Part shown: one piece after another, positions 1 through 64,000 of the stretch
How the letters are laid out: every line of letters begins with the position of its first letter
How positions within the stretch are numbered: the first letter of the stretch is position 1
Source of the DNA: an uncultured SAR86 cluster bacterium
Lineage (GTDB): Bacteria; Pseudomonadota; Gammaproteobacteria; Magnimaribacterales; AG-339-G14
Length of the DNA: 64,000 nt
Direction: 5' to 3'
Assembly: GCA_902523885.1 (NCBI GenBank)
Contig: CABZAV010000001.1
Span: 186,001 to 250,000, forward strand
The notes under the pieces: generated by a model
The model's database searches: none
What the model was told of the DNA's origin: nothing
Seen by the model: the letters and a program-made list of their open reading frames with translations, nothing else
Translations under genes and position numbers: made by a program

Positions 1-1325
1 TTTTTTGTTTTTGCAGCTTTCATCCAAGAAATTAAATTCTCCCTTGTTTTATAGGAGTCCATGTTATTTTTGATTTGCCTACTTGTCAGAAAATTCTTTA
101 GATTGATAATTTTAAGTGGGTCTGGCTTTTCATGTGATCTATATATCGAGGGAATTTTTGATTTACTAATCAATTCAGCAGCACAAACATTAGCAAGTAT
201 CATGCATTCTTCAACGAGTTGATGAGAATGATTTCTCTCTAGCGGCCTAAAATTCTTAATTTTTTGTTTGTCGTAAAAAGGATAATATTCTGGTAAATCA
301 AAATCTATGGCATTTCTTTTTGATCTATTTGCTGAAAGGAGTCTATAAATTTTTTCTAAAGATCCTAAACTTATAGAAACTTCCTTAGGTAAAGCAGTTT
401 TCTCTTTTTCAAATTGGGCCCCCAATTTTTCATATGTTAGCCTAGCCTTAGAATTAATAATTGAATTATAAAATCTAAAGTTTTTTAATTGGCCCTTATT
501 ATCTATTTCGATTTCACAAGTAAGCGTTAATTTATCTTCACCAGGCCTTAAAGAACAAAGATCGTTAGAAATTTTTTCAGGCAACATTGGGACAACCTTT
601 CTTTTAAAATAAATTGACGTCCCTCTATTAAGTGCCTCCAAATCTAAGGCAGATTCAAAATCAACATATTCGGCAACATCTGCTATTGATACGAACAAAA
701 CGAAACCTGAATTTGTTTCTTTTGCAAAAAGAGCATCATCAAAATCTTTCGCAGATTTTCCATCGATAGTTACGAAAGGTAGATTCCTAAGATCTTCGCG
801 GATATCACTGTTGTTATCTACAAAAGATGTATCAAGCCTATTTGTTTCTGAGATTACAGATTTAGGCCAATTTACTTCAATTTCCGAGCCCTCTAAGGCA
901 ACTTCAAAAGCCTCTTCAAAAGGATCTGATACTTTTTTAGACGAAATAATTTTTGCAGAAGGTTTATATTTTAAACTAGGTTGTTTAGTAATCTTTGCTT
1001 CACAAATGTCACCAATTTTTTTTGAGTTGGATATTTTTGAATCTACTAAAACATCAAGGTGATAAGAAGAATCAATAGAGGAAAGGTAATGTCTTTTTTT
1101 GTTGTAGTTAAGGACTCCTTTTATTGTTTTAGTATTCCTTTCAAGCACTTCAATTATTTTTGCTCTGTCCTTAAGTGTTATAGAACACTTTACTTTGTCA
1201 TTTGGAAAAACCTTAAACATTTCTCTTTTTGGTAGGAAATATTTTTCATCATCTGATACCACTAAGATGCCTTTACCTGATTTATTGAGTTTAACTCGAC
1301 CTATTAAGAATTCTTTTTTTGACAT
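1..1325 (-). CDS. rnr: Ribonuclease R, N-terminal part (runs off window)
   Basis: A processive 3'-5' exoribonuclease that degrades structured RNA and helps clear non-stop mRNAs with tmRNA-SmpB. I translated the minus strand from the ATG at 1325; about 441 codons remain open to the window edge. Near the N-terminus a cold-shock-like domain reads GRVKLNKSGKGILVV and ends in FLPKREM. The catalytic RNB domain starts near residue 190 with TIDGKSAKDFDDAL, which carries the metal-binding aspartates, followed by SIADVAEYV. The N-terminal helix-turn-helix of the E. coli enzyme is absent. The C-terminal S1 domain lies outside the window. It is divergent from rraA, 78 bp away. RNase II is the alternative, but the two cold-shock repeats fit RNase R better. 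Confidence 0.93.
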   Translation of the reverse strand, partial: MSKKEFLIGRVKLNKSGKGILVVSDDEKYFLPKREMFKVFPNDKVKCSITLKDRAKIIEVLERNTKTIKGVLNYNKKRHYLSSIDSSYHLDVLVDSKISNSKKIGDICEAKITKQPSLKYKPSAKIISSKKVSDPFEEAFEVALEGSEIEVNWPKSVISETNRLDTSFVDNNSDIREDLRNLPFVTIDGKSAKDFDDALFAKETNSGFVLFVSIADVAEYVDFESALDLEALNRGTSIYFKRKVVPMLPEKISNDLCSLRPGEDKLTLTCEIEIDNKGQLKNFRFYNSIINSKARLTYEKLGAQFEKEKTALPKEVSISLGSLEKIYRLLSANRSKRNAIDFDLPEYYPFYDKQKIKNFRPLERNHSHQLVEECMILANVCAAELISKSKIPSIYRSHEKPDPLKIINLKNFLTSRQIKNNMDSYKTRENLISWMKAAKTK

Positions 1326-1403
1326 TTATAAAGAGTATAATTTTTGTTAAAGCAAAGTATTAATCATAAGAGTTAACTTAAGATAATAAATTATAGATTT
1401 ATA

Positions 1404-1883
1404 ATGAATAGTACACCCGATATTAGTGATAAGTTTCCTGATTTAAAATTTTTGAATATTCAATTTAAAAGTTTTGGTGCAATTAACTTTTTTTCTGGAC
1501 AGATTGTTACTGCAATTTGTCCGGAAGACAATTCAAAAATAAAGAAAATATTAAATGAACCTGGAAATAAAAAGGTGTTAATTGTTGATGGACAGGCTAG
1601 TTTTAAAGTGGCACTGCTTGGAGATTTAATTGCTGATGCGGCAGTAAAGAACAATTGGTCAGGAGTAATTATAAATGGCTGCGTAAGAGATGTAGAGATT
1701 TTGAAAAACATTGATTTAGGTATATTAGCTATTGGAGCTGTCCCAAGAAAAAGTGAAAAGTTAGAAAGAGGTTCACTTGGGGAAGACATAAGGATAGGAG
1801 ATATTCGGATTACTGATGGCAACTGGGTTTATGCTGATAAAAATGGCGTAATAATTTCGAAAAATGAACTGGAGTTGGATTGA
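1404..1883 (+). CDS. rraA: RraA family regulator of ribonuclease E activity
   Basis: 159 aa, close to the roughly 161 aa of E. coli RraA, a ring-shaped trimer that binds RNase E and inhibits it; some family members have aldolase or demethylmenaquinone-methyltransferase-like names from old annotation. The family core is visible as GDLIADAAVKNNWSGVIING followed by CVRD. The N-terminal PDISDKFPD segment also fits the family. The gene diverges from rnr, so an exoribonuclease and a modulator of the main endoribonuclease share one 78 bp intergenic region. It overlaps the next gene by 4 nt, which suggests translational coupling. Confidence 0.93.
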   Translation: MNSTPDISDKFPDLKFLNIQFKSFGAINFFSGQIVTAICPEDNSKIKKILNEPGNKKVLIVDGQASFKVALLGDLIADAAVKNNWSGVIINGCVRDVEILKNIDLGILAIGAVPRKSEKLERGSLGEDIRIGDIRITDGNWVYADKNGVIISKNELELD

Positions 1884-2251
1884 ATAAAATTAGCTTGCTT
1901 TTGATTCTTTCTGCTTTTTTCTACATTACAATTTCTATTTTTCAAATATCAGCGGTCGCCGATGCTATAAAACTAATTTTAATGATTGATAACACTTTCT
2001 TAGAGGGAATTATTTTTATCGTTTCGCTTTTTATAACTTTTACGCCTCTAGTAGGTCCTATATTAGGCATAATTGGAGCTGTTTTGGTTTGGGATTGGAA
2101 CATCTTATTTGCCTTATTATTATTTTTTTGGCCTTACTTTTTTGGAGGAATTGCTTGGACCTTATTCAATAAAAAAAAAGCGAGAAAAAAAGAAGAAGAA
2201 AAATCTTTTGACGCTGAAGATGCTGAAATTATAGAAGAATGGAAAAAATAG
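1880..2251 (+). CDS. Small membrane protein of unknown function
   Basis: I do not recognise this 123 aa protein. It shows three hydrophobic stretches, about residues 3-30, 38-65 and 68-90, the last including the aromatic run FFWPYFFGGIAW. A highly charged C-terminal tail follows (KKKARKKEEEK, then an acidic end). The start is TTG at 1880, sharing 4 nt with the rraA stop, so it is probably translated by reinitiation from rraA. It ends 5 nt before the convergent NTF2-like gene. The overlap with rraA suggests co-expression, but nothing in the sequence indicates a function. Confidence 0.7.
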   Translation: MNKISLLLILSAFFYITISIFQISAVADAIKLILMIDNTFLEGIIFIVSLFITFTPLVGPILGIIGAVLVWDWNILFALLLFFWPYFFGGIAWTLFNKKKARKKEEEKSFDAEDAEIIEEWKK

Positions 2252-2256
2252 CTAGA

Positions 2257-2637
2257 TTAAACTTTTTCCAAAGTCCCACCCATTAACTCGTGAATCAATT
2301 GAACACCTTTTAAAGGTCTTATAAGAACTCTGAATTCAATAATTTTATTTTCTTTATTCCAAGAAATTAAATCAACACCATTTATTTTTATATTATTCAA
2401 TTCCAACTCAAATTCAAGACATGCATTATTTTTATTTATAATTTCTTTGGTATAAGTAAAAGATTCGTCCCCAAAAACTAGAGCAGCAGCTGAAAGATAT
2501 TTCAACGTAATCTCTTTTCCTTCCTGAGGTGTAAAAACTACAGGAGAATAAAAAATACAATCTTGATCAATAAGTGTAGATAGTTTTTCAGTATTTCCTG
2601 ATTTAACTATTTCATGCCATTCTTTAATTAGGTTCAT
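2257..2637 (-). CDS. NTF2-like / SnoaL-type domain protein
   Basis: 126 aa from the ATG at 2637. The open frame extends further upstream, but that part lies inside the tRNA-Thr gene, so the ATG 11 nt after the tRNA was chosen. The sequence starts WHEIVKSGNTEKL, then DQDCIFYSPVVFTPQEGKE, and ends in beta-rich segments (WNKENKIIEFRVLIRPLKG). This is the usual pattern of the cone-shaped NTF2-like fold, a small-ligand pocket used by many unrelated enzymes and binding proteins. Substrate unknown. It lies downstream of birA and tRNA-Thr on the same strand and may be read through from them. Confidence 0.72.
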   Translation of the reverse strand: MNLIKEWHEIVKSGNTEKLSTLIDQDCIFYSPVVFTPQEGKEITLKYLSAAALVFGDESFTYTKEIINKNNACLEFELELNNIKINGVDLISWNKENKIIEFRVLIRPLKGVQLIHELMGGTLEKV

Positions 2638-2648
2638 TACTCTTAAAA

Positions 2649-2724
2649 TGGAGCTGGCGATTGGATTTGAACCAACGACCGCCTGATTACAAATCAGGAG
2701 CTCTACCAACTGAGCTACGCCAGC
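2649..2724 (-). tRNA. tRNA-Thr (anticodon UGU)
   Basis: A full cloverleaf on the minus strand. Acceptor GCTGGCG pairs with CGCCAGC. The anticodon stem CCTGA/TCAGG encloses the loop TTTGTAA, giving anticodon TGT. The T-loop is TTCAAAT, the discriminator is T, and CCA is encoded. In E. coli the same tRNA (thrU) heads the tufB operon on the same strand as tufB. Here it is turned to the opposite strand between birA and the NTF2-like gene. Confidence 0.95.
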
Positions 2725-2743
2725 GAAAAATAAGATTATATAG

Positions 2744-3550
2744 TTATTTTTTTATCTTTAAAGACACTTCTCCAGAAGTTACTTTTTTCTTAAAGTTATC
2801 AACAAGTAAATTCAATGAACCATCTTCATTGACATCAAGAGCTATACAGTTGGATGATGAGAAATTCGATACCAGAACTTTCTTATTTTTCAATATATTG
2901 CGTTTATCAAAATCTTTTTTAAATGCCTTAAAACCTCTCTTTAAAAAATGATTCAAATTATTTGAAATTTCTGTAATTATTTTTGATATTAATTTATTTC
3001 TATCTATCTCTAGAAAAGGCTTCTCGATATGAAGAGAGGTCCATTCTTGATTAATAAATTCATTAGTTTTCATAAAAATATTAAGTCCAATACCAATTAC
3101 TATTGATAACTTTTTATCCACCATCTTTGTTTCGATTAAAATTCCCCCAAATTTTTTATTTTTGAGATACAGATCATTCGGCCATTTTATTTTGGCCTTA
3201 ATTTTATAAAGATCCTCTAAAGCATTACATATCATAAGAGCGATTAGAATACTAAACCCATCTAGTTCTGATATTTCTTTATTTAAAAGAGTTCCAATTG
3301 ATAAATATATATTTTTCTTTTTAGGACTTTCCCAAACTTTTCCTGATCTTCCTTTTCCTCTTGTTTGCATTTCAGCAATGCAAATATTCAATTCATTAAT
3401 GGCTTGTTTTTTATTTAATAAATACGAATTGGTTGAGTCGATCTGGTTGAAAATTTCTAGATTTACTTTTATTTTTTTATCAATATTTAAATAGGATAGA
3501 ATATTTTCTCTATTTAGGTTCTTTTGATTGACATCTTTCATAGGTAGCAA
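2744..3550 (-). CDS. birA: Biotin--[acetyl-CoA-carboxylase] ligase, no repressor domain
   Basis: Activates biotin with ATP and attaches it to the biotin carrier protein of acetyl-CoA carboxylase. At 268 aa it is shorter than the 321 aa E. coli BirA. The catalytic domain shows the biotinyl-AMP loop TRGKGRSGKVWESP, KIKWPNDLYL and KFGGILIET. The short N-terminal part (about 30 residues before FNQIDSTNS) does not hold a complete winged helix, so it is probably only an enzyme and not the biotin operon repressor. The start is taken as TTG at 3550, which has GGGAGGAG 7 nt upstream; ATG at 3541 is the alternative but sits too far from that site. Its 5' end lies against tRNA-Tyr on the other strand. 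Confidence 0.92.
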   Translation of the reverse strand: MLPMKDVNQKNLNRENILSYLNIDKKIKVNLEIFNQIDSTNSYLLNKKQAINELNICIAEMQTRGKGRSGKVWESPKKKNIYLSIGTLLNKEISELDGFSILIALMICNALEDLYKIKAKIKWPNDLYLKNKKFGGILIETKMVDKKLSIVIGIGLNIFMKTNEFINQEWTSLHIEKPFLEIDRNKLISKIITEISNNLNHFLKRGFKAFKKDFDKRNILKNKKVLVSNFSSSNCIALDVNEDGSLNLLVDNFKKKVTSGEVSLKIKK

Positions 3551-3556
3551 GAGAAT
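3528..3556 (+). promoter_or_regulatory. Predicted sigma70 promoter for tRNA-Tyr, inside the birA 5' end
   Basis: TTGACA at 3528-3533, a 17 nt spacer, then GAGAAT at 3551-3556 (4 of 6 matches to TATAAT). Transcription would start near 3563, a few bases before the mature 5' end of tRNA-Tyr at 3570. The elements lie antisense to the first codons of birA. Confidence 0.5.
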
Positions 3557-3569
3557 ACTCCTCCCGATA

Positions 3570-3653
3570 GGAGGGGTTGGGGAGCGGTCAAACCCAGCTG
3601 ACTGTAAATCAGCCGCTTCGGCTTCGCAGGTTCGAATCCTGCCCCCTCCACCA
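3570..3653 (+). tRNA. tRNA-Tyr (anticodon GUA)
   Basis: A class II tRNA with a long variable arm (CGCTTCGGCTTCGC region). Acceptor GGAGGGG pairs with CCCCTCC. The anticodon loop CTGTAAA gives GTA, the T-loop is TTCGAAT, and CCA is encoded after discriminator A. Its position before tRNA-Thr(GGU) and tuf matches the E. coli thrU-tyrU-glyT-thrT-tufB cluster. The intervening 150 bp contains no recognisable tRNA-Gly. Confidence 0.96.
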
Positions 3654-3693
3654 TAATGTATTTTATTTTCACAATAATATAACTATAATTTTG

Positions 3694-3722
3694 TTGCATT
3701 TATTCTCAGAATTGAGTATAAA
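3694..3722 (+). promoter_or_regulatory. Predicted sigma70 promoter for tRNA-Thr-tuf, GC-rich discriminator
   Basis: TTGCAT at 3694-3699, a 17 nt spacer, TATAAA at 3717-3722, then CGCGAACGG. A GC-rich discriminator after the -10 element is typical of stable-RNA promoters inhibited by ppGpp, so stringent control of tRNA-Thr and tuf is likely. This is inferred from sequence only. Confidence 0.65.
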
Positions 3723-3803
3723 CGCGAACGGAGTTTTGGGTCTAGGCTTGTTGATTTTAAACATTCATTTTTGTCTTGTATTCAATGTTCCAAACTTAGG
3801 AAT

Positions 3804-3876
<73 letters not shown>

Positions 3877-3919
3877 CCGTAGATTAAAATTTACAGTACA
3901 AATTAAAGAGGAAGATTAA

Positions 3920-5113
3920 ATGTCTAAGGAAAAATTTGAAAGAACGAAACCACATTTAAATGTGGGTACTATTGGCCACGTAGATCATGGAAAAACTACG
4001 CTGACTGCAGCTTTGACGAAAGTTTGTGCTGAAGCTTATGGATCTGGAGAAGCAGTGGCATTTGATGGTATTGATAATGCTCCAGAAGAAAGAGAAAGAG
4101 GAATAACAATTGCAACTTCTCACGTCGAATATGATTCTCCTGCAAGACATTATGCGCATGTCGATTGTCCAGGACACGCGGATTATATTAAAAACATGAT
4201 TACGGGTGCAGCTCAAATGGATGGAGCAATTCTCGTTGTAAATTGTGCAGATGGGCCTATGCCGCAAACTAGAGAACATATACTTTTAGCTAGACAGGTA
4301 GGAGTACCTTTCATAGTTGTTTACCTTAATAAAGCCGACCAAGTTGATGACGAAGAATTAATCATGCTTGTTGAAGAAGAAATTAGAGAATTACTAACCG
4401 AATATGATTTTCCTGGAGCAGATACACCAGTCATAGTTGGTTCAGCGCTTAAAGCTTTGGAAGGAGATACATCCGATCATGGAGTAGAATCTGTAAAAAA
4501 ATTGGTTGAATCTATAGATTCGTATATACCAGAGCCAACCAGAGAAACCGATAAACCTTTTTTAATGCCAATTGAAGATATTTTTTCTATTCAAGGTAGA
4601 GGAACAGTTGTAACTGGAAGAATTGAAAGAGGAATGGTAAACGTAAATGATGAAATGGAAATTGTTGGAATTAAAGACACTGAAAAAACTGTTTGCACAG
4701 GTGTTGAGATGTTTAGGAAACTTCTAGACCAAGGAAGAGCAGGAGAAAATGTCGGTGTACTTTTAAGAGGAACTAAAAGAGAGGATGTAGAAAGAGGTCA
4801 AGTTCTTTCTGCTCCAGGTTCTATAAAACCACACACAAAATTTGAAGCTCAGGTATATGTGTTGAGTAAAGAAGAAGGAGGAAGACACACCCCTTTCTTC
4901 AAAGGTTATAGACCTCAGTTCTATGTTAGAACTACTGATGTTACTGGAGAAGTAACGCTTCCAGATGGAGTAGAGATGGTAATGCCAGGTGATGATATCG
5001 CGGTGACAGTAGAATTAATTTCACCTGTAGCGATGGAAGATGGCATGAAGTTTGCCATCAGAGAGGGTGGAAGAACAGTTGGAGCTGGAGTAGTTTCAAA
5101 AATTATAGAGTAG
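3920..5113 (+). CDS. tuf: Translation elongation factor Tu
   Basis: The GTPase that delivers aminoacyl-tRNA to the ribosome. 397 aa, near the usual 394-397. The P-loop [10 protein letters not shown] is at about residue 19, switch [10 protein letters not shown] at about 81, and NKAD at about 136. The C-terminal domain ends in [14 protein letters not shown]. An AGAGGA ribosome-binding site precedes the ATG. This is the only tuf in the window: the place after fusA, where many gammaproteobacteria keep a second copy, holds another gene. The stop codon TAG shares its last two bases with the first two of tRNA-Trp. Confidence 0.99.
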
Positions 5114-5187
5114 GCCAGTAGCTCAATTGGTAGAGCGGCGGTCTCCAAAACCGCAGGTTGGGGGTTCGATTCCCTCCTGGCCTGCCA
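5112..5187 (+). tRNA. tRNA-Trp (anticodon CCA), overlaps tuf stop codon
   Basis: Acceptor AGGCCAG pairs with CTGGCCT. The anticodon stem GCGGT/ACCGC encloses CTCCAAA, anticodon CCA. The T-loop is TTCGATT, the discriminator is G, and CCA is encoded. Placement between tuf and secE is common in gammaproteobacteria. The mature 5' end (A5112) falls inside the tuf stop codon (5111-5113). This makes RNase P processing incompatible with an intact tuf reading frame on the same transcript. Confidence 0.97.
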
Positions 5188-5206
5188 GAGTTTGAAGGAT
5201 TTATCT

Positions 5207-5575
5207 ATGGCACAACAAAGTTCAAAAACATTTAATATACAAAGCAAGGTTCTTTGGGTCTTGGCATTGGGTTTAATATTTTTGGCCGTTTGGGCTAACT
5301 CTTTTTATAGTTATGTGGGTCTACTATATAGAGTGATAGGCGTAATACTTGTTTTGTCTGCTTCACTAGCAATTCTAAGATACACAGAATTTGGAAACCA
5401 AGCTTATATTTTAATCTCTCAATCATTTGTTGAGGTTAGAAAAGTCGTTTGGCCAAACAGAACCGAAACGACTCAAACAACTTTCATTGTAGCAGCAGCA
5501 GTTATTGCTGCCTCATTGATTTTATGGGGCTTGGATTCGTTATTTTCATTTTTAATGAAAGCAATTATAGGATAA
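5207..5575 (+). CDS. secE: Preprotein translocase subunit SecE
   Basis: The clamp subunit of the SecYEG channel. 122 aa with three membrane segments (about residues 14-32, 38-56 and 93-115), the long gammaproteobacterial form. The conserved amphipathic motif EVRKVVWPNRTETTQTT lies before the last segment. ATG at 5207 is preferred because GAAGGA lies 7 nt upstream; an in-frame TTG at 5192 has no such site. It follows tRNA-Trp by 19 nt and precedes nusG by 3 nt. Confidence 0.96.
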   Translation: MAQQSSKTFNIQSKVLWVLALGLIFLAVWANSFYSYVGLLYRVIGVILVLSASLAILRYTEFGNQAYILISQSFVEVRKVVWPNRTETTQTTFIVAAAVIAASLILWGLDSLFSFLMKAIIG

Positions 5576-5578
5576 TAG

Positions 5579-6112
5579 ATGTCTAAATCTTGGTATGTAG
5601 TTAATTCTTATTCTGGTTATGAAAACAAAGCCAAAGAACAGCTTTTAGAGAGAATTGAAAGAGAAAATCTTCATGAATTCTTTGGCGGCATTGAAGTTCC
5701 AACTCAAACAATTACAGAAATGAAAGCAGGAAAAGAAAAAATTACTGAAAAAAAGTTCTTCCCTGGCTACGTGCTTGTTCAAATGGAAATGAATGATGAA
5801 ACTTGGCACTTGGTAAAAGAAACACCTAGAGTTTTAGGCTTTATTGGAGGAACTAAAAATAATCCCAAGCCTATTTCTGAAACTGAGGCTAATAAAATAC
5901 TTCAACAGCAAGAAGAAGGAATTCAGCCTAGTTCTCATATAACTGCTTTTGAGCCAGGTGAAATGATTAGAGTCATAGATGGTCCATTTAACGATTTCAG
6001 TGGTGTTGTTGAGGAGATAGATCAGGAAAAAAGTAAGGTCAAAGTTGCAGTAATGATTTTTGGACGATCAACTCCAGTAGAATTGGATTTTACTCAAATC
6101 GAGAGAAGTTAA
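5579..6112 (+). CDS. nusG: Transcription termination/antitermination factor NusG
   Basis: Binds the clamp of RNA polymerase, suppresses pausing, and links it to Rho or to ribosomal S10. 177 aa, against 181 in E. coli. The NGN domain begins [16 protein letters not shown] and contains [10 protein letters not shown]. The C-terminal KOW domain contains [16 protein letters not shown]. Its TAA stop overlaps the rplK ATG by 1 nt, so the two are likely coupled in translation. Confidence 0.98.
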
Positions 6113-6543
6113 TGGCTAAAAATAAAGAAATAATTACATACATTAAGTTGCAGGTACCGGCAGGCGCAGCTTCTCCTAGTCCTCCTGTTGGACCCGCTCT
6201 CGGGCAGCACGGAGTCAATTTAATGGACTTCTGTAATGCATTTAATGCACAAACTAACGAGTTGGAAAAAAATCTTCCTGTTCCAGTAGTAATAACTGTT
6301 TACGAAGACAGAAGTTTTGATTTCATAGTCAAAACAACCCCAGCTAGTGTTTTACTAAAAAAAGCAGCAGGTTTGAGTAAGGGAAGTGGTACACCAAATT
6401 CGGAAAAAGTTGGAAAAGTTACGAGAGCGCAATTAGAAGAAATAGCAACAGCAAAGATGAAAGATTTAAATGCAACTGATATGGATGCAGCTGTGAAAAT
6501 TATTGAAGGTAGTGCTAGAAGCATGGGAATTGAGGTTAGTTAA
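6112..6543 (+). CDS. rplK: 50S ribosomal protein L11
   Basis: 143 aa, normal length. L11 forms the stalk base at the GTPase-associated centre and is needed for RelA activation on stalled ribosomes. It shows the proline-rich N-terminal motif [20 protein letters not shown] and the C-terminal RNA-binding motif ending in [11 protein letters not shown]. It is joined to nusG by a 1 nt overlap and to rplA by a 1 nt gap, the conserved L11 operon. Confidence 0.98.
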
Positions 6544-6544
6544 A

Positions 6545-7201
6545 ATGGAATCAAAAGATAAGAAATTTTTAATCGACGAAGCTGTAAAAATTATAACTGA
6601 TGAGGCCTCAAAGAAATTTGTGGAAGCAATTGATGTTGCGGTAAATCTTGGTATTGATCCAGTAAAATCCGACCAAGCAGTCAGAGGAGCAACGAATCTT
6701 CCCCACGGAAATGGAAAAACTTATAAAGTTGCAGTTTTTGCTGAAGGCGATGAAGCAAAAGAAGCAAAAGATGCTGGAGCTGATCAAGTTGGAATGGAAG
6801 ATCTTGCAGAAGATATGAAAAAAGGAAATATTGATTTTGATGTAATCATTGCTACTCCAGAAACTATGAAAGTTGTAAGTCCTTTAGGTCAGATTTTGGG
6901 TCCTAAAGGTTTGATGCCTAACCCTAAATCAGAAACAGTTACAAAAGATGTATCTACTGCAGTAAAGAATTCTAAAGCAGGACAAATTAGGTATAAATCA
7001 GATAAGCAAGGTATAATACATTCTCGTATTGGTCAGGTTGGATATACAGATAAACAATTAGAAGAAAATTTAGTTACTTTTTTGGCAGATGTTAAAAAAG
7101 CTAAACCTCCTTCTGCAAAAGGAGTTTATATTTCTAAGGTTTCCATTTCATCCACGATGGGCAAGGGTTTAGAACTTGATATGTCTGCCTTAAGTTTTTG
7201 A
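6545..7201 (+). CDS. rplA: 50S ribosomal protein L1
   Basis: Forms the mobile L1 stalk that handles deacyl-tRNA; in E. coli it also represses its own operon. 218 aa from ATG 6545; a longer open frame from 6503 lies inside rplK and was rejected. It is about 16 residues shorter than the 234 aa E. coli protein, missing the usual basic N-terminal leader. The signature [15 protein letters not shown] is intact. Confidence 0.97.
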
Positions 7202-7259
7202 GAACGATTTTGATAGTTTTAAAAAGATTTTTGGGCTATTGCGATTCTATTGCAATTGT

Positions 7260-7310
7260 CGAAGACCGTAGGTGTTTAAATATTAAACTTAATTTCCTAC
7301 GCAGATGGTT
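7260..7310 (+). promoter_or_regulatory. L10-type ribosomal leader of the rplJL-rpoBC mRNA
   Basis: The rplA-rplJ gap is 170 bp, long for this window. It contains ACCGTAGG then CCTACGCAGATGGTT, the strongly conserved gammaproteobacterial L10 leader pattern. CGTAGG pairs with CCTACG. Inside that, GTTTAA-ATA-TTAAAC forms a perfect hairpin. In known cases the L10-(L7/L12)4 complex binds this element and represses rplJ translation. Confidence 0.8.
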
Positions 7311-7347
7311 CTTAGCACAAACTTCGGTTTAGCTAAGGTTTTTTATT
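7311..7347 (+). terminator. Possible terminator or attenuator hairpin before rplJ
   Basis: CTTAGC at 7311-7316 pairs with GCTAAG at 7332-7337. An inner AAAC-TTCG-GTTT tetraloop stem lies between them, and GTTTTTTATTT follows. This has the form of an intrinsic terminator, 25 nt before the rplJ start. It could limit read-through from rplKA, attenuate rplJL-rpoBC, or simply be the distal arm of the L10 leader. Confidence 0.5.
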
Positions 7348-7371
7348 TCTCAAATATAGAGAGATTAATAA

Positions 7372-7890
7372 ATGTCAAACTTAGACGAAAAGAAAGTACA
7401 AGTAGATGCATTGAAGCAAATTGCGGAACAAGCGTTTTCTGCTATAGCTGTTGATTATAGAGGTACTGATGTACCCAAATTAACAAACTTTAGAAGAGAC
7501 GCGAAAGGACAATCTGTACATGTAAAAATCATCAAAAATACTTTAGCGAAAAAAGCTTTAGAAGATACAAAATTTGATTCTTTAAGTGAGGTACTTACAG
7601 GTCCTACACTATTAGCTTTTTCATTGGAAGATTATCAAAGCGCAGCAAAATTAATTAAAGATTTTTCTGCGAACGAGGAGTCTTTCGAAGTAAAAGGCTT
7701 GTCAATTGGTGAAGGGTTTTTATCAGCAGAAGAATTGAATAGTTTGGCTTCACTTCCCTCAAAGGAAGAAGCCATTTCTATGTTACTTGGGTTATTAAAT
7801 GCGCCAGTTCAAAAATTAGCGAGCACACTAAACGAAGTGCCTTCTAGTTTTGTTAGAGCATTAGCAGCATTTGGTGAAAGTAAGTCTTAA
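7372..7890 (+). CDS. rplJ: 50S ribosomal protein L10
   Basis: 172 aa, against 165 in E. coli. It anchors the L7/L12 dimers to form the stalk that recruits GTPase factors. The N-terminal RNA-binding domain includes AIAVDYRGTDVPKLT and KIIKNTLAKKAL. The C-terminal helix that binds L7/L12 is present. It is preceded by the L10 leader and followed by rplL after 24 nt. Confidence 0.98.
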   Translation: MSNLDEKKVQVDALKQIAEQAFSAIAVDYRGTDVPKLTNFRRDAKGQSVHVKIIKNTLAKKALEDTKFDSLSEVLTGPTLLAFSLEDYQSAAKLIKDFSANEESFEVKGLSIGEGFLSAEELNSLASLPSKEEAISMLLGLLNAPVQKLASTLNEVPSSFVRALAAFGESKS

Positions 7891-7914
7891 GTTTGGATTG
7901 AATAGGAGTTAAAA

Positions 7915-8295
7915 ATGGCTTTATCAAAAGAAGAAATTTTAGATGCTATTTCAGAAATGAGTGTTATGGATGTCGTTGACTTAGTAAAACTCATGGAAGA
8001 AAAGTTTGGAGTTACTGCTGCTGCACCTGTTGCAGCCGCCGCTGCTCCAGCAGCTGGAGGCGAAGCCGAAGCTGCAGAAGAACAAAGCGAGTTTGAAATT
8101 TTCTTAGCCGATGTTGGTGATAAAAAGATTGACGTTATTAAAGCAGTCAGAACAATCACAGGACTTGGCTTGAAAGAAGCGAAAGCGATCGTTGACGGAG
8201 CTCCGGCATCTGTCAAAGAAGGAGCTAATAAAGAGGAGGCAGAAACTGCTAAATCTCAATTAGAAGAAGCTGGCGCGTCAGTAGAACTTAAGTAA
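7915..8295 (+). CDS. rplL: 50S ribosomal protein L7/L12
   Basis: 126 aa. The N-terminal dimerisation domain ([20 protein letters not shown]) is followed by an alanine-rich hinge at about residues 36-55. The C-terminal factor-binding domain contains [27 protein letters not shown] ribosome-binding site precedes the start, in keeping with the multi-copy stoichiometry of this protein. rpoB follows after only 24 nt, so no E. coli-style attenuator fits between rplL and rpoB. Confidence 0.99.
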
Positions 8296-8319
8296 TTAAA
8301 ATAAATTTATAGAGTATTT

Positions 8320-11300
8320 ATGGCTGAAAATTATTCCTTTGCAGAGAAAAAAAGAATTAGAAAAAGTTTTGAAAAAATTTCTAGCGTTATGTCACTTCCT
8401 GACATACTTGAAGTGCAAACAAATTCATATAAGCATTTTCTGCAAAGTGCCGTAAATAAAGATAAAAGGTTAGATCAAGGTTTAGAGCATGTTTTTAAAT
8501 CTATTTTTCCAATAGTAAGCGTTTCAGGTAATGCGAAAATAGATTATCTTGGCTATGAGCTAGGAGAACCTGAGTTTGACGTATTTGAATGCCTTCCTAG
8601 GGGAAGAACCTATGAAGCTCCACTAAATATATGGTGTCGAATAACTTTTATCGACAAATCGACAGGCGAAGAAAATCTAAAAAGCGCAAAAGACGAAAGA
8701 GTTTATATGGGCACGATGCCATTAATGACGGAACATGGAACATTCGTTATTAACGGTACTGAAAGAGTTGTAGTTTCTCAGCTTCATAGATCTCCTGGAT
8801 TAATATTTGATCACGATAAAGGTAAAACTCATTCATCTGGAAAACTTCTCTATTCATCTAGAGTAATTCCTTACAGAGGATCATGGTTAGATTTTGAATT
8901 TGATCATAAAGATCTTGTTTACATAAGAATTGATAGAAGAAGAAAGCTATATGCTTCTATACTATTAAAATCTTTAGGCCTAACTCCGCAAGAAATTCTA
9001 GATACTTTTTATGAGAATGAGTCTTACACTTTTAATAAAGACGGTAGTTACACATTACCTGTTAATACTCAGAAGCTTGTAGGAAGACTTGCTCCAGTAG
9101 ACATAGTTTCTCCAAAAGATAAGAGTCTCATTATTGAACAAGGAAAAAGGATAACAGCAAGACATATTAGACAAATTGATTCCAATAAAATTAAGAACCT
9201 GAGTTTACCAAGAGAGGCTCTCTATGGGTTGGCTCTCTCTAAAGATTATATTAACGAAAGTTCAGGAGAAATTTTATTTAGTTGTAACTCACTTATTGAC
9301 GAAGAGCTTCTAACTGCTATGGAAGAGGCAAAAATAAAAGTTATAAGCGTTCTTTATATAAATGAACTTGAGTCAGGCCCTTATATTTCTGATACTTTGA
9401 GAGCCGATACGACAGCTACAAATTTAGAAGCCTTAGCTGAAATATATAGGATGATGCGTCCAGGAGAGCCGCCAACAAAAGAAGCAGCCACTTTACTCTT
9501 TGAGAACTTATTTTTTAACCCTGAAAAATATGATCTTTCTGCAGTAGGGAGAATGAAGTTCAACAAAAGATTGGCTAGAGAAGAACTCATAGGTGAGGGA
9601 ATTTTATGTAAAGAGGATATCCTCGAGGTTATGAAGACTTTGGTAGACATAAGAAACGGAAAACAAAATTGCGACGATATTGATCATTTGGGTAACAGAA
9701 GAATTAGATCCGTCGGAGAAATGGTAGCAAACCAAGTAAGAGTTGGTCTTTTGAGAGTTGAGAGAGCTGTAAGAGAAAGATTGAACGTAGCTGAGACTGA
9801 AGGTTTTGGGCCATCTGATTTGATAAACGCCAAGCCAGTTACTGCAGCTATCAACGAGTTTTTTGGATCCAGTCAGTTATCGCAATTCATGGATCAGAAT
9901 AATCCTTTGTCTGAAGTAACGCACAAAAGAAGAGTTTCAGCTTTAGGGCCCGGTGGTTTAACTAGAGAAAGAGCAGGTTTCGAAGTAAGAGATGTGCATC
10001 CTACTCATTACGGAAGAGTTTGTCCTATAGAGACACCGGAAGGACCAAATATCGGATTAATAAATTCTCTATCTGTTTATTCTAAAGTAAATGAATATGG
10101 TTTTATCGAAACTCCATATAGAGAAGTTAAAAACGGAAAAGTCACTGAAGATATTAAATTTGTTTCTGCAATCGAAGAGGGAGAGTTTGTAATTGCTCAG
10201 GCTAGTGCAAAGATAGATAAAAATAATAAATTTACTGAAGAACTTGTTCCAGTCAGATATAGAAATGAATTTGAGCTAATGAATCCTTCAAGAGTTGACT
10301 TGATGGACGTTTCGCCTCAACAAGTTGTTTCTATAGCTGCTGCTTTGATTCCTTTTTTAGAGCATGACGATGCAAATAGAGCTCTGATGGGTTCGAATAT
10401 GATGAGACAGGCAGTCCCTACATTGTCAACTGAAACTCCACTGGTAGGAACAGGTATGGAAAGAACAGTTGCCAGATTTTCTGGAGATTGTGTAATCGCT
10501 CAAAATACTGGAACTATCGAAAAGGTAGATTCTGGTAAAATCGTAGTCAGAAAAAATCTTAAAGAAATAAGTGGTTCTGGTTCGGCAGTAGATATTTATA
10601 ACCTTGTTAAATACACGAGATCAAACCAAAACACTTGCATAAATCAAAGGCCAATTGTTAAAGAGGGAGATAAAGTTTCTAAGGGAGACATTCTTGCTGA
10701 CGGTTCTTCAATTGATCTAGGAGAATTAGCCCTGGGTCAAAATATTAAAATTGCTTTCATGCCTTGGCATGGCTATAACTATGAAGATTCAATTCTTATT
10801 TCTGATAGATTAGTTCAAGAAGATAAGCTTACGAGTGTTCATATTCAAGAATTGACATGTACGTCTAGAGATACAAAATTAGGTCCAGATGAAATAACTG
10901 GAGATATTCCAAATGTCGGAGATTCAGCTTTATCTAAATTAGATGAGTGTGGAATTGTTCATATTGGGGCCGAAGTAAACGCTGGAGATATTCTTGTTGG
11001 AAAAGTAACTCCTAAAGGGGAAACTCAGCTTTCTCCAGAAGAAAAGCTTCTGAGAGCGATCTTTGGAGAAAAAGCGTCGGATGTTAAAGATACATCTTTG
11101 AGAGTTCCTTCTGGAGCAGATGGAACTGTAATTGATGTTCAAATATTTACTAGAGAAGGGCTTGAAAAAAATTCAAGAGCAAGCGTTATTGAATCAGTTT
11201 CTTTATCAGAAATTCAAAAAGATATTGATCAAGAATTCGAGATCGTTTCTTCAGCAACTTTGAATTCTTTGAAATCAGAATTATTAGGTAAAAAAGTCAT

Positions 11301-12405
11301 TAGCGGTAGAGGACTTTCAAAAGGCGATGCTTTAGACGAAGAATTCTTATCGAATTTGGCTCCTTCAGAATGGTTCAAGTTAAGAATGAAAGATGAGTCT
11401 TTGAATGATTCAATAAAAGAAGCTAAAGATAAATTAAAAGCTTATGAAAGTGTTTTAAAAAGCAGATTTGAAGATAAAAAGAAGAAAATTGTATCTGGTG
11501 ATGATTTGCCTCCAGGAGTCCAGCAAGTTATTAAAGTTTATCTTTCTATCAAAAGAAGAATCCAACCAGGAGACAAACTTGCAGGAAGACATGGAAATAA
11601 AGGGGTTATATCAGTCATTATGCCCGTGGAAGACATGCCTTTCGATGAAAATGGCGAGCCTGTCGATATTGTTTTAAATCCACTTGGCGTTCCATCAAGA
11701 ATGAATGTTGGCCAATTAATGGAAACTCACTTGGGGTGGGCATCGAAAGAACTAGGAAAGAAAATAGGTCAATTAGTTAGTAATGCTTCAAATTTAGCTG
11801 AAACTAAGAAGTTTGTAGATAAAGTGTATTCTGCTACCGGAAGGCCTGAGGATTTATCCAAACTTACAGATAAGGAATTTAGGGAACTTTGTGAAAATTT
11901 AAAATCAGGAGTTCCAATGGCTACACCTGTATTTGATGGAGCATCTGAGAAAGAAATTAAAAGTATGCTTGAATTAGCAGATCTTCCTTTATCAGGTCAA
12001 ACTACGCTTTATGACGGAAGAACAGGAGATGCTTTTGAGAGGCCTGTAACAATAGGATATATGTACATATTAAAACTTAATCATTTAATCGAAGATAAAA
12101 TGCACGCCAGATCCACAGGATCATACAGCCTTGTAACTCAGCAACCTTTAGGTGGTAAAGCTCAGTTTGGAGGACAAAGGTTAGGAGAAATGGAAGTTTG
12201 GGCTTTGGAGGCATACGGGGCTGCAAATACCTTACAGGAAATGTTGACAGTTAAATCTGACGATGTGCCTGGTAGAACTAAAGTTTATAAAAATATTGTA
12301 GATGGCAACTATGAAATGGAAGCTGGTATTCCAGAATCATATAACGTCTTAACTAAAGAAATAAGGTCTTTAGGAATAGACATTGACTTTGAAGAGGTTG
12401 AATAA
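8320..12405 (+). CDS. rpoB: DNA-directed RNA polymerase subunit beta
   Basis: 1361 aa, against 1342 in E. coli. The rifampicin-pocket region reads [20 protein letters not shown] and then [20 protein letters not shown], matching the rifampicin-sensitive form of the model enzyme. The C-terminal part contains [22 protein letters not shown] and the clamp-joining segment. It lies 3 nt before rpoC. Several short open frames on either strand inside it are shadows. Confidence 0.99.
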
Positions 12406-12408
12406 TTT

Positions 12409-15400
12409 ATGAAAGACTTACTTAAACTTTTTAATCAAGATACTGAAAGTAATTTTAACTCAATAAAAGCCGGGTTGGCTTCCCCCCAACAAGTTAGATC
12501 TTGGTCTTTTGGAGAAGTAAAAAAACCTGAAACAATAAATTATCGAACTTTCAAACCAGAAAGAGATGGGTTGTTTTGTGCAAAAATTTTTGGTCCTGTA
12601 AAAGACTACGAATGTATCTGTGGAAAATATAAGAGAATGAAACACAGAGGCGTTGTTTGTGAAAAGTGTGGAGTTGAGGTCACTCTTGCCAAAGTCAGAA
12701 GAGAAAGAATGGGCCACATAGAATTAGCCGCACCAGTAGCTCATATATGGTTCTTAAAATCCTTGCCCTCAAGAATATCTCTCCTTTTGGACATGACTCT
12801 GCGAGAAATAGAGAGAATTCTCTACTTTGAATCCTTTGTTGTTACTGATCCAGGTATGACTGATTTAGAAAAAGGTCAAATACTAGACGAAGAAGAATAC
12901 TATGAAGCTTTAGAAAATTATGGCGAAGAATTCGAAGCTGGAATGGGAGCTGAATCTGTAAAAATTCTTCTTCAAGACATGAACTTAGAAGAAGAAATTG
13001 CTGAAGTTATTAGTCAGATAGAAGGTACTAATAGTGAGGCAAAAATTAAAAAATTATCCAAAAGACTAAAAATCTTAAAAGGTTTCGTCAATTCTACAAA
13101 TAAACCTGAATGGATGATTTTGGATGTTCTACCTGTTTTACCACCTGATTTGAGACCTCTGGTGCCCTTGGAAGGAGGTAGATTTGCCACTTCAGACTTG
13201 AATGACTTATACAGACGAGTAATAAATAGAAATAACAGATTAAAAAGATTACTGGAGCTAAGTGCACCTGAAATAATTGTTAGAAACGAAAAAAGGATGC
13301 TGCAAGAATCTGTGGATGCGCTGCTTGATAATGGAAGAAGGGGAAGAGCAATTACAGGTTCTAATAAAAGACCTCTCAAATCTTTATCTGATATGATCAA
13401 AGGTAAGCAAGGAAGATTCAGACAGAACCTATTAGGGAAAAGAGTAGATTATTCTGGAAGATCAGTGATTGTAGTTGGACCTACTTTGAAACTTCATCAG
13501 TGTGGTTTGCCTAAGAAAATGGCTCTTGAATTATTTAAACCTTTTGTTTTTGGGAAACTTCAAAACATGGAGCTTGCTAATACAATTAAAGGCGCAAAAA
13601 GAATGGTCGAAAGAGAAGAGCCTGTCGTTTGGGATATTCTTGCAGATGTTATTAGAGAACACCCCATTTTGCTTAATAGGGCGCCTACTCTTCATAGGTT
13701 AGGAATACAGGCATTTGAACCTATTCTTATTGAAGGAAAAGCGATTCAGCTCCATCCTTTAGTTTGTAAAGCTTACAATGCTGATTTTGATGGGGATCAA
13801 ATGGCAGTGCATGTCCCTCTTACACTTGAGTCTCAACTTGAATGTCGAGCCTTAATGATGGCAAGTAATAATATTTTGTCACCTTCTAATGGAAAGCCAA
13901 TTATTGATCCATCTCAGGATGTAGTTTTAGGTCTATATTACATGACAAGATCAAAAATAAATTCTAAAGGAGAAGGTTCTATATTTGCTGATTGCGATGA
14001 AGTTCTCAGAGCTTACAACACTAATAATGTAGCTCTTCAAGCAAAAGTCAAAGTGAGAATAGAAAACGAAGACGGAGAAAAAGAGCTAGTTGATACGACA
14101 GTTGGCAGATCAATATTATGGGAAGTTGTGCCAAAAGGTATCTCATTCGATCAAATCAACAAAACTTTAACTAGTAAGGTAATTACAGATCTTATTAATA
14201 CTTCTTATAGGTATAGTGGATTAAAGGCTACAGTAATTTTCGCTGATAAACTGAAAAATCTTGGTTATGAATACTCTACTAAATCAGGTTCTTCAATTTG
14301 TGTCGATGATTGTGTTATTCCAGATAATAAAGAAAGTATAATTTCAAAAGCAGAAAATGAAGTAAAAGAAATTGAAGCTCAATATTCTTCGGGTTTAGTC
14401 ACTCAAGGAGAAAAATACAATAAAGTTATCGATATTTGGTCCAGAGCGAATGAAACAGTTGCAAGCTCTCTTATGGATACAATTTCAACCGATGTTGTAG
14501 TAAACAAAGAGGGCAAAGAAGAAGAAGAAGCTTCTTTTAATTCTGTATACATGTATCTTGATTCTGGTGCTAGAAGTTCGCCTGCGCAAGTAAGACAGCT
14601 TGCTGGTATGAGAGGATTAATGGCCAAACCAGATGGTTCCATAATTGAAACTCCTATAACTGCAAATTTTAGAGAAGGATTAACTGTTTTACAGTACTTT
14701 ACTTCAACGCATGGAGCTAGAAAGGGACTAGCAGATACGGCACTTAAAACTGCCAACTCTGGTTACTTAACAAGAAGATTAGTAGATGTAGCACAAGATT
14801 TAGTTATTAGAGAGGAAGATTGTGGAACTAAAGAAGGGCTAGAAATAAGGACTATTATTGAGGGTGGCGAGGTAGTTGAAGCTTTAAAAGATAGGATTTT
14901 AGGAAGAGTCCTAGCTGAGGATATTGTTTCTAAAGATGGAGGTTTTAAAATTAAAAAAGGAACTCTTATCGATGAAGCTCTCGCTGAAGAATTAGACAAT
15001 AATAATATTAATTCTGCAAAAGTAAGATCAGCTATAACCTGTGAAACTAGTTTCGGTATTTGTTCTATGTGTTATGGAAGAGATTTAGGAAGAGGTCACT
15101 TAGTTGATCCAGGAGAAGCTGTCGGAATTGTCGCGGCTCAATCAATAGGAGAACCCGGAACTCAATTAACAATGAGAACATTCCACATCGGTGGGGCTGC
15201 TTCTAGATCTTCAGAGGAAGATAAAATAGAAGTGAAATTCGATGGGGTTGTTAGGTATCACAACATTAGTTCTGTTCAAAATAAAGACAAAAATGCGGTA
15301 TGCATATCTAGATCAGCCGAAATAGTTTTAATGGATGAAAATGATTCAGAAAAAGAACGTTACAAGCTTCCCTACGGTGGAATTGTAAACGTAAAAGACG

Positions 15401-16584
15401 GAGCTAAAGTTAACGCTGGAGATGTTATTGCCACATGGGATCCGCTTAATCATCCTATAATTTCAGAAGTGAAAGGAAAAGCGAAACTGTTAGATATGGA
15501 AAGTGGAATATCTGTAAGAGTTGTGGAAGATCCTTTGACAGGTTTATCTAATATAGAAGTTCTAGATGCTGCGGAAAGAACAGCAGCTGGAAAAGATCTT
15601 GCCCCAACAATATCAATTGTTGATGGAAAAGGTAAGGAGGTGTTGCTTCCTAATGGCAAGAGACCTGCAAACTACATTTTGGAATTAAAATCCTTAGTCA
15701 ATATTTCTGAAGGCCAAGCAATTGAAGTTGGAGATGTTATTGCAAGAATTCCAAAAGAGTCTTCAAAAACAAAAGATATTACGGGTGGATTGCCCAGAGT
15801 AGCAGACCTTTTTGAAGCTAGAAAACCAAAAGAAGTTGCAATTTTGGCTGAACTATCAGGAGTGGTTTCTTGGGGTAAAGAAACTAAAGGTAAAAGAAGA
15901 CTCATTATCACTGGCAAAGAGGGAACGGAAGAAGTTGTAAGTGAAAACTTAATTCCTAAAACCAGAAGCATTAATGTTTTTGAAGGAGAAACTGTTAATA
16001 AAGGCGATGTTATTAGTGAAGGATCTCTGAGTCCACATGATATTTTAGCTTTAAAAGGTGTAGCTGAATTAACTGACTATGTTGTAAACGAAATACAAGA
16101 TGTTTATAGACTTCAAGGAGTCGAAATAAGTGATAAACATATTGAATGCATTCTTAGACAAATGCTAAAGAAGGTTGAAATAACTTCAGCTGGAGATTCT
16201 GAATTTATTATAGGAGACCAGGTAGAATACTCAGAAGTGATTAATGTTAATAAAAAGTTAATCAATGAAGGAAGTATTCCAGCTGAATTCAATAGAATGT
16301 TACTCGGCATCACAAAAGCTTCATTGGCTACTGAATCTTTTATTTCAGCTGCTTCATTCCAAGAAACTACTAGAGTTCTTACCGAAGCTGCAGTAACAGG
16401 TAAGGTCGATAAGCTTAGAGGACTAAAAGAAAATGTTGTTATAGGGAGATTAGTCCCTTCTGGAACTGGATATAATGTTAGAGAAGAAGATGCTGATATA
16501 TCTTTATCTGATTTAGAATCAGAAATGGCTGATGCATTAGATTTAAAAGATTCAGATTCAAAAGATTCTTCAGAAGAATCTTAA
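12409..16584 (+). CDS. rpoC: DNA-directed RNA polymerase subunit beta'
   Basis: 1391 aa, against 1407 in E. coli. The N-terminal zinc site shows [20 protein letters not shown]. The catalytic Mg-binding motif [12 protein letters not shown] is at about residue 458. The second zinc cluster includes [15 protein letters not shown], followed by [20 protein letters not shown] of the trigger-loop region. The C-terminus ends in an unusual serine/aspartate-rich tail. The last codons form a 9 bp perfect hairpin, and a promoter for rpsL follows directly. Confidence 0.99.
16562..16582 (+). repeat. Perfect 9 bp inverted repeat across the rpoC 3' end
   Basis: AAGATTCTT, loop CAG, AAGAATCTT. It covers the last codons of rpoC and ends just short of completing its stop codon. 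No T-run follows (AAATAATATTG), so it is not a classical intrinsic terminator. It could protect the rpoC mRNA 3' end or cause pausing. Confidence 0.5.
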
Positions 16585-16590
16585 ATAATA

Positions 16591-16619
16591 TTGACCAGTG
16601 TCTAATTGATCCTTACAAT
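16591..16619 (+). promoter_or_regulatory. Predicted sigma70 promoter of the str operon
   Basis: TTGACC at 16591-16596, exactly 17 nt, then TACAAT at 16614-16619, each matching consensus at 5 of 6 positions. The predicted start near 16626 leaves only about 8 nt before the rpsL ATG at 16634, and no Shine-Dalgarno sequence is visible in GCAACAAAAAATT. Confidence 0.7.
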
Positions 16620-16633
16620 CGCAACAAAAAATT

Positions 16634-17005
16634 ATGGCAACTGTTAATCAATTAATTAAAAAACCAAGAAAGTCAAAAAAGGCTAAGAGTGATGTACCCG
16701 CATTAAATGGGTCTCCTCAAAAAAGAGGAGTTTGTACAAGAGTTTATACAACCACTCCTAAAAAGCCCAATTCAGCTTTAAGAAAAGTTTGCAAGGTCAG
16801 GTTAACTTCCGGTTATGAAGTAATTTCATACATTGGAGGAGAGGGTCATAATCTCCAAGAACACTCAGTAGTTTTATTAAGAGGCGGAAGAGTTAAAGAT
16901 CTCCCAGGTGTGAGATACCATACCGTTCGAGGAACTCTAGATACGACCGGTGTAGATGACAGAAAACAGAGACGTTCCAAGTACGGATCTAAAAAACCTA
17001 AGTAA
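16634..17005 (+). CDS. rpsL: 30S ribosomal protein S12
   Basis: 123 aa. A decoding-site protein that monitors codon-anticodon fidelity. The loops that set streptomycin response, [12 protein letters not shown] and [12 protein letters not shown], carry the wild-type lysines. It is the first gene of the str operon, 49 nt after rpoC and behind its own predicted promoter with a very short leader. rpsG follows after 2 nt. Confidence 0.99.
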
Positions 17006-17007
17006 AA

Positions 17008-17478
17008 ATGCCAAGAAAAGGACCAATACCTAAAAGAGAGATACTTCCCGATCCAAAATATGGAAATTTAAAACTAGCAAAGTTTGTTAATAATTTAATG
17101 GAAAGAGGTAAAAAAAGTACTGCTGAAAAAATTATTTATTCTGCTTTGGACGAAATCTCAAATAAAGCAAAAAGGGATCCTTTAGAGATTTTTGAGGAGG
17201 CTTTAGATCAAGTTGGGCCTCATGTTGAAGTTAAATCTAGAAGGGTAGGCGGGGCAACTTATCAAGTTCCTTTAGAAGTTAAATCAGGAAGAAAAATGGC
17301 CTTGGCTATGAGATGGTTGGTAACAAGCGCAAAAAAAAGATCAGAAAAAAAGATGTCCACTAAATTAGCTAATGAGTTGATGGAAGCTTCCGAAGGAAAA
17401 GGTGAAGCTGTTAAAAAAAGACAAGATACCCATAAAATGGCTGAAGCTAACAAAGCTTTCTCTCATTTTAGATTTTAA
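17008..17478 (+). CDS. rpsG: 30S ribosomal protein S7
   Basis: 156 aa, the common length. It nucleates assembly of the 30S head and touches E-site tRNA. The motifs [25 protein letters not shown] and [11 protein letters not shown] are intact. S7 is the classical autogenous repressor of the str operon. The 2 nt spacing from rpsL is far shorter than the E. coli intercistronic S7 target, so the same mechanism is unlikely here. Confidence 0.99.
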
Positions 17479-17495
17479 AATATTTAAAAAAAATA

Positions 17496-19610
17496 ATGAG
17501 CTCAAGAAAATTTCCATTAGATTTGTATAGAAATATAGGAATATGTGCTCACGTTGATGCCGGGAAAACAACTACTACTGAAAGAGTTTTATACTACACA
17601 GGCATTTCTCACAAAATTGGTGAAGTTCACGACGGAGCTGCAACAATGGATTGGATGGAACAAGAGCAGGAAAGAGGAATAACAATTACTTCAGCGGCTA
17701 CTACCTGTTTTTGGAGCGGGATGAGAAAAAATTTTGCCGAACATAGAATTAATATAATCGATACTCCAGGTCACGTTGATTTTACCATTGAGGTCGAAAG
17801 ATCTTTAAGAGTCTTAGATGGTGCAGTTGTTGTCTTTTGTGGAAGTTCAGGTGTAGAACCTCAATCTGAAACAGTTTGGAGACAGGCAAATAGATATAAA
17901 GTTCCTAGAATTGCTTTCATTAACAAAATGGACAGAGCTGGAGCTGATTTTGAAAGAGTTGTGGATCAAATCAAAAATAGACTTGGTGCATCTGCCGTAC
18001 CGATTCAGTTGCCAATTGGAGCAGAAGATGATTTTTTAGGAATTGTAGATCTTATTAAAATGAAAGCCCTTTACTGGGATGGTGATGATAAGGGACTCTC
18101 ATATGAAGAAAAAGATATACCGGAAAACCTTTTAGAAAAAGCTCAAAAGTACCGAGAAGAAATGCTTGAAAGTGTTGCAGAGGCATCTGAAGAATTGATG
18201 GATAAATACTTGAATGAGGGAGATTTGTCAGAAGAAGATATTAATTCCGGTTTAAGAATAAGGACTTTATCTAATGAAATCGTTGTTTGCATTTGTGGTT
18301 CAGCTTTCAAGAACAAAGGAGTTCAGCCTATGCTAGACGCAGTAGTAGATTATTTACCTTCGCCTACTGAAGTGGAAGCCATTCAAGGAATCTTAGAAGA
18401 CGAAGAAACTACCGAAGCAAGAAATTCTGATGATGCAGAACCTTTTTCAGCTTTGGCTTTTAAAATAGCTACTGATCCTTTTGTTGGAACCTTAACCTTT
18501 ATAAGAGTTTATTCAGGTGTTTTATCTCAAGGAGATTCTGTCTATGCGCCTTCCAAAAGGTCCAAAGAAAGAGTTGGTAGAATGTTGCAAATGCATGCAA
18601 ATAATAGAGAAGAAATTTCTGAGGTAAGGGCTGGAGATATTGCTGCAGTAATAGGTTTAAAGGATGTTACTACTGGTGATACATTATGTGATTTAAAAAA
18701 ACCAATCATCTTAGAAAAAATGACTTTTCCAGAGCCAGTTATTTCTGTTGCGGTTGAACCAAAAACTAAATCCGATCAAGAGAAAATGGGCACAGCTCTA
18801 GGAAGATTAGCTCAAGAGGATCCATCTTTTAGAGTGCAAACAGACGAGGAATCTGGTCAAACAATTATTTCTGGGATGGGAGAACTTCACTTGGATGTTC
18901 TTGTGGATAGAATGAAAAGAGAATTTGATGTTGAGGCTAACATTGGGAAGCCTCAAGTTGCTTATAGAGAATCCATTAGAAAACCAATAGAGTCAGAAGG
19001 CAAATTTGTTCGTCAATCTGGAGGAAAAGGACAATATGGGCATGTCTGGCTTAAAATTGAACCTTTACAAGAAGAAGAAAAAGAAGACGAAAAACAAACT
19101 TTTCAATTCATTAATAAAATTGTTGGAGGCACAATTCCAAGAGAATTTATTCCAGCAGTCGAAAAGGGAGCTAAAGAACAAATGGAGTCTGGTGTTATCG
19201 CAGGTTATCCTTTAATAGACGTTAAAGTAACAGTTTATGATGGTTCATTCCATGATGTTGATTCAAGTGAGATAGCCTTTAAAGTCGCTTCTTCGATGGC
19301 TTTAAAAGATGGAGCACTTAAAGCTAATCCAGCGTTATTAGAGCCAGTTATGAAGCTCGAAGTAGTGACTCCTGAAGAATATATGGGAGATGTTGTGGGA
19401 GATTTGAATAGACGTAGAGGGATAGTTTCTGGAATGACTGATGTCCACGCCGGTAAGGTTTTAGATGGAGAAGTTCCACTTGCTGAGATGTTTGGATATG
19501 CCACTGACTTAAGATCTGCCACCCAAGGTAGAGCGACTTTTACGATGGAGCCTCTAAAATATTCTGAAGTTCCCACAAATGTTGCCGAGGCAATTATAAA
19601 TAAGAATTAA
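17496..19610 (+). CDS. fusA: Translation elongation factor G
   Basis: 704 aa, matching the 704 aa of E. coli EF-G. The GTPase drives tRNA-mRNA translocation and, with RRF (encoded at 51356), ribosome recycling. The P-loop reads [13 protein letters not shown]. The G3 motif is DTPGHVDF and G4 is NKMD. Domain IV contains [11 protein letters not shown], whose tip enters the decoding centre. It is followed not by tuf but by a membrane protein after 23 nt. Confidence 0.99.
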
Positions 19611-19633
19611 TTAATAATTATTTCAGATTTGAA

Positions 19634-20275
19634 ATGTATTTTTCTTTGTGGCTTAAATGGACTGCTTTTTCTATAATTCTTTTTACCTCATTGATTCTTC
19701 CACTTATTTTCTTTGAATCTTCTTTTAAAATTTATGGAGAAAATCTTTTGGCTTGGGCAAAGGATAATTCTTTTTTGATTTCCATTACAGTAATTTTAGC
19801 TTTAACAGCAGACGTTTTTTTACCCGTTCCAAACGGTTTAACGAATACACTTGCTGGAATTGCTTTAGGATGGCCAATTGCGTCATTTGTTGTTTGGCTA
19901 GGACTAAATCTGGGCGCTATTTTTGGTTATTGTATAGGAAGATTTTTTGGAAGACCGATAGCAAAATTCATTGTCGGAGAAAAAGATATGAATAACGCAG
20001 AAGAATCTTCAAAAAATCTCAATGTAATTGGCTTGATTATATCTAGACCTGTTCCTGGATTTGCTGAGCTTTTCACTTTAGCAGCTGGAATTACCAAGAT
20101 GAATTTCTTTAAATTTATAACTGTAGTTTTTTTAACAAATATAGGTGTTGCAGTTGTATTTGCAGGTCTGGGCGCTGCGGCTCTAGAATCTTCCTCTTCT
20201 AATATTGCTTTCTTTGGCGCAGCCGTTTTGCCAGTATTATTTTATTTTCTTTACAAGAAATTTTATAAAATTTAA
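19634..20275 (+). CDS. VTT-domain (TVP38/TMEM64, DedA-like) membrane protein
   Basis: 213 aa with about five hydrophobic segments. The VTT core is recognisable: LPVPNGLTNTLAGIALG, then GAIFGYCIGRFFGRP, then ISRPVPGFAELFTLAAGITKM. Members of the superfamily act as lipid scramblases or undecaprenyl-phosphate and phospholipid translocases, but the substrate of this branch cannot be told from sequence. It lies 23 nt after fusA, in the place usually taken by tuf, and the next promoter is downstream of it. It is therefore probably the last gene of the str operon and expressed with EF-G. Confidence 0.85.
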   Translation: MYFSLWLKWTAFSIILFTSLILPLIFFESSFKIYGENLLAWAKDNSFLISITVILALTADVFLPVPNGLTNTLAGIALGWPIASFVVWLGLNLGAIFGYCIGRFFGRPIAKFIVGEKDMNNAEESSKNLNVIGLIISRPVPGFAELFTLAAGITKMNFFKFITVVFLTNIGVAVVFAGLGAAALESSSSNIAFFGAAVLPVLFYFLYKKFYKI

Positions 20276-20298
20276 GTCTGAGAAAACTTAATATTTTT
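20272..20298 (+). terminator. Weak candidate terminator after the VTT gene
   Basis: TTAAGT at 20272-20277 pairs with ACTTAA at 20286-20291, followed by TATTTTT. The stem is only 6 bp and almost all A-T, so it would be marginal. Its position between the str and S10 units is the main support. Confidence 0.3.
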
Positions 20299-20303
20299 AT
20301 AGG

Positions 20304-20332
20304 TTGACACCCTCAGCTTGCAATCATAGAAT
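20304..20332 (+). promoter_or_regulatory. Predicted sigma70 promoter of the S10 operon
   Basis: Perfect TTGACA at 20304-20309, a 17 nt spacer, and TAGAAT at 20327-20332 (5 of 6). It is the best-scoring promoter I found by eye in the ribosomal gene block. It could drive the whole rpsJ-rplQ run, since later gaps are at most 28 nt. Confidence 0.75.
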
Positions 20333-20350
20333 TGCCCTCCATTTGCTTAT

Positions 20351-20374
20351 TTATGAGAGTTTTGCTCTCTATAA
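20351..20374 (+). promoter_or_regulatory. Hairpin in the S10 operon leader
   Basis: TTATGAGAG, loop TTTTG, CTCTC-T-ATAA: a 9 bp stem with one bulged T. It lies about 15 nt after the predicted transcription start in a roughly 80 nt leader. In E. coli the S10 leader is the target of L4, but this leader is much shorter and I cannot match it to that structure. Confidence 0.4.
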
Positions 20375-20419
20375 GTTGTGAGTTTTTTAACAATTTTGTA
20401 TTTTTTTGAGGTGTAGGTT

Positions 20420-20743
20420 TTGCAAAACCAAAACATTAGAATAAGGCTAAAAGCCTTTGATAATAAATTAATCGATAAATCCGCTAAAGAGATTGTCGAG
20501 ACTGTAAAAAGAACTGGGGCTTTAATCAAAGGCCCAATTCCTATGCCTGTTAGAAAGAGACTAACAACCATTCTTATTTCTCCTCACAAGGATAAGGATG
20601 CAAGAGATCAATACGAAATTAGAACTTATAAAAGAGTAATGGACATAATTAAGCCTACGGAAAAAACTGTAGACGCTTTGATGAAATTAGATTTATCTGC
20701 AGGTGTGGATGTTCAAATTTCTCTAGACGAATTAACTAAATAA
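20420..20743 (+). CDS. rpsJ: 30S ribosomal protein S10
   Basis: 107 aa, against 103 in E. coli. A 30S head protein that also binds NusG and NusB during antitermination. The start is TTG at 20420: the encoded [14 protein letters not shown] matches the known N-terminus, and GAGGTG lies 6 nt upstream. Using TTG for a highly expressed first gene of a 13 kb operon suggests translation of S10 is deliberately limited. It contains [14 protein letters not shown]. Confidence 0.98.
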
Positions 20744-20756
20744 AAAGGTATTTAAA

Positions 20757-21395
20757 GTGATTGGTTTAATAGCGATAAAAGAGGGTATGACAAGACTTTT
20801 CCAAGAAGATGGAAAATCTTTACCCGTGAGCGTTCTTAAAGTTGACACAAATTTTATTTCCCAAATAAAAACAAAACAATCAGACGGTTACGACTCTATT
20901 CAACTATCCACAAAAGAACAAAAAGAAAAAAATCAGACAAAATCAAAAATAGGCCATTTCAGTAAGAACAATCTTTCCCTAAAAAAATATATAAAAGAAT
21001 TCAGATTAGATGAAAGTGAGTTAGATGGCCTCGAATTAGGAAAAGAATTTGATGTAAATATTTTTGAAGAAGGTCAATTAGTTGATGTTTCAGGAATTTC
21101 AAAAGGTAAAGGTTTTGCCGGAACAGTTAAAAGATGGAATTTTGCTACTCAAGATGCGACTCACGGTAATTCACTTGCCCATCGAAAACCTGGATCTATA
21201 GGCCAATGTCAAACTCCTGGAAGAGTATGGAAAGGAAAAAAAATGGCAGGTCATATGGGAAGCGTAAAAAAAACTGTTCAGAATTTAAGAGTTGTAAAGA
21301 TTGATGAGGAAAACAGTTTACTCTTAGTTCAAGGAGCAATCCCTGGGTTTAATGGTTCATCTGTAATAATCAAACCCGCAGTGAAGGCTAAGTAA
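20757..21395 (+). CDS. rplC: 50S ribosomal protein L3
   Basis: 212 aa; it organises the 3' end of 23S rRNA near the peptidyl-transferase centre. The start is GTG at 20757, after an AAAAGGT site. The finger loop shows HGNSLAHRKPGSIGQCQTPG and contains the glutamine that PrmB methylates in E. coli. It ends in a 1 nt overlap with rplD. Confidence 0.98.
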   Translation: MIGLIAIKEGMTRLFQEDGKSLPVSVLKVDTNFISQIKTKQSDGYDSIQLSTKEQKEKNQTKSKIGHFSKNNLSLKKYIKEFRLDESELDGLELGKEFDVNIFEEGQLVDVSGISKGKGFAGTVKRWNFATQDATHGNSLAHRKPGSIGQCQTPGRVWKGKKMAGHMGSVKKTVQNLRVVKIDEENSLLLVQGAIPGFNGSSVIIKPAVKAK

Positions 21396-22003
21396 TGGAT
21401 CTGCCAGTAATAAACTCTAAATCTAAGACTTCGGTATCCGAAGTTATTTTTAATCAATCTGTAAATAAGGAGTTAATCACTCAGCTGATTAATAGCTTTG
21501 TTTCAAATAGTCATCAAGGTACCAAGGCTCAGAAAAATAGATCTGATGTAAGAGGCGGAGGAAAAAAACCTTGGAGACAAAAAGGAACAGGACGAGCAAG
21601 AGCAGGAACTATCAGGAGTCCTATTTGGAGAGGCGGCGGAGTTACTTTCGCTGCTAGATCGAAAAGCTCTGAACCAAAAAAAATTAACAAAAAAATGTAC
21701 AAATCCGCAATGAGATCTATTTTTTCATCCTTAGCAGAAAACAATAAAATTTTCCTTTCAAAAGATATTTCTATAGAAAATCCAAAGACCAAAGAATTAT
21801 TGGAGCTTCTTAAAAAAATTAAATTTAATAGTGGATTAATAATAGTAAGCAACTTAAGTTCTAACTTAGAACTAGCTGCAAGAAATATTCCTCACGTTGA
21901 AATAACAGATGCTAATTTTATAAATCCGATTAAGTTACTTAAACATGATGCAATACTTATAGCAGAAGATTGTTTGCCTAAATTAGAAGAGCTTTTTACA
22001 TGA
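21395..22003 (+). CDS. rplD: 50S ribosomal protein L4
   Basis: 202 aa, close to 201 in E. coli. It lines the exit tunnel with its extended loop: GGGKKPWRQKGTGRARAG, then SPIWRGGGVTFA. In E. coli L4 also represses the S10 operon. It overlaps rplC by 1 nt and rplW by 4 nt. Confidence 0.98.
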   Translation: MDLPVINSKSKTSVSEVIFNQSVNKELITQLINSFVSNSHQGTKAQKNRSDVRGGGKKPWRQKGTGRARAGTIRSPIWRGGGVTFAARSKSSEPKKINKKMYKSAMRSIFSSLAENNKIFLSKDISIENPKTKELLELLKKIKFNSGLIIVSNLSSNLELAARNIPHVEITDANFINPIKLLKHDAILIAEDCLPKLEELFT

Positions 22004-22296
22004 GCACTTTATTTCCAAATCAGGTCATTGTTTCTGCTCATCTTACTGAGAAGGCATCTTTAGTGGGTCAATTTGCCAATACTTATGTTTTTAAAGTGGC
22101 TCGTAAAGCTACTAAACTTGAAATAAAAAAAGCAGTAGAAAACAAATTTAATGTAACCGTAACTAAAGTGAATCTTCTAAATGTTAAGGGAAAAATGAAA
22201 AGAGGTGGAAAGGGAAAACTTACAAAAAAATCTAATTGGAAAAAAGCTTACATTTCACTCAAAAATGAAGACAGGATAGAAATTTCTCAAGATTAA
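22000..22296 (+). CDS. rplW: 50S ribosomal protein L23
   Basis: 98 aa. It sits at the tunnel exit and is the docking site for trigger factor and SRP. The sequence includes [26 protein letters not shown] and the C-terminal basic loop [20 protein letters not shown]. It overlaps rplD by 4 nt (ATGA). Confidence 0.97.
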
Positions 22297-22297
22297 T

Positions 22298-23122
22298 ATG
22301 GCAATAACAAAGGCAAAACCAACTTCACCAGGAAGAAGATTTAGAAGTCTTTCTTCTAATTTGGGCTTATACAAAGGAAGGTCTTATGCGTCTCTAACTC
22401 AGCAAAAGTCTAAAAGTGGAGGAAGAAACAATAATGGACGAATAACTACTCGTCACATTGGAGGAGGGCACAAACACCATTATAGAGTCATCGATTTTAA
22501 AAGAAATAAAGATGGAATTCCTGCGGTAGTGGAAAGAATTGAATACGATCCTAACCGATCTGCATTTATTGCTTTGGTGCTTTATGAAGATGGAGAAAGA
22601 AAATATATTATCGCGCCAAAAGGACTGAAAGAGGGATCAAAAATTATTTCAGGTGTAGACGCCGAAATTAGCGTTGGTAACACTTTAGAGTTAAACAATA
22701 TTCCCGTTGGAACTACAGTTCATTGTGTTGAGCTTAAACCTTTGAAGGGAGCGCAACTAGCAAGAAGTGCTGGAACTTCTGTGCAGTATGTTGCGAAAGA
22801 AGACGGATATGCATCTATCAGATTAAAAAGTGGAGAATTTAGAAAAGTACTCACCACTTGTAGAGCTACTATTGGAGAAGTTTCTAATCAAGAGCATTCT
22901 TTGAAATCCTTTGGAAAAGCTGGTGCTAAAAGATGGATTGGAGTCAGACCTACTGTGAGAGGTGTAGCAATGAACCCTATAGATCATCCTCATGGAGGAG
23001 GAGAGGGAAGAACTTCTGGAGGAAGGCATCCTGTTTCGCCTTGGGGAACGCCAACTAAGGGTTATAGGACAAGAAGTAACAAGAGGACAGACTCTTTAAT
23101 AATTAGAAGAAGGAAAAAATAA
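22298..23122 (+). CDS. rplB: 50S ribosomal protein L2
   Basis: 274 aa, against 273 in E. coli. Required for subunit association and peptidyl transfer. The conserved C-terminal segment [20 protein letters not shown] contains the histidine equivalent to His229 in E. coli. The N-terminal TSPGRRFRS and [13 protein letters not shown] motifs are also present. It shares 1 nt with rpsS. Confidence 0.99.
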
Positions 23123-23391
23123 TGCCAAGATCAATTAAAAAAGGACCATTTGTCGATCATCATTTGATGGATAAAGTTGTAAAAGCTTCATCAACTAATG
23201 ACAAAAAACCTATAAAAACTTGGTCAAGAAGGTCTATGGTTTTGCCAGAAATGGTAGGACTGACAATCTCAGTACACAACGGAAGAGTACACGTTCCAAT
23301 TTCAATTAAAGAAGACATGGTTGGTCATAAATTAGGAGAATTTGTTTTAACAAGGACTTTTAAAATTCATTCAGGAGATAGAAAGACTTAA
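23122..23391 (+). CDS. rpsS: 30S ribosomal protein S19
   Basis: 89 aa. A head protein that contacts S13 and forms bridges with the large subunit. It starts [16 protein letters not shown] and ends with [19 protein letters not shown]. It overlaps rplB by 1 nt and precedes rplV by 1 nt. Confidence 0.98.
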
Positions 23392-23392
23392 G

Positions 23393-23734
23393 ATGGAACA
23401 AGTAACAGCAAAACTAAGTAGACTTCCTGTTTCTGGCTTTAAAGTCAGATTGATAGCTGATCAAATCAGAGGAAAACAGGTTGGAGAAGCTCTTGAAATT
23501 TTAAAATTTAGCAAGAAAGCGTCTGCTAAAAATGTAAAAAAACTATTAGATTCTGCAATTGCTAATGCAGAACATAACAAAGGACTGGATGTTGATAATT
23601 TAATCATTTCTAGGATAACTGTTGATGAAGCTCTTTTGTTTAAAAGAATCCAAGCTAGAGCTAGGGGAAGAGCCGACAGAATTCAAAAAAGAAACTGTCA
23701 CGTAAACATCACTTTAGAAAACGTAGGTAATTAA
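23393..23734 (+). CDS. rplV: 50S ribosomal protein L22
   Basis: 113 aa, against 110 in E. coli. Its hairpin narrows the exit tunnel beside L4, where macrolide resistance changes occur. It contains SGFKVRLIADQIRGK and ends with a basic hairpin, KRIQARARGRADRIQKRNCH. It directly abuts rpsC without a gap. Confidence 0.98.
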   Translation: MEQVTAKLSRLPVSGFKVRLIADQIRGKQVGEALEILKFSKKASAKNVKKLLDSAIANAEHNKGLDVDNLIISRITVDEALLFKRIQARARGRADRIQKRNCHVNITLENVGN

Positions 23735-24388
23735 ATGGGACAAAAAGTTAATCCAGTTGGTTTTAGATTAGGTATTTCTAGGGACCATAATTCAACTTGG
23801 TATGCTGAAAAAGGGAAATATCAAGAACTTCTATTAAATGATTTTGCTGTTAGAGAATTCTTAAAAAAGGAATTAGATAATTCCTTTGTAAGCAAAATAG
23901 AAATAGAAAGACCTTCTGAAAGCGCCAAGGTATCAATTCATACATCAAGACCGGGAATGATTATCGGTAAAAAAGGTGAAGACATAGATAAATTGAGAAA
24001 CAAGCTTACGACAATAATGGGAGTTCCAGTTAGCCTAAATATTAAAGAAATTAGAAAGCCTGATTTAGACGCGCAATTAGTGGCAGCCAATATAGCTGTC
24101 CAGTTAGAAAAAAGAGCCATGTTTAGAAGAGTTATAAAAAGAGCTGCTCAGAATTGTACGAGACAAGGTGCACTCGGAGTTAAAGTGAGAGTAGCAGGAA
24201 GGCTAGGAGGAGCAGAGATTGCTCGAGCAGAATGGCACAAGGAGGGAAGAGTACCTCTTCAGACTTTAAAAGCCGATATAGATTATGGAGTCGCTGAAGC
24301 TAATACTACCTATGGAATTATTGGAGTTAAGGTTTGGATTTTCCGAGGTGAAGTTAACCCAAAAAAAAATAAACAAATTACAGAATAA
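23735..24388 (+). CDS. rpsC: 30S ribosomal protein S3
   Basis: 217 aa, against 233 in E. coli, with a shorter C-terminal tail. It forms part of the mRNA entry tunnel and has helicase activity with S4 and S5. The KH domain shows [16 protein letters not shown]. The C-terminal domain has [20 protein letters not shown]. rplP follows after 2 nt. Confidence 0.98.
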
Positions 24389-24390
24389 AA

Positions 24391-24804
24391 ATGTTTCAAC
24401 CTAAGAGAACAAAATATAGAAAACAAATGAAAGGAAGGAACACTGGACTTTCAAACAGAGCAAATACTTTAGACTTTGGAACATACGGCTTAAAAGCAAC
24501 TTCTAGAGGACAAATAACTTCTAGACAAATTGAAGCAGCGAGAAGAGCCATGACAAGGTATGTGAAAAGAGGAGCTCAGATTTGGATTAGGATTTTTCCT
24601 GATAAACCGATAACAAAAAAACCTCTAGAAGTTAGACAAGGAAAAGGTAAAGGAAACGTAGAGTATTATGTGTGCCCAATAAAACCTGGAAAGATTCTTT
24701 ACGAAATGGAAGGCGTAGATGAAGAAATTGCCATGGAGGCATTCAGATTGGCTGCTTCCAAACTTCCAGTAGAAACTAAATTTATAGCGAGAAAAACAGT
24801 TTAA
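24391..24804 (+). CDS. rplP: 50S ribosomal protein L16
   Basis: 137 aa, against 136 in E. coli. It positions A-site tRNA at the subunit interface. Motifs [30 protein letters not shown] and [20 protein letters not shown] are intact. It overlaps rpmC by 1 nt (TAATG). Confidence 0.98.
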
Positions 24805-24986
24805 TGGCTAAGAAAAAGACAAATACTAAAGTTAGTGAGTTAGAAAAACTAAATCAAGATCTCCTTGATTTAAGACTTAAACACGCTTCTATGGCCCTGA
24901 AAGAAACACACAAAATCTCTGAAACCAAAAAAGATATTGCCAGATTAAAGACAAAAATTAACATGAAGGTTGAAGCAAATGACTGA
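24804..24986 (+). CDS. rpmC: 50S ribosomal protein L29
   Basis: 60 aa, against 63 in E. coli. A helical hairpin near the tunnel exit. The sequence shows ELEKLNQDLLDLRLKHAS and KDIARLKTKI, the typical two-helix pattern. It overlaps rpsQ by 8 nt. Confidence 0.93.
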   Translation: MAKKKTNTKVSELEKLNQDLLDLRLKHASMALKETHKISETKKDIARLKTKINMKVEAND

Positions 24987-25245
24987 TAATTTAAAGAGAA
25001 CAAAAATAGGCTCAGTTGTAAGCCTTTCTGGAAATAAATCCAGGGTCGCTCTGATTCAAAGGACTGTTAAGCATGAGTTATTGGGAAAAATAATGAAACG
25101 TTCAACAAAAATTAGTTTTCATGATGAAGAAAATATTTCGTCAATCGGAGATAAAGTGAAAATTAAAGAAACCAAACCTATTTCTAAAAATAAATCATGG
25201 GAACTAGTCGAAGTTATCAAGAAATTTGAAGGCGCATCAGAATGA
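24979..25245 (+). CDS. rpsQ: 30S ribosomal protein S17
   Basis: 88 aa from ATG 24979; an upstream in-frame TTG at 24970 was rejected because it lengthens the overlap with rpmC. It is an OB-fold protein binding 16S rRNA helix 11. The family core [38 protein letters not shown] and [12 protein letters not shown] is present. It overlaps rplN by 4 nt. Confidence 0.95.
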
Positions 25246-25610
25246 TTCAAGAACAGTCCATACTTACAATAGCTGACAATAGCGGCGCCAGAAGAGTCAT
25301 GTGTATCAAAGTTCTTGGCGGTTCAAAAAGACGTTATGCACATGTTGGAGATGTAATTAAAGTAGCAATTAAAGAAGCAATTCCAACTGGGAAAGTTAAG
25401 AAAGGATCAGTGGCAGACGCCGTAGTTGTAAGAACCAGAAAAGATATTAAAAGAGAAGACGGCTCAAGTATAAGGTTCGATGATAATGCTGCTGTCCTCA
25501 TAAATACACAAAAACAACCAATTGGTACGAGAATATTTGGGCCAGTTTCTAGAGAACTAAGAAGTAAAGACTTTATGAAAATAATTTCCTTAGCTCCAGA
25601 GGTAATATGA
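25242..25610 (+). CDS. rplN: 50S ribosomal protein L14
   Basis: 122 aa, against 123 in E. coli. It forms intersubunit bridges and is the binding site of the silencing factor RsfS. It starts [20 protein letters not shown] and ends in [20 protein letters not shown]. The spc operon normally begins here, but there is no gap: it overlaps rpsQ by 4 nt, so S10 and spc form one unit. Confidence 0.98.
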
Positions 25611-25921
25611 TGAATAAGTTAAGAACTGGAGATGAGGTGATTGTTATTTCTGGAAAAGATAAGGGAAAAACTGGAACTATTACAAAGTTTTTAGCTAATG
25701 ATAAATGCGAGGTTTCAGGAATTAAAATTGTAAAAAAACATCAAAAGCCAAACCCTCAAGCAAATATTCAAGGAGGAATTATTGAAAAAGAATCTCCTAT
25801 CCATATTTCTAATATTGCTATTTACAATAAAAAAACAAAAAAAGCAGATAGAGTAAAAATAGAAGTTACTGAAAAATTAAAAAAAAGAATCTTTAAATCA
25901 GACGGAAAAGAAATTAAATGA
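25607..25921 (+). CDS. rplX: 50S ribosomal protein L24
   Basis: 104 aa; an early-assembly initiator protein. The KOW motif reads [18 protein letters not shown]. Two adjacent ATG codons (25607 and 25610) could start it; the first overlaps the rplN stop by 4 nt. It overlaps rplE by 4 nt. Confidence 0.97.
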
Positions 25922-26463
25922 CCAATTCGATAATAAGTAATGTTTATCAGGAGGCAGTTCCATCTTTAATGACAGAACTGGGGCTGAAGTCTCCTATGGC
26001 AGTTCCAAAAATTTCTAAAGTAACTTTAAATATGGGTTTAGGTGCTGAGGCTATTAATGATAGAAAGGTCGTTGAAAACGCTATGGAAGATCTAAAATTG
26101 ATTTCTGGCCAGCAGCCAATTAAGACGAATGCGAGAAAATCTGTAGCAAGCTTTAAATTAAGGGAAGGTTTTACCATTGGATGCAAAGTAACTCTCCGAG
26201 GAAAAATGATGTTTGATTTTCTTGATCGTCTTTTGAGTGTTGCTATTCCTAGAGAAAGAGACTTTAGAGGACTAAATCCAAAGTCTTTCGATGGAAGAGG
26301 TAATTACACCATTGGAATAAAAGAACACATTATATTCCCTGAAATTGACTACGATAAAGTCGACAAGATAAGAGGTTTAGACGTTTGTATAACAACAACA
26401 GCAACAAATAATGAGGAAGGTTTAAAGCTTTTGAGCGCTTTAAATTTTCCCTTTAAAACGTGA
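25918..26463 (+). CDS. rplE: 50S ribosomal protein L5
   Basis: 181 aa, against 179 in E. coli. It binds 5S rRNA and contacts S13 across the interface. It shows [47 protein letters not shown] and the closing [12 protein letters not shown] segment. rpsN begins 6 nt later. Confidence 0.98.
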
Positions 26464-26469
26464 GGAAAT

Positions 26470-26775
26470 ATGGCTAAAGAATCTATGATTGCTAGAGAGC
26501 AAAAGAGAATAAAAACAGTTAAAAAGTTTGCTGCCAAAAGGGCTGCTTTGAAAGCTATTTTATCTGATACAAAAAAAACTGAGGGTGAAAAACAGGTGGC
26601 TAGATTAAAATTACAAAAGCTTCCTAGAGATGCAAGCCCAGTAAGACTTCAAAGAAGATGTCAGATAACAGGAAGGCCTCATGCAGTTTACAGAAAGTTT
26701 GGTTTATCAAGAAATAAATTAAGAGAACTCGCTATGAAAGGAGACGTTCCTGGATTAGTTAAGGCAAGTTGGTAA
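26470..26775 (+). CDS. rpsN: 30S ribosomal protein S14, zinc-free form
   Basis: 101 aa, the long form. It binds the 30S head near S3 and S10. The C-terminal [20 protein letters not shown] has only one cysteine, so it is the zinc-independent type and cannot form the CxxC-CxxC zinc site of the short paralogue. rpsH begins 9 nt later behind an AAGGAG site. Confidence 0.98.
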
Positions 26776-26784
26776 GGAGATAAT

Positions 26785-27180
26785 ATGAGTTTGCAAGATC
26801 CCATTTCCGATATGATTTTAAGAATAAAGAACGCTCAAGCCAGAGGGCATTCAAAAGTTTCTTTTGGCTCATCTAAGCTTAAACAAGCTATATGTGAGGT
26901 TTTATCTGATGAAGGTTTCATTAAAAAAGTTGAAGTCATAGAGGCGGATTCGAAGAAGAATATTGAAGTCACACTTAAATATTTTGAGGATAAGCCAGTT
27001 ATTAAAGAATTTCAAAGAGAGAGTAAACCAGGCCTTAGAAGATATTTCGGTAGCAAAGATATACCAGAAGTCAAAGGAGGCTTGGGAGTAGCAATTTTAA
27101 CCACTAGTAGAGGAGTAATTACTGATAAACAAGCCAAGTCACAGAATATTGGCGGAGAACTTATCTGTACTATTTTTTAA
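26785..27180 (+). CDS. rpsH: 30S ribosomal protein S8
   Basis: 131 aa. A primary binder of 16S rRNA and, in E. coli, the repressor of the spc operon through a site near rplE. It starts MSLQDPISDMILRIKNAQ and ends with SRGVITDKQAKSQNIGGELI, the RNA-binding loop. rplF begins 2 nt later. Confidence 0.98.
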   Translation: MSLQDPISDMILRIKNAQARGHSKVSFGSSKLKQAICEVLSDEGFIKKVEVIEADSKKNIEVTLKYFEDKPVIKEFQRESKPGLRRYFGSKDIPEVKGGLGVAILTTSRGVITDKQAKSQNIGGELICTIF

Positions 27181-27182
27181 TT

Positions 27183-27716
27183 ATGGCAAGAAATATAAAC
27201 AGACCGATACAAATTTCAGAGGGTGTTAAGGCTGAACTCAATGGTCAGATTCTTTCTTTTTCCGGTCAAAAGGGCTCAATGGAGCTGGTTGTAAACGACC
27301 AAGTTAATGTAGAAGCCTCTGATGAGAATATTGTATTTAATCCTAAAAATAAAACCAAAGAATCAATTGCATTAGCCAGCACTATGAGAGCTTTAGCTAT
27401 CAATAAAATGATTGGAGTATCCGAAGGTTTTCAAAAAAAACTAGAAATCAACGGTGTGGGATATAGAGTGAAAGTAAGCGGAGATTCCTTAGAACTTTCT
27501 TTAGGGTTCTCTCATCCCGTAATATATAAATTACCTGAAGGAGTTTCGGCCGAAGCTCCATCAAATACAGAATTAGTTTTATCTTCAGCAGATAAACAAT
27601 TACTTGGAGATGCTGCATCAAAAATAAGGTCTTTTAGACCACCGGAACCATACAAGGGAAAAGGAGTTAAATATGCAGAAGAGAGAATTATTAGAAAAGA
27701 ATCCAAAAAAGCTTAA
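27183..27716 (+). CDS. rplF: 50S ribosomal protein L6
   Basis: 177 aa, exactly the E. coli length. Located near the sarcin-ricin loop and factor-binding site. The repeated domains end in the signature [19 protein letters not shown]. rplR begins 5 nt later. Confidence 0.98.
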
Positions 27717-27721
27717 AGAAA

Positions 27722-28072
27722 ATGTTAAACAAAGTTGTAGCAAGAAATAGAAGAGCAAAAAAATTAAGATCAAAAAGCATAGATCTTTCTACAAACAGGC
27801 TATCTGTTTTTAGGAGTAGCCAACATATTTATGCGCAAATTTTTTCTCCAGATGGGAGTGAAATTATTGCTCAAGCTTCCACTTTAGATAAAGAATTAAA
27901 GTTAAAGTCTGGATCAAACTCTGACGCTGCAGAAAAGGTAGGAACTTCAATAGCAGAAAAGGGCCTTTCGATTGGAATTAAAAAAGTAGCATTTGATAGA
28001 TCAGGATATAAGTACCATGGAAGAGTCAAAGCTTTGGCTGAAGCTGCAAGGACAGCCGGCTTAGAATTTTAG
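27722..28072 (+). CDS. rplR: 50S ribosomal protein L18
   Basis: 116 aa, against 117 in E. coli. A 5S rRNA-binding protein. It shows [20 protein letters not shown] and the C-terminal [20 protein letters not shown]. rpsE begins 8 nt later. Confidence 0.98.
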
Positions 28073-28080
28073 GAAAAATT

Positions 28081-28563
28081 ATGAAAGAAAATTATGAACA
28101 ACAATCCGGCGAAGCTCTTGAAGAAAAATTAGTTGGAGTGAATCGAGTAGCTAAAGTTGTGAAAGGCGGAAGGATATTTGGATTCACAGCTTTGACTGTA
28201 GTTGGCGATGGGAAGGGAAAAGTTGGTTTCGGTAGAGGGAAAGCTAGAGAAGTTCCTATTGCAATTCAAAAAGCTCTAGAAAGTGCCCGAAGAAATACGA
28301 CTAATATTGAACTTAATGGCTCGACAATCCATTATTCTGTTAAAGCAAGGCATGGATCCGCAATAGTTTATATGCAACCCGCTTCTCCGGGAACTGGAAT
28401 TATTGCTGGTGGAGCTATGCGAGCAGTGCTTGAACTAGCCGGCGTGAAAGATGTTTTAGCAAAATCTTATGGATCTACCAATCCTATCAATGTTGTTAGA
28501 GCTACATTTAAAGGTTTAGCAAGTATAGAGTCTCCTGAAAAGGTTACTTTAAGAAGGTCATAA
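28081..28563 (+). CDS. rpsE: 30S ribosomal protein S5
   Basis: 160 aa, against 167 in E. coli. It works with S4 in decoding accuracy and mRNA unwinding. The N-terminal dsRNA-binding domain shows [20 protein letters not shown] and [15 protein letters not shown]. The C-terminal domain has [18 protein letters not shown]. The N-terminal extension is acidic ([10 protein letters not shown]). rpmD begins 2 nt later. Confidence 0.98.
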
Positions 28564-28565
28564 CT

Positions 28566-28757
28566 ATGAGTGATGAACTAAAAACTATTTCTGTTAAACA
28601 AATTAGAGGTTTGTCTGGTTCCAGAGAGTTACATCGCAAATCTGTAAAGGGTCTTGGTTTGAAAAAAATAAATCATGTAGTGGATGTTATTGATACTCCT
28701 GCAAATAGAGGAATGATTAATAAAGTAAAACACTTAGTGGAGATAATTGAGAATTAA
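28566..28757 (+). CDS. rpmD: 50S ribosomal protein L30
   Basis: 63 aa, against 59 in E. coli. Its core KQIRGLSGSRELHRKSVKGL and GLKKINHVVDVIDTPANRGM is diagnostic. It is one of the few ribosomal proteins often lost in reduced genomes, but it is retained here. It ends 1 nt before rplO. Confidence 0.97.
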   Translation: MSDELKTISVKQIRGLSGSRELHRKSVKGLGLKKINHVVDVIDTPANRGMINKVKHLVEIIEN

Positions 28758-28758
28758 A

Positions 28759-29187
28759 ATGAAACTTAATGAGTTAACACCAATAGCTAGCAATAAGTCT
28801 CCGAAAAGAGTAGGAAGAGGTGCTGGTTCTGGAACTGGAAAAACTTCTGGAAAAGGTCATAAGGGACAAAAAGCTAGGTCAGGAGGGAAGGTGCGTCCAG
28901 GTTTTGAAGGTGGTCAAATGCCTATACAACAAAGACTTCCCAAGTTTGGATTTACTTCAAAAGTGTCTGAATATAAATGTCATATTAAATTAAGAGATTT
29001 AGAAAAAATTAATGAAGAGTTAATCGATATCGATTTGTTAAAATCCAAAAAAATTGTTTCAAAAAACATTAAAGATGTAAAAGTTGTTAATGGTGGTGAA
29101 CTTACTAAAGCGATTAAACTTAAGGGGATTAAAACTTCTAAATCTGTTGCAGACCTAATCATTAAATTAGGAGGGGAAATAAACTAA
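28759..29187 (+). CDS. rplO: 50S ribosomal protein L15
   Basis: 142 aa from ATG 28759; an in-frame upstream codon at 28747 lies inside rpmD and was rejected. A late-assembly protein. The glycine-rich N-terminus reads KRVGRGAGSGTGKTSGKGHK, then GFEGGQMPIQQRLPKFGF. It shares 1 nt with secY. Confidence 0.98.
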   Translation: MKLNELTPIASNKSPKRVGRGAGSGTGKTSGKGHKGQKARSGGKVRPGFEGGQMPIQQRLPKFGFTSKVSEYKCHIKLRDLEKINEELIDIDLLKSKKIVSKNIKDVKVVNGGELTKAIKLKGIKTSKSVADLIIKLGGEIN

Positions 29188-30491
29188 TGGCTTCTCCAGC
29201 AATAAAATCTGACGGCTTGAAAGAATTATGGTCAAGATTAAGGTTTGTTTTACTAGCTATAATTATTTATAGAATAGGAACTCATATTCCTGTTCCTGGA
29301 ATAGATCCTTTAAAAATTTCATCGTTATTCGATCAAAATCAAGGTACTCTTTTAGGACTCTTCAATATGTTCTCAGGCGGAGCTCTGGAAAGAATGAGTA
29401 TTATGGCGCTTAATGTCATACCTTATATAACTGCGGCAATTGTCATGAATCTTCTAGAGGCAACAACGCCAAGTCTAAAAAAATTATTTAGACAAGAAGG
29501 GGAAGTCGGAAGAAGGAAACGCACTAGTTATGTAAGATTAGGGACTCTCGTTTTGGCAATCTTTCAATCTTCTGGATTTGCAATAGCATTATCATCTCAA
29601 GGTCTTGCGGTAGAGCCTGGATACGGCTTTATCTTCACAGCAATAGTTTCATTTGTCACGGGAACAATGTTCTTAGTTTGGTTGGGTGAGCAAGTGAATG
29701 AAAGAGGAATTGGCAATGGAATTTCTTTGATAATCTTTGCAAGTATTGTTTCTGGTCTTCCCGGAGCTATTGGTCAATCTTTTGAATCAGCGAGACAGGG
29801 TGAGATAAGCCTTATTCTTCTTTTATTAATTGGTCTTTTCGCGTTGGTAGCAATTGCTTTTATTGTTTGGGTAGAGAGAGCGCAAAGAAGAGTGAGTGTA
29901 AATTATGCAAGAAGAGCACCAAATCAAATGAGCATGAGTCAAGCTTCTCATCTCCCTTTGAAGGTAAACATGGCTGGCGTTATTCCAGCAATATTTGCCA
30001 GTAGTTTGGTATTGTTCCCTGCTTCATTGAGTACATGGTTTGGACAGGCAGAGGGCTTTAGTTGGTTGCAAGAGATATCCTTGGCTTTAAGTCCAGGTCA
30101 ACCCTTATATTCGATTGTTTTTGCAATACTAATAGCTTATTTTTGTTTTTTTTATACTGCTATTCAATTTCCAGCTAAGGACATTGCAGATAATTTAAAA
30201 AAATCTGGCGGTTTTCTTCCTGGTATAAGACCGGGAGATCATACCGTCGACTACATTGATAATGTTATGTCTAGACTGACAATTTGGGGATCAATTTATA
30301 TGGTGATAGTTTGTTTAGCACCTCAGTTTTTAATAGCTTCGGCAAATGTTCCTTTCTACTTAGGCGGAACTTCATTATTAATTGCAGTAGTAGTGGTAAT
30401 GGACTTCATGGCTCAGGTACAATCACACCTTTTATCTAGTCAATATCAATCACTAATGAAAAAAGCTAATTTAAAAGGTTATCAAAGGTAA
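29187..30491 (+). CDS. secY: Preprotein translocase subunit SecY
   Basis: 434 aa with ten predicted membrane segments; the channel subunit of SecYEG. It shows [30 protein letters not shown], the cytoplasmic loop [17 protein letters not shown] (ribosome and SecA contact) and [15 protein letters not shown]. Its partner SecE is at 5207. It lies at the end of the spc block, with rpmJ 5 nt downstream. Confidence 0.99.
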
Positions 30492-30496
30492 CAATT

Positions 30497-30613
30497 ATGA
30501 AAGTAAGAGCTTCGGTTAAAAAGATTTGTAAAGACTGCAAACACGTTAAAAGACGTGGTGTTTTATATGTTATCTGTCCTACTGATCCAAAACATAAACA
30601 GAGGCAAGGTTAA
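30497..30613 (+). CDS. rpmJ: 50S ribosomal protein L36, zinc-binding form
   Basis: 38 aa, found by reading the gap between secY and rpsM. The protein begins [20 protein letters not shown] and ends in DPKHKQRQG. Cys11, Cys14, Cys27 and His33 give the CxxC-C-H zinc site, the C+ form replaced by a zinc-free paralogue under zinc starvation in some bacteria. Its TAA stop overlaps the rpsM ATG by 1 nt. Confidence 0.97.
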
Positions 30614-30969
30614 TGGCTAGGGTAGCAGGAGTAAATATTCCAGATAAAAAACAAGCATGGATTTCTTTGACCCATATTTTTGGAATAGGCAGAACAAGGG
30701 CGTTAAAAATTTGCTCTGAAACTGGAATAGCTCATGATACAAAAATTGGATCTTTAGATGAAGCTGATTTAGAAAAATTAAGAAAAGCTGTTGCTGAGTA
30801 CGAGGTAGAAGGAGATTTAAGAAGAGATATCAGTACAAATATCAAAAGATTAATGGATTTGGGAACTAACAGAGGAATAAGACATAGAAAAAGACTTCCT
30901 GTAAGAGGCCAAAGAACAAAAACAAATGCTAGAACAAGAAAAGGACCAAGAAAACCAATAAGAAGATAA
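30613..30969 (+). CDS. rpsM: 30S ribosomal protein S13
   Basis: 118 aa, exactly the E. coli length. A 30S head protein contacting P-site tRNA through its C-terminal tail. It shows [31 protein letters not shown] and [20 protein letters not shown]. There is no intergenic space for the alpha-operon pseudoknot leader of E. coli: it overlaps rpmJ by 1 nt. Confidence 0.99.
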
Positions 30970-30970
30970 A

Positions 30971-31354
30971 ATGGCAGAACAAAATAAAGGAAAAAAAGCA
31001 CAAAGAACTTTTAGTGATGGAGTTGCTCATATTTTGGCAACTTTTAATAATACAATTATCAATATAACTGATAAACAAGGTAATACTATTGCTTGGTCAA
31101 GTGCTGGGGCTAATGGTTTCAAGGGCTCTAGAAAAAGTACTCCTTTCGCAGCCCAAATTGCAGCTGATAAAGCTGGACAAAAAGCCTTATCTTTAGGTTT
31201 AACTTCTATAGAAGTAGAAGTTTCAGGGCCTGGCTCAGGGAGAGAATCTGCTGTGAGAGCTTTGAATGGCTGCGGATTAAAAGTTATAAAAATTTCAGAC
31301 GTTACTCCTATTCCTCATAATGGCTGTAGGCCTCCAAAAAAACGAAGAGTATAA
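30971..31354 (+). CDS. rpsK: 30S ribosomal protein S11
   Basis: 127 aa, against 129 in E. coli. A platform protein near the E site. Motifs [34 protein letters not shown] and [15 protein letters not shown] are intact. rpsD follows after 1 nt. Confidence 0.99.
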
Positions 31355-31355
31355 A

Positions 31356-31976
31356 ATGGCAAAATATACAGGACCAAAAAATAAACTATCAAGAAGAGAA
31401 GGAACTGACCTGCTTTTAAAAAGCGGCTATAGATCTTATGAATCGAAAGCGAGATCTGAAAACCCACCAGGTGTTCACGGCGCCAGAAGAGTAAGGTTAT
31501 CTGATTTTGGTGTTCAATTAAGAGAAAAACAAAAAGTTAAAAGAATGTATGGCGTGCTAGAAAAACAATTTAGAAATTACTACAAACAAGCGGCTAGAAA
31601 AAAAGGGGAGACAGGCACCAATTTGTTGGTTTCCTTAGAATCCAGATTGGATAATTTAGTTTATAGAATGGGCTTTGCAGCTACTAGAGCAGAAGCTAGA
31701 CAATTAGTAAATCATAAAACAATTTTAGTTAATGGAATTAATGTAAATATTCCTTCTTTTCAAGTCTCAGAAGGGGATAACATATCAATTTCCTCAAAAG
31801 GAAAAAATCAAAAAAGAATTAACCAAGCAATTGAGTTATTTGCTAACAGAGAAGCTTGCGATTGGATTTCAGTAGACCACAAAGAATTTACAGGTACTTA
31901 TGATAGTTTTCCTACCAGAGACCTTTTGAGTACTGAAATAAACGAGAATTATATCGTTGAGCTTTACTCGAGATAA
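31356..31976 (+). CDS. rpsD: 30S ribosomal protein S4
   Basis: 206 aa from ATG 31356, exactly the E. coli length; the open frame from 31320 is inside rpsK and was rejected. A primary 16S binder and fidelity protein, and the alpha-operon repressor in E. coli. The S4 domain reads [20 protein letters not shown] then [10 protein letters not shown]. The zinc-type cysteines of some S4 proteins are absent. rpoA begins 28 nt later. Confidence 0.98.
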
Positions 31977-32004
31977 ATTTTAATTAATTAAAGAGGATAG
32001 ATAC

Positions 32005-32997
32005 ATGACAGATAACTTTGATGCAATAAAAGATTTTCTTACACCTAAAGAAATTATCGTTGAAGAAATAGATACAAATCATTCAAAGATTATTCTTGAA
32101 CCTCTTGAAAGAGGCTTCGGACATACTTTGGGAAATGCCCTTAGAAGAATTATCTTATCTTCTACTCCTGGATCGGCAGTTGTTGAAGCAAAAATAGATG
32201 GCGTTCTTCATGAATATTCTTCTATTGATGGAATTAAAGAGGATGTAATCAATATTCTACTCAATTTGAAAGGAATGAGCGTGAGAATGTTCGATCAAGA
32301 AGAAGTCGAACTTAGTGTTGAAAAAAGTGGATCTGGAGATTTAGTTGCAGGTGATTTTGAACTTCCCGCTGGAGTAGAAGTTATTAATTCTAAGCATAAA
32401 ATCGCCACTCTTGCTGATAATGGAAAAATCAATATGACAGTTAAAGTTAGAAAAGGCAGAGGTTACGATCCAGTAGACATAAAAGAAAACGTCGATGGGG
32501 AAAATAAAGAAATAGGATTATTAAAAATAGATGCTTCTTATTGTCCGATACAGACAGTTTCATATGCTGTTGAAAACACTAGGGTAGAAAATAGAACCGA
32601 TCTTGACAAGCTAACGCTGGATGTAAAAACAAATGGAACAATTGATCCTGAAGAAATATTAAGACTTGCAGCGACTATTCTACAAAGACAACTAATGGCT
32701 TTTGCAGAACTTGGATTTGAAACTGAAGAGGAGGAGGAAGACGAAACTCCTCCAGTTGATCCTATAATGTTGAGACCAGTAGATGAACTTGAGCTTACAG
32801 TAAGATCGGCAAATTGCTTGAAGGTAGAGAAGATTTATTACATTGGTGATTTAGTAACTCGAAAAGAATCTGATCTCCTAAAGACACCAAATCTAGGAAG
32901 AAAGTCCTTAAATGAGATTAAAGATATTCTTGCTGCTAGAGGTCTATCACTGGGTCTAGAGCTAGATAATTGGCCTCCATCAAATATAGAAGGGTAA
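32005..32997 (+). CDS. rpoA: DNA-directed RNA polymerase subunit alpha
   Basis: 330 aa, against 329 in E. coli. The N-terminal assembly domain shows [20 protein letters not shown]. An acidic linker ([10 protein letters not shown]) at about residue 245 leads to the C-terminal domain, whose [20 protein letters not shown] and [16 protein letters not shown] segments bind UP elements and activators. An AGAGGA ribosome-binding site precedes it. It overlaps rplQ by 1 nt. Confidence 0.99.
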
Positions 32998-33401
32998 TGA
33001 GACATTTAAAAACAGGAAGAAAGTTTGGAAGAAATAGCGCAACAAGATCTGCGCTATATAAAAATTTATCTATTTCTTTAATAGAGCATGAAGCAATCAA
33101 AACTACTTTACCAAAAGCCAAAGAACTAAGAGGCTTCCTAGAGCCATTAATAACTCTCTCTAAAGCTGATTCTGTCTCTAACAGAAGAAGAGCCTTTTCT
33201 ATCTTAAGAAACAAAAGTGCTGTAGGTAAATTGTTTTCTGACTTAGGTCCAAGATTTAAAGAAAGACCTGGTGGTTATTTAAGGATCATAAAAATGGGCT
33301 TTAGACCTGGAGATTCAGCTCCAATGGCATTAATTGAAATGGTTGCTAAGAATGAAGATTCTTCTCTTGAAGAGGAAGCAGAATCTGAAAAATCTGCTTA
33401 A
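32997..33401 (+). CDS. rplQ: 50S ribosomal protein L17
   Basis: 134 aa from ATG 32997; the open frame from 32970 is inside rpoA. The N-terminus [20 protein letters not shown] is diagnostic. An acidic tail (EEEAESEK) replaces the usual ending. Last gene of the alpha operon; its stop overlaps the convergent uvrA stop by 3 nt, and no terminator hairpin is visible between them. Confidence 0.98.
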
Positions 33402-36208
33402 TAATCTTTTAGAAAAATACCTGTAAAAGATTTTTTTTCCTTTACAATTCTCTCTGGAGGGCCTTCTGCAATTATTTTTCCGCCGTTCTTTCCACCTTCA
33501 GGACCTATGTCGATAATCCAGTCAGAATTTTTAATGACATCTAAGTTGTGTTCAATAATAACTACAGTATTACCCTGGGATTTTAGTTTATGTAAAACAT
33601 TTAATAGAAGAGAAACATCATGAAAATGAAGTCCAGTGGTCGGTTCATCTAAAAGGTATAAAGTTCTTCCTGTAGCAGTTTTAGAGAGTTCTTTTGCAAG
33701 TTTTACACGCTGAGCTTCACCTCCAGATAAAGTAGTAGCAGGTTGACCTAACCTTATGTATCCCAATCCAACATCATTGAGTGTAGTTAATTTCTTTTTA
33801 ATAACAGGAACAGCATCAAAAAATTTTAGTGCTTGTTCTACTGTCATATTCAAAACTTCAGAAATACTTTTTCCTTTATATTTCACTGTCAAGGTTTCTT
33901 TGTTGTATCTTTTTCCATCACACACATCGCACTTGACGTAAACATCAGGTAAAAAATGCATTTCAACTTTGATGACTCCATCTCCTTCACAAGCTTCGCA
34001 TCTGCCCCCTTTCACGTTAAAGCTAAATCTACCAGGCTTATATCCTTTGGATCTGGCATCTTGAGTCTCTGAAAAAAGCTCTCTTATAGGAGTAAAAATT
34101 CCAGTGTACGTTACTGGATTTGACCTTGGTGTTCGCCCAATTGGGCTTTGACTTATGTCTATTACCTTATCTATATTTTCAATACCTGATAGTTTTTTGA
34201 AAGGTTTAACAGTTCTATCAGAAGAATGAAGTGTATTCATTAATGCTGGATATAAAGTCTGGTTAATAAGGGTCGACTTACCAGAGCCAGATACTCCCGT
34301 AATGCAAACCATTTTTCCTAAGGGTATTTTTAAATCAACATTTTTTAGATTGTTACCAGAACATTGAGAAATACCTATGCTTTTATCTAGTCCATTAGAG
34401 CTAGATTTTTCAACAGATATTTTTTTTGTCCCTGCCAGGTATTGCCCTGTTAGTGAAGATTTGTTTGATAGTAACTTTTTATAGTTCCCTGAAAAACAAA
34501 CTTTACCACCATGCTCTCCAGCTCCTGGCCCTATATCAATAATATGATCAGCATTTTCAATTGTCTCTTTATCATGTTCAACCACGATTACAGTATTTCC
34601 AAGATCTTTGAGCCTTTTTAGAGTTGATAGTAATTTAGAATTATCTCTTTGATGAAGACCAATAGAAGGCTCATCCAAAATGTATGTAACACCAACCAAT
34701 CCAGCTCCGATTTGGCTAGCAAGTCTAATTCTTTGTGCTTCCCCACCGCTTAATGACTCTGCACTTCTGGAGATATTGAGATAATTAAGACCGACATCTA
34801 TTAAAAATTTGAGACGTTCTTTAATTTCTTTAACAATCTTTTCAGCAATTTTACCTTTTGCTCCTTTAAGATTTAATTTTTCGAAAAATTGATAAGCTTC
34901 TTCAATAGTCATTTCTGAAATTTCAGGCAAAGAAGTTTCATTAACGAAAACATTTCTTGCAGATTCATTTAGTCTTGTACCATCGCAAGAAGAACAAGGA
35001 CGATGTGTCATAAACTTGGACATATCTTCTCTTATTAAGGGAGAATCAGAATTAGAATATTTTCTGTTGATATTATTAACTATGCCCTCAAAAGGACGGA
35101 TTATTTCTATTCTTCTCCCTCTTTTAGAGGTATAACTAAAATCTACATCTTCGGGAGCACTTCCGAAAAGGACTATCTCTTTAATTTTGTTTGGTAGTTC
35201 TTCGAAAGGAGAATCTAAAGAAAAATCAAAATGATTGCTCGCACATCTTAATAAATATTGACGATACATATGACTTGAATCCCATCCTCTTACGGCCCCT
35301 TGATTTAAACTTAACTCAGGTCGTGAAATTACTTTTTTAAGATCTATTTCTGCTTTAAAACCCAATCCATCACAAGATTTACATGCTCCGGCTGGGCTAT
35401 TGAAGGAAAATAATCTTGGCTCGAGTTCTGGAATACTATAACCACAAACTGGACATGCCATTTTAGTAGAAAAGGTTAAAATTTCTGAATTCTCTTCTGC
35501 AGATAGAAATTCTACTAAGCCATTTGACTCGGTAAGAGCTGTCTCAATAGACTGAACCATTCTGCTTTGATTGTCTTTTTTTACTGAAAGTCTATCTACA
35601 ACAACTTCAATACTATGTTTTTTATTTTTATCTAACTTAGGAAGCTCAGAGATATCATAAATTTGACCATTTATTCTTAATCTGACATAACCTTTAGACT
35701 TTAGGTCAGAAAATAAATTTAAGTGTTCTCCTTTTTGTTCTTTAAATAAGGGCGATAGAATAAGAACTCTCTTATTTAAGTATTTTTTAAAAGTAATATC
35801 CGTTATTTGGTCTAAGCTCTGACCTTCTAATGAAACATGATGATCAGGACATTTGGGTGTTCCAGTTCTTGCAAAAAGCAATCTAAGATAATCGTAAATC
35901 TCAGTGACAGTTCCAACTGTAGACCTTGGATTATGAGAGGTAGATTTTTGTTCAATGGATATAGCAGGCGAAAGACCCTCTACTGTATCAACGTCTGGTT
36001 TGTCCATAACAGAAAGAAATTGCCTTGCATAAGCCGATAATGATTCAACATATCTTCTTTGGCCTTCAGCATAGAGAGTGTCAAAAGCCAGAGAAGACTT
36101 CCCAGAACCAGATAAACCAGTGATTACAGTTAATTCGTCCCTTGGTATTGATATGTCGATATTCTTTAAATTATGCTGGCGAGCTCCTTTAACGCTTATA
36201 TATTTCAT
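33398..36208 (-). CDS. uvrA: UvrABC excinuclease subunit A
   Basis: 936 aa, against 940 in E. coli. The ATPase that finds bulky DNA lesions and loads UvrB. Two Walker A motifs, [15 protein letters not shown] and [15 protein letters not shown], and two LSGGEAQR signatures are visible. Zinc-module cysteines appear as CPVCGY/CKSCDG and [16 protein letters not shown]. It is divergent from ssb, as in E. coli, but the 69 bp between them lacks a LexA box. Confidence 0.99.
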
Positions 36209-36277
36209 TTACGAATTGTTATGATTTAGACTAATATCAAATATAATAAACAATAACATCTTTTAAGAGAAAAAATT

Positions 36278-36700
36278 ATGGCAAGAAGTGGAATTAATAA
36301 AGTTATATTACTTGGTAATTTAGGAGCGGACCCAGAATTAAGAACAACTGCAGGTGGCGATGCTGTAGCAACTATATCCATTGCTACTTCCGATAGCTGG
36401 AAAGATAAAAATACCGGAGAAGAGCAACAAAAAACAGAATGGCATAGAGTTGTGTTCTTTAGAAGAATGGCTGAAGTAGTAGGTCAGTATCTAAAAAAAG
36501 GTTCTTCCGTTTACATCGAAGGACAGCTCCAAACTAATAGCTATGAAGATAAAAATACTGGAGAAAAGAAGTTTTCTACTCAAATTGTTGCAAGAGATAT
36601 GCAAATGTTAGGTAGTAGAAATAATAGTGAAACTCAATCAAACTCATTAGAAGAAGCTTCAATGGATCAAACTCCTATAGATGATGAAATTCCTTTTTAA
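36278..36700 (+). CDS. ssb: Single-stranded DNA-binding protein
   Basis: 140 aa, shorter than 178 in E. coli mainly in the linker. The OB fold begins [20 protein letters not shown] and contains TEWHRVVFF. The C-terminal tip DDEIPF is the standard docking peptide for replication and repair partners. Likely -10 TATAAT upstream, with no good -35. Its stop directly abuts the convergent fabB stop. Confidence 0.98.
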
Positions 36701-37921
36701 TTAATTAAATTCCCTTACCACAATACTTGCATTAGTACCGCCAAATCCAAAACTGTTAGACATGAAGGAAGAAAAATCCTTTTTTTCAATTAATTGTTCG
36801 GCCAACACAAGATCTTTTGCTTCATCTATAGGATCTCTAAGGTTCAGAGATTCAGCAATGAATTTGTTTTTCAACATCAAAATACTATAAATACATTCTA
36901 AGACCCCAGCGGCTCCCAAGGCATGACCAGTTTGTGACTTAGTTGAACCAACAATTGGTTTTTCATCAAAAACTTTTTTGATTGCATTTAATTCTATTGG
37001 ATCTCCGGATGGAGTGGATGTCCCATGGGCATTTAAATAATCTACAGTATTAAGTTCACTCATTTGTAATGCTTGTCTCATACAATTAGCAGCGCCGGAG
37101 CCAGAAGGAGAAACCATGTCTTCACCATCCGAAGTAGCTGAATAACCAACTATTTCTCCATATATTTTTGCACCTCTTTTTTTGGCGTGCTCCAATTCTT
37201 CTAAAATAATAATTCCGCCCCCAGCAGAAATTACAAAACCATCTCTATCTTTATCAAACGGTCTTGATGCTTCTTCTGGATTTGAATTATATTTACTTGA
37301 TAATGCCCCCATAGCATCAAAAAGGGCAGACTGTGTCCAATGTTCGTCTTCACCTCCGCCTGCTAGAACTATGTCTTGTTTTCCTAATTGTATCTGTTCC
37401 CAAGCCGAACCAATGCAATGAGCGCTTGTGGAACATGCAGAAGAGATCGAATAATTAATACCTTTTACTCCCAGAAAAGTGGCCAAGCATGCGGAAACAG
37501 TACTACCCATTGTTTGTGTAACTCGATAAGGCCCAATTCTTTTAATTCCTTTTTCTCTAGCTATATCTGCAGCTTCCACTTGGCTTCTTGAAGAAGCGCC
37601 TCCAGAACCAGCTATTATCCCTATACGGTCAGAACTAAACATATCATCTGAAATTCCTGCATCTCTAATCGCTTCTTGAGCGCTGAGATAGGAATATGCA
37701 GCTGTCTCACCCATGAATCTGAACATTTTTCTCTCAATTAATTCGGATAGGTTTAGATTAATAGAACCTGAAATTTCACTTTTCATCCCCATTTCTTTAT
37801 ATTCAGGGTTTATAGAAATTCCAGATCTTCCATTTAATAGAGAAGCATTTATTTCATCAATTCCTATTCCTATTGGAGAAATAGCTCCCATACCTGTTAT
37901 TACTGCTCTTTTTAATTCCAT
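36701..37921 (-). CDS. fabB: 3-oxoacyl-ACP synthase I
   Basis: 406 aa, exactly the FabB length. Condenses malonyl-ACP with acyl-ACP, including the cis-3-decenoyl intermediate made by FabA. The catalytic cysteine is in [14 protein letters not shown]; the two histidines are in [12 protein letters not shown] and [12 protein letters not shown]. It lies 3 nt downstream of fabA in the anaerobic unsaturated fatty acid operon, which distinguishes it from FabF. Confidence 0.97.
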
Positions 37922-37924
37922 TTT

Positions 37925-38455
37925 TTAAAAACCTGATGGATCTTTAAATAAACCAACTTTTAGGTTCTTAGCTGTGTAAATTTCTTTACCATCTACTTTC
38001 ATTGAACCGTCGGCAAAACCTACTACTAAACTTTGTTTCCTGATTCTTTTAATATCTATTTCGTATTCAACCAAATTAGCTTTTTGAAGAACTTGTCCAA
38101 AAAATTTTACTTCTCCAGCTCCCAAAGCTCTGCCAATTCCAGAATTTCCTTCCCATAATAGGTAAAAACCTAGTAACTGCCACATGGCATCTAAACCCAA
38201 ACATCCAGGCATAACCGGATCGCCGGTAAAGTGACAGTCAAAAAACCATAAGTCAGGAGTTATATCAAGCTCGCCTTTTATTTGACCATTCTCAAATGCT
38301 CCTTGGTTTGAGTTCACTTCAGTAATTCTATCCATCATTAGCATTTCATTATTTGGCAATTTGCCATTTGATTGTCCAAACAATTCCCCTCTAGAGCATT
38401 TTATTAAATCCTTTTTAGAATAACTTTGTGATGGCTTGTGAACTGTCTCTCCCAT
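37925..38455 (-). CDS. fabA: 3-hydroxydecanoyl-ACP dehydratase/isomerase
   Basis: 176 aa, against 172 in E. coli. Dehydrates 3-hydroxydecanoyl-ACP and isomerises the double bond, the branch point to unsaturated fatty acids. The active-site histidine lies in [20 protein letters not shown], with the acidic partner in GLDAMWQ. Operon fabA-fabB; fabZ for saturated chains is separate at 59651. It is divergent from rplU across 80 bp. Confidence 0.98.
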
Positions 38456-38535
38456 AGCGATATACTACAGCATTTGAAAAGATTGCGAGTAGAGAGTTTA
38501 TTAGATAAGATGCATTTTTTTTGAGAAAATTTAAT

Positions 38536-38850
38536 ATGTATGCAGTGATAAAAAGTGGTGGTAAACAGCATAAAGTGGCTGAAGGAGAAATTATTACTAT
38601 AGAAAAAATTGATGCTGAGGAAGGATCAAATGTTGAGTTTTCTGAGGTGTTAGCTGTTAATAAAGAAGGCAATCTTCAGGTAGGAAGGCCTTTGTTAGAA
38701 GGCGCAAAAGTTGTTGGAAAAGTTATAAATCATTTAAAGGCACCTAAAGTGACAATTATTAAGATGAAAAGACGTCAAGATTGGAGAAAAAAACAAGGCC
38801 ATAGGCAAAATTTATCTAAAATAGAAATCAAATCAATAGAGACTAAATAA
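38536..38850 (+). CDS. rplU: 50S ribosomal protein L21
   Basis: 104 aa from ATG 38536; an upstream TTG at 38521 was rejected because the ATG gives the standard [14 protein letters not shown] start. The core [14 protein letters not shown] and [16 protein letters not shown] follows. It heads rplU-rpmA-obgE, overlapping rpmA by 1 nt. The usual divergent neighbour ispB is replaced by fabA. Confidence 0.97.
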
Positions 38851-39110
38851 TGGCACATAAAAAAGCAGGTGGAAGCACAAGAAATGGAAGAGATTCTAAT
38901 CCTAAGTTTTTAGGGGTTAAAGCATACGGGGGGCAAACTGTGTCAGCGGGATCTATTATTGTTAGGCAGAGAGGAACAAAATTTCACCCAGGCTCTAATG
39001 TTGGAATTGGAAAAGATCATACGCTTTTTGCAAAATGCGATGGGAAAGTGTCCTTCGAAAAAAAAGGAAAAAACCTTCGTCAATTTGTAAATATTGAATC
39101 ACTAACATAA
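38850..39110 (+). CDS. rpmA: 50S ribosomal protein L27
   Basis: 86 aa. Its N-terminus reaches the peptidyl-transferase centre. It begins [17 protein letters not shown], the form needing only methionine removal. Further motifs are [20 protein letters not shown] and GKDHTLFA. obgE begins 4 nt later. Confidence 0.98.
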
Positions 39111-39114
39111 TATC

Positions 39115-40116
39115 GTGAGCTTCATAGATGAAGCATTCATAGAGGTAACCGCTGGGAATGGCGGTAAAGGATGCTTAAGTTTCAGAAGAGAAAAATTTAT
39201 TCCCAAAGGAGGACCCGATGGAGGCGATGGAGGTTCAGGCGGTTGTATTTTAATTGAAACAGATGAGTCTTTGACTACTCTTCAAGATTTTAGACTCCAA
39301 AAAAAATACAAAGCTAAAAACGGCAGCCAAGGTTTAGGTAAAAATAAACACGGTAAAGATGCAGAAAATACCATCTTAAAAGTTCCAGTTGGTACTCTGA
39401 TAATCGACGAAGAGACAAATGAGCTAATAGCAGATTTAATTGAAAATAATCAGTCTATAGTTCTAGCAAAAGGAGGAAAGGGAGGTTTTGGCAATGCTAG
39501 GTTTAAAACTTCTACCAACAGAGCCCCAAGAAAAACAACAGACGGAGATGAAGGAGAAAAATTTAATATTAAGCTAGAACTTAAGGTTTTAGCAGATGTG
39601 GGACTACTAGGAATGCCAAATGCTGGAAAATCTACTCTTATTTCTAAAATTTCTTCTGCAAAACCTAAGGTAGCAGATTATCCTTTTACTACGTTAAGTC
39701 CAAATTTGGGAGTAGTTCAAAGTGATTTTAATTCTTTTGTTGTCGCAGATATACCTGGATTAATTCCTGGAGCCTCAGAAGGAGTAGGATTGGGGATACA
39801 ATTTTTAAAACATTTATCGAGAGTTAAAGTTTTGCTTCATATTGTAGATGTATCATCTTTTGAAGCTGAAAATATCATTAAAAACATAAATGACATCAAT
39901 ACTGAGCTTGAACTTTTTGGTTCCGATTTAGCTCAAAAAGAACAGTGGATTGTTATTAATAAAAACGATCTTGATCCTTCCAAAGAAGAGATGATAGGAA
40001 AAGAGATAAAAGAAGAGTTTAAAGAACAAAGAATATTTTCTATATCTGCTATTACGGGAAAAGGGTTAGAGAACTTAGTTTCTGAAATCGGAACTAAAGT
40101 TTTTTCATTAGACTAG
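39115..40116 (+). CDS. obgE: GTPase ObgE/CgtA
   Basis: 333 aa, against 390 in E. coli, lacking most of the acidic C-terminal tail. A 50S-assembly GTPase that also responds to ppGpp. The start is GTG. The glycine-rich Obg fold (GGPDGGDGGSGGC) covers about residues 1-158. The GTPase shows GMPNAGKSTLIS, DIPGLIPGASEGVGLG and NKND. Third gene of rplU-rpmA-obgE. Confidence 0.97.
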   Translation: MSFIDEAFIEVTAGNGGKGCLSFRREKFIPKGGPDGGDGGSGGCILIETDESLTTLQDFRLQKKYKAKNGSQGLGKNKHGKDAENTILKVPVGTLIIDEETNELIADLIENNQSIVLAKGGKGGFGNARFKTSTNRAPRKTTDGDEGEKFNIKLELKVLADVGLLGMPNAGKSTLISKISSAKPKVADYPFTTLSPNLGVVQSDFNSFVVADIPGLIPGASEGVGLGIQFLKHLSRVKVLLHIVDVSSFEAENIIKNINDINTELELFGSDLAQKEQWIVINKNDLDPSKEEMIGKEIKEEFKEQRIFSISAITGKGLENLVSEIGTKVFSLD

Positions 40117-40124
40117 AATATAGT

Positions 40125-40898
40125 ATGTCCAAAGTTATTGTCATAAAGGTAGGTTCGAGCTTAGTAACAGATTCAAATGATTCAATTGATAAAGAATTTA
40201 TTAGATCTATTTCGTCTCAAATTAGAGATCTTGTTGAAAAGGGGTTTGAGGTAACAGTTGTATCTTCAGGAGCTATAGCTCATGGTATGAAATCCTGGGG
40301 AATAAAAGAAAAGCCAAAAGAAATTGATCGATTGCAAGCCTTATCTGCGGTAGGTCAAATTGGCTTAATTAACGCCTATCAAGATGAATTTCGCATTCAT
40401 GGCCTTCTAGCCGCACAAGTTTTGATGAGTCATGGCGATTTTAAAGATAAAGACCGTTCAAAAAATATAAAGACAAGTTTAAAAAATATATTCAGTTTAG
40501 GAGCTATTCCAATAATTAATGAAAACGACTCTGTATCAACAGAAGAAATACAACAAGGGGATAACGATCAATTAAGTGGCGAGGTTGCAAGTTTAATCGA
40601 AGCAAATTATTTAATTATTTTGACTGATCAGGATGGTATTTACAAAGAAGATCCTAAAAAAAATGCCACAACTCAATTAATTAAAAATATTAACTTAAAG
40701 GAGCTTGATGATTATGATATTAAATTTGGAAAACCTGGAGAATTTGGTAGAGGAGGAATGGAAACAAAACTAAAAGCTGCAAAAAATTTCCTAAACGAAA
40801 GAAACGAAGTTTGGATTGCCAATGGAAAGACTGGCAATGCAGTTTTAGATATCTTAAATGGAAAAGATCAAGGAACGAAGATTACGTTAACTGATTAA
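40125..40898 (+). CDS. proB: Glutamate 5-kinase, catalytic domain only
   Basis: 257 aa. First step of proline synthesis: ATP-dependent phosphorylation of glutamate. The amino acid kinase fold shows VIKVGSSLVTD, VSSGAIAHGM, INENDSVST and TDQDGIYKEDPKK. The C-terminal PUA domain of the 367 aa E. coli enzyme is absent, as in some other bacteria. Placement directly after obgE is common. It overlaps the convergent rpsT by 12 nt. Confidence 0.96.
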   Translation: MSKVIVIKVGSSLVTDSNDSIDKEFIRSISSQIRDLVEKGFEVTVVSSGAIAHGMKSWGIKEKPKEIDRLQALSAVGQIGLINAYQDEFRIHGLLAAQVLMSHGDFKDKDRSKNIKTSLKNIFSLGAIPIINENDSVSTEEIQQGDNDQLSGEVASLIEANYLIILTDQDGIYKEDPKKNATTQLIKNINLKELDDYDIKFGKPGEFGRGGMETKLKAAKNFLNERNEVWIANGKTGNAVLDILNGKDQGTKITLTD

Positions 40899-41150
40899 CT
40901 TAATAGCCTTGTTAAGTCTTGATTTCTGTCTTCCAGCACTATTTTTAGAAATGACCTTTTTATTAGCCATCTTATCAATTAGTTTCTGAGTAGATTTAAA
41001 GTTCGTTTTGGCAAGTTCAGAATCCTTAGAAGAAACTGCCTCCTCGACTCCTTTAATAGCAGTTCGAACAGCTGCTCGCTGACTACTTTTAAGAGAATTT
41101 CTAGTTAAAGCTTGTCTCGCTCTTTTCTTTGCTGATTGTATGTTTGCCAT
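40887..41150 (-). CDS. rpsT: 30S ribosomal protein S20
   Basis: 87 aa from ATG 41150, exactly the E. coli length; the longer open frame to 41309 runs into the TetR gene and was rejected. It starts MANIQSAKKRARQALTRN and ends GRQKSRLNKAI. Its last 12 nt overlap proB tail to tail, so full-length mRNAs of the two would be complementary at their 3' ends. Confidence 0.97.
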   Translation of the reverse strand: MANIQSAKKRARQALTRNSLKSSQRAAVRTAIKGVEEAVSSKDSELAKTNFKSTQKLIDKMANKKVISKNSAGRQKSRLNKAIKLIS

Positions 41151-41208
41151 TGGTTGCGAATGATGAAGTTTTATTTTCTTAAAGTCAATATCTTGAAGAA
41201 AAAAACTA

Positions 41209-41952
41209 TCAGACTTGTCTAAGTTTTGTTGTCTTTTTATTTCTAGAAGCTGATTGATAGGTAATCGCTCCGATAATGAAATCAGCAAGATTTGTAATGC
41301 GATCTTCATTTGATCTTAAAGACAAGTTTATTTCTGTCCTGTTTTCTAAAATACCTTGAGGTTTATTATTAATCTCAGCCCATTCGGGACTAGAACTAGA
41401 AATACTCCACTCCGCAAAGGTAACCATTATTGCTCCAGCCATGAACCTTAATCGTTCGAAGGCAATTTCTTCTCCTAAGTCTTTTTTTAGTATCTTGAAG
41501 ATCATATTTGTGACTTTTATTGCAGTAGGCGCCTTGTCACTTCGAACTGAATATTTTTTTCTCCAGTCTGCAGATGTCAGTAATTCTCCCATAATCTTTA
41601 AAATATAGTTTTTTCTTTTTGGATTCAACGCATTTTCAGCCATAGGAGTAATTAAAACAGTAACTAATTCTCTTAAATTAGGATTTTTAGACGCAGAAAT
41701 CGCTTCATCTAATAAAAATTTTCTTTTATTGTCGAGAGGCGTCAGTCTGTAATCTAAAAGGGCATCTAGAAGGTTTTCTTTGTCACCAAAATGATAATGA
41801 AGAGCGGAATGATTTTTTTGACCGGCTTCCCTAGCTATTTCTCTTGTAGAAACGTTATTAATTCCTTTTTCAGCAAACAATCTTTCAGCTGTTTCTATAA
41901 TTTTTGTTTTAGTCCTGTTGAGCAAAAGATTTTGAATGGCTTTATTATCCAT
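41209..41952 (-). CDS. TetR/AcrR family transcriptional regulator
   Basis: 247 aa. The N-terminal helix-turn-helix covers about residues 14-60: TKIIETAERLFAEKGINNVS, then TREIAREAGQKNHSALHYHF, then GDKENLLDALL. The larger C-terminal ligand domain is not assignable to a ligand by eye. The promoter region carries palindromes typical of self-repression. The start overlaps the predicted transcription start. No adjacent efflux or catabolic operon is present; the neighbours are rpsT and ssrA, so the target is unknown and may be only itself. Confidence 0.88.
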   Translation of the reverse strand: MDNKAIQNLLLNRTKTKIIETAERLFAEKGINNVSTREIAREAGQKNHSALHYHFGDKENLLDALLDYRLTPLDNKRKFLLDEAISASKNPNLRELVTVLITPMAENALNPKRKNYILKIMGELLTSADWRKKYSVRSDKAPTAIKVTNMIFKILKKDLGEEIAFERLRFMAGAIMVTFAEWSISSSSPEWAEINNKPQGILENRTEINLSLRSNEDRITNLADFIIGAITYQSASRNKKTTKLRQV

Positions 41953-41958
41953 GGATCA

Positions 41959-42013
41959 ATTATAAGATACTTGTCTTAAATAAGCCAGCTGTCTTATTTA
42001 CTGTCTTAAATAA
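41959..42013 (-). promoter_or_regulatory. TetR-gene promoter with palindromic operator array
   Basis: On the minus strand a perfect TATAAT (41959-41964) lies 6 nt from the ATG, predicting a leaderless mRNA. The palindrome TAAGATACTTGTCTTA (41963-41978) overlaps that -10. A second perfect inverted repeat, TTATTTA-CTGTCT-TAAATAA (41994-42013), lies upstream. TGTCTTA occurs three times, at 41972, 41990 and 42002. Confidence 0.6.
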
Positions 42014-42035
42014 CAAATAGATTAACAAAAACTAA

Positions 42036-42386
42036 TGGTGGAGGCGGCGGGTATCGAACCCGCGTCCATCAATCCATCCCCATCAGATCTACATGCTTAG
42101 TTTCATCTTTTAATCTCCTTTTAAAAACTCCGATGAGCAGGATTTTTTAAAAGCAGTCTGAAAATCTTTTTGAGAAAATTTCAGACAAATTTTCTCAAGC
42201 AACCTATTAAATGACTTTTTTAAACCCTAAATAGGTGTCGGGTTAAAAAAGCTAGCCGAATTATGCAGCTAGTGCGTAGTTTGCTTTATTGCCAACTAAA
42301 TGTTTCGTAACTTATTTTATCGAGCTTGTTACCTGCTCGGCATGCACTTAAGGTTCTCGAACAAATGTCTAATCCATTTCGCCCCC
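42036..42386 (-). ncRNA. ssrA: Transfer-messenger RNA (tmRNA)
   Basis: A 351 nt one-piece tmRNA. The 5' end GGGGGCG pairs with CGCCTCC, discriminator A, and an encoded CCA. The 3' T-arm reads GCGGGTTCGATACCCGC. The internal reading frame encodes the tag GNKANYALAA followed by TAA, after a resume alanine supplied by the charged tmRNA; YALAA is the typical degradation signal for ClpXP. Pseudoknot-forming repeats occupy the middle. It lies 25 nt after smpB on the same strand, so both partners of ribosome rescue are together. Confidence 0.97.
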
Positions 42387-42411
42387 AAAGCGAAGACCTA
42401 TTTTAATGAAA

Positions 42412-42888
42412 TTATTTCAACTTACTAGAGAGTTTTCTTATTTTAGCTTTTTCTCTATCCCACTCTTTTCTTTTGATAGTTTCTCTTTTATCAAATTTAG
42501 TTTTTCCTTTTCCTAATGAAATATTGATTTTTATTAAGTTTGTTTTCCAAAAAATTTTTGTTGGAATACAAGTCAATCCTTTTTCTTGAGTTGCCTTAAA
42601 GATTTTGCCTAATTCTGATTTGGTCAAAAGTAATTTTTTAGTTCTATTTTTATCAACCTGAAAAGTGACTTCTTTTGGAGGAGATATTTTTAGTCCTAAA
42701 ATCCATGCCTCACCATCTTTCATTAAAACGTAGCTATCTTTCATGTCTACTTCGCCTGATCTGATACCTTTAACCTCCCACCCCTCCAGAGCTAGTCCTG
42801 CTTCGAAACTTTCTAGTAACTCAAAGTTGTATCGAGCTTGCCTGTTGTCAATCACAGGACGAGGGTTTCTTTTTTTATCTTTAGACAT
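42412..42888 (-). CDS. smpB: SsrA-binding protein SmpB
   Basis: 158 aa, against 160 in E. coli. It binds the tRNA-like domain of tmRNA and its tail probes the empty mRNA channel. It shows NRQARYNFELLESFEAGLAL, EGWEVKGIRSGEVDMKDSYV and the basic C-terminal tail KRKEWDREKAKIRKLSSK. ssrA follows 25 nt downstream, and the NSS transporter diverges 40 nt upstream. Confidence 0.98.
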   Translation of the reverse strand: MSKDKKRNPRPVIDNRQARYNFELLESFEAGLALEGWEVKGIRSGEVDMKDSYVLMKDGEAWILGLKISPPKEVTFQVDKNRTKKLLLTKSELGKIFKATQEKGLTCIPTKIFWKTNLIKINISLGKGKTKFDKRETIKRKEWDREKAKIRKLSSKLK

Positions 42889-42928
42889 TAAGTTAGTATA
42901 TCTAGTTAATATAAAATCTAAAAAAAGA

Positions 42929-44269
42929 ATGAATCAAAACAAGATTTGGCAGGGTAATTGGACTTTTATTCTAGCTGCAGCTGGTTCTGCAGTTGGGTTA
43001 GGAAATATTTGGAAATTTCCATATATGGCCGGAACTAATGGCGGCAGCGCTTTTGTTCTAATTTACTTCTTGTGTATTTTGCTCATTGGGTTACCTGTCA
43101 TGATGGCAGAAAGTTATTTAGGCAGATATGGACGAAAAAGTCCTATTAACAGTATTAAGAAAATAGTTATTGATTTTAATCTTTCATCTTATTGGAAAAT
43201 TTTGGGCTGGCTCGGCGCAATAGCAGGTTTAATGATCTTATCCTACTATAGCGTTTTTGCTGGTATTGCTGCAGCATACATTTTTAATTTCATGCCAAGC
43301 AACGAAGTTGATCCAGTTTCTTATTCATTAAGTTATTTCAGTGAATTTGTTGGTTCGCCAATGAAAATGATTTTTTGGCATACACTATTTTTAGGCCTCA
43401 CCTGTTTCATTGTTGGTAAAGGAGTTATAGACGGGATTGGGAAAACAATTAACTTTTTAATGCCGACTTTATTTTTTTTAATAATTCTTTTGTGCATTTA
43501 TTCATCTTTTACAGGAGACTTTTTAAAAGCTTTTAATTTTTTATTTGATGCAGATTTTTCTAAAATTTCAACATCGGTGATTATTGCAGCAATGGGCCAG
43601 GCATTCTTTACTTTGAGCATAGGTATGGGAGCAATCATGGCCTACGGAGCATATATGCCTGAAGATCAACCAATTGCTAAAACAATTCCCATAATAATAA
43701 TTTTAGATACTTCGGTCGCGTTATTTGCTGGATTAACTATTTTTCCGATAGTGTTTAGCAATCCAATTCTTTCGGTTTCTTCCGGTCCAGGATTATTATT
43801 TGAAACTTTACCGATTGCTTTTAGTTCTTTGCCTTTTGGAAGTATTTTTTCTTCAATTTTCTTTATTTTAATTTCTATTGCAGCAGTGAGTTCATCAGTA
43901 TCACTTATTGAACCTTTTACAGCGTGGGTAGAAGAACAAAAAATATTCACTCGAAAATTAGGAGTAACAATCTTAGGTTTGTTCGCCTGGATATTAGGTT
44001 TGGGCAGTATTTTTTCATTCAATATCTGGAAAGAAATTTTCATTTTTGGCTTTGATTTTTTAAGTCTAATGGATTTTTTAACAAACAATATAATGCTGCC
44101 TTTTGGAGGCTTAGCAATTTGTTTATTGGTAGGGTGGGTTTTAGAAAAAGAAAAAATGAAAAAAGATTTAAAGATGAACAGTTACTTTTATAATTTTTTT
44201 ATTATCTGTTTAAAGTATGTAGCACCAATATCAATCGGGACTATTTTTTTAAGCTACTTTTTTTCCTGA
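42929..44269 (+). CDS. Sodium:neurotransmitter symporter (NSS) family transporter
   Basis: 446 aa from ATG 42929; a longer frame from 42743 lies antisense to smpB and was rejected. The protein begins WQGNWTFILAAAGSAVGLGN then IWKFPYMAGTNGGSAF, the sodium- and substrate-binding TM1-TM2 signature of LeuT-fold NSS transporters. About 11-12 hydrophobic segments follow. Bacterial members mostly import amino acids with sodium; the substrate cannot be fixed here. It lies alone between smpB and bamE, ending 4 nt from the convergent bamE stop. Confidence 0.93.
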   Translation: MNQNKIWQGNWTFILAAAGSAVGLGNIWKFPYMAGTNGGSAFVLIYFLCILLIGLPVMMAESYLGRYGRKSPINSIKKIVIDFNLSSYWKILGWLGAIAGLMILSYYSVFAGIAAAYIFNFMPSNEVDPVSYSLSYFSEFVGSPMKMIFWHTLFLGLTCFIVGKGVIDGIGKTINFLMPTLFFLIILLCIYSSFTGDFLKAFNFLFDADFSKISTSVIIAAMGQAFFTLSIGMGAIMAYGAYMPEDQPIAKTIPIIIILDTSVALFAGLTIFPIVFSNPILSVSSGPGLLFETLPIAFSSLPFGSIFSSIFFILISIAAVSSSVSLIEPFTAWVEEQKIFTRKLGVTILGLFAWILGLGSIFSFNIWKEIFIFGFDFLSLMDFLTNNIMLPFGGLAICLLVGWVLEKEKMKKDLKMNSYFYNFFIICLKYVAPISIGTIFLSYFFS

Positions 44270-44273
44270 AAAA

Positions 44274-44627
44274 TTAGTTGCTAGAGTTTGCGTTTTTGTA
44301 ACGATCAATCCACTTGGTTAATCTGCCATTTTCAAAATAAAGAGTAAAATGATTATTATATTCTGTAATGTTTCCAACATTAAGAGTGCCGATATATACC
44401 CAAACATCTGGGTTTAAGCCATCGTTTAATGTCGGAGAACCCATGATGTATTTTACTTGCGCTTCTGTGAGACCAACTTCCAATTTTTCTATCATTTTAT
44501 CGGTTACTATGCTTCCTTGAGGAACTGAAACTTTGTAAAAGTTATCGAAGAAATTCAAAGAGCAACCATTTAGAATAAAAATAAATAGTGAAATATAAAT
44601 CGTTTTTAGTAAAATTCTATAATTCAT
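44274..44627 (-). CDS. bamE: Outer membrane assembly lipoprotein BamE
   Basis: 117 aa, against 113 in E. coli. An accessory lipoprotein of the BAM complex (BamA is at 55728). The signal peptide ends in the lipobox LNGC at about residue 22. The SmpA/OmlA domain shows LEVGLTEAQVKYIMGSP, DVWVYIG and LYFENGRLTKW. It is divergent from fur across 29 bp, an arrangement widespread in gammaproteobacteria. Confidence 0.95.
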   Translation of the reverse strand: MNYRILLKTIYISLFIFILNGCSLNFFDNFYKVSVPQGSIVTDKMIEKLEVGLTEAQVKYIMGSPTLNDGLNPDVWVYIGTLNVGNITEYNNHFTLYFENGRLTKWIDRYKNANSSN

Positions 44628-44656
44628 AATTAATCGACTTAATTATATACATTCTT

Positions 44657-45082
44657 ATGAGCGAAGATAAAAATTTAAGAGAAGCTGGTTTAAAAGTAAC
44701 TTTACCGAGAGTAAGGATATTAGAAATTTTTGATAAATCTCCGGAAAGACATTTAAGTGCTGACGATGTTTATAAAAAAATCTTAGATTCGGGTGACGAA
44801 GTTGGCCTGGCAACTGTTTACAGAGTGTTGACGCAATTTGAATCAGCAGGGATTTTAGAAAAACAAAATTTTGAATCAGGTCATTCAGTTTATGAGCTTG
44901 CTTCGAATCCAGATTTTGATGAACATCATGACCATATGGTATGTATCAAGACCGGCAAAGTAATTGAATTTAACAATCAAATGATTGAAGACATTCAAGA
45001 GAAACTAGCAGATTCTCATGGTTATAAATTGATAGATCATAAACTCGTCCTCTATGTTGAGCCAAAAAAAGAAAATGAATAA
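44657..45082 (+). CDS. fur: Ferric uptake regulator Fur
   Basis: 141 aa. Iron-sensing repressor. The winged helix shows LKVTLPRVRILEIFDKSPER and GLATVYRVLTQFESAGIL. The metal region has HHDHMVCIKTGKVIEF: the second cysteine of the E. coli CxxC is a threonine, as in Pseudomonas Fur. The C-terminus is short. It overlaps grpE by 8 nt, so iron regulator and heat-shock nucleotide exchanger are likely co-transcribed. Confidence 0.96.
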   Translation: MSEDKNLREAGLKVTLPRVRILEIFDKSPERHLSADDVYKKILDSGDEVGLATVYRVLTQFESAGILEKQNFESGHSVYELASNPDFDEHHDHMVCIKTGKVIEFNNQMIEDIQEKLADSHGYKLIDHKLVLYVEPKKENE

Positions 45083-45620
45083 AAAAGATAATAACGAGGA
45101 AACTTCTGATGAAGAAATAAATCAATCTTTTGGTGAAAACGACGACTTAGAAAAAAAAGAAAAGGATTCTATAGAAGAAACTGAAGAAACAGAAAATTCA
45201 CTAGAAGATTTAGAAGAAAAAGTTCTTAGAGCTCAAGCCGAAGTTCAAAATGTTAGAAGGACCGCCCAAAATGAAGTTTTAAAAGCTCGTTTGTATGGTT
45301 CAGAATCCCTTGTAAAAGATATTCTTCCATCGATTGATAATCTTTTTAGAACTTTGGAGCACCAAGACGAAAAAACTAAAAGCGTTCCATCAGAAGGAAT
45401 AGAACTTGTAATTAGAGAGTTGTTGGGAGCTTTAGAAAAAAACGGCATTTCTGTAGTAGATCCAAAAAATGAAGAGTTTAATCCAGATGAGCATGAAGCT
45501 ATATCGGTAGTAGAAAATAAGGATGTTTCACCTAATACTTGCTTAGAAGTAACCCAAAAAGGATTTAAGTTTAAAGATAGAGTAATAAGGCCAGCAATGG
45601 TAATAGTCAGCAAAAAGTAA
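45075..45620 (+). CDS. grpE: Co-chaperone GrpE
   Basis: 181 aa from ATG 45075; the longer frame from 45054 lies deeper in fur. Releases ADP from DnaK. A long acidic N-terminal region (rich in E, D, K and N) leads to a coiled coil around residues 45-75. The family core NLFRTLEHQDEK and PDEHEAISVVENKDVSPNTC is followed by GFKFKDRVIRPAMVIVSK. Order grpE-dnaK-dnaJ-dapB is the same as in Pseudomonas. Confidence 0.96.
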   Translation: MNKKDNNEETSDEEINQSFGENDDLEKKEKDSIEETEETENSLEDLEEKVLRAQAEVQNVRRTAQNEVLKARLYGSESLVKDILPSIDNLFRTLEHQDEKTKSVPSEGIELVIRELLGALEKNGISVVDPKNEEFNPDEHEAISVVENKDVSPNTCLEVTQKGFKFKDRVIRPAMVIVSKK

Positions 45621-45628
45621 AATTTATC

Positions 45629-45655
45629 CTTGAAAAAAATATATTAGCCCTCAAT
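45629..45655 (+). promoter_or_regulatory. Candidate sigma32 heat-shock promoter for dnaK
   Basis: CTTGAA at 45629-45634, a 13 nt spacer, then CCCTCAAT at 45648-45655, resembling the heat-shock consensus CTTGAA / CCCCATNT. The -35 is exact and the -10 is a partial match. Position ahead of dnaK supports the call. Confidence 0.55.
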
Positions 45656-45677
45656 AAATATTTGTAAGAATATTTAT
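45654..45677 (+). promoter_or_regulatory. Perfect A-T hairpin next to the dnaK ribosome-binding site
   Basis: ATAAATATT, loop TGTAAG, AATATTTAT: a 9 bp stem made only of A-T pairs, ending directly before the Shine-Dalgarno GGAGAT at 45678. The low-stability stem next to the ribosome-binding site of a heat-shock gene could act as a temperature-dependent control or a protein-binding palindrome. Confidence 0.5.
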
Positions 45678-45687
45678 GGAGATATAA

Positions 45688-47616
45688 ATGGCTAAAATTA
45701 TAGGTATTGATTTAGGAACCACGAATTCATGTGTTTCTATTATGGAAGGTGACAATGCTAAAGTCATTGAAAATGCTGAAGGTGAGAGAACTACTCCCTC
45801 TGTTGTAGCGTATACAGATGGCGAAACACTAGTTGGTTCAAGCGCTAAAAGACAATCTGTTACAAATCCAGAAAATACGTTATACGCCATTAAAAGACTT
45901 ATTGGCAGGAAGTTTTCTGATGAAGTTGTAACAAAGGATAAAGAAATGACTCCTTTTGAAATTATCAAGGCTGACAATGGCGATGCATGGGTTAAAGCTA
46001 ACGGTGAGAGTTTAGCTCCTCAACAGGTTTCTGCTCAAATTTTAACGAAAATGAAAAAATCTGCTGAAGACTACTTAGGTCATGAGGTAAAAGAAGCGGT
46101 AGTAACTGTTCCAGCTTACTTTAATGATTCCCAAAGACAGGCTACTAAAGATGCAGGAAAAATAGCCGGTTTAGAAGTTAAAAGAATAATAAATGAGCCC
46201 ACAGCAGCAGCATTAGCCTTTGGTTTAGATAAAAAAACTGGTGATCAAAAAATTGCTGTTTTCGATTTGGGTGGAGGAACATTTGATATTTCTATCATAG
46301 AACTAGCTGAAATAGACGGTGAAAAACAATTTGAAGTTTTGTCTACTAATGGCGACACGTTCCTTGGTGGAGAAGATTTTGATCTTGCGTTGATAGATCA
46401 TCTCGTTGATGAATTTAAAAAAGAGCAAAATTTTGATTTGAAATCGGATCCGGCCGCACTACAAAGACTTAAGGAAGCAGCGGAAAAAGCCAAGATTGAA
46501 CTTTCTTCTAATCAACAAACTGAAATCAACCTTCCATATATTACCGCTGACTCATCTGGTCCTAAACACCTTCTAATTAAATTAACTAGATCTAAGCTTG
46601 AGGCGCTTGTAGAGCCGTTAGTTGCTAGAAGTTTAAAGCCAGTTGAGATTGCACTAAAGGACGCAAAGCTAAAAACCTCTGATATAAATGACGTAATTTT
46701 AGTAGGAGGACAAACAAGAATGCCTATGGTCCAGGAAAAAGTTAAAGAATTTTTCGGAAAAGAGCCAAGAAAAGATATTAACCCGGATGAGGCCGTTGCT
46801 GTAGGAGCTGCCGTTCAGGGAGCTGTTCTATCCGGAGACGTAACAGATATTCTTCTTTTAGATGTTACACCTCTTACTTTAGGAATAGAAACTATGGGTG
46901 GAGTTATGACTCCTGTAATAGAAAAAAATACAACTATTCCAACCAATAAATCTCAAATTTTTTCAACTGCAGAGGATAATCAGATTGCTGTAACCGTAAA
47001 CGTTGTCCAAGGAGAGAGAAAGCAAGCAAAAGAAAATAAGCAGTTAGGTCTATTTAACTTAGATGGGATTCCAGCTGCTCCAAGAGGTATGCCTCAAATT
47101 GAGGTATCCTTTGACATAGATGCTAATGGAATTTTAAATGTTTCAGCTAAAGACAAAGCAACCGATAAAGAACAATCTATTACTATTCAAGCTTCAGGCG
47201 GTTTATCTGAAGAAGAAATAGAAAAAATGGTTACTGAAGCAGAAGCAAATGCCGAAGAAGATAAAATTTTCGAAGAAATGGTGCAGGCAAGAAATTCTGC
47301 AGATACTTTAATTCACAGCTGCAAAAAAACTTTGGAAGAATCAGCTGATAAAGTTGAAGAAAACGAAAAAACTCAAATTGAAGAAGCTATTACTTCTCTT
47401 GAAGAAGCCATGAAAGGTGAAGACAAACAAGAAATTGAGGACAAAACCAAAGCGCTAGCTGAGGCTTCATCTTCTCTAGCTCAGAGACTTTACGCAGAGC
47501 AACAACAAAACGCTTCAACTGATCAAGGAGGTCAGGAATCCGAAGCTGCTGACGACTCGGCGGTCGATGCTGATTTTGAAGAAGTCAAAGAAGAAGCCAA
47601 AGAACAAGAAAAATAG
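45688..47616 (+). CDS. dnaK: Chaperone DnaK (Hsp70)
   Basis: 642 aa, against 638 in E. coli. The ATPase domain shows [36 protein letters not shown] and [16 protein letters not shown]. The linker is around [12 protein letters not shown]. The lid is followed by a glutamine-, alanine- and acid-rich tail. A heat-shock promoter candidate precedes it. dnaJ follows after 27 nt. Confidence 0.99.
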
Positions 47617-47643
47617 TTATTATATTTTTGATTAAGCATCAAA

Positions 47644-48720
47644 ATGAGTAAAAGAGATTACTATGAGGTGCTAGGTGTCAACAAAAGTACGTCTAAAGAC
47701 GAACTAAAAAAAGCTTACCGTAAATTAGCTATGAAATATCATCCGGATAGAAATCCTGATGATCAAGCGGCTTCCGAAAAGTTTAAAGAACTATCAGAAG
47801 CTTACGAAATTCTTTCGGATGATCAAAAACGACAAGCTTACGACCAATTCGGACATGATGGAGTAAATCCATCTTTTTCAAATGCGCAAGGAGCAGCAGA
47901 AGGATTTAGTGACATATTTGGAGATATCTTTTCCGATATTTTTGGCGGTTCTACAAGAACAAGAAGTAGGTCTCAGAGAGGTGCTGATTTAAGTTATAGC
48001 GTTGAAGTCTCTCTTGAAGACGCCGTTAAAGGTACAAGTATTAACCTTGACATACCTTCGAGCGAGAGATGTTCAGGAACTTGGCATCAGTGCAACCACT
48101 GTAATGGCAATGGAGTAGTCAGAATGCAACAAGGTTTTTTTTCAATGCAACAGACTTGTCCTCATTGCAGAGGTGAAGGTGAAATACATGATCCTAATTG
48201 TTCCATCTGTGGCGGTGCAGGCTTTATTAAAAAAAATAAAACCCTTTCAGTAAAAATTCCAGAAGGCGTCGATACTGGAGATAGAATAAGATTATCTGGT
48301 GAAGGTGATTCCGGTAAACATGGAAATGGAGATCTTTATATTCAAGTAGATGTCCAAAGGCACAAAATCTTTGAAAGAGATGGAAAGCATTTATATTGCG
48401 AGGTTCCGATAAACTATGCTGATGCAGTCCTTGGCGGAGATATTGAAGTCCCAACGCTTGATGGCAAAGTTAAAATTAAAATTCCTGAAGGAACACAGAG
48501 CCACAAATTATTTAGATTAAATGGAAAAGGGATCAAGCCTTTAAGAGGTGGATCAAAAGGGGATATACTTGTAAGAGTATTAGTTGAGATACCCGTTAAA
48601 TTGAACAAAGAGCAAGCAGCGTTACTCAGAAAGTTTAAGGAATCTATTAGCGGTTCCGAAAATACGCCTATGAAAAATACTTGGTTAAAAAGCGCTAAAG
48701 AATTTTTAAAGGGTTTTTAA
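47644..48720 (+). CDS. dnaJ: Chaperone DnaJ with degenerate first zinc motif
   Basis: 358 aa, against 376 in E. coli. Delivers clients to DnaK. The J domain has HPD at about residues 34-36, followed by a short G/F region rich in [11 protein letters not shown]. Of the four CxxCxGxG motifs only three are intact: C150/C153, C172/C175 and C186/C189. The first is reduced to C143 in RCSGTWHQC, as if about ten residues (the second cysteine and HGSG) had been removed. Zinc site I therefore lacks one cysteine; His148 might substitute. The stop overlaps the dapB ATG by 1 nt. Confidence 0.96.
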
Positions 48721-49460
48721 TGTCAATCTCTCTTTTTATTTCAGGGGTTACAGGAAAATTAGGAAAAGTTGTTGCTGAAGAGTTAGAAAATACAGAAAGT
48801 ATTTTTTTGGCTGGGGGCCATGCCTCAGCTAGCAACAAAAATTTAGGAAAGCCTTTAAATTCGATTTTGAATATCGAATGCAAAGAAAACTTAATTTCAG
48901 ATTTTAATAATATTGATTACAAAATTGATGCAGTTTTGGATGTATCTTCAATAGACAATTTTCAACATCTCACCGAATTTTGCTTAAAAAAAGAATTACC
49001 GTTTATATTGGCTAGCACAGGTCATAGCGAAGATCAGCTATCTTCTTTAAAGAAATATAGTGAAGATTTACCAATCCTAATTGCTCCAAATTTGAGTTTA
49101 GGTGTAAATCTTCTAAAAAAATCTTTATTACCTTTAAAAAATAACGAATCTATTAGCAAAATAGAAATTACCGAAACTCATCATAAAGAAAAAAAAGATT
49201 CCCCTTCAGGAACAGCAAAGGATTTGGCTGAATTTATTGATAAAAATTTGCATTTAAAAGTTAAAACTATTGTTAAATCTATTAGAGACGAATCGTCGGT
49301 AGGTATCCATGAAGTAAAGATATCTTTAGATAATGACGAGTTAATAATTACTCATAATGCTTTTGATAGGAAAATCTTTGCAAAAGGCGCAATAAAAGCA
49401 ATTGAGTGGATTGTTGCGCAAAAGCCAGGGCTTTATTCTATGCAAGAAATATCTTTTTAA
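48720..49460 (+). CDS. dapB: 4-hydroxy-tetrahydrodipicolinate reductase
   Basis: 246 aa, against 273 in E. coli. NAD(P)H-dependent reduction in the diaminopimelate/lysine pathway, feeding peptidoglycan. The nucleotide-binding loop reads SGVTGKLGKVVAEEL. The active site has ETHHKEKKDSPSGTAKDLAE with the catalytic HH and lysine. It is coupled to dnaJ by TAATG. The carA-carB genes that follow dapB in Pseudomonas are absent; rpsB comes next. Confidence 0.95.
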   Translation: MSISLFISGVTGKLGKVVAEELENTESIFLAGGHASASNKNLGKPLNSILNIECKENLISDFNNIDYKIDAVLDVSSIDNFQHLTEFCLKKELPFILASTGHSEDQLSSLKKYSEDLPILIAPNLSLGVNLLKKSLLPLKNNESISKIEITETHHKEKKDSPSGTAKDLAEFIDKNLHLKVKTIVKSIRDESSVGIHEVKISLDNDELIITHNAFDRKIFAKGAIKAIEWIVAQKPGLYSMQEISF

Positions 49461-49464
49461 GGCT

Positions 49465-49493
49465 TTGGAGTAAATTAATTTTTATGGTTTAAT
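49465..49493 (+). promoter_or_regulatory. Predicted extended -10 promoter for rpsB
   Basis: TTGGAG at 49465-49470, a 17 nt spacer, then TTTAAT at 49488-49493 preceded by TGG, which forms an extended -10 (TGnTTTAAT). It lies directly after dapB and before the structured rpsB leader. Confidence 0.55.
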
Positions 49494-49502
49494 TTCCCTC
49501 AA

Positions 49503-49630
49503 TTCACTTTTTAGTGAATGAAACACACTCGTAAAGATTGAGTATTCGGGTGCTTCTTTTGCTCAAAAGTTGTTGAATACTTAGCTTCGAGGAGGATTAA
49601 CCCAGCCGAATGGCTAAAAAAGGAGCAACG
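49503..49630 (+). promoter_or_regulatory. Structured rpsB mRNA leader with predicted pseudoknot
   Basis: First a hairpin, TTCACT-TTTT-AGTGAA (49503-49518). Then CACTCG (49526-49531) pairs with CGGGTG (49547-49552), while AGTATTC (49541-49547), in the loop of that stem, pairs with GAATACT (49575-49581): an H-type pseudoknot. GAGGAGGATTAACCC and an AGCC-GAAT-GGCT hairpin follow. In other gammaproteobacteria S2 represses rpsB-tsf through a conserved leader of this kind. Confidence 0.65.
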
Positions 49631-49633
49631 ATC

Positions 49634-50482
49634 ATGGATATTTCCATAGAGCAAATGCTGAAAGCAGGAGTGCATTTCGGCCATCAAACTAGATTTTGGA
49701 ATCCCAAAATGGATCCTTTCATTTTCGGTAATAGAAATAAAGTTCACATAATAGATTTAGAAAAGACTCTTGAGCATCTGAAACCTTCTATTGAATTCTG
49801 CAAACAATTAGCTGCTTCAAATAATAGAATTTTATTTGTAGGCACTAAAAGAGCTGCCAGCAAAGTAATAAAATCAGAAGCAGAAAGATGCGATATGCCA
49901 TTTGTTAATTACAGATGGTTAGGCGGGATGTTAACAAATTATAAAACTGTCAGAGCCTCAATCAGGCGCCTTGAAATTTTAAAAACGCAAGAAGAAGAAG
50001 GAAAGTTTAATGACTTAACCAAAAAAGAAGTTCTTGGAATTAGGCGAGAGATGGAAAAATTAGAAAGATCGATAGGTGGTATAAAAAACATGGGAGGTCT
50101 TCCTGAGGCCTTATTCATAATTGATGTGAACAATGAAAAAATTGCAGTAGCTGAGGCTAGGAAAATGGGCATTCCCATTATAGGTTTAGTAGATACCAAT
50201 TCGGATCCAGATAGCGTTGATTATGTCATACCAGGAAATGACGATGCTATCCGCTCTATTTCTTTAATCGCGAGAATAATTTCTAATGCCTGCTTAGATG
50301 GGGCTTCAAGAGCTTCTGGCCTAGGGTCTAAAAAGGATGGGCCTGTCATATTAAGAAAAAGTGAAATCGAGGAATCTAATGATCTATCTACGGAAGGTGA
50401 AAATGAGGAAGCTACAACTGAACCTTCTTCAGAAAAAGAAGCTAAAGATGATGATTTGCAAGCAGATTCCGAAGAAAAATAA
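49634..50482 (+). CDS. rpsB: 30S ribosomal protein S2 with acidic C-terminal tail
   Basis: 282 aa from ATG 49634, which has AAAGGAG 8 nt upstream; the in-frame ATG 49610 would add eight residues and lies in the leader. The core [20 protein letters not shown] and [14 protein letters not shown] is standard. About 40 residues beyond the normal 241 aa form an acidic, serine- and glutamate-rich tail. It is followed by tsf after 9 nt. Confidence 0.97.
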
Positions 50483-50491
50483 GAGGGAAAA

Positions 50492-51346
50492 ATGAATATT
50501 AGTGCCAAGGATGTTAAAGACTTAAGAGAAAAAACAGGACTAGGGATGATGGAATGCAAAAAAGCGTTAGAAGAGGCTGGAGGAGATTCTGACCTAGCTA
50601 TTACAAACTTAAGAAAAAACAGCGCCTTGAAAGCAGAAAAGAAATCATCAAGAACTGCTGTTGAGGGAGTCATTCTGTCCGATACTAGCGATTCAAGCAA
50701 TTCTATCTTGATTGAAATTAATTGTGAGACTGATTTTGTAGCTAAAGATGCTAACTTCTCAGCTTTTGCAGAAGAGGTATTAGAAACATGTCTTAGCTCG
50801 CCTAATGCTAGCTTAGAAAAATTACTATCAGATTCTTTAGAAGAGAAAAGGCAAAATCTTGTTCAAAAAATTGGAGAAAATATCGTAATAAGGAGAAAAA
50901 TTAACGTTTCATCCCCCTTTGTATACTCCTATATACATGGAAATAAAAAAATTGGAGTTCTAGTGTCTCTCGAACAAGAAAATGAAGAGCTTGGAAAAGA
51001 TTTAGCCATGCATGTGGCAGCATCTAACCCGTTGGCTATTAGCCCAGAAGAAATATCAGAAGAAATAATTAATAAAGAAAAAGAAATAATCGAGGCTCAG
51101 GTTTCTGATGCCGATAAGCCTCTAGAAATTATCGAAAAAATGACTTCAGGAAGACTAAAAAAATTCTTATCAGAAGTTAGCTTAATCGATCAACCATTTG
51201 TAAAAGATCCTTCACTCAATGTAAGCCAACTCTTAAAAAATAATGATAATTCTGTTTTGTCATTTATAAGATACGAAGTAGGAGAGGGAATAGAAGTTGA
51301 GAAAAAAGATTTTGCTGAAGAAGTTCAGGCTCAGTTAGGAAATTAA
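50492..51346 (+). CDS. tsf: Elongation factor Ts
   Basis: 284 aa, against 283 in E. coli. Nucleotide exchange factor for EF-Tu (3920). The N-terminal DLREKTGLGMMECKKALEEA and the core EINCETDFVAKDANF are diagnostic. An AGAGGG ribosome-binding site precedes it. frr, not pyrH, follows after 9 nt. Confidence 0.98.
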   Translation: MNISAKDVKDLREKTGLGMMECKKALEEAGGDSDLAITNLRKNSALKAEKKSSRTAVEGVILSDTSDSSNSILIEINCETDFVAKDANFSAFAEEVLETCLSSPNASLEKLLSDSLEEKRQNLVQKIGENIVIRRKINVSSPFVYSYIHGNKKIGVLVSLEQENEELGKDLAMHVAASNPLAISPEEISEEIINKEKEIIEAQVSDADKPLEIIEKMTSGRLKKFLSEVSLIDQPFVKDPSLNVSQLLKNNDNSVLSFIRYEVGEGIEVEKKDFAEEVQAQLGN

Positions 51347-51355
51347 CTTAAAAAA

Positions 51356-51913
51356 ATGATTGTTGAAACAGAAGCTGAAACTAAGGAGGGTATGGCAAAA
51401 ACCATATCTGCATTAGAGGTCACATTTCAAAGGATCAGGACTGGCCGAGCAAATTCTTCTTTGTTGGATTCAATTGAAGTTGATTATTACGGGAATCCGA
51501 CTCCGCTGAAACAAGTTTGCAATATAGCTGTCGAGAATGCCAAAACCTTGTCTATATCTCCTTGGGAGAAAGATATGGTTATACCAATTGAAAAGGCAAT
51601 TCAATCTTCTGATATAGGAGTACAGCCTATAACCTCGGGTGAAGTAATTAGAGTAATACTGCCTGATTTAACAGAAGAAACTAGAAGAGACCTAATTAAA
51701 GTTGCAAAATCTGAAGCCGAAAATTCTAAAGTTTCTATCAGAAATCAAAGAAGAGACGCTAATGGCATATTAAAAGAATATTTAAATGAAAAAGAGATAT
51801 CAGAAGATGACTTAAAAAAAGGAGAGGAACTTATTCAGAGAGCAACTGATGAATTCATAAAAAAGGTTGACACTCTTTTAGAAGAAAAAGAAAAGGATCT
51901 CCTTGATTTCTAG
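51356..51913 (+). CDS. frr: Ribosome recycling factor
   Basis: 185 aa, exactly the E. coli length. With EF-G it splits post-termination ribosomes. It shows RIRTGRANSSLLDSIEVDYY, GNPTPLKQVCNI and LTEETRRDLIKVAK. The start at 51356 aligns with family N-termini although no ribosome-binding site is visible; a GGAGG further in is too close to its ATG. uppS begins 7 nt later. Confidence 0.98.
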   Translation: MIVETEAETKEGMAKTISALEVTFQRIRTGRANSSLLDSIEVDYYGNPTPLKQVCNIAVENAKTLSISPWEKDMVIPIEKAIQSSDIGVQPITSGEVIRVILPDLTEETRRDLIKVAKSEAENSKVSIRNQRRDANGILKEYLNEKEISEDDLKKGEELIQRATDEFIKKVDTLLEEKEKDLLDF

Positions 51914-51920
51914 ATAAGTC

Positions 51921-52634
51921 ATGAAAAAGCTTCCAAATCATGTAGCCATAATAATGGATGGAAACACGAGATGGGCAGAAAATAAGAACTTAGATAAAAA
52001 TGATGGCCACAAAGAAGGAGTAAAAAAAGCTCGGCTTGCAGTTGAATTTTTTCTAGAAAATAAAATAAAAAACTTAACTCTTTTCGCCTTTAGTACTGAA
52101 AATTGGGGAAGACAAAGAAAAGAGGTAAAGGCTCTCTTAAAACTTTTTCTGGAGGCCATAAACGAGCAGACTCCTGATTTAATTAAAAATAAAGTAAAAT
52201 TAAATTTCATTGGCGATATTTCTCGATTCGACAAAGTTCTCATTAATAAAATAAAAAGCTCACAAATAAAAACAAGCAAATATGATTCAAAGATGAGTTT
52301 GAATATTGCTATAAGCTATGGCGGAAGATGGGATATTGAACAAGCATTAAAGTCTATTGTAAAAGATTTTTCGAAAAGGAAAATAAAAATCAAAAATATA
52401 GACGAAAGTTTAATAACTGATTACTTGTCAACTTCATTGATTCCTGATCCAGACTTAATCATTAGGTCTGCTGGGGAACAAAGAATAAGTAATTTTTTTC
52501 TTTGGCAAGCAGCATACTCTGAAATTTATTTTTTAAAAAAATTATGGCCTGACTTTAATGAAGAGGATTTTGAAGAGGCCCTAGAAGAATACGCGTTAAG
52601 AAAAAGAAAATTTGGAGTCAAAACAGGAAATTAG
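51921..52634 (+). CDS. uppS: Undecaprenyl diphosphate synthase
   Basis: 237 aa. Cis-prenyltransferase making the lipid carrier for peptidoglycan. The catalytic loop IIMDGNTRWAE holds the essential Asp; the usual NGR is NTR here. Further motifs are LFAFSTENWGR, ISYGGRWDI, PDPDLIIRSAGEQRISNF and YSEIYF. It directly abuts cdsA. Confidence 0.97.
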   Translation: MKKLPNHVAIIMDGNTRWAENKNLDKNDGHKEGVKKARLAVEFFLENKIKNLTLFAFSTENWGRQRKEVKALLKLFLEAINEQTPDLIKNKVKLNFIGDISRFDKVLINKIKSSQIKTSKYDSKMSLNIAISYGGRWDIEQALKSIVKDFSKRKIKIKNIDESLITDYLSTSLIPDPDLIIRSAGEQRISNFFLWQAAYSEIYFLKKLWPDFNEEDFEEALEEYALRKRKFGVKTGN

Positions 52635-53273
52635 ATGTATACACGAGAAATTACTGCATCAATAATTTTAATATTTTTATTATCAATAATTTTCTTAGCT
52701 CCAGCTTTAATTTTTAAAACAACTATCTTCTTAATTTTTGGGTTAGCTCTATACGAATTATTTTTTCTTATAAAAAAACCTTACTGGGCTTCAATGGCAT
52801 TTCTTATTTTTCTTATTACTTTTCTTCTTTTTGCAAATATTTTTGAAGAAAATAGAATGTTATTTTTATTTGCAATAATGATTTCGGCTTTAAATGATTC
52901 AGGAGCTTACTACATTGGAAGAAAATATGGTTATAAAAAAATTTTTCCACTCACAAGTCCAAAGAAAACATTGGAAGGTATGATGGGCGGCATTCTCATT
53001 TCAAGTTCCACTTTATATTTAGTTGCATATTTTCAAATTATAAAATTTGATTTAAATTTTTCTTTCATCACTGGAAGCATTTTTTATCTTATTTTAATAG
53101 TGTGCTCATCAATGGCAGTGCTTGGTGATTTTATTGAAAGTAGAATAAAAAGAATTGCAAATGTAAAGGATTCAAGTTCACTTTTACCGGGTCACGGAGG
53201 AATCTTAGATAGAATTGATAGTCATATTTTTGTACTGCCATTATTTTTTATACTGCTAGGAGTCATCAATTGA
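52635..53273 (+). CDS. cdsA: Phosphatidate cytidylyltransferase, short form
   Basis: 212 aa, against 285 in E. coli. Makes CDP-diacylglycerol, the precursor of all phospholipids. About six hydrophobic segments. The signature is complete: ALNDSGAYYIGRKYG, TSPKKTLEGMMGG, and KDSSSLLPGHGGILDRIDS. The shortening is in the N-terminal membrane region. It overlaps dxr by 4 nt. Confidence 0.94.
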   Translation: MYTREITASIILIFLLSIIFLAPALIFKTTIFLIFGLALYELFFLIKKPYWASMAFLIFLITFLLFANIFEENRMLFLFAIMISALNDSGAYYIGRKYGYKKIFPLTSPKKTLEGMMGGILISSSTLYLVAYFQIIKFDLNFSFITGSIFYLILIVCSSMAVLGDFIESRIKRIANVKDSSSLLPGHGGILDRIDSHIFVLPLFFILLGVIN

Positions 53274-54400
53274 AAAAAGTGCTTATTCTAGGTTCTACTG
53301 GTTCTGTTGGTCAGTCGACTCTCGAGGTTATCAAAGCTAATAATAAAGATTTTTCGATATCTGGTTTAGTGGCCAAATCAAATAAAAAGTTGCTCTTAGA
53401 ACAAGCGAATAAATTCAATGTTAAGAAAATTTGTTTGATAAATAATGATTCGAAAAATGATATTTTTGTTTCCGAATCTGAAATAGAAGATTTAATCTTT
53501 AGCGATCAAGTAGACATAGTTGTTGCAGCTATATCAGGTATTGCTGGGCTTAAAACTATTTTGAGCTCCATAAAAGCTGGAAAAAGGATTTTAATCGCCA
53601 ACAAGGAGCCTTTGGTGGCTGCAGGTCAAATTTTAATGAAGGAAGCAAAAAAATCTAATTCAGAAATTATACCTATTGATTCTGAGCATTGTGCTATCCA
53701 TCAATGCCTTAAGAATATAGAAAGAGAGGATTTAAACAGAATAATAATTACTTGCTCCGGTGGACCATTTCTGAGAAAAAAAATTACGAATTTCAACAAA
53801 ATCACCGTAGAAGATGCACTCAATCATCCTGTGTGGAAGATGGGAACTAAAAATCTTATCGATTCAGCAAGTCTAATGAATAAAGCTTTAGAAATAATTG
53901 AAGCCAAGTGGCTATTTGATCTTAAAAGCGAGCAAATAGATGTAATAATTCATCCGCAAAGCATAATTCACTCAATGGTAGAAACTAAAGATAATTCTAT
54001 TCTTTCAGTAATGTCAGAACCTGATATGAAAATTTGTATTGCATATGGTCTTGGATTTCCGAGAAAAATAAAAAGTTTATCTAAACCGCTAAGTTTGATA
54101 GAAAATAATTTATTAGAATTTATAAATATAGATCAAATAGATTTTCCATCTATAAAATTTGCGAGAGATGCTTTAATTTCTGGAGGTCTTATGCCTACAG
54201 TATTGAATGCAGCAAATGAAATTGCTGTGAAGAAATTTATAAATAATGAAATTAAGTTTGATTTAATCTTTGATACTATTAAACATGTTATGGAAAAATT
54301 CGATAAAGAAAATTCTAAAATTGATCCCTCGTTGGAACAAATTCTAGAAGCAAACGAAAAAGCAAGATTATTTTCTTTGAATTATATTAAAAAAATCTGA
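53270..54400 (+). CDS. dxr: 1-deoxy-D-xylulose 5-phosphate reductoisomerase
   Basis: 376 aa. First committed step of the MEP isoprenoid pathway, which feeds UppS. The NADPH site GSTGSVGQSTLEVI is at the N-terminus. The metal and substrate site shows PIDSEHCAIHQCL, with the flexible loop HPVWKMGTKNLIDSASLMNK. The start is TTG, overlapping the cdsA stop. The Asn usual after SEH is Cys here. Confidence 0.96.
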   Translation: MKKVLILGSTGSVGQSTLEVIKANNKDFSISGLVAKSNKKLLLEQANKFNVKKICLINNDSKNDIFVSESEIEDLIFSDQVDIVVAAISGIAGLKTILSSIKAGKRILIANKEPLVAAGQILMKEAKKSNSEIIPIDSEHCAIHQCLKNIEREDLNRIIITCSGGPFLRKKITNFNKITVEDALNHPVWKMGTKNLIDSASLMNKALEIIEAKWLFDLKSEQIDVIIHPQSIIHSMVETKDNSILSVMSEPDMKICIAYGLGFPRKIKSLSKPLSLIENNLLEFINIDQIDFPSIKFARDALISGGLMPTVLNAANEIAVKKFINNEIKFDLIFDTIKHVMEKFDKENSKIDPSLEQILEANEKARLFSLNYIKKI

Positions 54401-55725
54401 TGAACTTTCTTATTTATATATTCGGCTTCTTAACTTTGATATTAATTATCACAGCAATTCACGAAGCAGGACATTATTCTATGGCACGGTTTTTTAAAGT
54501 AACCATTTTGGATTTTTCTATTGGTATGGGTAAATCTTTAAAATCTTGGAAAGATAAAGCTGATACCGAATTTCACTTAAGAATGCTTCCGATTGGTGGA
54601 TTCGTAAAAATGAAGGGAGAAGATGAAGGCAAAGATGCCGATGATTCTTTTTCTTCAAAAAAATACTACCAAAAGGTCTTAATCTTGTTAGCTGGACCTT
54701 TAGCAAATTTTTTCTTAGCAATTTTTTTGCTTACTGGATTGAATATCTACGGAAATACGTCTCTATCATCTTTAGTTGGCTATGTAGATGAAGAGAGCTC
54801 CTCTTTTAGAGCCGGCTTTAAAAAAGGTGATCTAATTATAAAAATAGATTCATTTGATGTTTCGACAAGATCTGACGCTCAAATGGCACTTTCTAGAAGA
54901 CTGGGGGAAACAGGAGATATAATTTTTCAAGTTAGGTCTTCTAATACAGAAAAGACTATAAAAATTCCAATAAAGAGTTGGCTTCAAGGAGAAGAGCCAT
55001 CAGATCTTTTAAGAAATCTAGGAATCAATGTGCCTATTAAGCCTATCATTGGCGAAATTTTGACTGATAGTCCAGCTAAAATCTCAGGCCTTAAAAAAAA
55101 TGATGAGATTCTTGAGATTAATAATCAAGCTGTCTCTTCATGGGCAGAAATTAAGAGTAAAATAAATAGTAATCTAGGCTTGCCATCCAATTTCAAAATT
55201 CTACGAGATCAAGAAATTATATTTTTATCAATACTGCCCGAATTTTCTGAGGAGAAAAATGAATGGTTAATTGGAATTTCTGCCTCAAATAAGATTTCAC
55301 CAGAGGCTTTAGTTTTTCAAAGAGAGGCTCCTTTATCTGCTTTTAATAAGGCCACTATTCAAACATTTAGTGTTGTGATGGATTCTTTTGAATTTCTTTA
55401 TAAGATGATCATCGGCTATGTTTCTCCTAAGAATCTTGGAGGCCCGGTAATGATAGGTCAGTTTGCCGGAGAATCCTTAATATACGGGGGATTTTATTCT
55501 TTTCTCTTATTAATAAGTTATGTGAGCATCGGCTTAGGCGTAATAAATTTAGTTCCAATCCCCATTTTAGATGGCGGTCAAATTCTAATTTTAACCATTG
55601 AAAGATTAAAAGGATCTCCTATATCTCCAACAGTTTTAGATTTTACTTACAGATTTGGAATATCAGCTGTTATTCTTCTGATGATTTTTGCTTTCATGAA
55701 TGATATTTCAAGAATAGGAGCTTAA
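54400..55725 (+). CDS. rseP: Site-2 intramembrane zinc protease RseP
   Basis: 441 aa, against 450 in E. coli. Cleaves anti-sigma factors and signal-peptide remnants within the inner membrane. The zinc motif HEAGH is at about residue 22, and the second metal site is PIPILDGGQ at about residue 387. Two PDZ domains lie between (around residues 125-200 and 215-290). It shares 1 nt with dxr and precedes bamA by 2 nt. Confidence 0.97.
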   Translation: MNFLIYIFGFLTLILIITAIHEAGHYSMARFFKVTILDFSIGMGKSLKSWKDKADTEFHLRMLPIGGFVKMKGEDEGKDADDSFSSKKYYQKVLILLAGPLANFFLAIFLLTGLNIYGNTSLSSLVGYVDEESSSFRAGFKKGDLIIKIDSFDVSTRSDAQMALSRRLGETGDIIFQVRSSNTEKTIKIPIKSWLQGEEPSDLLRNLGINVPIKPIIGEILTDSPAKISGLKKNDEILEINNQAVSSWAEIKSKINSNLGLPSNFKILRDQEIIFLSILPEFSEEKNEWLIGISASNKISPEALVFQREAPLSAFNKATIQTFSVVMDSFEFLYKMIIGYVSPKNLGGPVMIGQFAGESLIYGGFYSFLLLISYVSIGLGVINLVPIPILDGGQILILTIERLKGSPISPTVLDFTYRFGISAVILLMIFAFMNDISRIGA

Positions 55726-55727
55726 AA

Positions 55728-58070
55728 TTGCTACTAATTTTTCTTAAAAGGATTTTAATTTTTACAATTATTTTAAGTTCATCCTCTTTTTTTGCCTCGG
55801 AAGAAGCCTGGATTGTTGAAGATATTAGAATAAGTGGATTACAAAGAATTTCTGCGGGAAGTATTTTTTCCAATATTCCTGTAACTATTGGAGACAAAGT
55901 TGTCCTAGAAGATATTCAAAACATTTCAAAATCAATTTTTGCTACTGGCAATTTTGATGATATTCAGATTGGTAGAGATGGAAGTGCTCTTTTAATAAAC
56001 TTAAAGGAAAGGCCAACAATCGATGAAATTTCTATTGAGGGAAATGAAGCAATAAAATCAGAAAGTCTTTTAGATGGTCTTGAAAATTCAGGTATTTACA
56101 GAGGTACTTTGTTTAAAAGATCAGTTTTTGAAAATTTAAGTTCGGAACTTGAAAGACAATATATTTCGCAAGGAAGGTATGGAGCTAATGTAGAAGTTTC
56201 ATCAGAAGATTTAGAGCGTAACAGAGTTAAATTAAATATTGTTATTGATGAAGGATCTACTGCTTCAATAAGAAGAGTCAATATAGTAGGAAATGAAAAT
56301 TTTTCCGAAGAAGAGCTTTTAAGATTTTTTAAATTAAAGCCAAGAACATGGAGATCATTTTTTTCTAAAAGAGAGCCTTATTCCAAAGAGAATTTAAAAG
56401 GAGATTTAGAAAATTTAGAATCATTTTATAAAAACAGAGGATATCTGAAATTCAACGTGGATTCTTCAATTGTTTCTTTGTCGCAAGATAAAAAAAATAT
56501 ATTTATTACAATTAATATTTCAGAAAATAAAATCTTTTATACAAATGAAGTTTCATATGCAGGAGATCTTCCTGATGCGATTTCTCCTATTTTAATTTTG
56601 CAAAAGACACAATTTATCATCCCAAATGCTCCTTTTTCACAAGAGGCTCTTACTTTTGCAGAAGAAGAAATAACCTCGCTAATGAGTAATCAAGGATTTT
56701 CTTCAGCGGAAGTTGTTGCTTCTACAGAGGAGGCAGATAAAGAAGGGTTTGTCGATGTTACAGTTTTCATTGATCCTGGACAAAGGACTTACATAAGAAA
56801 AATAAATTTTTCCGGAAATAAAAGAACGCATGATGTTGTCCTGAGAAGAGAAATGAGACAGATGGAAGGTTCATGGGCTTCAGATGTTTTATTAGAGAAT
56901 TCTAAAAGAAGATTAGATAGGCTTGGATATTTTAAAGAAGTTGAATATGAAACAGTTCCTGTTTCAGGCGAAGCTGACAAGATAGATGTAAATTTTACCG
57001 TTGAGGAAGAATTTTCTGGTTCAATCGCTGGTAGTCTTGGTTACGGAGCATATGGATTTAGTTTAGGTGCTAACTATTCTGAATCAAATGCTTTTGGGAC
57101 AGGTAATAGAATTTCATTAGGTATAAATTCAAGCGATTATCAAACTAATTTACGATTTAATTTTTTTGATCCTTACTTTACTATTGATGGAATAGGTTTA
57201 GGATATGGTGCATATTATTCTTCGTCTGATTATTCAGAATTTAATGCATCAGCTTATAGCACAGATTCAATTGGACTATCGTCAAATCTTATTCTTCCAA
57301 TTGATGAAATTCAACAATTAGGTCTTTCAGTTGCTCTTGATCAAACGAAACTTAAAACAGACCTCTTTTCTTCTCAACAATTGCTTGATTATGTCAACTC
57401 AGAAGGAGATACCCAAGACTCTATAACGCTCGGAGCGAGCTGGACAAGGAATACTTTAAATAGAGGTTTATTCCCTTCTGCAGGAACATTGAATCAAGTA
57501 TCGGCTAATATTGCTGTGCCTCCAAGTGACGTAACTTATGGAAAACTTAGATACAATTTTAGATATTATAGACCTATCTTTTTTAATTTAATATTTTCAA
57601 CGAGGAATGAAATAGGAGCTTTGTTTGCTTATGGTGATACAGAGAACTCTCCTCCATATCAAAATTTTTACGCGGGAGGCTTAAAATCTGTAAGGGGTTT
57701 TAAACAAAATACTCTTGGACCAAGAGCTGTATATGGAAGTGGATATTATTTTTCTAACAGGCCCTCAGGCGGAGCTTATCTTGTTGAAGGTGGTTTAGAC
57801 TTCATTTTCAATTTAGGTTTTTTGGATGACACAAGATCGATAAGAAGCTCTCTATTTTTTGATTATGGTAATGTGTTCAGCGATGGATGTAAAAGTTACG
57901 AACTTCAATGTAGTGAATTTGATTTAAGCGAATTAAGATATTCAGTAGGCTTAGGCTTCACTTGGATAACTCAACTTGGGCCATTGTCTTTCTCTATCTC
58001 TTCAGCCTTGAACGATGATGAGTATGATGAGACAGAAGCATTTCAATTTGAAATAGGAAATCAGTTTTAA
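55728..58070 (+). CDS. bamA: Outer membrane assembly factor BamA
   Basis: 780 aa, against 810 in E. coli. The start is TTG at 55728, and a signal peptide of about 22 residues ends before SEEAWIVEDI. Five POTRA repeats follow (to about residue 400). The C-terminal 16-strand barrel includes the conserved VRGF-type turn SVRGFKQNTLGPR. The protein ends in phenylalanine (EIGNQF), as expected for a barrel signal. Partner BamE is at 44274. Confidence 0.97.
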   Translation: MLLIFLKRILIFTIILSSSSFFASEEAWIVEDIRISGLQRISAGSIFSNIPVTIGDKVVLEDIQNISKSIFATGNFDDIQIGRDGSALLINLKERPTIDEISIEGNEAIKSESLLDGLENSGIYRGTLFKRSVFENLSSELERQYISQGRYGANVEVSSEDLERNRVKLNIVIDEGSTASIRRVNIVGNENFSEEELLRFFKLKPRTWRSFFSKREPYSKENLKGDLENLESFYKNRGYLKFNVDSSIVSLSQDKKNIFITINISENKIFYTNEVSYAGDLPDAISPILILQKTQFIIPNAPFSQEALTFAEEEITSLMSNQGFSSAEVVASTEEADKEGFVDVTVFIDPGQRTYIRKINFSGNKRTHDVVLRREMRQMEGSWASDVLLENSKRRLDRLGYFKEVEYETVPVSGEADKIDVNFTVEEEFSGSIAGSLGYGAYGFSLGANYSESNAFGTGNRISLGINSSDYQTNLRFNFFDPYFTIDGIGLGYGAYYSSSDYSEFNASAYSTDSIGLSSNLILPIDEIQQLGLSVALDQTKLKTDLFSSQQLLDYVNSEGDTQDSITLGASWTRNTLNRGLFPSAGTLNQVSANIAVPPSDVTYGKLRYNFRYYRPIFFNLIFSTRNEIGALFAYGDTENSPPYQNFYAGGLKSVRGFKQNTLGPRAVYGSGYYFSNRPSGGAYLVEGGLDFIFNLGFLDDTRSIRSSLFFDYGNVFSDGCKSYELQCSEFDLSELRYSVGLGFTWITQLGPLSFSISSALNDDEYDETEAFQFEIGNQF

Positions 58071-58134
58071 TTTTCAAATCTTCTGTATAATTCAAACCAA
58101 GAATGACAACTCATTAGTAAAACGGAGAAGGTTT

Positions 58135-58665
58135 ATGAAAAAAATAGTTCTTTACATAATATTAATTGCATCATCAATTTTTTCTATCTCTTTAAATGCA
58201 ATAGAGGGCATCGCCGTAATAGATTATAGAACTGTATTTTTGGGGACAGATCTTGCAAGAGAAAGATTTGAAGAACTAAGAGTCTCAAGTGAATACAAGA
58301 CAATCAGTGACGAAGCTCAAAAAAAACAAGAAGAACTAATATCAGTATCTGAAGAACTTCAAAAAGAAAGTAAAACCTTGTCTGATGAAGAAAAAGCAAA
58401 CATGCAGAAAAAAGCTCAAACACTTTATCAAGATCTGCAATATGCAAATCAAAAAGCGCAGGCTTTGGAGGGGGAACTTCTTCAAAAATTAGAAGCCGAG
58501 CAAACTCCTAATGTACAAAAAGTTATTAATGAATTAGTGAAAGCAAAAAAAATAAGTCTATTATTTAATAGTGGTGCATTGCTTGCTTTTGACGTATCAA
58601 ATGAGGCAATTAATGTTACTCCTGAAGTTATTAACTTGCTTAATCAGGCAAATAAGGAAAAATAA
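58135..58665 (+). CDS. skp: Periplasmic chaperone Skp/OmpH
   Basis: 176 aa, against 161 in E. coli. Holds unfolded outer-membrane proteins. A signal peptide (about 22 residues) is followed by IAVIDYRTVFLGTD and a long charged coiled coil at about residues 50-125, then a C-terminal strand region. The 64 nt gap before it contains TATAAT (58095-58100) without a clear -35, so an internal promoter is possible. lpxD begins 8 nt later. Confidence 0.92.
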   Translation: MKKIVLYIILIASSIFSISLNAIEGIAVIDYRTVFLGTDLARERFEELRVSSEYKTISDEAQKKQEELISVSEELQKESKTLSDEEKANMQKKAQTLYQDLQYANQKAQALEGELLQKLEAEQTPNVQKVINELVKAKKISLLFNSGALLAFDVSNEAINVTPEVINLLNQANKEK

Positions 58666-58673
58666 ATTTAAGC

Positions 58674-59654
58674 TTGAGTGAAAAAAAAATTAATCTTAAG
58701 AAGATTGCTAATTATCTTGATGGAAAAATAATTGGTGAAGAGGATTGTGAAGTTGAAAACATTTTGCCTCTTGACCTTGCCAATAAGGAAGATATTTCCT
58801 TTTTTTATAATAAAAAATTTATTGATAAGTTAAAAACTACGAAAGCTAAAGTTGTAGTTTTGGAAGAAGAATACACAAGCTTCAATAATTCGATTTCTAT
58901 TGTAGTTAAAGACGCTCATATAGCTTACGCCAAACTAACTCAGTTATTTAAGAAAAATATAGAAAAGACTGGAGTGAGCTCTGACGCTTCAATTGAATCT
59001 AACAGTATTGATCCTAGCTCTTTTATTGGGCCGAAGGTGATAATAGAAGAGAAAGCTGAGATTGGAAAAAACGTTAAAATTCTAGGGGGAGTCTACATAG
59101 GCTCGAAAGTAAAAATAGAAGATAACACATTAATTTATTCTAACGTTTCAATCTATTCTGAAACCAAAATAGGGAAAAATTGTATTATTCACGCAAATTC
59201 TGTCTTGGGTTCAGACGGTTTAGGATTCGCGAATAAAGATGAAAAATGGGAAAAGATTGAGCACTTAGGTATTGTTAAAGTAGAAAATGAAGTAGAAATT
59301 GGATCGGGATGTACCATTGACAGGTCATCGACTGGAGAAACTATTCTAAAATCAGGAGTAAAGTTAGATAATCAAGTACACATAGCACATAATTGTGAGA
59401 TTGGAGAAAATACAATTATAGGGGCGAAAACAGCAATAGCAGGTACAACTAAGGTTGGAAAAAGATGTAAGATCGGAGGAGGTTGTGGAATCATTGATAA
59501 TATTAGCTTGTGTGATGACGTTACCGTTACTCCGATGTCTTTTGTCACAAAATCAATAACAAAAAAAGGAATATATTCTGGCGGTTCAATGTTAATGGAG
59601 CATAAAGATTGGCTAAAATATTCTGCTGAATTAAATAGAAAATTAAAAAAGTGA
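58674..59654 (+). CDS. lpxD: UDP-3-O-(3-hydroxyacyl)glucosamine N-acyltransferase
   Basis: 326 aa, against 341 in E. coli. Third step of lipid A synthesis. A short uridine-binding N-terminal domain is followed by left-handed hexapeptide repeats (for example IGKNVKILGGVYIGSKVKIE). The catalytic histidine lies in NQVHIAHNCEIGENT. The start is TTG. It overlaps fabZ by 4 nt. Confidence 0.97.
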   Translation: MSEKKINLKKIANYLDGKIIGEEDCEVENILPLDLANKEDISFFYNKKFIDKLKTTKAKVVVLEEEYTSFNNSISIVVKDAHIAYAKLTQLFKKNIEKTGVSSDASIESNSIDPSSFIGPKVIIEEKAEIGKNVKILGGVYIGSKVKIEDNTLIYSNVSIYSETKIGKNCIIHANSVLGSDGLGFANKDEKWEKIEHLGIVKVENEVEIGSGCTIDRSSTGETILKSGVKLDNQVHIAHNCEIGENTIIGAKTAIAGTTKVGKRCKIGGGCGIIDNISLCDDVTVTPMSFVTKSITKKGIYSGGSMLMEHKDWLKYSAELNRKLKK

Positions 59655-60085
59655 ATATAGAAGATATAAAAAAACTTTTACCTCATCGGTATCCAGCACT
59701 TTTGGTAGACAGGGTAGTAGAGATAGAGCTAAACAAATATATAAAAGCATATAAAAACATAACTACAAATGAGCCTCATTTTATTGGTCATTTTCCAGAC
59801 AAGGAGGTTTTTCCAGGAGTATTAATTTTAGAAGCAATGGCTCAAGCATCAGGCATTTTAGGTTTTGCAACAATGAATAAGACTCCAGAAGAAGGTTCTA
59901 TATATTATTTTGTTGGAGCAGATAATCTAAGATTCAAACGCCCAGTTGTTCCTGGAGATCGATTGATTCTCGAGTCAACAAAATTGTCTGATAAAAAAGG
60001 AATTTGGAAATTTGAATGCAAAGCATCTGTTGATGATGAATTTGTTTGTTCCGCAACAATTCTTTGTGCCGATAGACCAAAATAA
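59651..60085 (+). CDS. fabZ: 3-hydroxyacyl-ACP dehydratase
   Basis: 144 aa. The general dehydratase of fatty acid elongation. It starts with GTG. Substrate loop LLPHRYPALLVDRV; catalytic HFPDKEVFPGVLILEAMAQA with the His and Glu. Between lpxD and lpxA it helps balance 3-hydroxyacyl-ACP use between phospholipid and lipid A. It shares 1 nt with lpxA. Confidence 0.98.
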   Translation: MNIEDIKKLLPHRYPALLVDRVVEIELNKYIKAYKNITTNEPHFIGHFPDKEVFPGVLILEAMAQASGILGFATMNKTPEEGSIYYFVGADNLRFKRPVVPGDRLILESTKLSDKKGIWKFECKASVDDEFVCSATILCADRPK

Positions 60086-60855
60086 TGATTCATAAATTAT
60101 CTGTAATTGATCCATCGGCAAAAATAGATGATGGAGCAAGCATTGGTCCTTATTCAGTCATCGGTCCTGAAGTTGAAATTGGTAAAGATTCAGTAATTCA
60201 CTCCCACGTTGTTATAGAGGGTCCTACTAAAATAGGAAAAAATAATGAAATATTTCAGTTTGCTTCTATAGGGGGAGATCCTCAAGATAAAAAATATAAA
60301 GGCGAAAAAACTTATCTAGAAATAGGCAATGATAATGTAATAAGGGAGGGAGTAACAATTAACAGAGGAACTGTTCAAGAAAATTCTTTAACTAAAATAG
60401 GATCTAAAAATTTAATCATGGCTTATTGCCATATTGCTCATGACTGTGAAATCCATGATGAAGTGGTTTTAGTAAATAATGCTTCTCTTGCGGGTTGCGT
60501 GAAAATAGAAAAAGGAGCAATTCTAGGAGGGTTCTCTTTGGTACATCAATTTTGTAAAGTAGGGCAATATAGTTTCTCTGCTATGGGTAGTTCTGTAGGA
60601 AAAGATATACCAGCTTTTGTAAGGGTAAGCGGAAGTCCTGCTTTTCCAAGAGGCCTTAACACAACAGGCATTCAAAGACTAAACCTTAGTAAAGAAGTTT
60701 CTGATGGATTAAAAGAAGCTTACAAAATTTTATATTTAAGAAATTTCAAATTAAAAGATGCAGTTGATGAAATTTCTAAAAACTTAAATGAAATTTCAGA
60801 AGTACAAATACTATTGAACTCCATAAATGCCTCTGAAAGAGGCATAGTTAGATAA
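60085..60855 (+). CDS. lpxA: UDP-N-acetylglucosamine acyltransferase
   Basis: 256 aa, against 262 in E. coli. First step of lipid A synthesis. Hexapeptide beta-helix for residues 1 to about 190. The catalytic His lies in AYCHIAHDCEIHDEV; GCVKIEKGAILGGFSLVHQF follows. The C-terminal helical domain contains GIQRLNLSKE. It precedes lpxB by 2 nt. Confidence 0.98.
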   Translation: MIHKLSVIDPSAKIDDGASIGPYSVIGPEVEIGKDSVIHSHVVIEGPTKIGKNNEIFQFASIGGDPQDKKYKGEKTYLEIGNDNVIREGVTINRGTVQENSLTKIGSKNLIMAYCHIAHDCEIHDEVVLVNNASLAGCVKIEKGAILGGFSLVHQFCKVGQYSFSAMGSSVGKDIPAFVRVSGSPAFPRGLNTTGIQRLNLSKEVSDGLKEAYKILYLRNFKLKDAVDEISKNLNEISEVQILLNSINASERGIVR

Positions 60856-60857
60856 CA

Positions 60858-61988
60858 GTGAAAAAAATTAAATTTGCCTTTTCAGTTGGAGAAGAATCAG
60901 GAGATTTCTTAGGGGCACAATTAATTAATAATTTAAAAAAAAAATATCCCAATGCCAGTTTTGTTGGTTTAGCTGGTAATTTGATGCAAAAAGAAGGAAT
61001 GGAATCTCTTTTTCCAATCAATGATTTATCAGTTATGGGTTTAATTGATCCTTTAATAAATCTAAATAGACTTTTAAGAAGAAGAAAACAACTTATAGAT
61101 TTTATTCTTGAAGAACAACCGGAATTTTTTATCGGAATTGATAGCCCATCCTTTAATGCGGGAATTGCAAAAAGAATTAAATCTAAAACTAATACTAAAA
61201 CCATTCAGTATGTTTGTCCTCAATTTTGGGCTTGGAGAAAAGGAAGGGTTAAAAGGTTTAAAAAATATTTAGATCATATTTTTAGTATTTTTCCTTTTGA
61301 AGAGAAATTACTGGCAAATGAAAATATGTCTTCTAATTTTACGGGGCATCCTCTCGCTGAGCATTTTGAAATAGATATAGACAAAGAAAAATTTAAAACT
61401 AAATTGTCTTTCAATAATAAAAAAATTTATATTGCATTATTGCCGGGAAGTAGAAAATCTGAATTAAAAAATCATCTTAAAATTTTAGAAGAGGTCGCAA
61501 ATAGTTATTATCTCAAAAATCCAAATTACCACTTTATAGTTTCTCTAACTGAAGAAAATTCATTAAGCGAAAATAGCTATTTTAATAAAGAAAATATTTC
61601 TTTGATTAAAGGGAACACAAAAGAAGTTTTAAAAGCTTGCGATTATGCAATCGTGTCTTCTGGAACTGCGACTTTAGAAGCTATGTTAAGCAAAACTCCT
61701 TTTTGCGTAATTTATAAAAGTAATCCAATTAGTAATTTCTTAATTACAAATATTTTACTTCAGTTAGACTATATTTCTCTTCCTAATATTTTAGCTAATA
61801 AAAAAATAGTCCCTGAACTAAGACAAAGAGATTTAAAAACAAATAAAGTTATTGAGGAACTAGATTGCCTTATTGATAACTCTAATGAAGTAATGATTCA
61901 AGAGTTTAAAGCTTTACACCAATCTTTGATAAATGAAAATGATAATAAATTTTCAAAAATCATAGACAAACTTTCCTCAAAATTTTGA
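60858..61988 (+). CDS. lpxB: Lipid A disaccharide synthase
   Basis: 376 aa, against 382 in E. coli. Joins UDP-diacylglucosamine to lipid X in the inner leaflet. The start is GTG. It shows VGEESGDFLGAQL, the substrate segment YVCPQFWAWRKGRVKR, ALLPGSRKSEL and SSGTATLEAML. It overlaps rnhB by 4 nt. Confidence 0.97.
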   Translation: MKKIKFAFSVGEESGDFLGAQLINNLKKKYPNASFVGLAGNLMQKEGMESLFPINDLSVMGLIDPLINLNRLLRRRKQLIDFILEEQPEFFIGIDSPSFNAGIAKRIKSKTNTKTIQYVCPQFWAWRKGRVKRFKKYLDHIFSIFPFEEKLLANENMSSNFTGHPLAEHFEIDIDKEKFKTKLSFNNKKIYIALLPGSRKSELKNHLKILEEVANSYYLKNPNYHFIVSLTEENSLSENSYFNKENISLIKGNTKEVLKACDYAIVSSGTATLEAMLSKTPFCVIYKSNPISNFLITNILLQLDYISLPNILANKKIVPELRQRDLKTNKVIEELDCLIDNSNEVMIQEFKALHQSLINENDNKFSKIIDKLSSKF

Positions 61989-62548
61989 AAACTTTTTTTG
62001 TTGGTGTTGATGAAGTGGGAAGAGGATCTATCGCAGGGCCAGTAGTAGCAGCAGCTATAATTTTAAAAAAAAAGGAAATATTATCTTTGAAAGATTCAAA
62101 GTTATTATCTCCAAAAAAAAGACAAATATTATCTGAAGATATCAAAAAGAATTGCGTTGACTATGCCATAGCCGAAGTTTCTTCAAAAAAAATAGATAAG
62201 ATAAACATAAGACAAGCTTCTCTTCTTGCAATGAAAATAGCTGTAGAAAAGTTAAAGAAAAAAAATATAGAAGTTATTGTAGACGGGGTTGATAAAATTG
62301 ATATCTCACAAAAATGCAAGGCGATAGTAAAAGCAGATAATATTTACGAGGAGGTGATGGCAGCTTCAATAGTAGCCAAAGTTTATAGAGACGAATTAAT
62401 GATAGATTTAGATAAAAAATATCCACAATACCTTTTTGCAAAGCACAAAGGTTATCCAACGAAAGATCATTTGCATGCACTTAAAAAGTTTGGTTCTATA
62501 GAAGAACATAGAAAAACTTTTGGCCCTTTAAAAAAATTGAATGAATAA
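61985..62548 (+). CDS. rnhB: Ribonuclease HII
   Basis: 187 aa. Removes ribonucleotides misinserted in DNA and RNA primers. The start is TTG, sharing bases with the lpxB stop. The catalytic motif GVDEVGRGSIAGPVVAAAII carries the Asp-Glu pair. VKADNIYEEVMAASIVAKVY and HKGYPTKDHLHAL complete the site. It overlaps dnaE by 8 nt. Confidence 0.97.
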   Translation: MKTFFVGVDEVGRGSIAGPVVAAAIILKKKEILSLKDSKLLSPKKRQILSEDIKKNCVDYAIAEVSSKKIDKINIRQASLLAMKIAVEKLKKKNIEVIVDGVDKIDISQKCKAIVKADNIYEEVMAASIVAKVYRDELMIDLDKKYPQYLFAKHKGYPTKDHLHALKKFGSIEEHRKTFGPLKKLNE

Positions 62549-64000
62549 ATATACCCATTTAAATTTGCACTCGGAATACTCCATTCAAGACGGGCTAATT
62601 CGAATTCATGATCTTGCCAATAAGGCGTCTGAATTAAATTTTGAAAGTTTAGCAATTACAGACTTATCAAATTTATTTGGGTTTATTAAATTTTATAAAG
62701 AATTAAGAAAAAAAGGTATAAAGCCAATTTGTGGATCAGATTTTATCCTATCTGGAGAAAATACTAATTCTGGAAATCTTCAGCTACTAGTAAAAAATCA
62801 TAACGGATATAAAAATTTAATTCGTTTAATTTCTAAATCTCATACTTTGGGGAAAGTTAATGGACATCCACATATATCTGTTCAAGATTTAACAAAGTTC
62901 TCTGAAGATCTCATCTTAATTACCGGAAGTATAGAAAGTCAGATTGGGCAGTCCATTTTGGCAGGAAAACAAGATATAGCTCTAAAACAAATCGAGTATC
63001 TAAGAAACATTTATAAAGACAATTTTTTCTTACAACTAACAAGAACTGGAAAAAATCAAGAAGAACTATGCAATCAAACCTTAATAGAATTTTCTAAAAA
63101 TTTAGGAATTCCAGTAGTAGCTACAAATCAAGTAAGATTTTTAGCTAAAGAAGATTTTGAAGCACATGAAACAAGAGTCTGTATACAATCCGGGCATGTT
63201 TTAGGAGACAAAAGAAGACGAAGGTTTTTTCAGGATTCTCAGTATTTTAAATCAACTGAAGAAATGAATGATCTTTTTAGCGATGTTCCTGAAGCCCTAT
63301 CGAATGCTTATGAAATTTCAAAAAAATGTAATTTGGAAGTAAAAACAGGTATTTATGTTTTACCTGATTTTAAAACTCCAAATCAATCTTCAGAAGCGGA
63401 TTATTTAAAAAACTTAATCCAAGAGGGAATAACAAAAAAACTTGAGGTACAAAAATTTTCTGAAATTCCTGATACTTATAAAGAAAGATTAGATTATGAA
63501 TTAGAAGTTATTTTAAAAATGGGTTACGAAGGATACTTTCTCATAGTTGCAGACTTCGTAAACTGGGCTAAGCATAATTCTGTCCCTGTTGGCCCAGGAA
63601 GAGGATCTGGAGCAGGCTCTCTGATAGCTTATGCGATTGGCATCACAGGTATAGATCCAATTAAATATGATCTTTTATTTGAAAGATTTTTAAATCCAGA
63701 CCGAATAAGTAATCCAGATTTTGATATAGATTTTTGCAGAGATGGAAGAGAAAAGGTAATTGAATATGTTACAGAAAAGTATGGCAAAAAGGCTGTTGCT
63801 CAAATATGTACTTTTGGCACTATGGCTGCAAGAGCTGTCGTAAGAGACGTAGCTAGAGCACAAGGCAAATCATATGGATTAGCAGATAGACTTGCAAAAA
63901 TGATTCCTTTTAGTCCAGAGATGACTCTTGAAAAGGCCCTTAAGGACAATTCTGATTTGAGACGAATTCTTAAAGTAGATGAAGATGCAGCTGAAATATT
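62541..64000 (+). CDS. dnaE: DNA polymerase III alpha subunit, N-terminal part (runs off window)
   Basis: About 486 codons from ATG 62541 to the window edge; E. coli DnaE has 1160 aa. The PHP domain begins YTHLNLHSEYSIQDGLIRIH. The polymerase palm shows VGPGRGSGAGSLIAYAIGIT. The catalytic aspartates are in PDFDIDFCRDG (Asp395 and Asp397). QICTFGTMAARAVVRDVARA follows. The gene order lpxB-rnhB-dnaE is conserved in gammaproteobacteria, where accA usually follows. Confidence 0.97.
   Translation, partial: MNKYTHLNLHSEYSIQDGLIRIHDLANKASELNFESLAITDLSNLFGFIKFYKELRKKGIKPICGSDFILSGENTNSGNLQLLVKNHNGYKNLIRLISKSHTLGKVNGHPHISVQDLTKFSEDLILITGSIESQIGQSILAGKQDIALKQIEYLRNIYKDNFFLQLTRTGKNQEELCNQTLIEFSKNLGIPVVATNQVRFLAKEDFEAHETRVCIQSGHVLGDKRRRRFFQDSQYFKSTEEMNDLFSDVPEALSNAYEISKKCNLEVKTGIYVLPDFKTPNQSSEADYLKNLIQEGITKKLEVQKFSEIPDTYKERLDYELEVILKMGYEGYFLIVADFVNWAKHNSVPVGPGRGSGAGSLIAYAIGITGIDPIKYDLLFERFLNPDRISNPDFDIDFCRDGREKVIEYVTEKYGKKAVAQICTFGTMAARAVVRDVARAQGKSYGLADRLAKMIPFSPEMTLEKALKDNSDLRRILKVDEDAAEI

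Follow-up and report, generated by a model that had tools for sequence, protein, structure and literature searches.

The DnaJ encoded beside dnaK in the window (i.e., the whole stretch of 64,000 nucleotides that was analyzed, from an uncultured SAR86 cluster bacterium) contains seven cysteines in its zinc domain, and all 35 DnaJs read from four genera of its own family (family f1) possess the same seven-cysteine zinc domain with identical cysteine spacing. The seven-cysteine form is a trait fixed in family f1 as far as this family has been read and is not a defect of the genome of the window. We propose, with a probability of about 0.58, that zinc center I of the dnaK-linked DnaJ of family f1 was rebuilt once, on the stem of the family, as a Cys3His site formed by C143, H182, C186 and C189, and that zinc center II was left untouched.

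The dnaJ gene (47644..48720) is located on the forward strand, as are all other features whose positions are given here, and is an intact ORF of 358 codons encoding 358 amino acids, in which no frameshift is found, as had been stated in the original prediction. It lies between a gene that we take to be dnaK on its 5' side (45688..47616) and a presumable dapB-like gene on its 3' side (48720..49460), both names being assigned from the sequence. The HPD motif of the J domain (residues 33–35; 47740..47748) is identified by domain match and alignment, and H33, P34 and D35 are invariant in alignment A1. The J domain (PF00226) and the DnaJ C-terminal domain (PF01556) are matched with 99.7 and 168.3 bits, respectively, and the overall DnaJ model of NCBIfam, TIGR02349, is passed with 411.1 against a cut-off of 377.2. 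The zinc-domain model PF00684 is also still passed, with 39.9 bits against a cut-off of 32.7, over profile positions 4–65. In the C-terminal domain, Cys252 (48397..48399) is kept and is invariant in alignments A1 and A2. The same domain also contains His287 (48502..48504), fixed in 34/34 family DnaJs at a position occupied by Gly in 87 of 93 relatives, and Val310 (48571..48573), which is V in 34/34 family DnaJs versus a cysteine in 86 of the 93 relatives.

The zinc-domain cysteines of the window DnaJ are found at residues 143, 150, 153, 172, 175, 186 and 189. Motifs 2, 3 and 4 are complete CxxCxGxG motifs and motif 1 is reduced to the lone Cys143 (48070..48072), exactly as originally described; this single remaining cysteine of motif 1 is present in 35/35 family members and is a proposed ligand of center I. 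The stretch from C150 to C175 (48091..48168) comprises motifs 2 and 3, whose cysteines (C150, C153, C172 and C175) form the intact center II, while the first four residues of motif 4 (48199..48210) carry C186 and C189 of center I. A center I with three cysteines was likewise foreseen, and C143, C186 and C189 are all found in 35/35 family DnaJs. The first cysteine of motif 2 follows C143 at a spacing of 7 residues, compared with 17 in the aligned eight-cysteine relatives, and the linker between them, SGTWHQ (48073..48090), has six residues where those relatives have 16 between the first cysteine of motif 1 and motif 2. Thus 10 residues (30 nucleotides) are missing with the reading frame kept, in agreement with the in-frame loss of about 30 nucleotides suggested earlier. 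By its distance from an Ile-Pro anchor, C143 could be the first cysteine of the old motif 1, or it could be the second, given that a Gly at +2 in 34 of the 35 sequences resembles CxG.

The 35 family DnaJs, which share 70–99% identity with the window DnaJ, come from 34 of the 37 f1 genomes searched plus one locus (L183) from a search of the order; the other three f1 genomes (G023, G027 and G032; 70, 86 and 60% complete) gave a short J-domain match only. The search of the order, which covered 199 genomes, included at least 40 from f1 and gave a match in 35 of these, the five f1 genomes listed with no match being 59–86% complete; the 35 f1 matches were short in length and, among the matches listed, those of families f2 and f3 were long, weak matches in two f3/f2 genomes (G104 and G137) lying outside the DnaJs read. 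The original prediction would have been undermined by close relatives with a complete first motif, and none of the 35 family members read has one. The genome of the window is incomplete (15 contigs, 88.06% complete), which might favor a deletion introduced by sequencing or assembly; because the 35 DnaJs, each from its own genome and together covering four genera, agree at identities to the window as low as 70%, we reject such an error and regard it as having almost no chance of being the explanation.

Outside family f1, eight cysteines are found in 132/132 zinc-domain DnaJs read, i.e., 8/8 from f2, 8/8 from f3, twelve further ones from f2 and f3, 77/77 from proteobacteria and 27/27 from a search of the class; a few of these eight-cysteine DnaJs (L091, L095, L151, L153, L158 and L191) have an altered Gly in a motif. 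When a profile of the family zinc domain (A4) was used to search 370 genomes of the class, 355 gave a match, in which three f1 genomes scored 150.6–163.7 bits and the next score among the matches listed was 85.1; the 27 opened out of 352 non-f1 matches are those with eight cysteines counted above. In a search of 398 genomes of the phylum, the genome of the window alone was found at E <= 1e-26. Both searches address the build found in family f1 and are blind to three-cysteine forms of different build. Pairwise identities within the zinc domain average 0.754 in f1, 0.758 in f2 and 0.743 in f3, rough values as the families differ in depth, and decay of the domain in f1 is not supported by them.

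A tree of DnaJs computed without the zinc domain (66 rows, 64 of them different, with nine other gammaproteobacteria as the outgroup and the drawing midpoint-rooted) places family f1 in one clade (100/99). Family f1 groups with f2 (97/88 for the pair), whose motifs are complete, while f3 and f4 are found together and apart from f1 and f2 (100/98). As f1 is one clade beside a family with complete motifs, the most suitable reading of the deletion is a single event on the f1 stem. With its presence in every family DnaJ read, the missing cysteine looks like an old inherited redesign rather than a sequencing error.

Which residue, if any, takes the place of the lost cysteine can be approached through conservation in the family. 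His148 (48085..48087) was the fourth ligand suggested in the original prediction, and it does stand between C143 and C150 in the genome of the window, but position 148 is N in 14, Q in 8, S in 8 and H in only 5 of the 35 family DnaJs. Since the same cysteines are kept in all 35, His148 is ruled out as a general solution, and we consider it very improbable as the fourth ligand of center I. The proposed substitute is His182 (48187..48189), which is located four residues ahead of C186 of motif 4 and is H in 35/35 seven-cysteine DnaJs and in 0/132 eight-cysteine DnaJs, where the residue is I (118), V (13) or S (1). When 34 family DnaJs were compared with 93 others, 30 out of 401 columns of the alignment proved family-specific (at least 97% within the family and at most 10% outside), 10 of which correspond to the deletion. 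Within the zinc domain, no Cys or His other than H182 belongs to the family-specific columns, and H182 is absent in 93/93 of the others. It is accompanied there by other family-specific changes, i.e., R142, G145, M168, E178, E180 and D183, and having arisen together with them it might serve a different role. Because all 35 sequences descend from a single origin, the complete association of H182 with the seven-cysteine form counts as one event and not as 35; H182 has nevertheless been kept in all of them, including those that are only about 70% identical to the window DnaJ, while residue 148 drifted.

From these comparisons we suggest that the in-frame loss of 10 residues, which cost motif 1 one of its cysteines, took place on the family stem, and that the Ile/Val four residues before motif 4, which had probably been buried, would have been replaced with His182. 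Center I would then be a Cys3His site (C143, H182, C186 and C189), a smaller and putatively structural site that lacks the CxxC pair in motif 1, while center II (C150, C153, C172 and C175) would be unaltered and the DnaJ of family f1 would probably keep the functions of center II. The intact center II and the kept C252, alongside V310 in place of the cysteine common in relatives, fit a DnaJ that retains center-II functions with a compact Cys3His center I. H182 is a candidate zinc ligand of center I, inferred from its position and conservation.

The AlphaFold model of the window DnaJ, calculated with alignment A2 (42 rows, of which only 4 are the seven-cysteine form), has a mean pLDDT of 77.9 and a whole-model pTM of 0.46, with block means of pLDDT of 82–87 over residues 141–200. 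Short strands are predicted at residues 147–149 and 180–182, the second of which ends at H182. The best match of the model among solved structures is 6jzb (Z of 17.1, rmsd of 4.2 over 232 residues), and a sequence search of solved structures listed canonical DnaJs.

An alternative to the Cys3His site is that center I is without zinc, in which C143 and the cysteines of motif 4 are kept for reasons of fold or thiol chemistry and H182 packs on residue 147 of the linker. The aromatic residue at 147 (W in 30 family DnaJs and F in the other 5) is as constant as H182, and the two predicted strands may be neighbors. E. coli DnaJ without most of its zinc domain works with DnaK, with an EC50 about 3-fold higher and with loss of thiol-reductase activity, as given in the sections consulted of PMC4428491, and family f4 of the same order manages without a zinc domain (see below). 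Against these points, zinc-free cysteines would be expected to drift, and C143, C186 and C189 are kept in 35/35 family DnaJs; packing would also hardly explain a new His at a position that is Ile or Val in 131 of the 132 other DnaJs. On balance, we regard a zinc-free center I as unlikely, although a serious competitor to the Cys3His site. Much less probable is a center I whose metal is held by the three cysteines plus either water or an acidic fourth ligand, for which E178, family-specific in 34/34, and D183, nearly so in 33/34, would be available. In structural zinc sites with three cysteines, carboxylates are less usual than His as the fourth ligand, which speaks against an acidic one.

The Cys3His proposal can be placed against what is described for the two centers elsewhere. 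According to the portion of PMC4428491 that cites Linke 2003, center I of E. coli DnaJ is reported to be essential for substrate binding and center II to serve the work with DnaK. This role of center I in substrate binding speaks against the proposal, and the change in family f1 may carry a cost. Loss of parts of the zinc domain reduces substrate binding in E. coli DnaJ, but not in Ydj1 (PMC5818400, in part), and deletion of the greater part of the domain eliminates the thiol-reductase activity but, when conditions are reducing, affects DnaK-dependent refolding only modestly (passages of PMC4428491 and PMC5818400). A result from Salmonella speaks for the proposal: as far as the excerpt of PMC8262869 reports, DnaJ without all four Zn1 cysteines keeps wild-type resistance to H2O2 and keeps DksA reduced, whereas neither H2O2 resistance nor reduced DksA is kept by the Zn2 mutant and the C-terminal cysteine mutant.

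The window DnaJ resembles class A DnaJ of the E. coli type in having a J domain, a G/F region, an inserted zinc domain, a C-terminal domain and dnaK as a neighbor, and differs from it in having seven rather than eight zinc-domain cysteines, 10 residues fewer and the gained His182. Class B DnaJ, defined by the absence of a zinc domain and exemplified by CbpA and by Thermus thermophilus DnaJ, which is termed class B in the section consulted of PMC8215388, shares with family f1 the loss of zinc-domain sequence, but f1 retains three of the four motifs and zinc center II. By the eight-cysteine definition of a full zinc domain in the excerpt of PMC12799103, the window DnaJ with its seven cysteines does not belong to class A, nor does it belong to class B because three complete motifs remain. 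The same excerpt describes class B as having arisen repeatedly from class A, through loss of the zinc domain, and names the CbpA clade and Actinobacteria as bacterial class B cases. The closest published case found of a partly lost zinc domain, again in PMC12799103 as excerpted, is that of DNAJB11 and atDjA8 of the endoplasmic reticulum, in which about 30 residues and 4 cysteines remain in an oxidizing compartment; in family f1, 51 residues (C143–G193) with a new His are found in the bacterial cytoplasm, and all seven cysteines lie within residues 143–189, so that the window DnaJ is not a truncated form of the DNAJB11 type. Among the matches listed in our literature search, titles and openings of abstracts, with subscription journals thinly covered, describe no seven-cysteine or Cys3His DnaJ.

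The separate roles of the DnaJ zinc centers have so far been studied with engineered mutants, as judged from passages of PMC8262869, PMC5818400 and PMC4428491. In family f1, one center has been altered and the other kept by nature in four genera of a marine family, together with a candidate substitute ligand. If the Cys3His proposal is true, the f1 change would amount to a separation in nature of the two zinc centers, and the f1 DnaJ to a living intermediate between class A and class B.

In family f4, which belongs to the same order, the domain is missing altogether from every DnaJ read. In 7/7 f4 loci read (L052–L058), which come from 8 f4 genomes searched with one giving no match, the DnaJ beside dnaK is about 305 amino acids long and lacks the entire zinc domain. 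The two f4 loci that were opened (L054 and L058) have the same dnaK-dnaJ-dapB-rpsB order as the f1 locus, with names assigned by eye. No match to PF00684 above the cut-off was found in any of the 10 f4 genomes searched, compared with 5/5 f1, f2 and f3 genomes and 13/14 control genomes in the same search. We take the zinc-domain loss in f4 to be independent of the change in f1 and a separate event on the tree, where the f4 branch is long (0.71) and its exact placement is accordingly less sure. Families f1 and f4 provide further bacterial cases for studying the origin of class B from class A by zinc-domain loss. It is quite possible, though less likely than not, that this order, presumably SAR86 throughout, displays two independent outcomes of pressure on the DnaJ zinc domain, one in f1, where center I was converted from Cys4 to Cys3His and center II was spared, and one in f4, where the whole domain was deleted and the DksA-like protein is also without two zinc-finger cysteines.

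In 5/5 f4 genomes searched (L178–L182), the DksA-like protein has two zinc-finger cysteines instead of four, and it may be a different type of DksA and not a derived one. In families f1–f3, DksA has four cysteines in 9/9 genomes searched, five of which are f1 genomes. Zinc sparing as the cause of the f1 change finds no support in DksA, the only zinc protein surveyed.

A second zinc-domain DnaJ that might compensate was not found in the genomes searched with PF00684, including that of the window (88% complete), where the only other PF00684-like match, at 19.5 bits and below the cut-off, lies in a 936-amino-acid frame that we take to be UvrA from its size and its presence in every genome searched. 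Elsewhere in the genome of the window there is one short J-domain match (L031, G000:C2), with 45% identity over residues 5–64, which falls in an open frame of 257 amino acids and whose match row contains one TGA and one TAA; our guess is that it encodes a membrane co-chaperone of the DjlA type.
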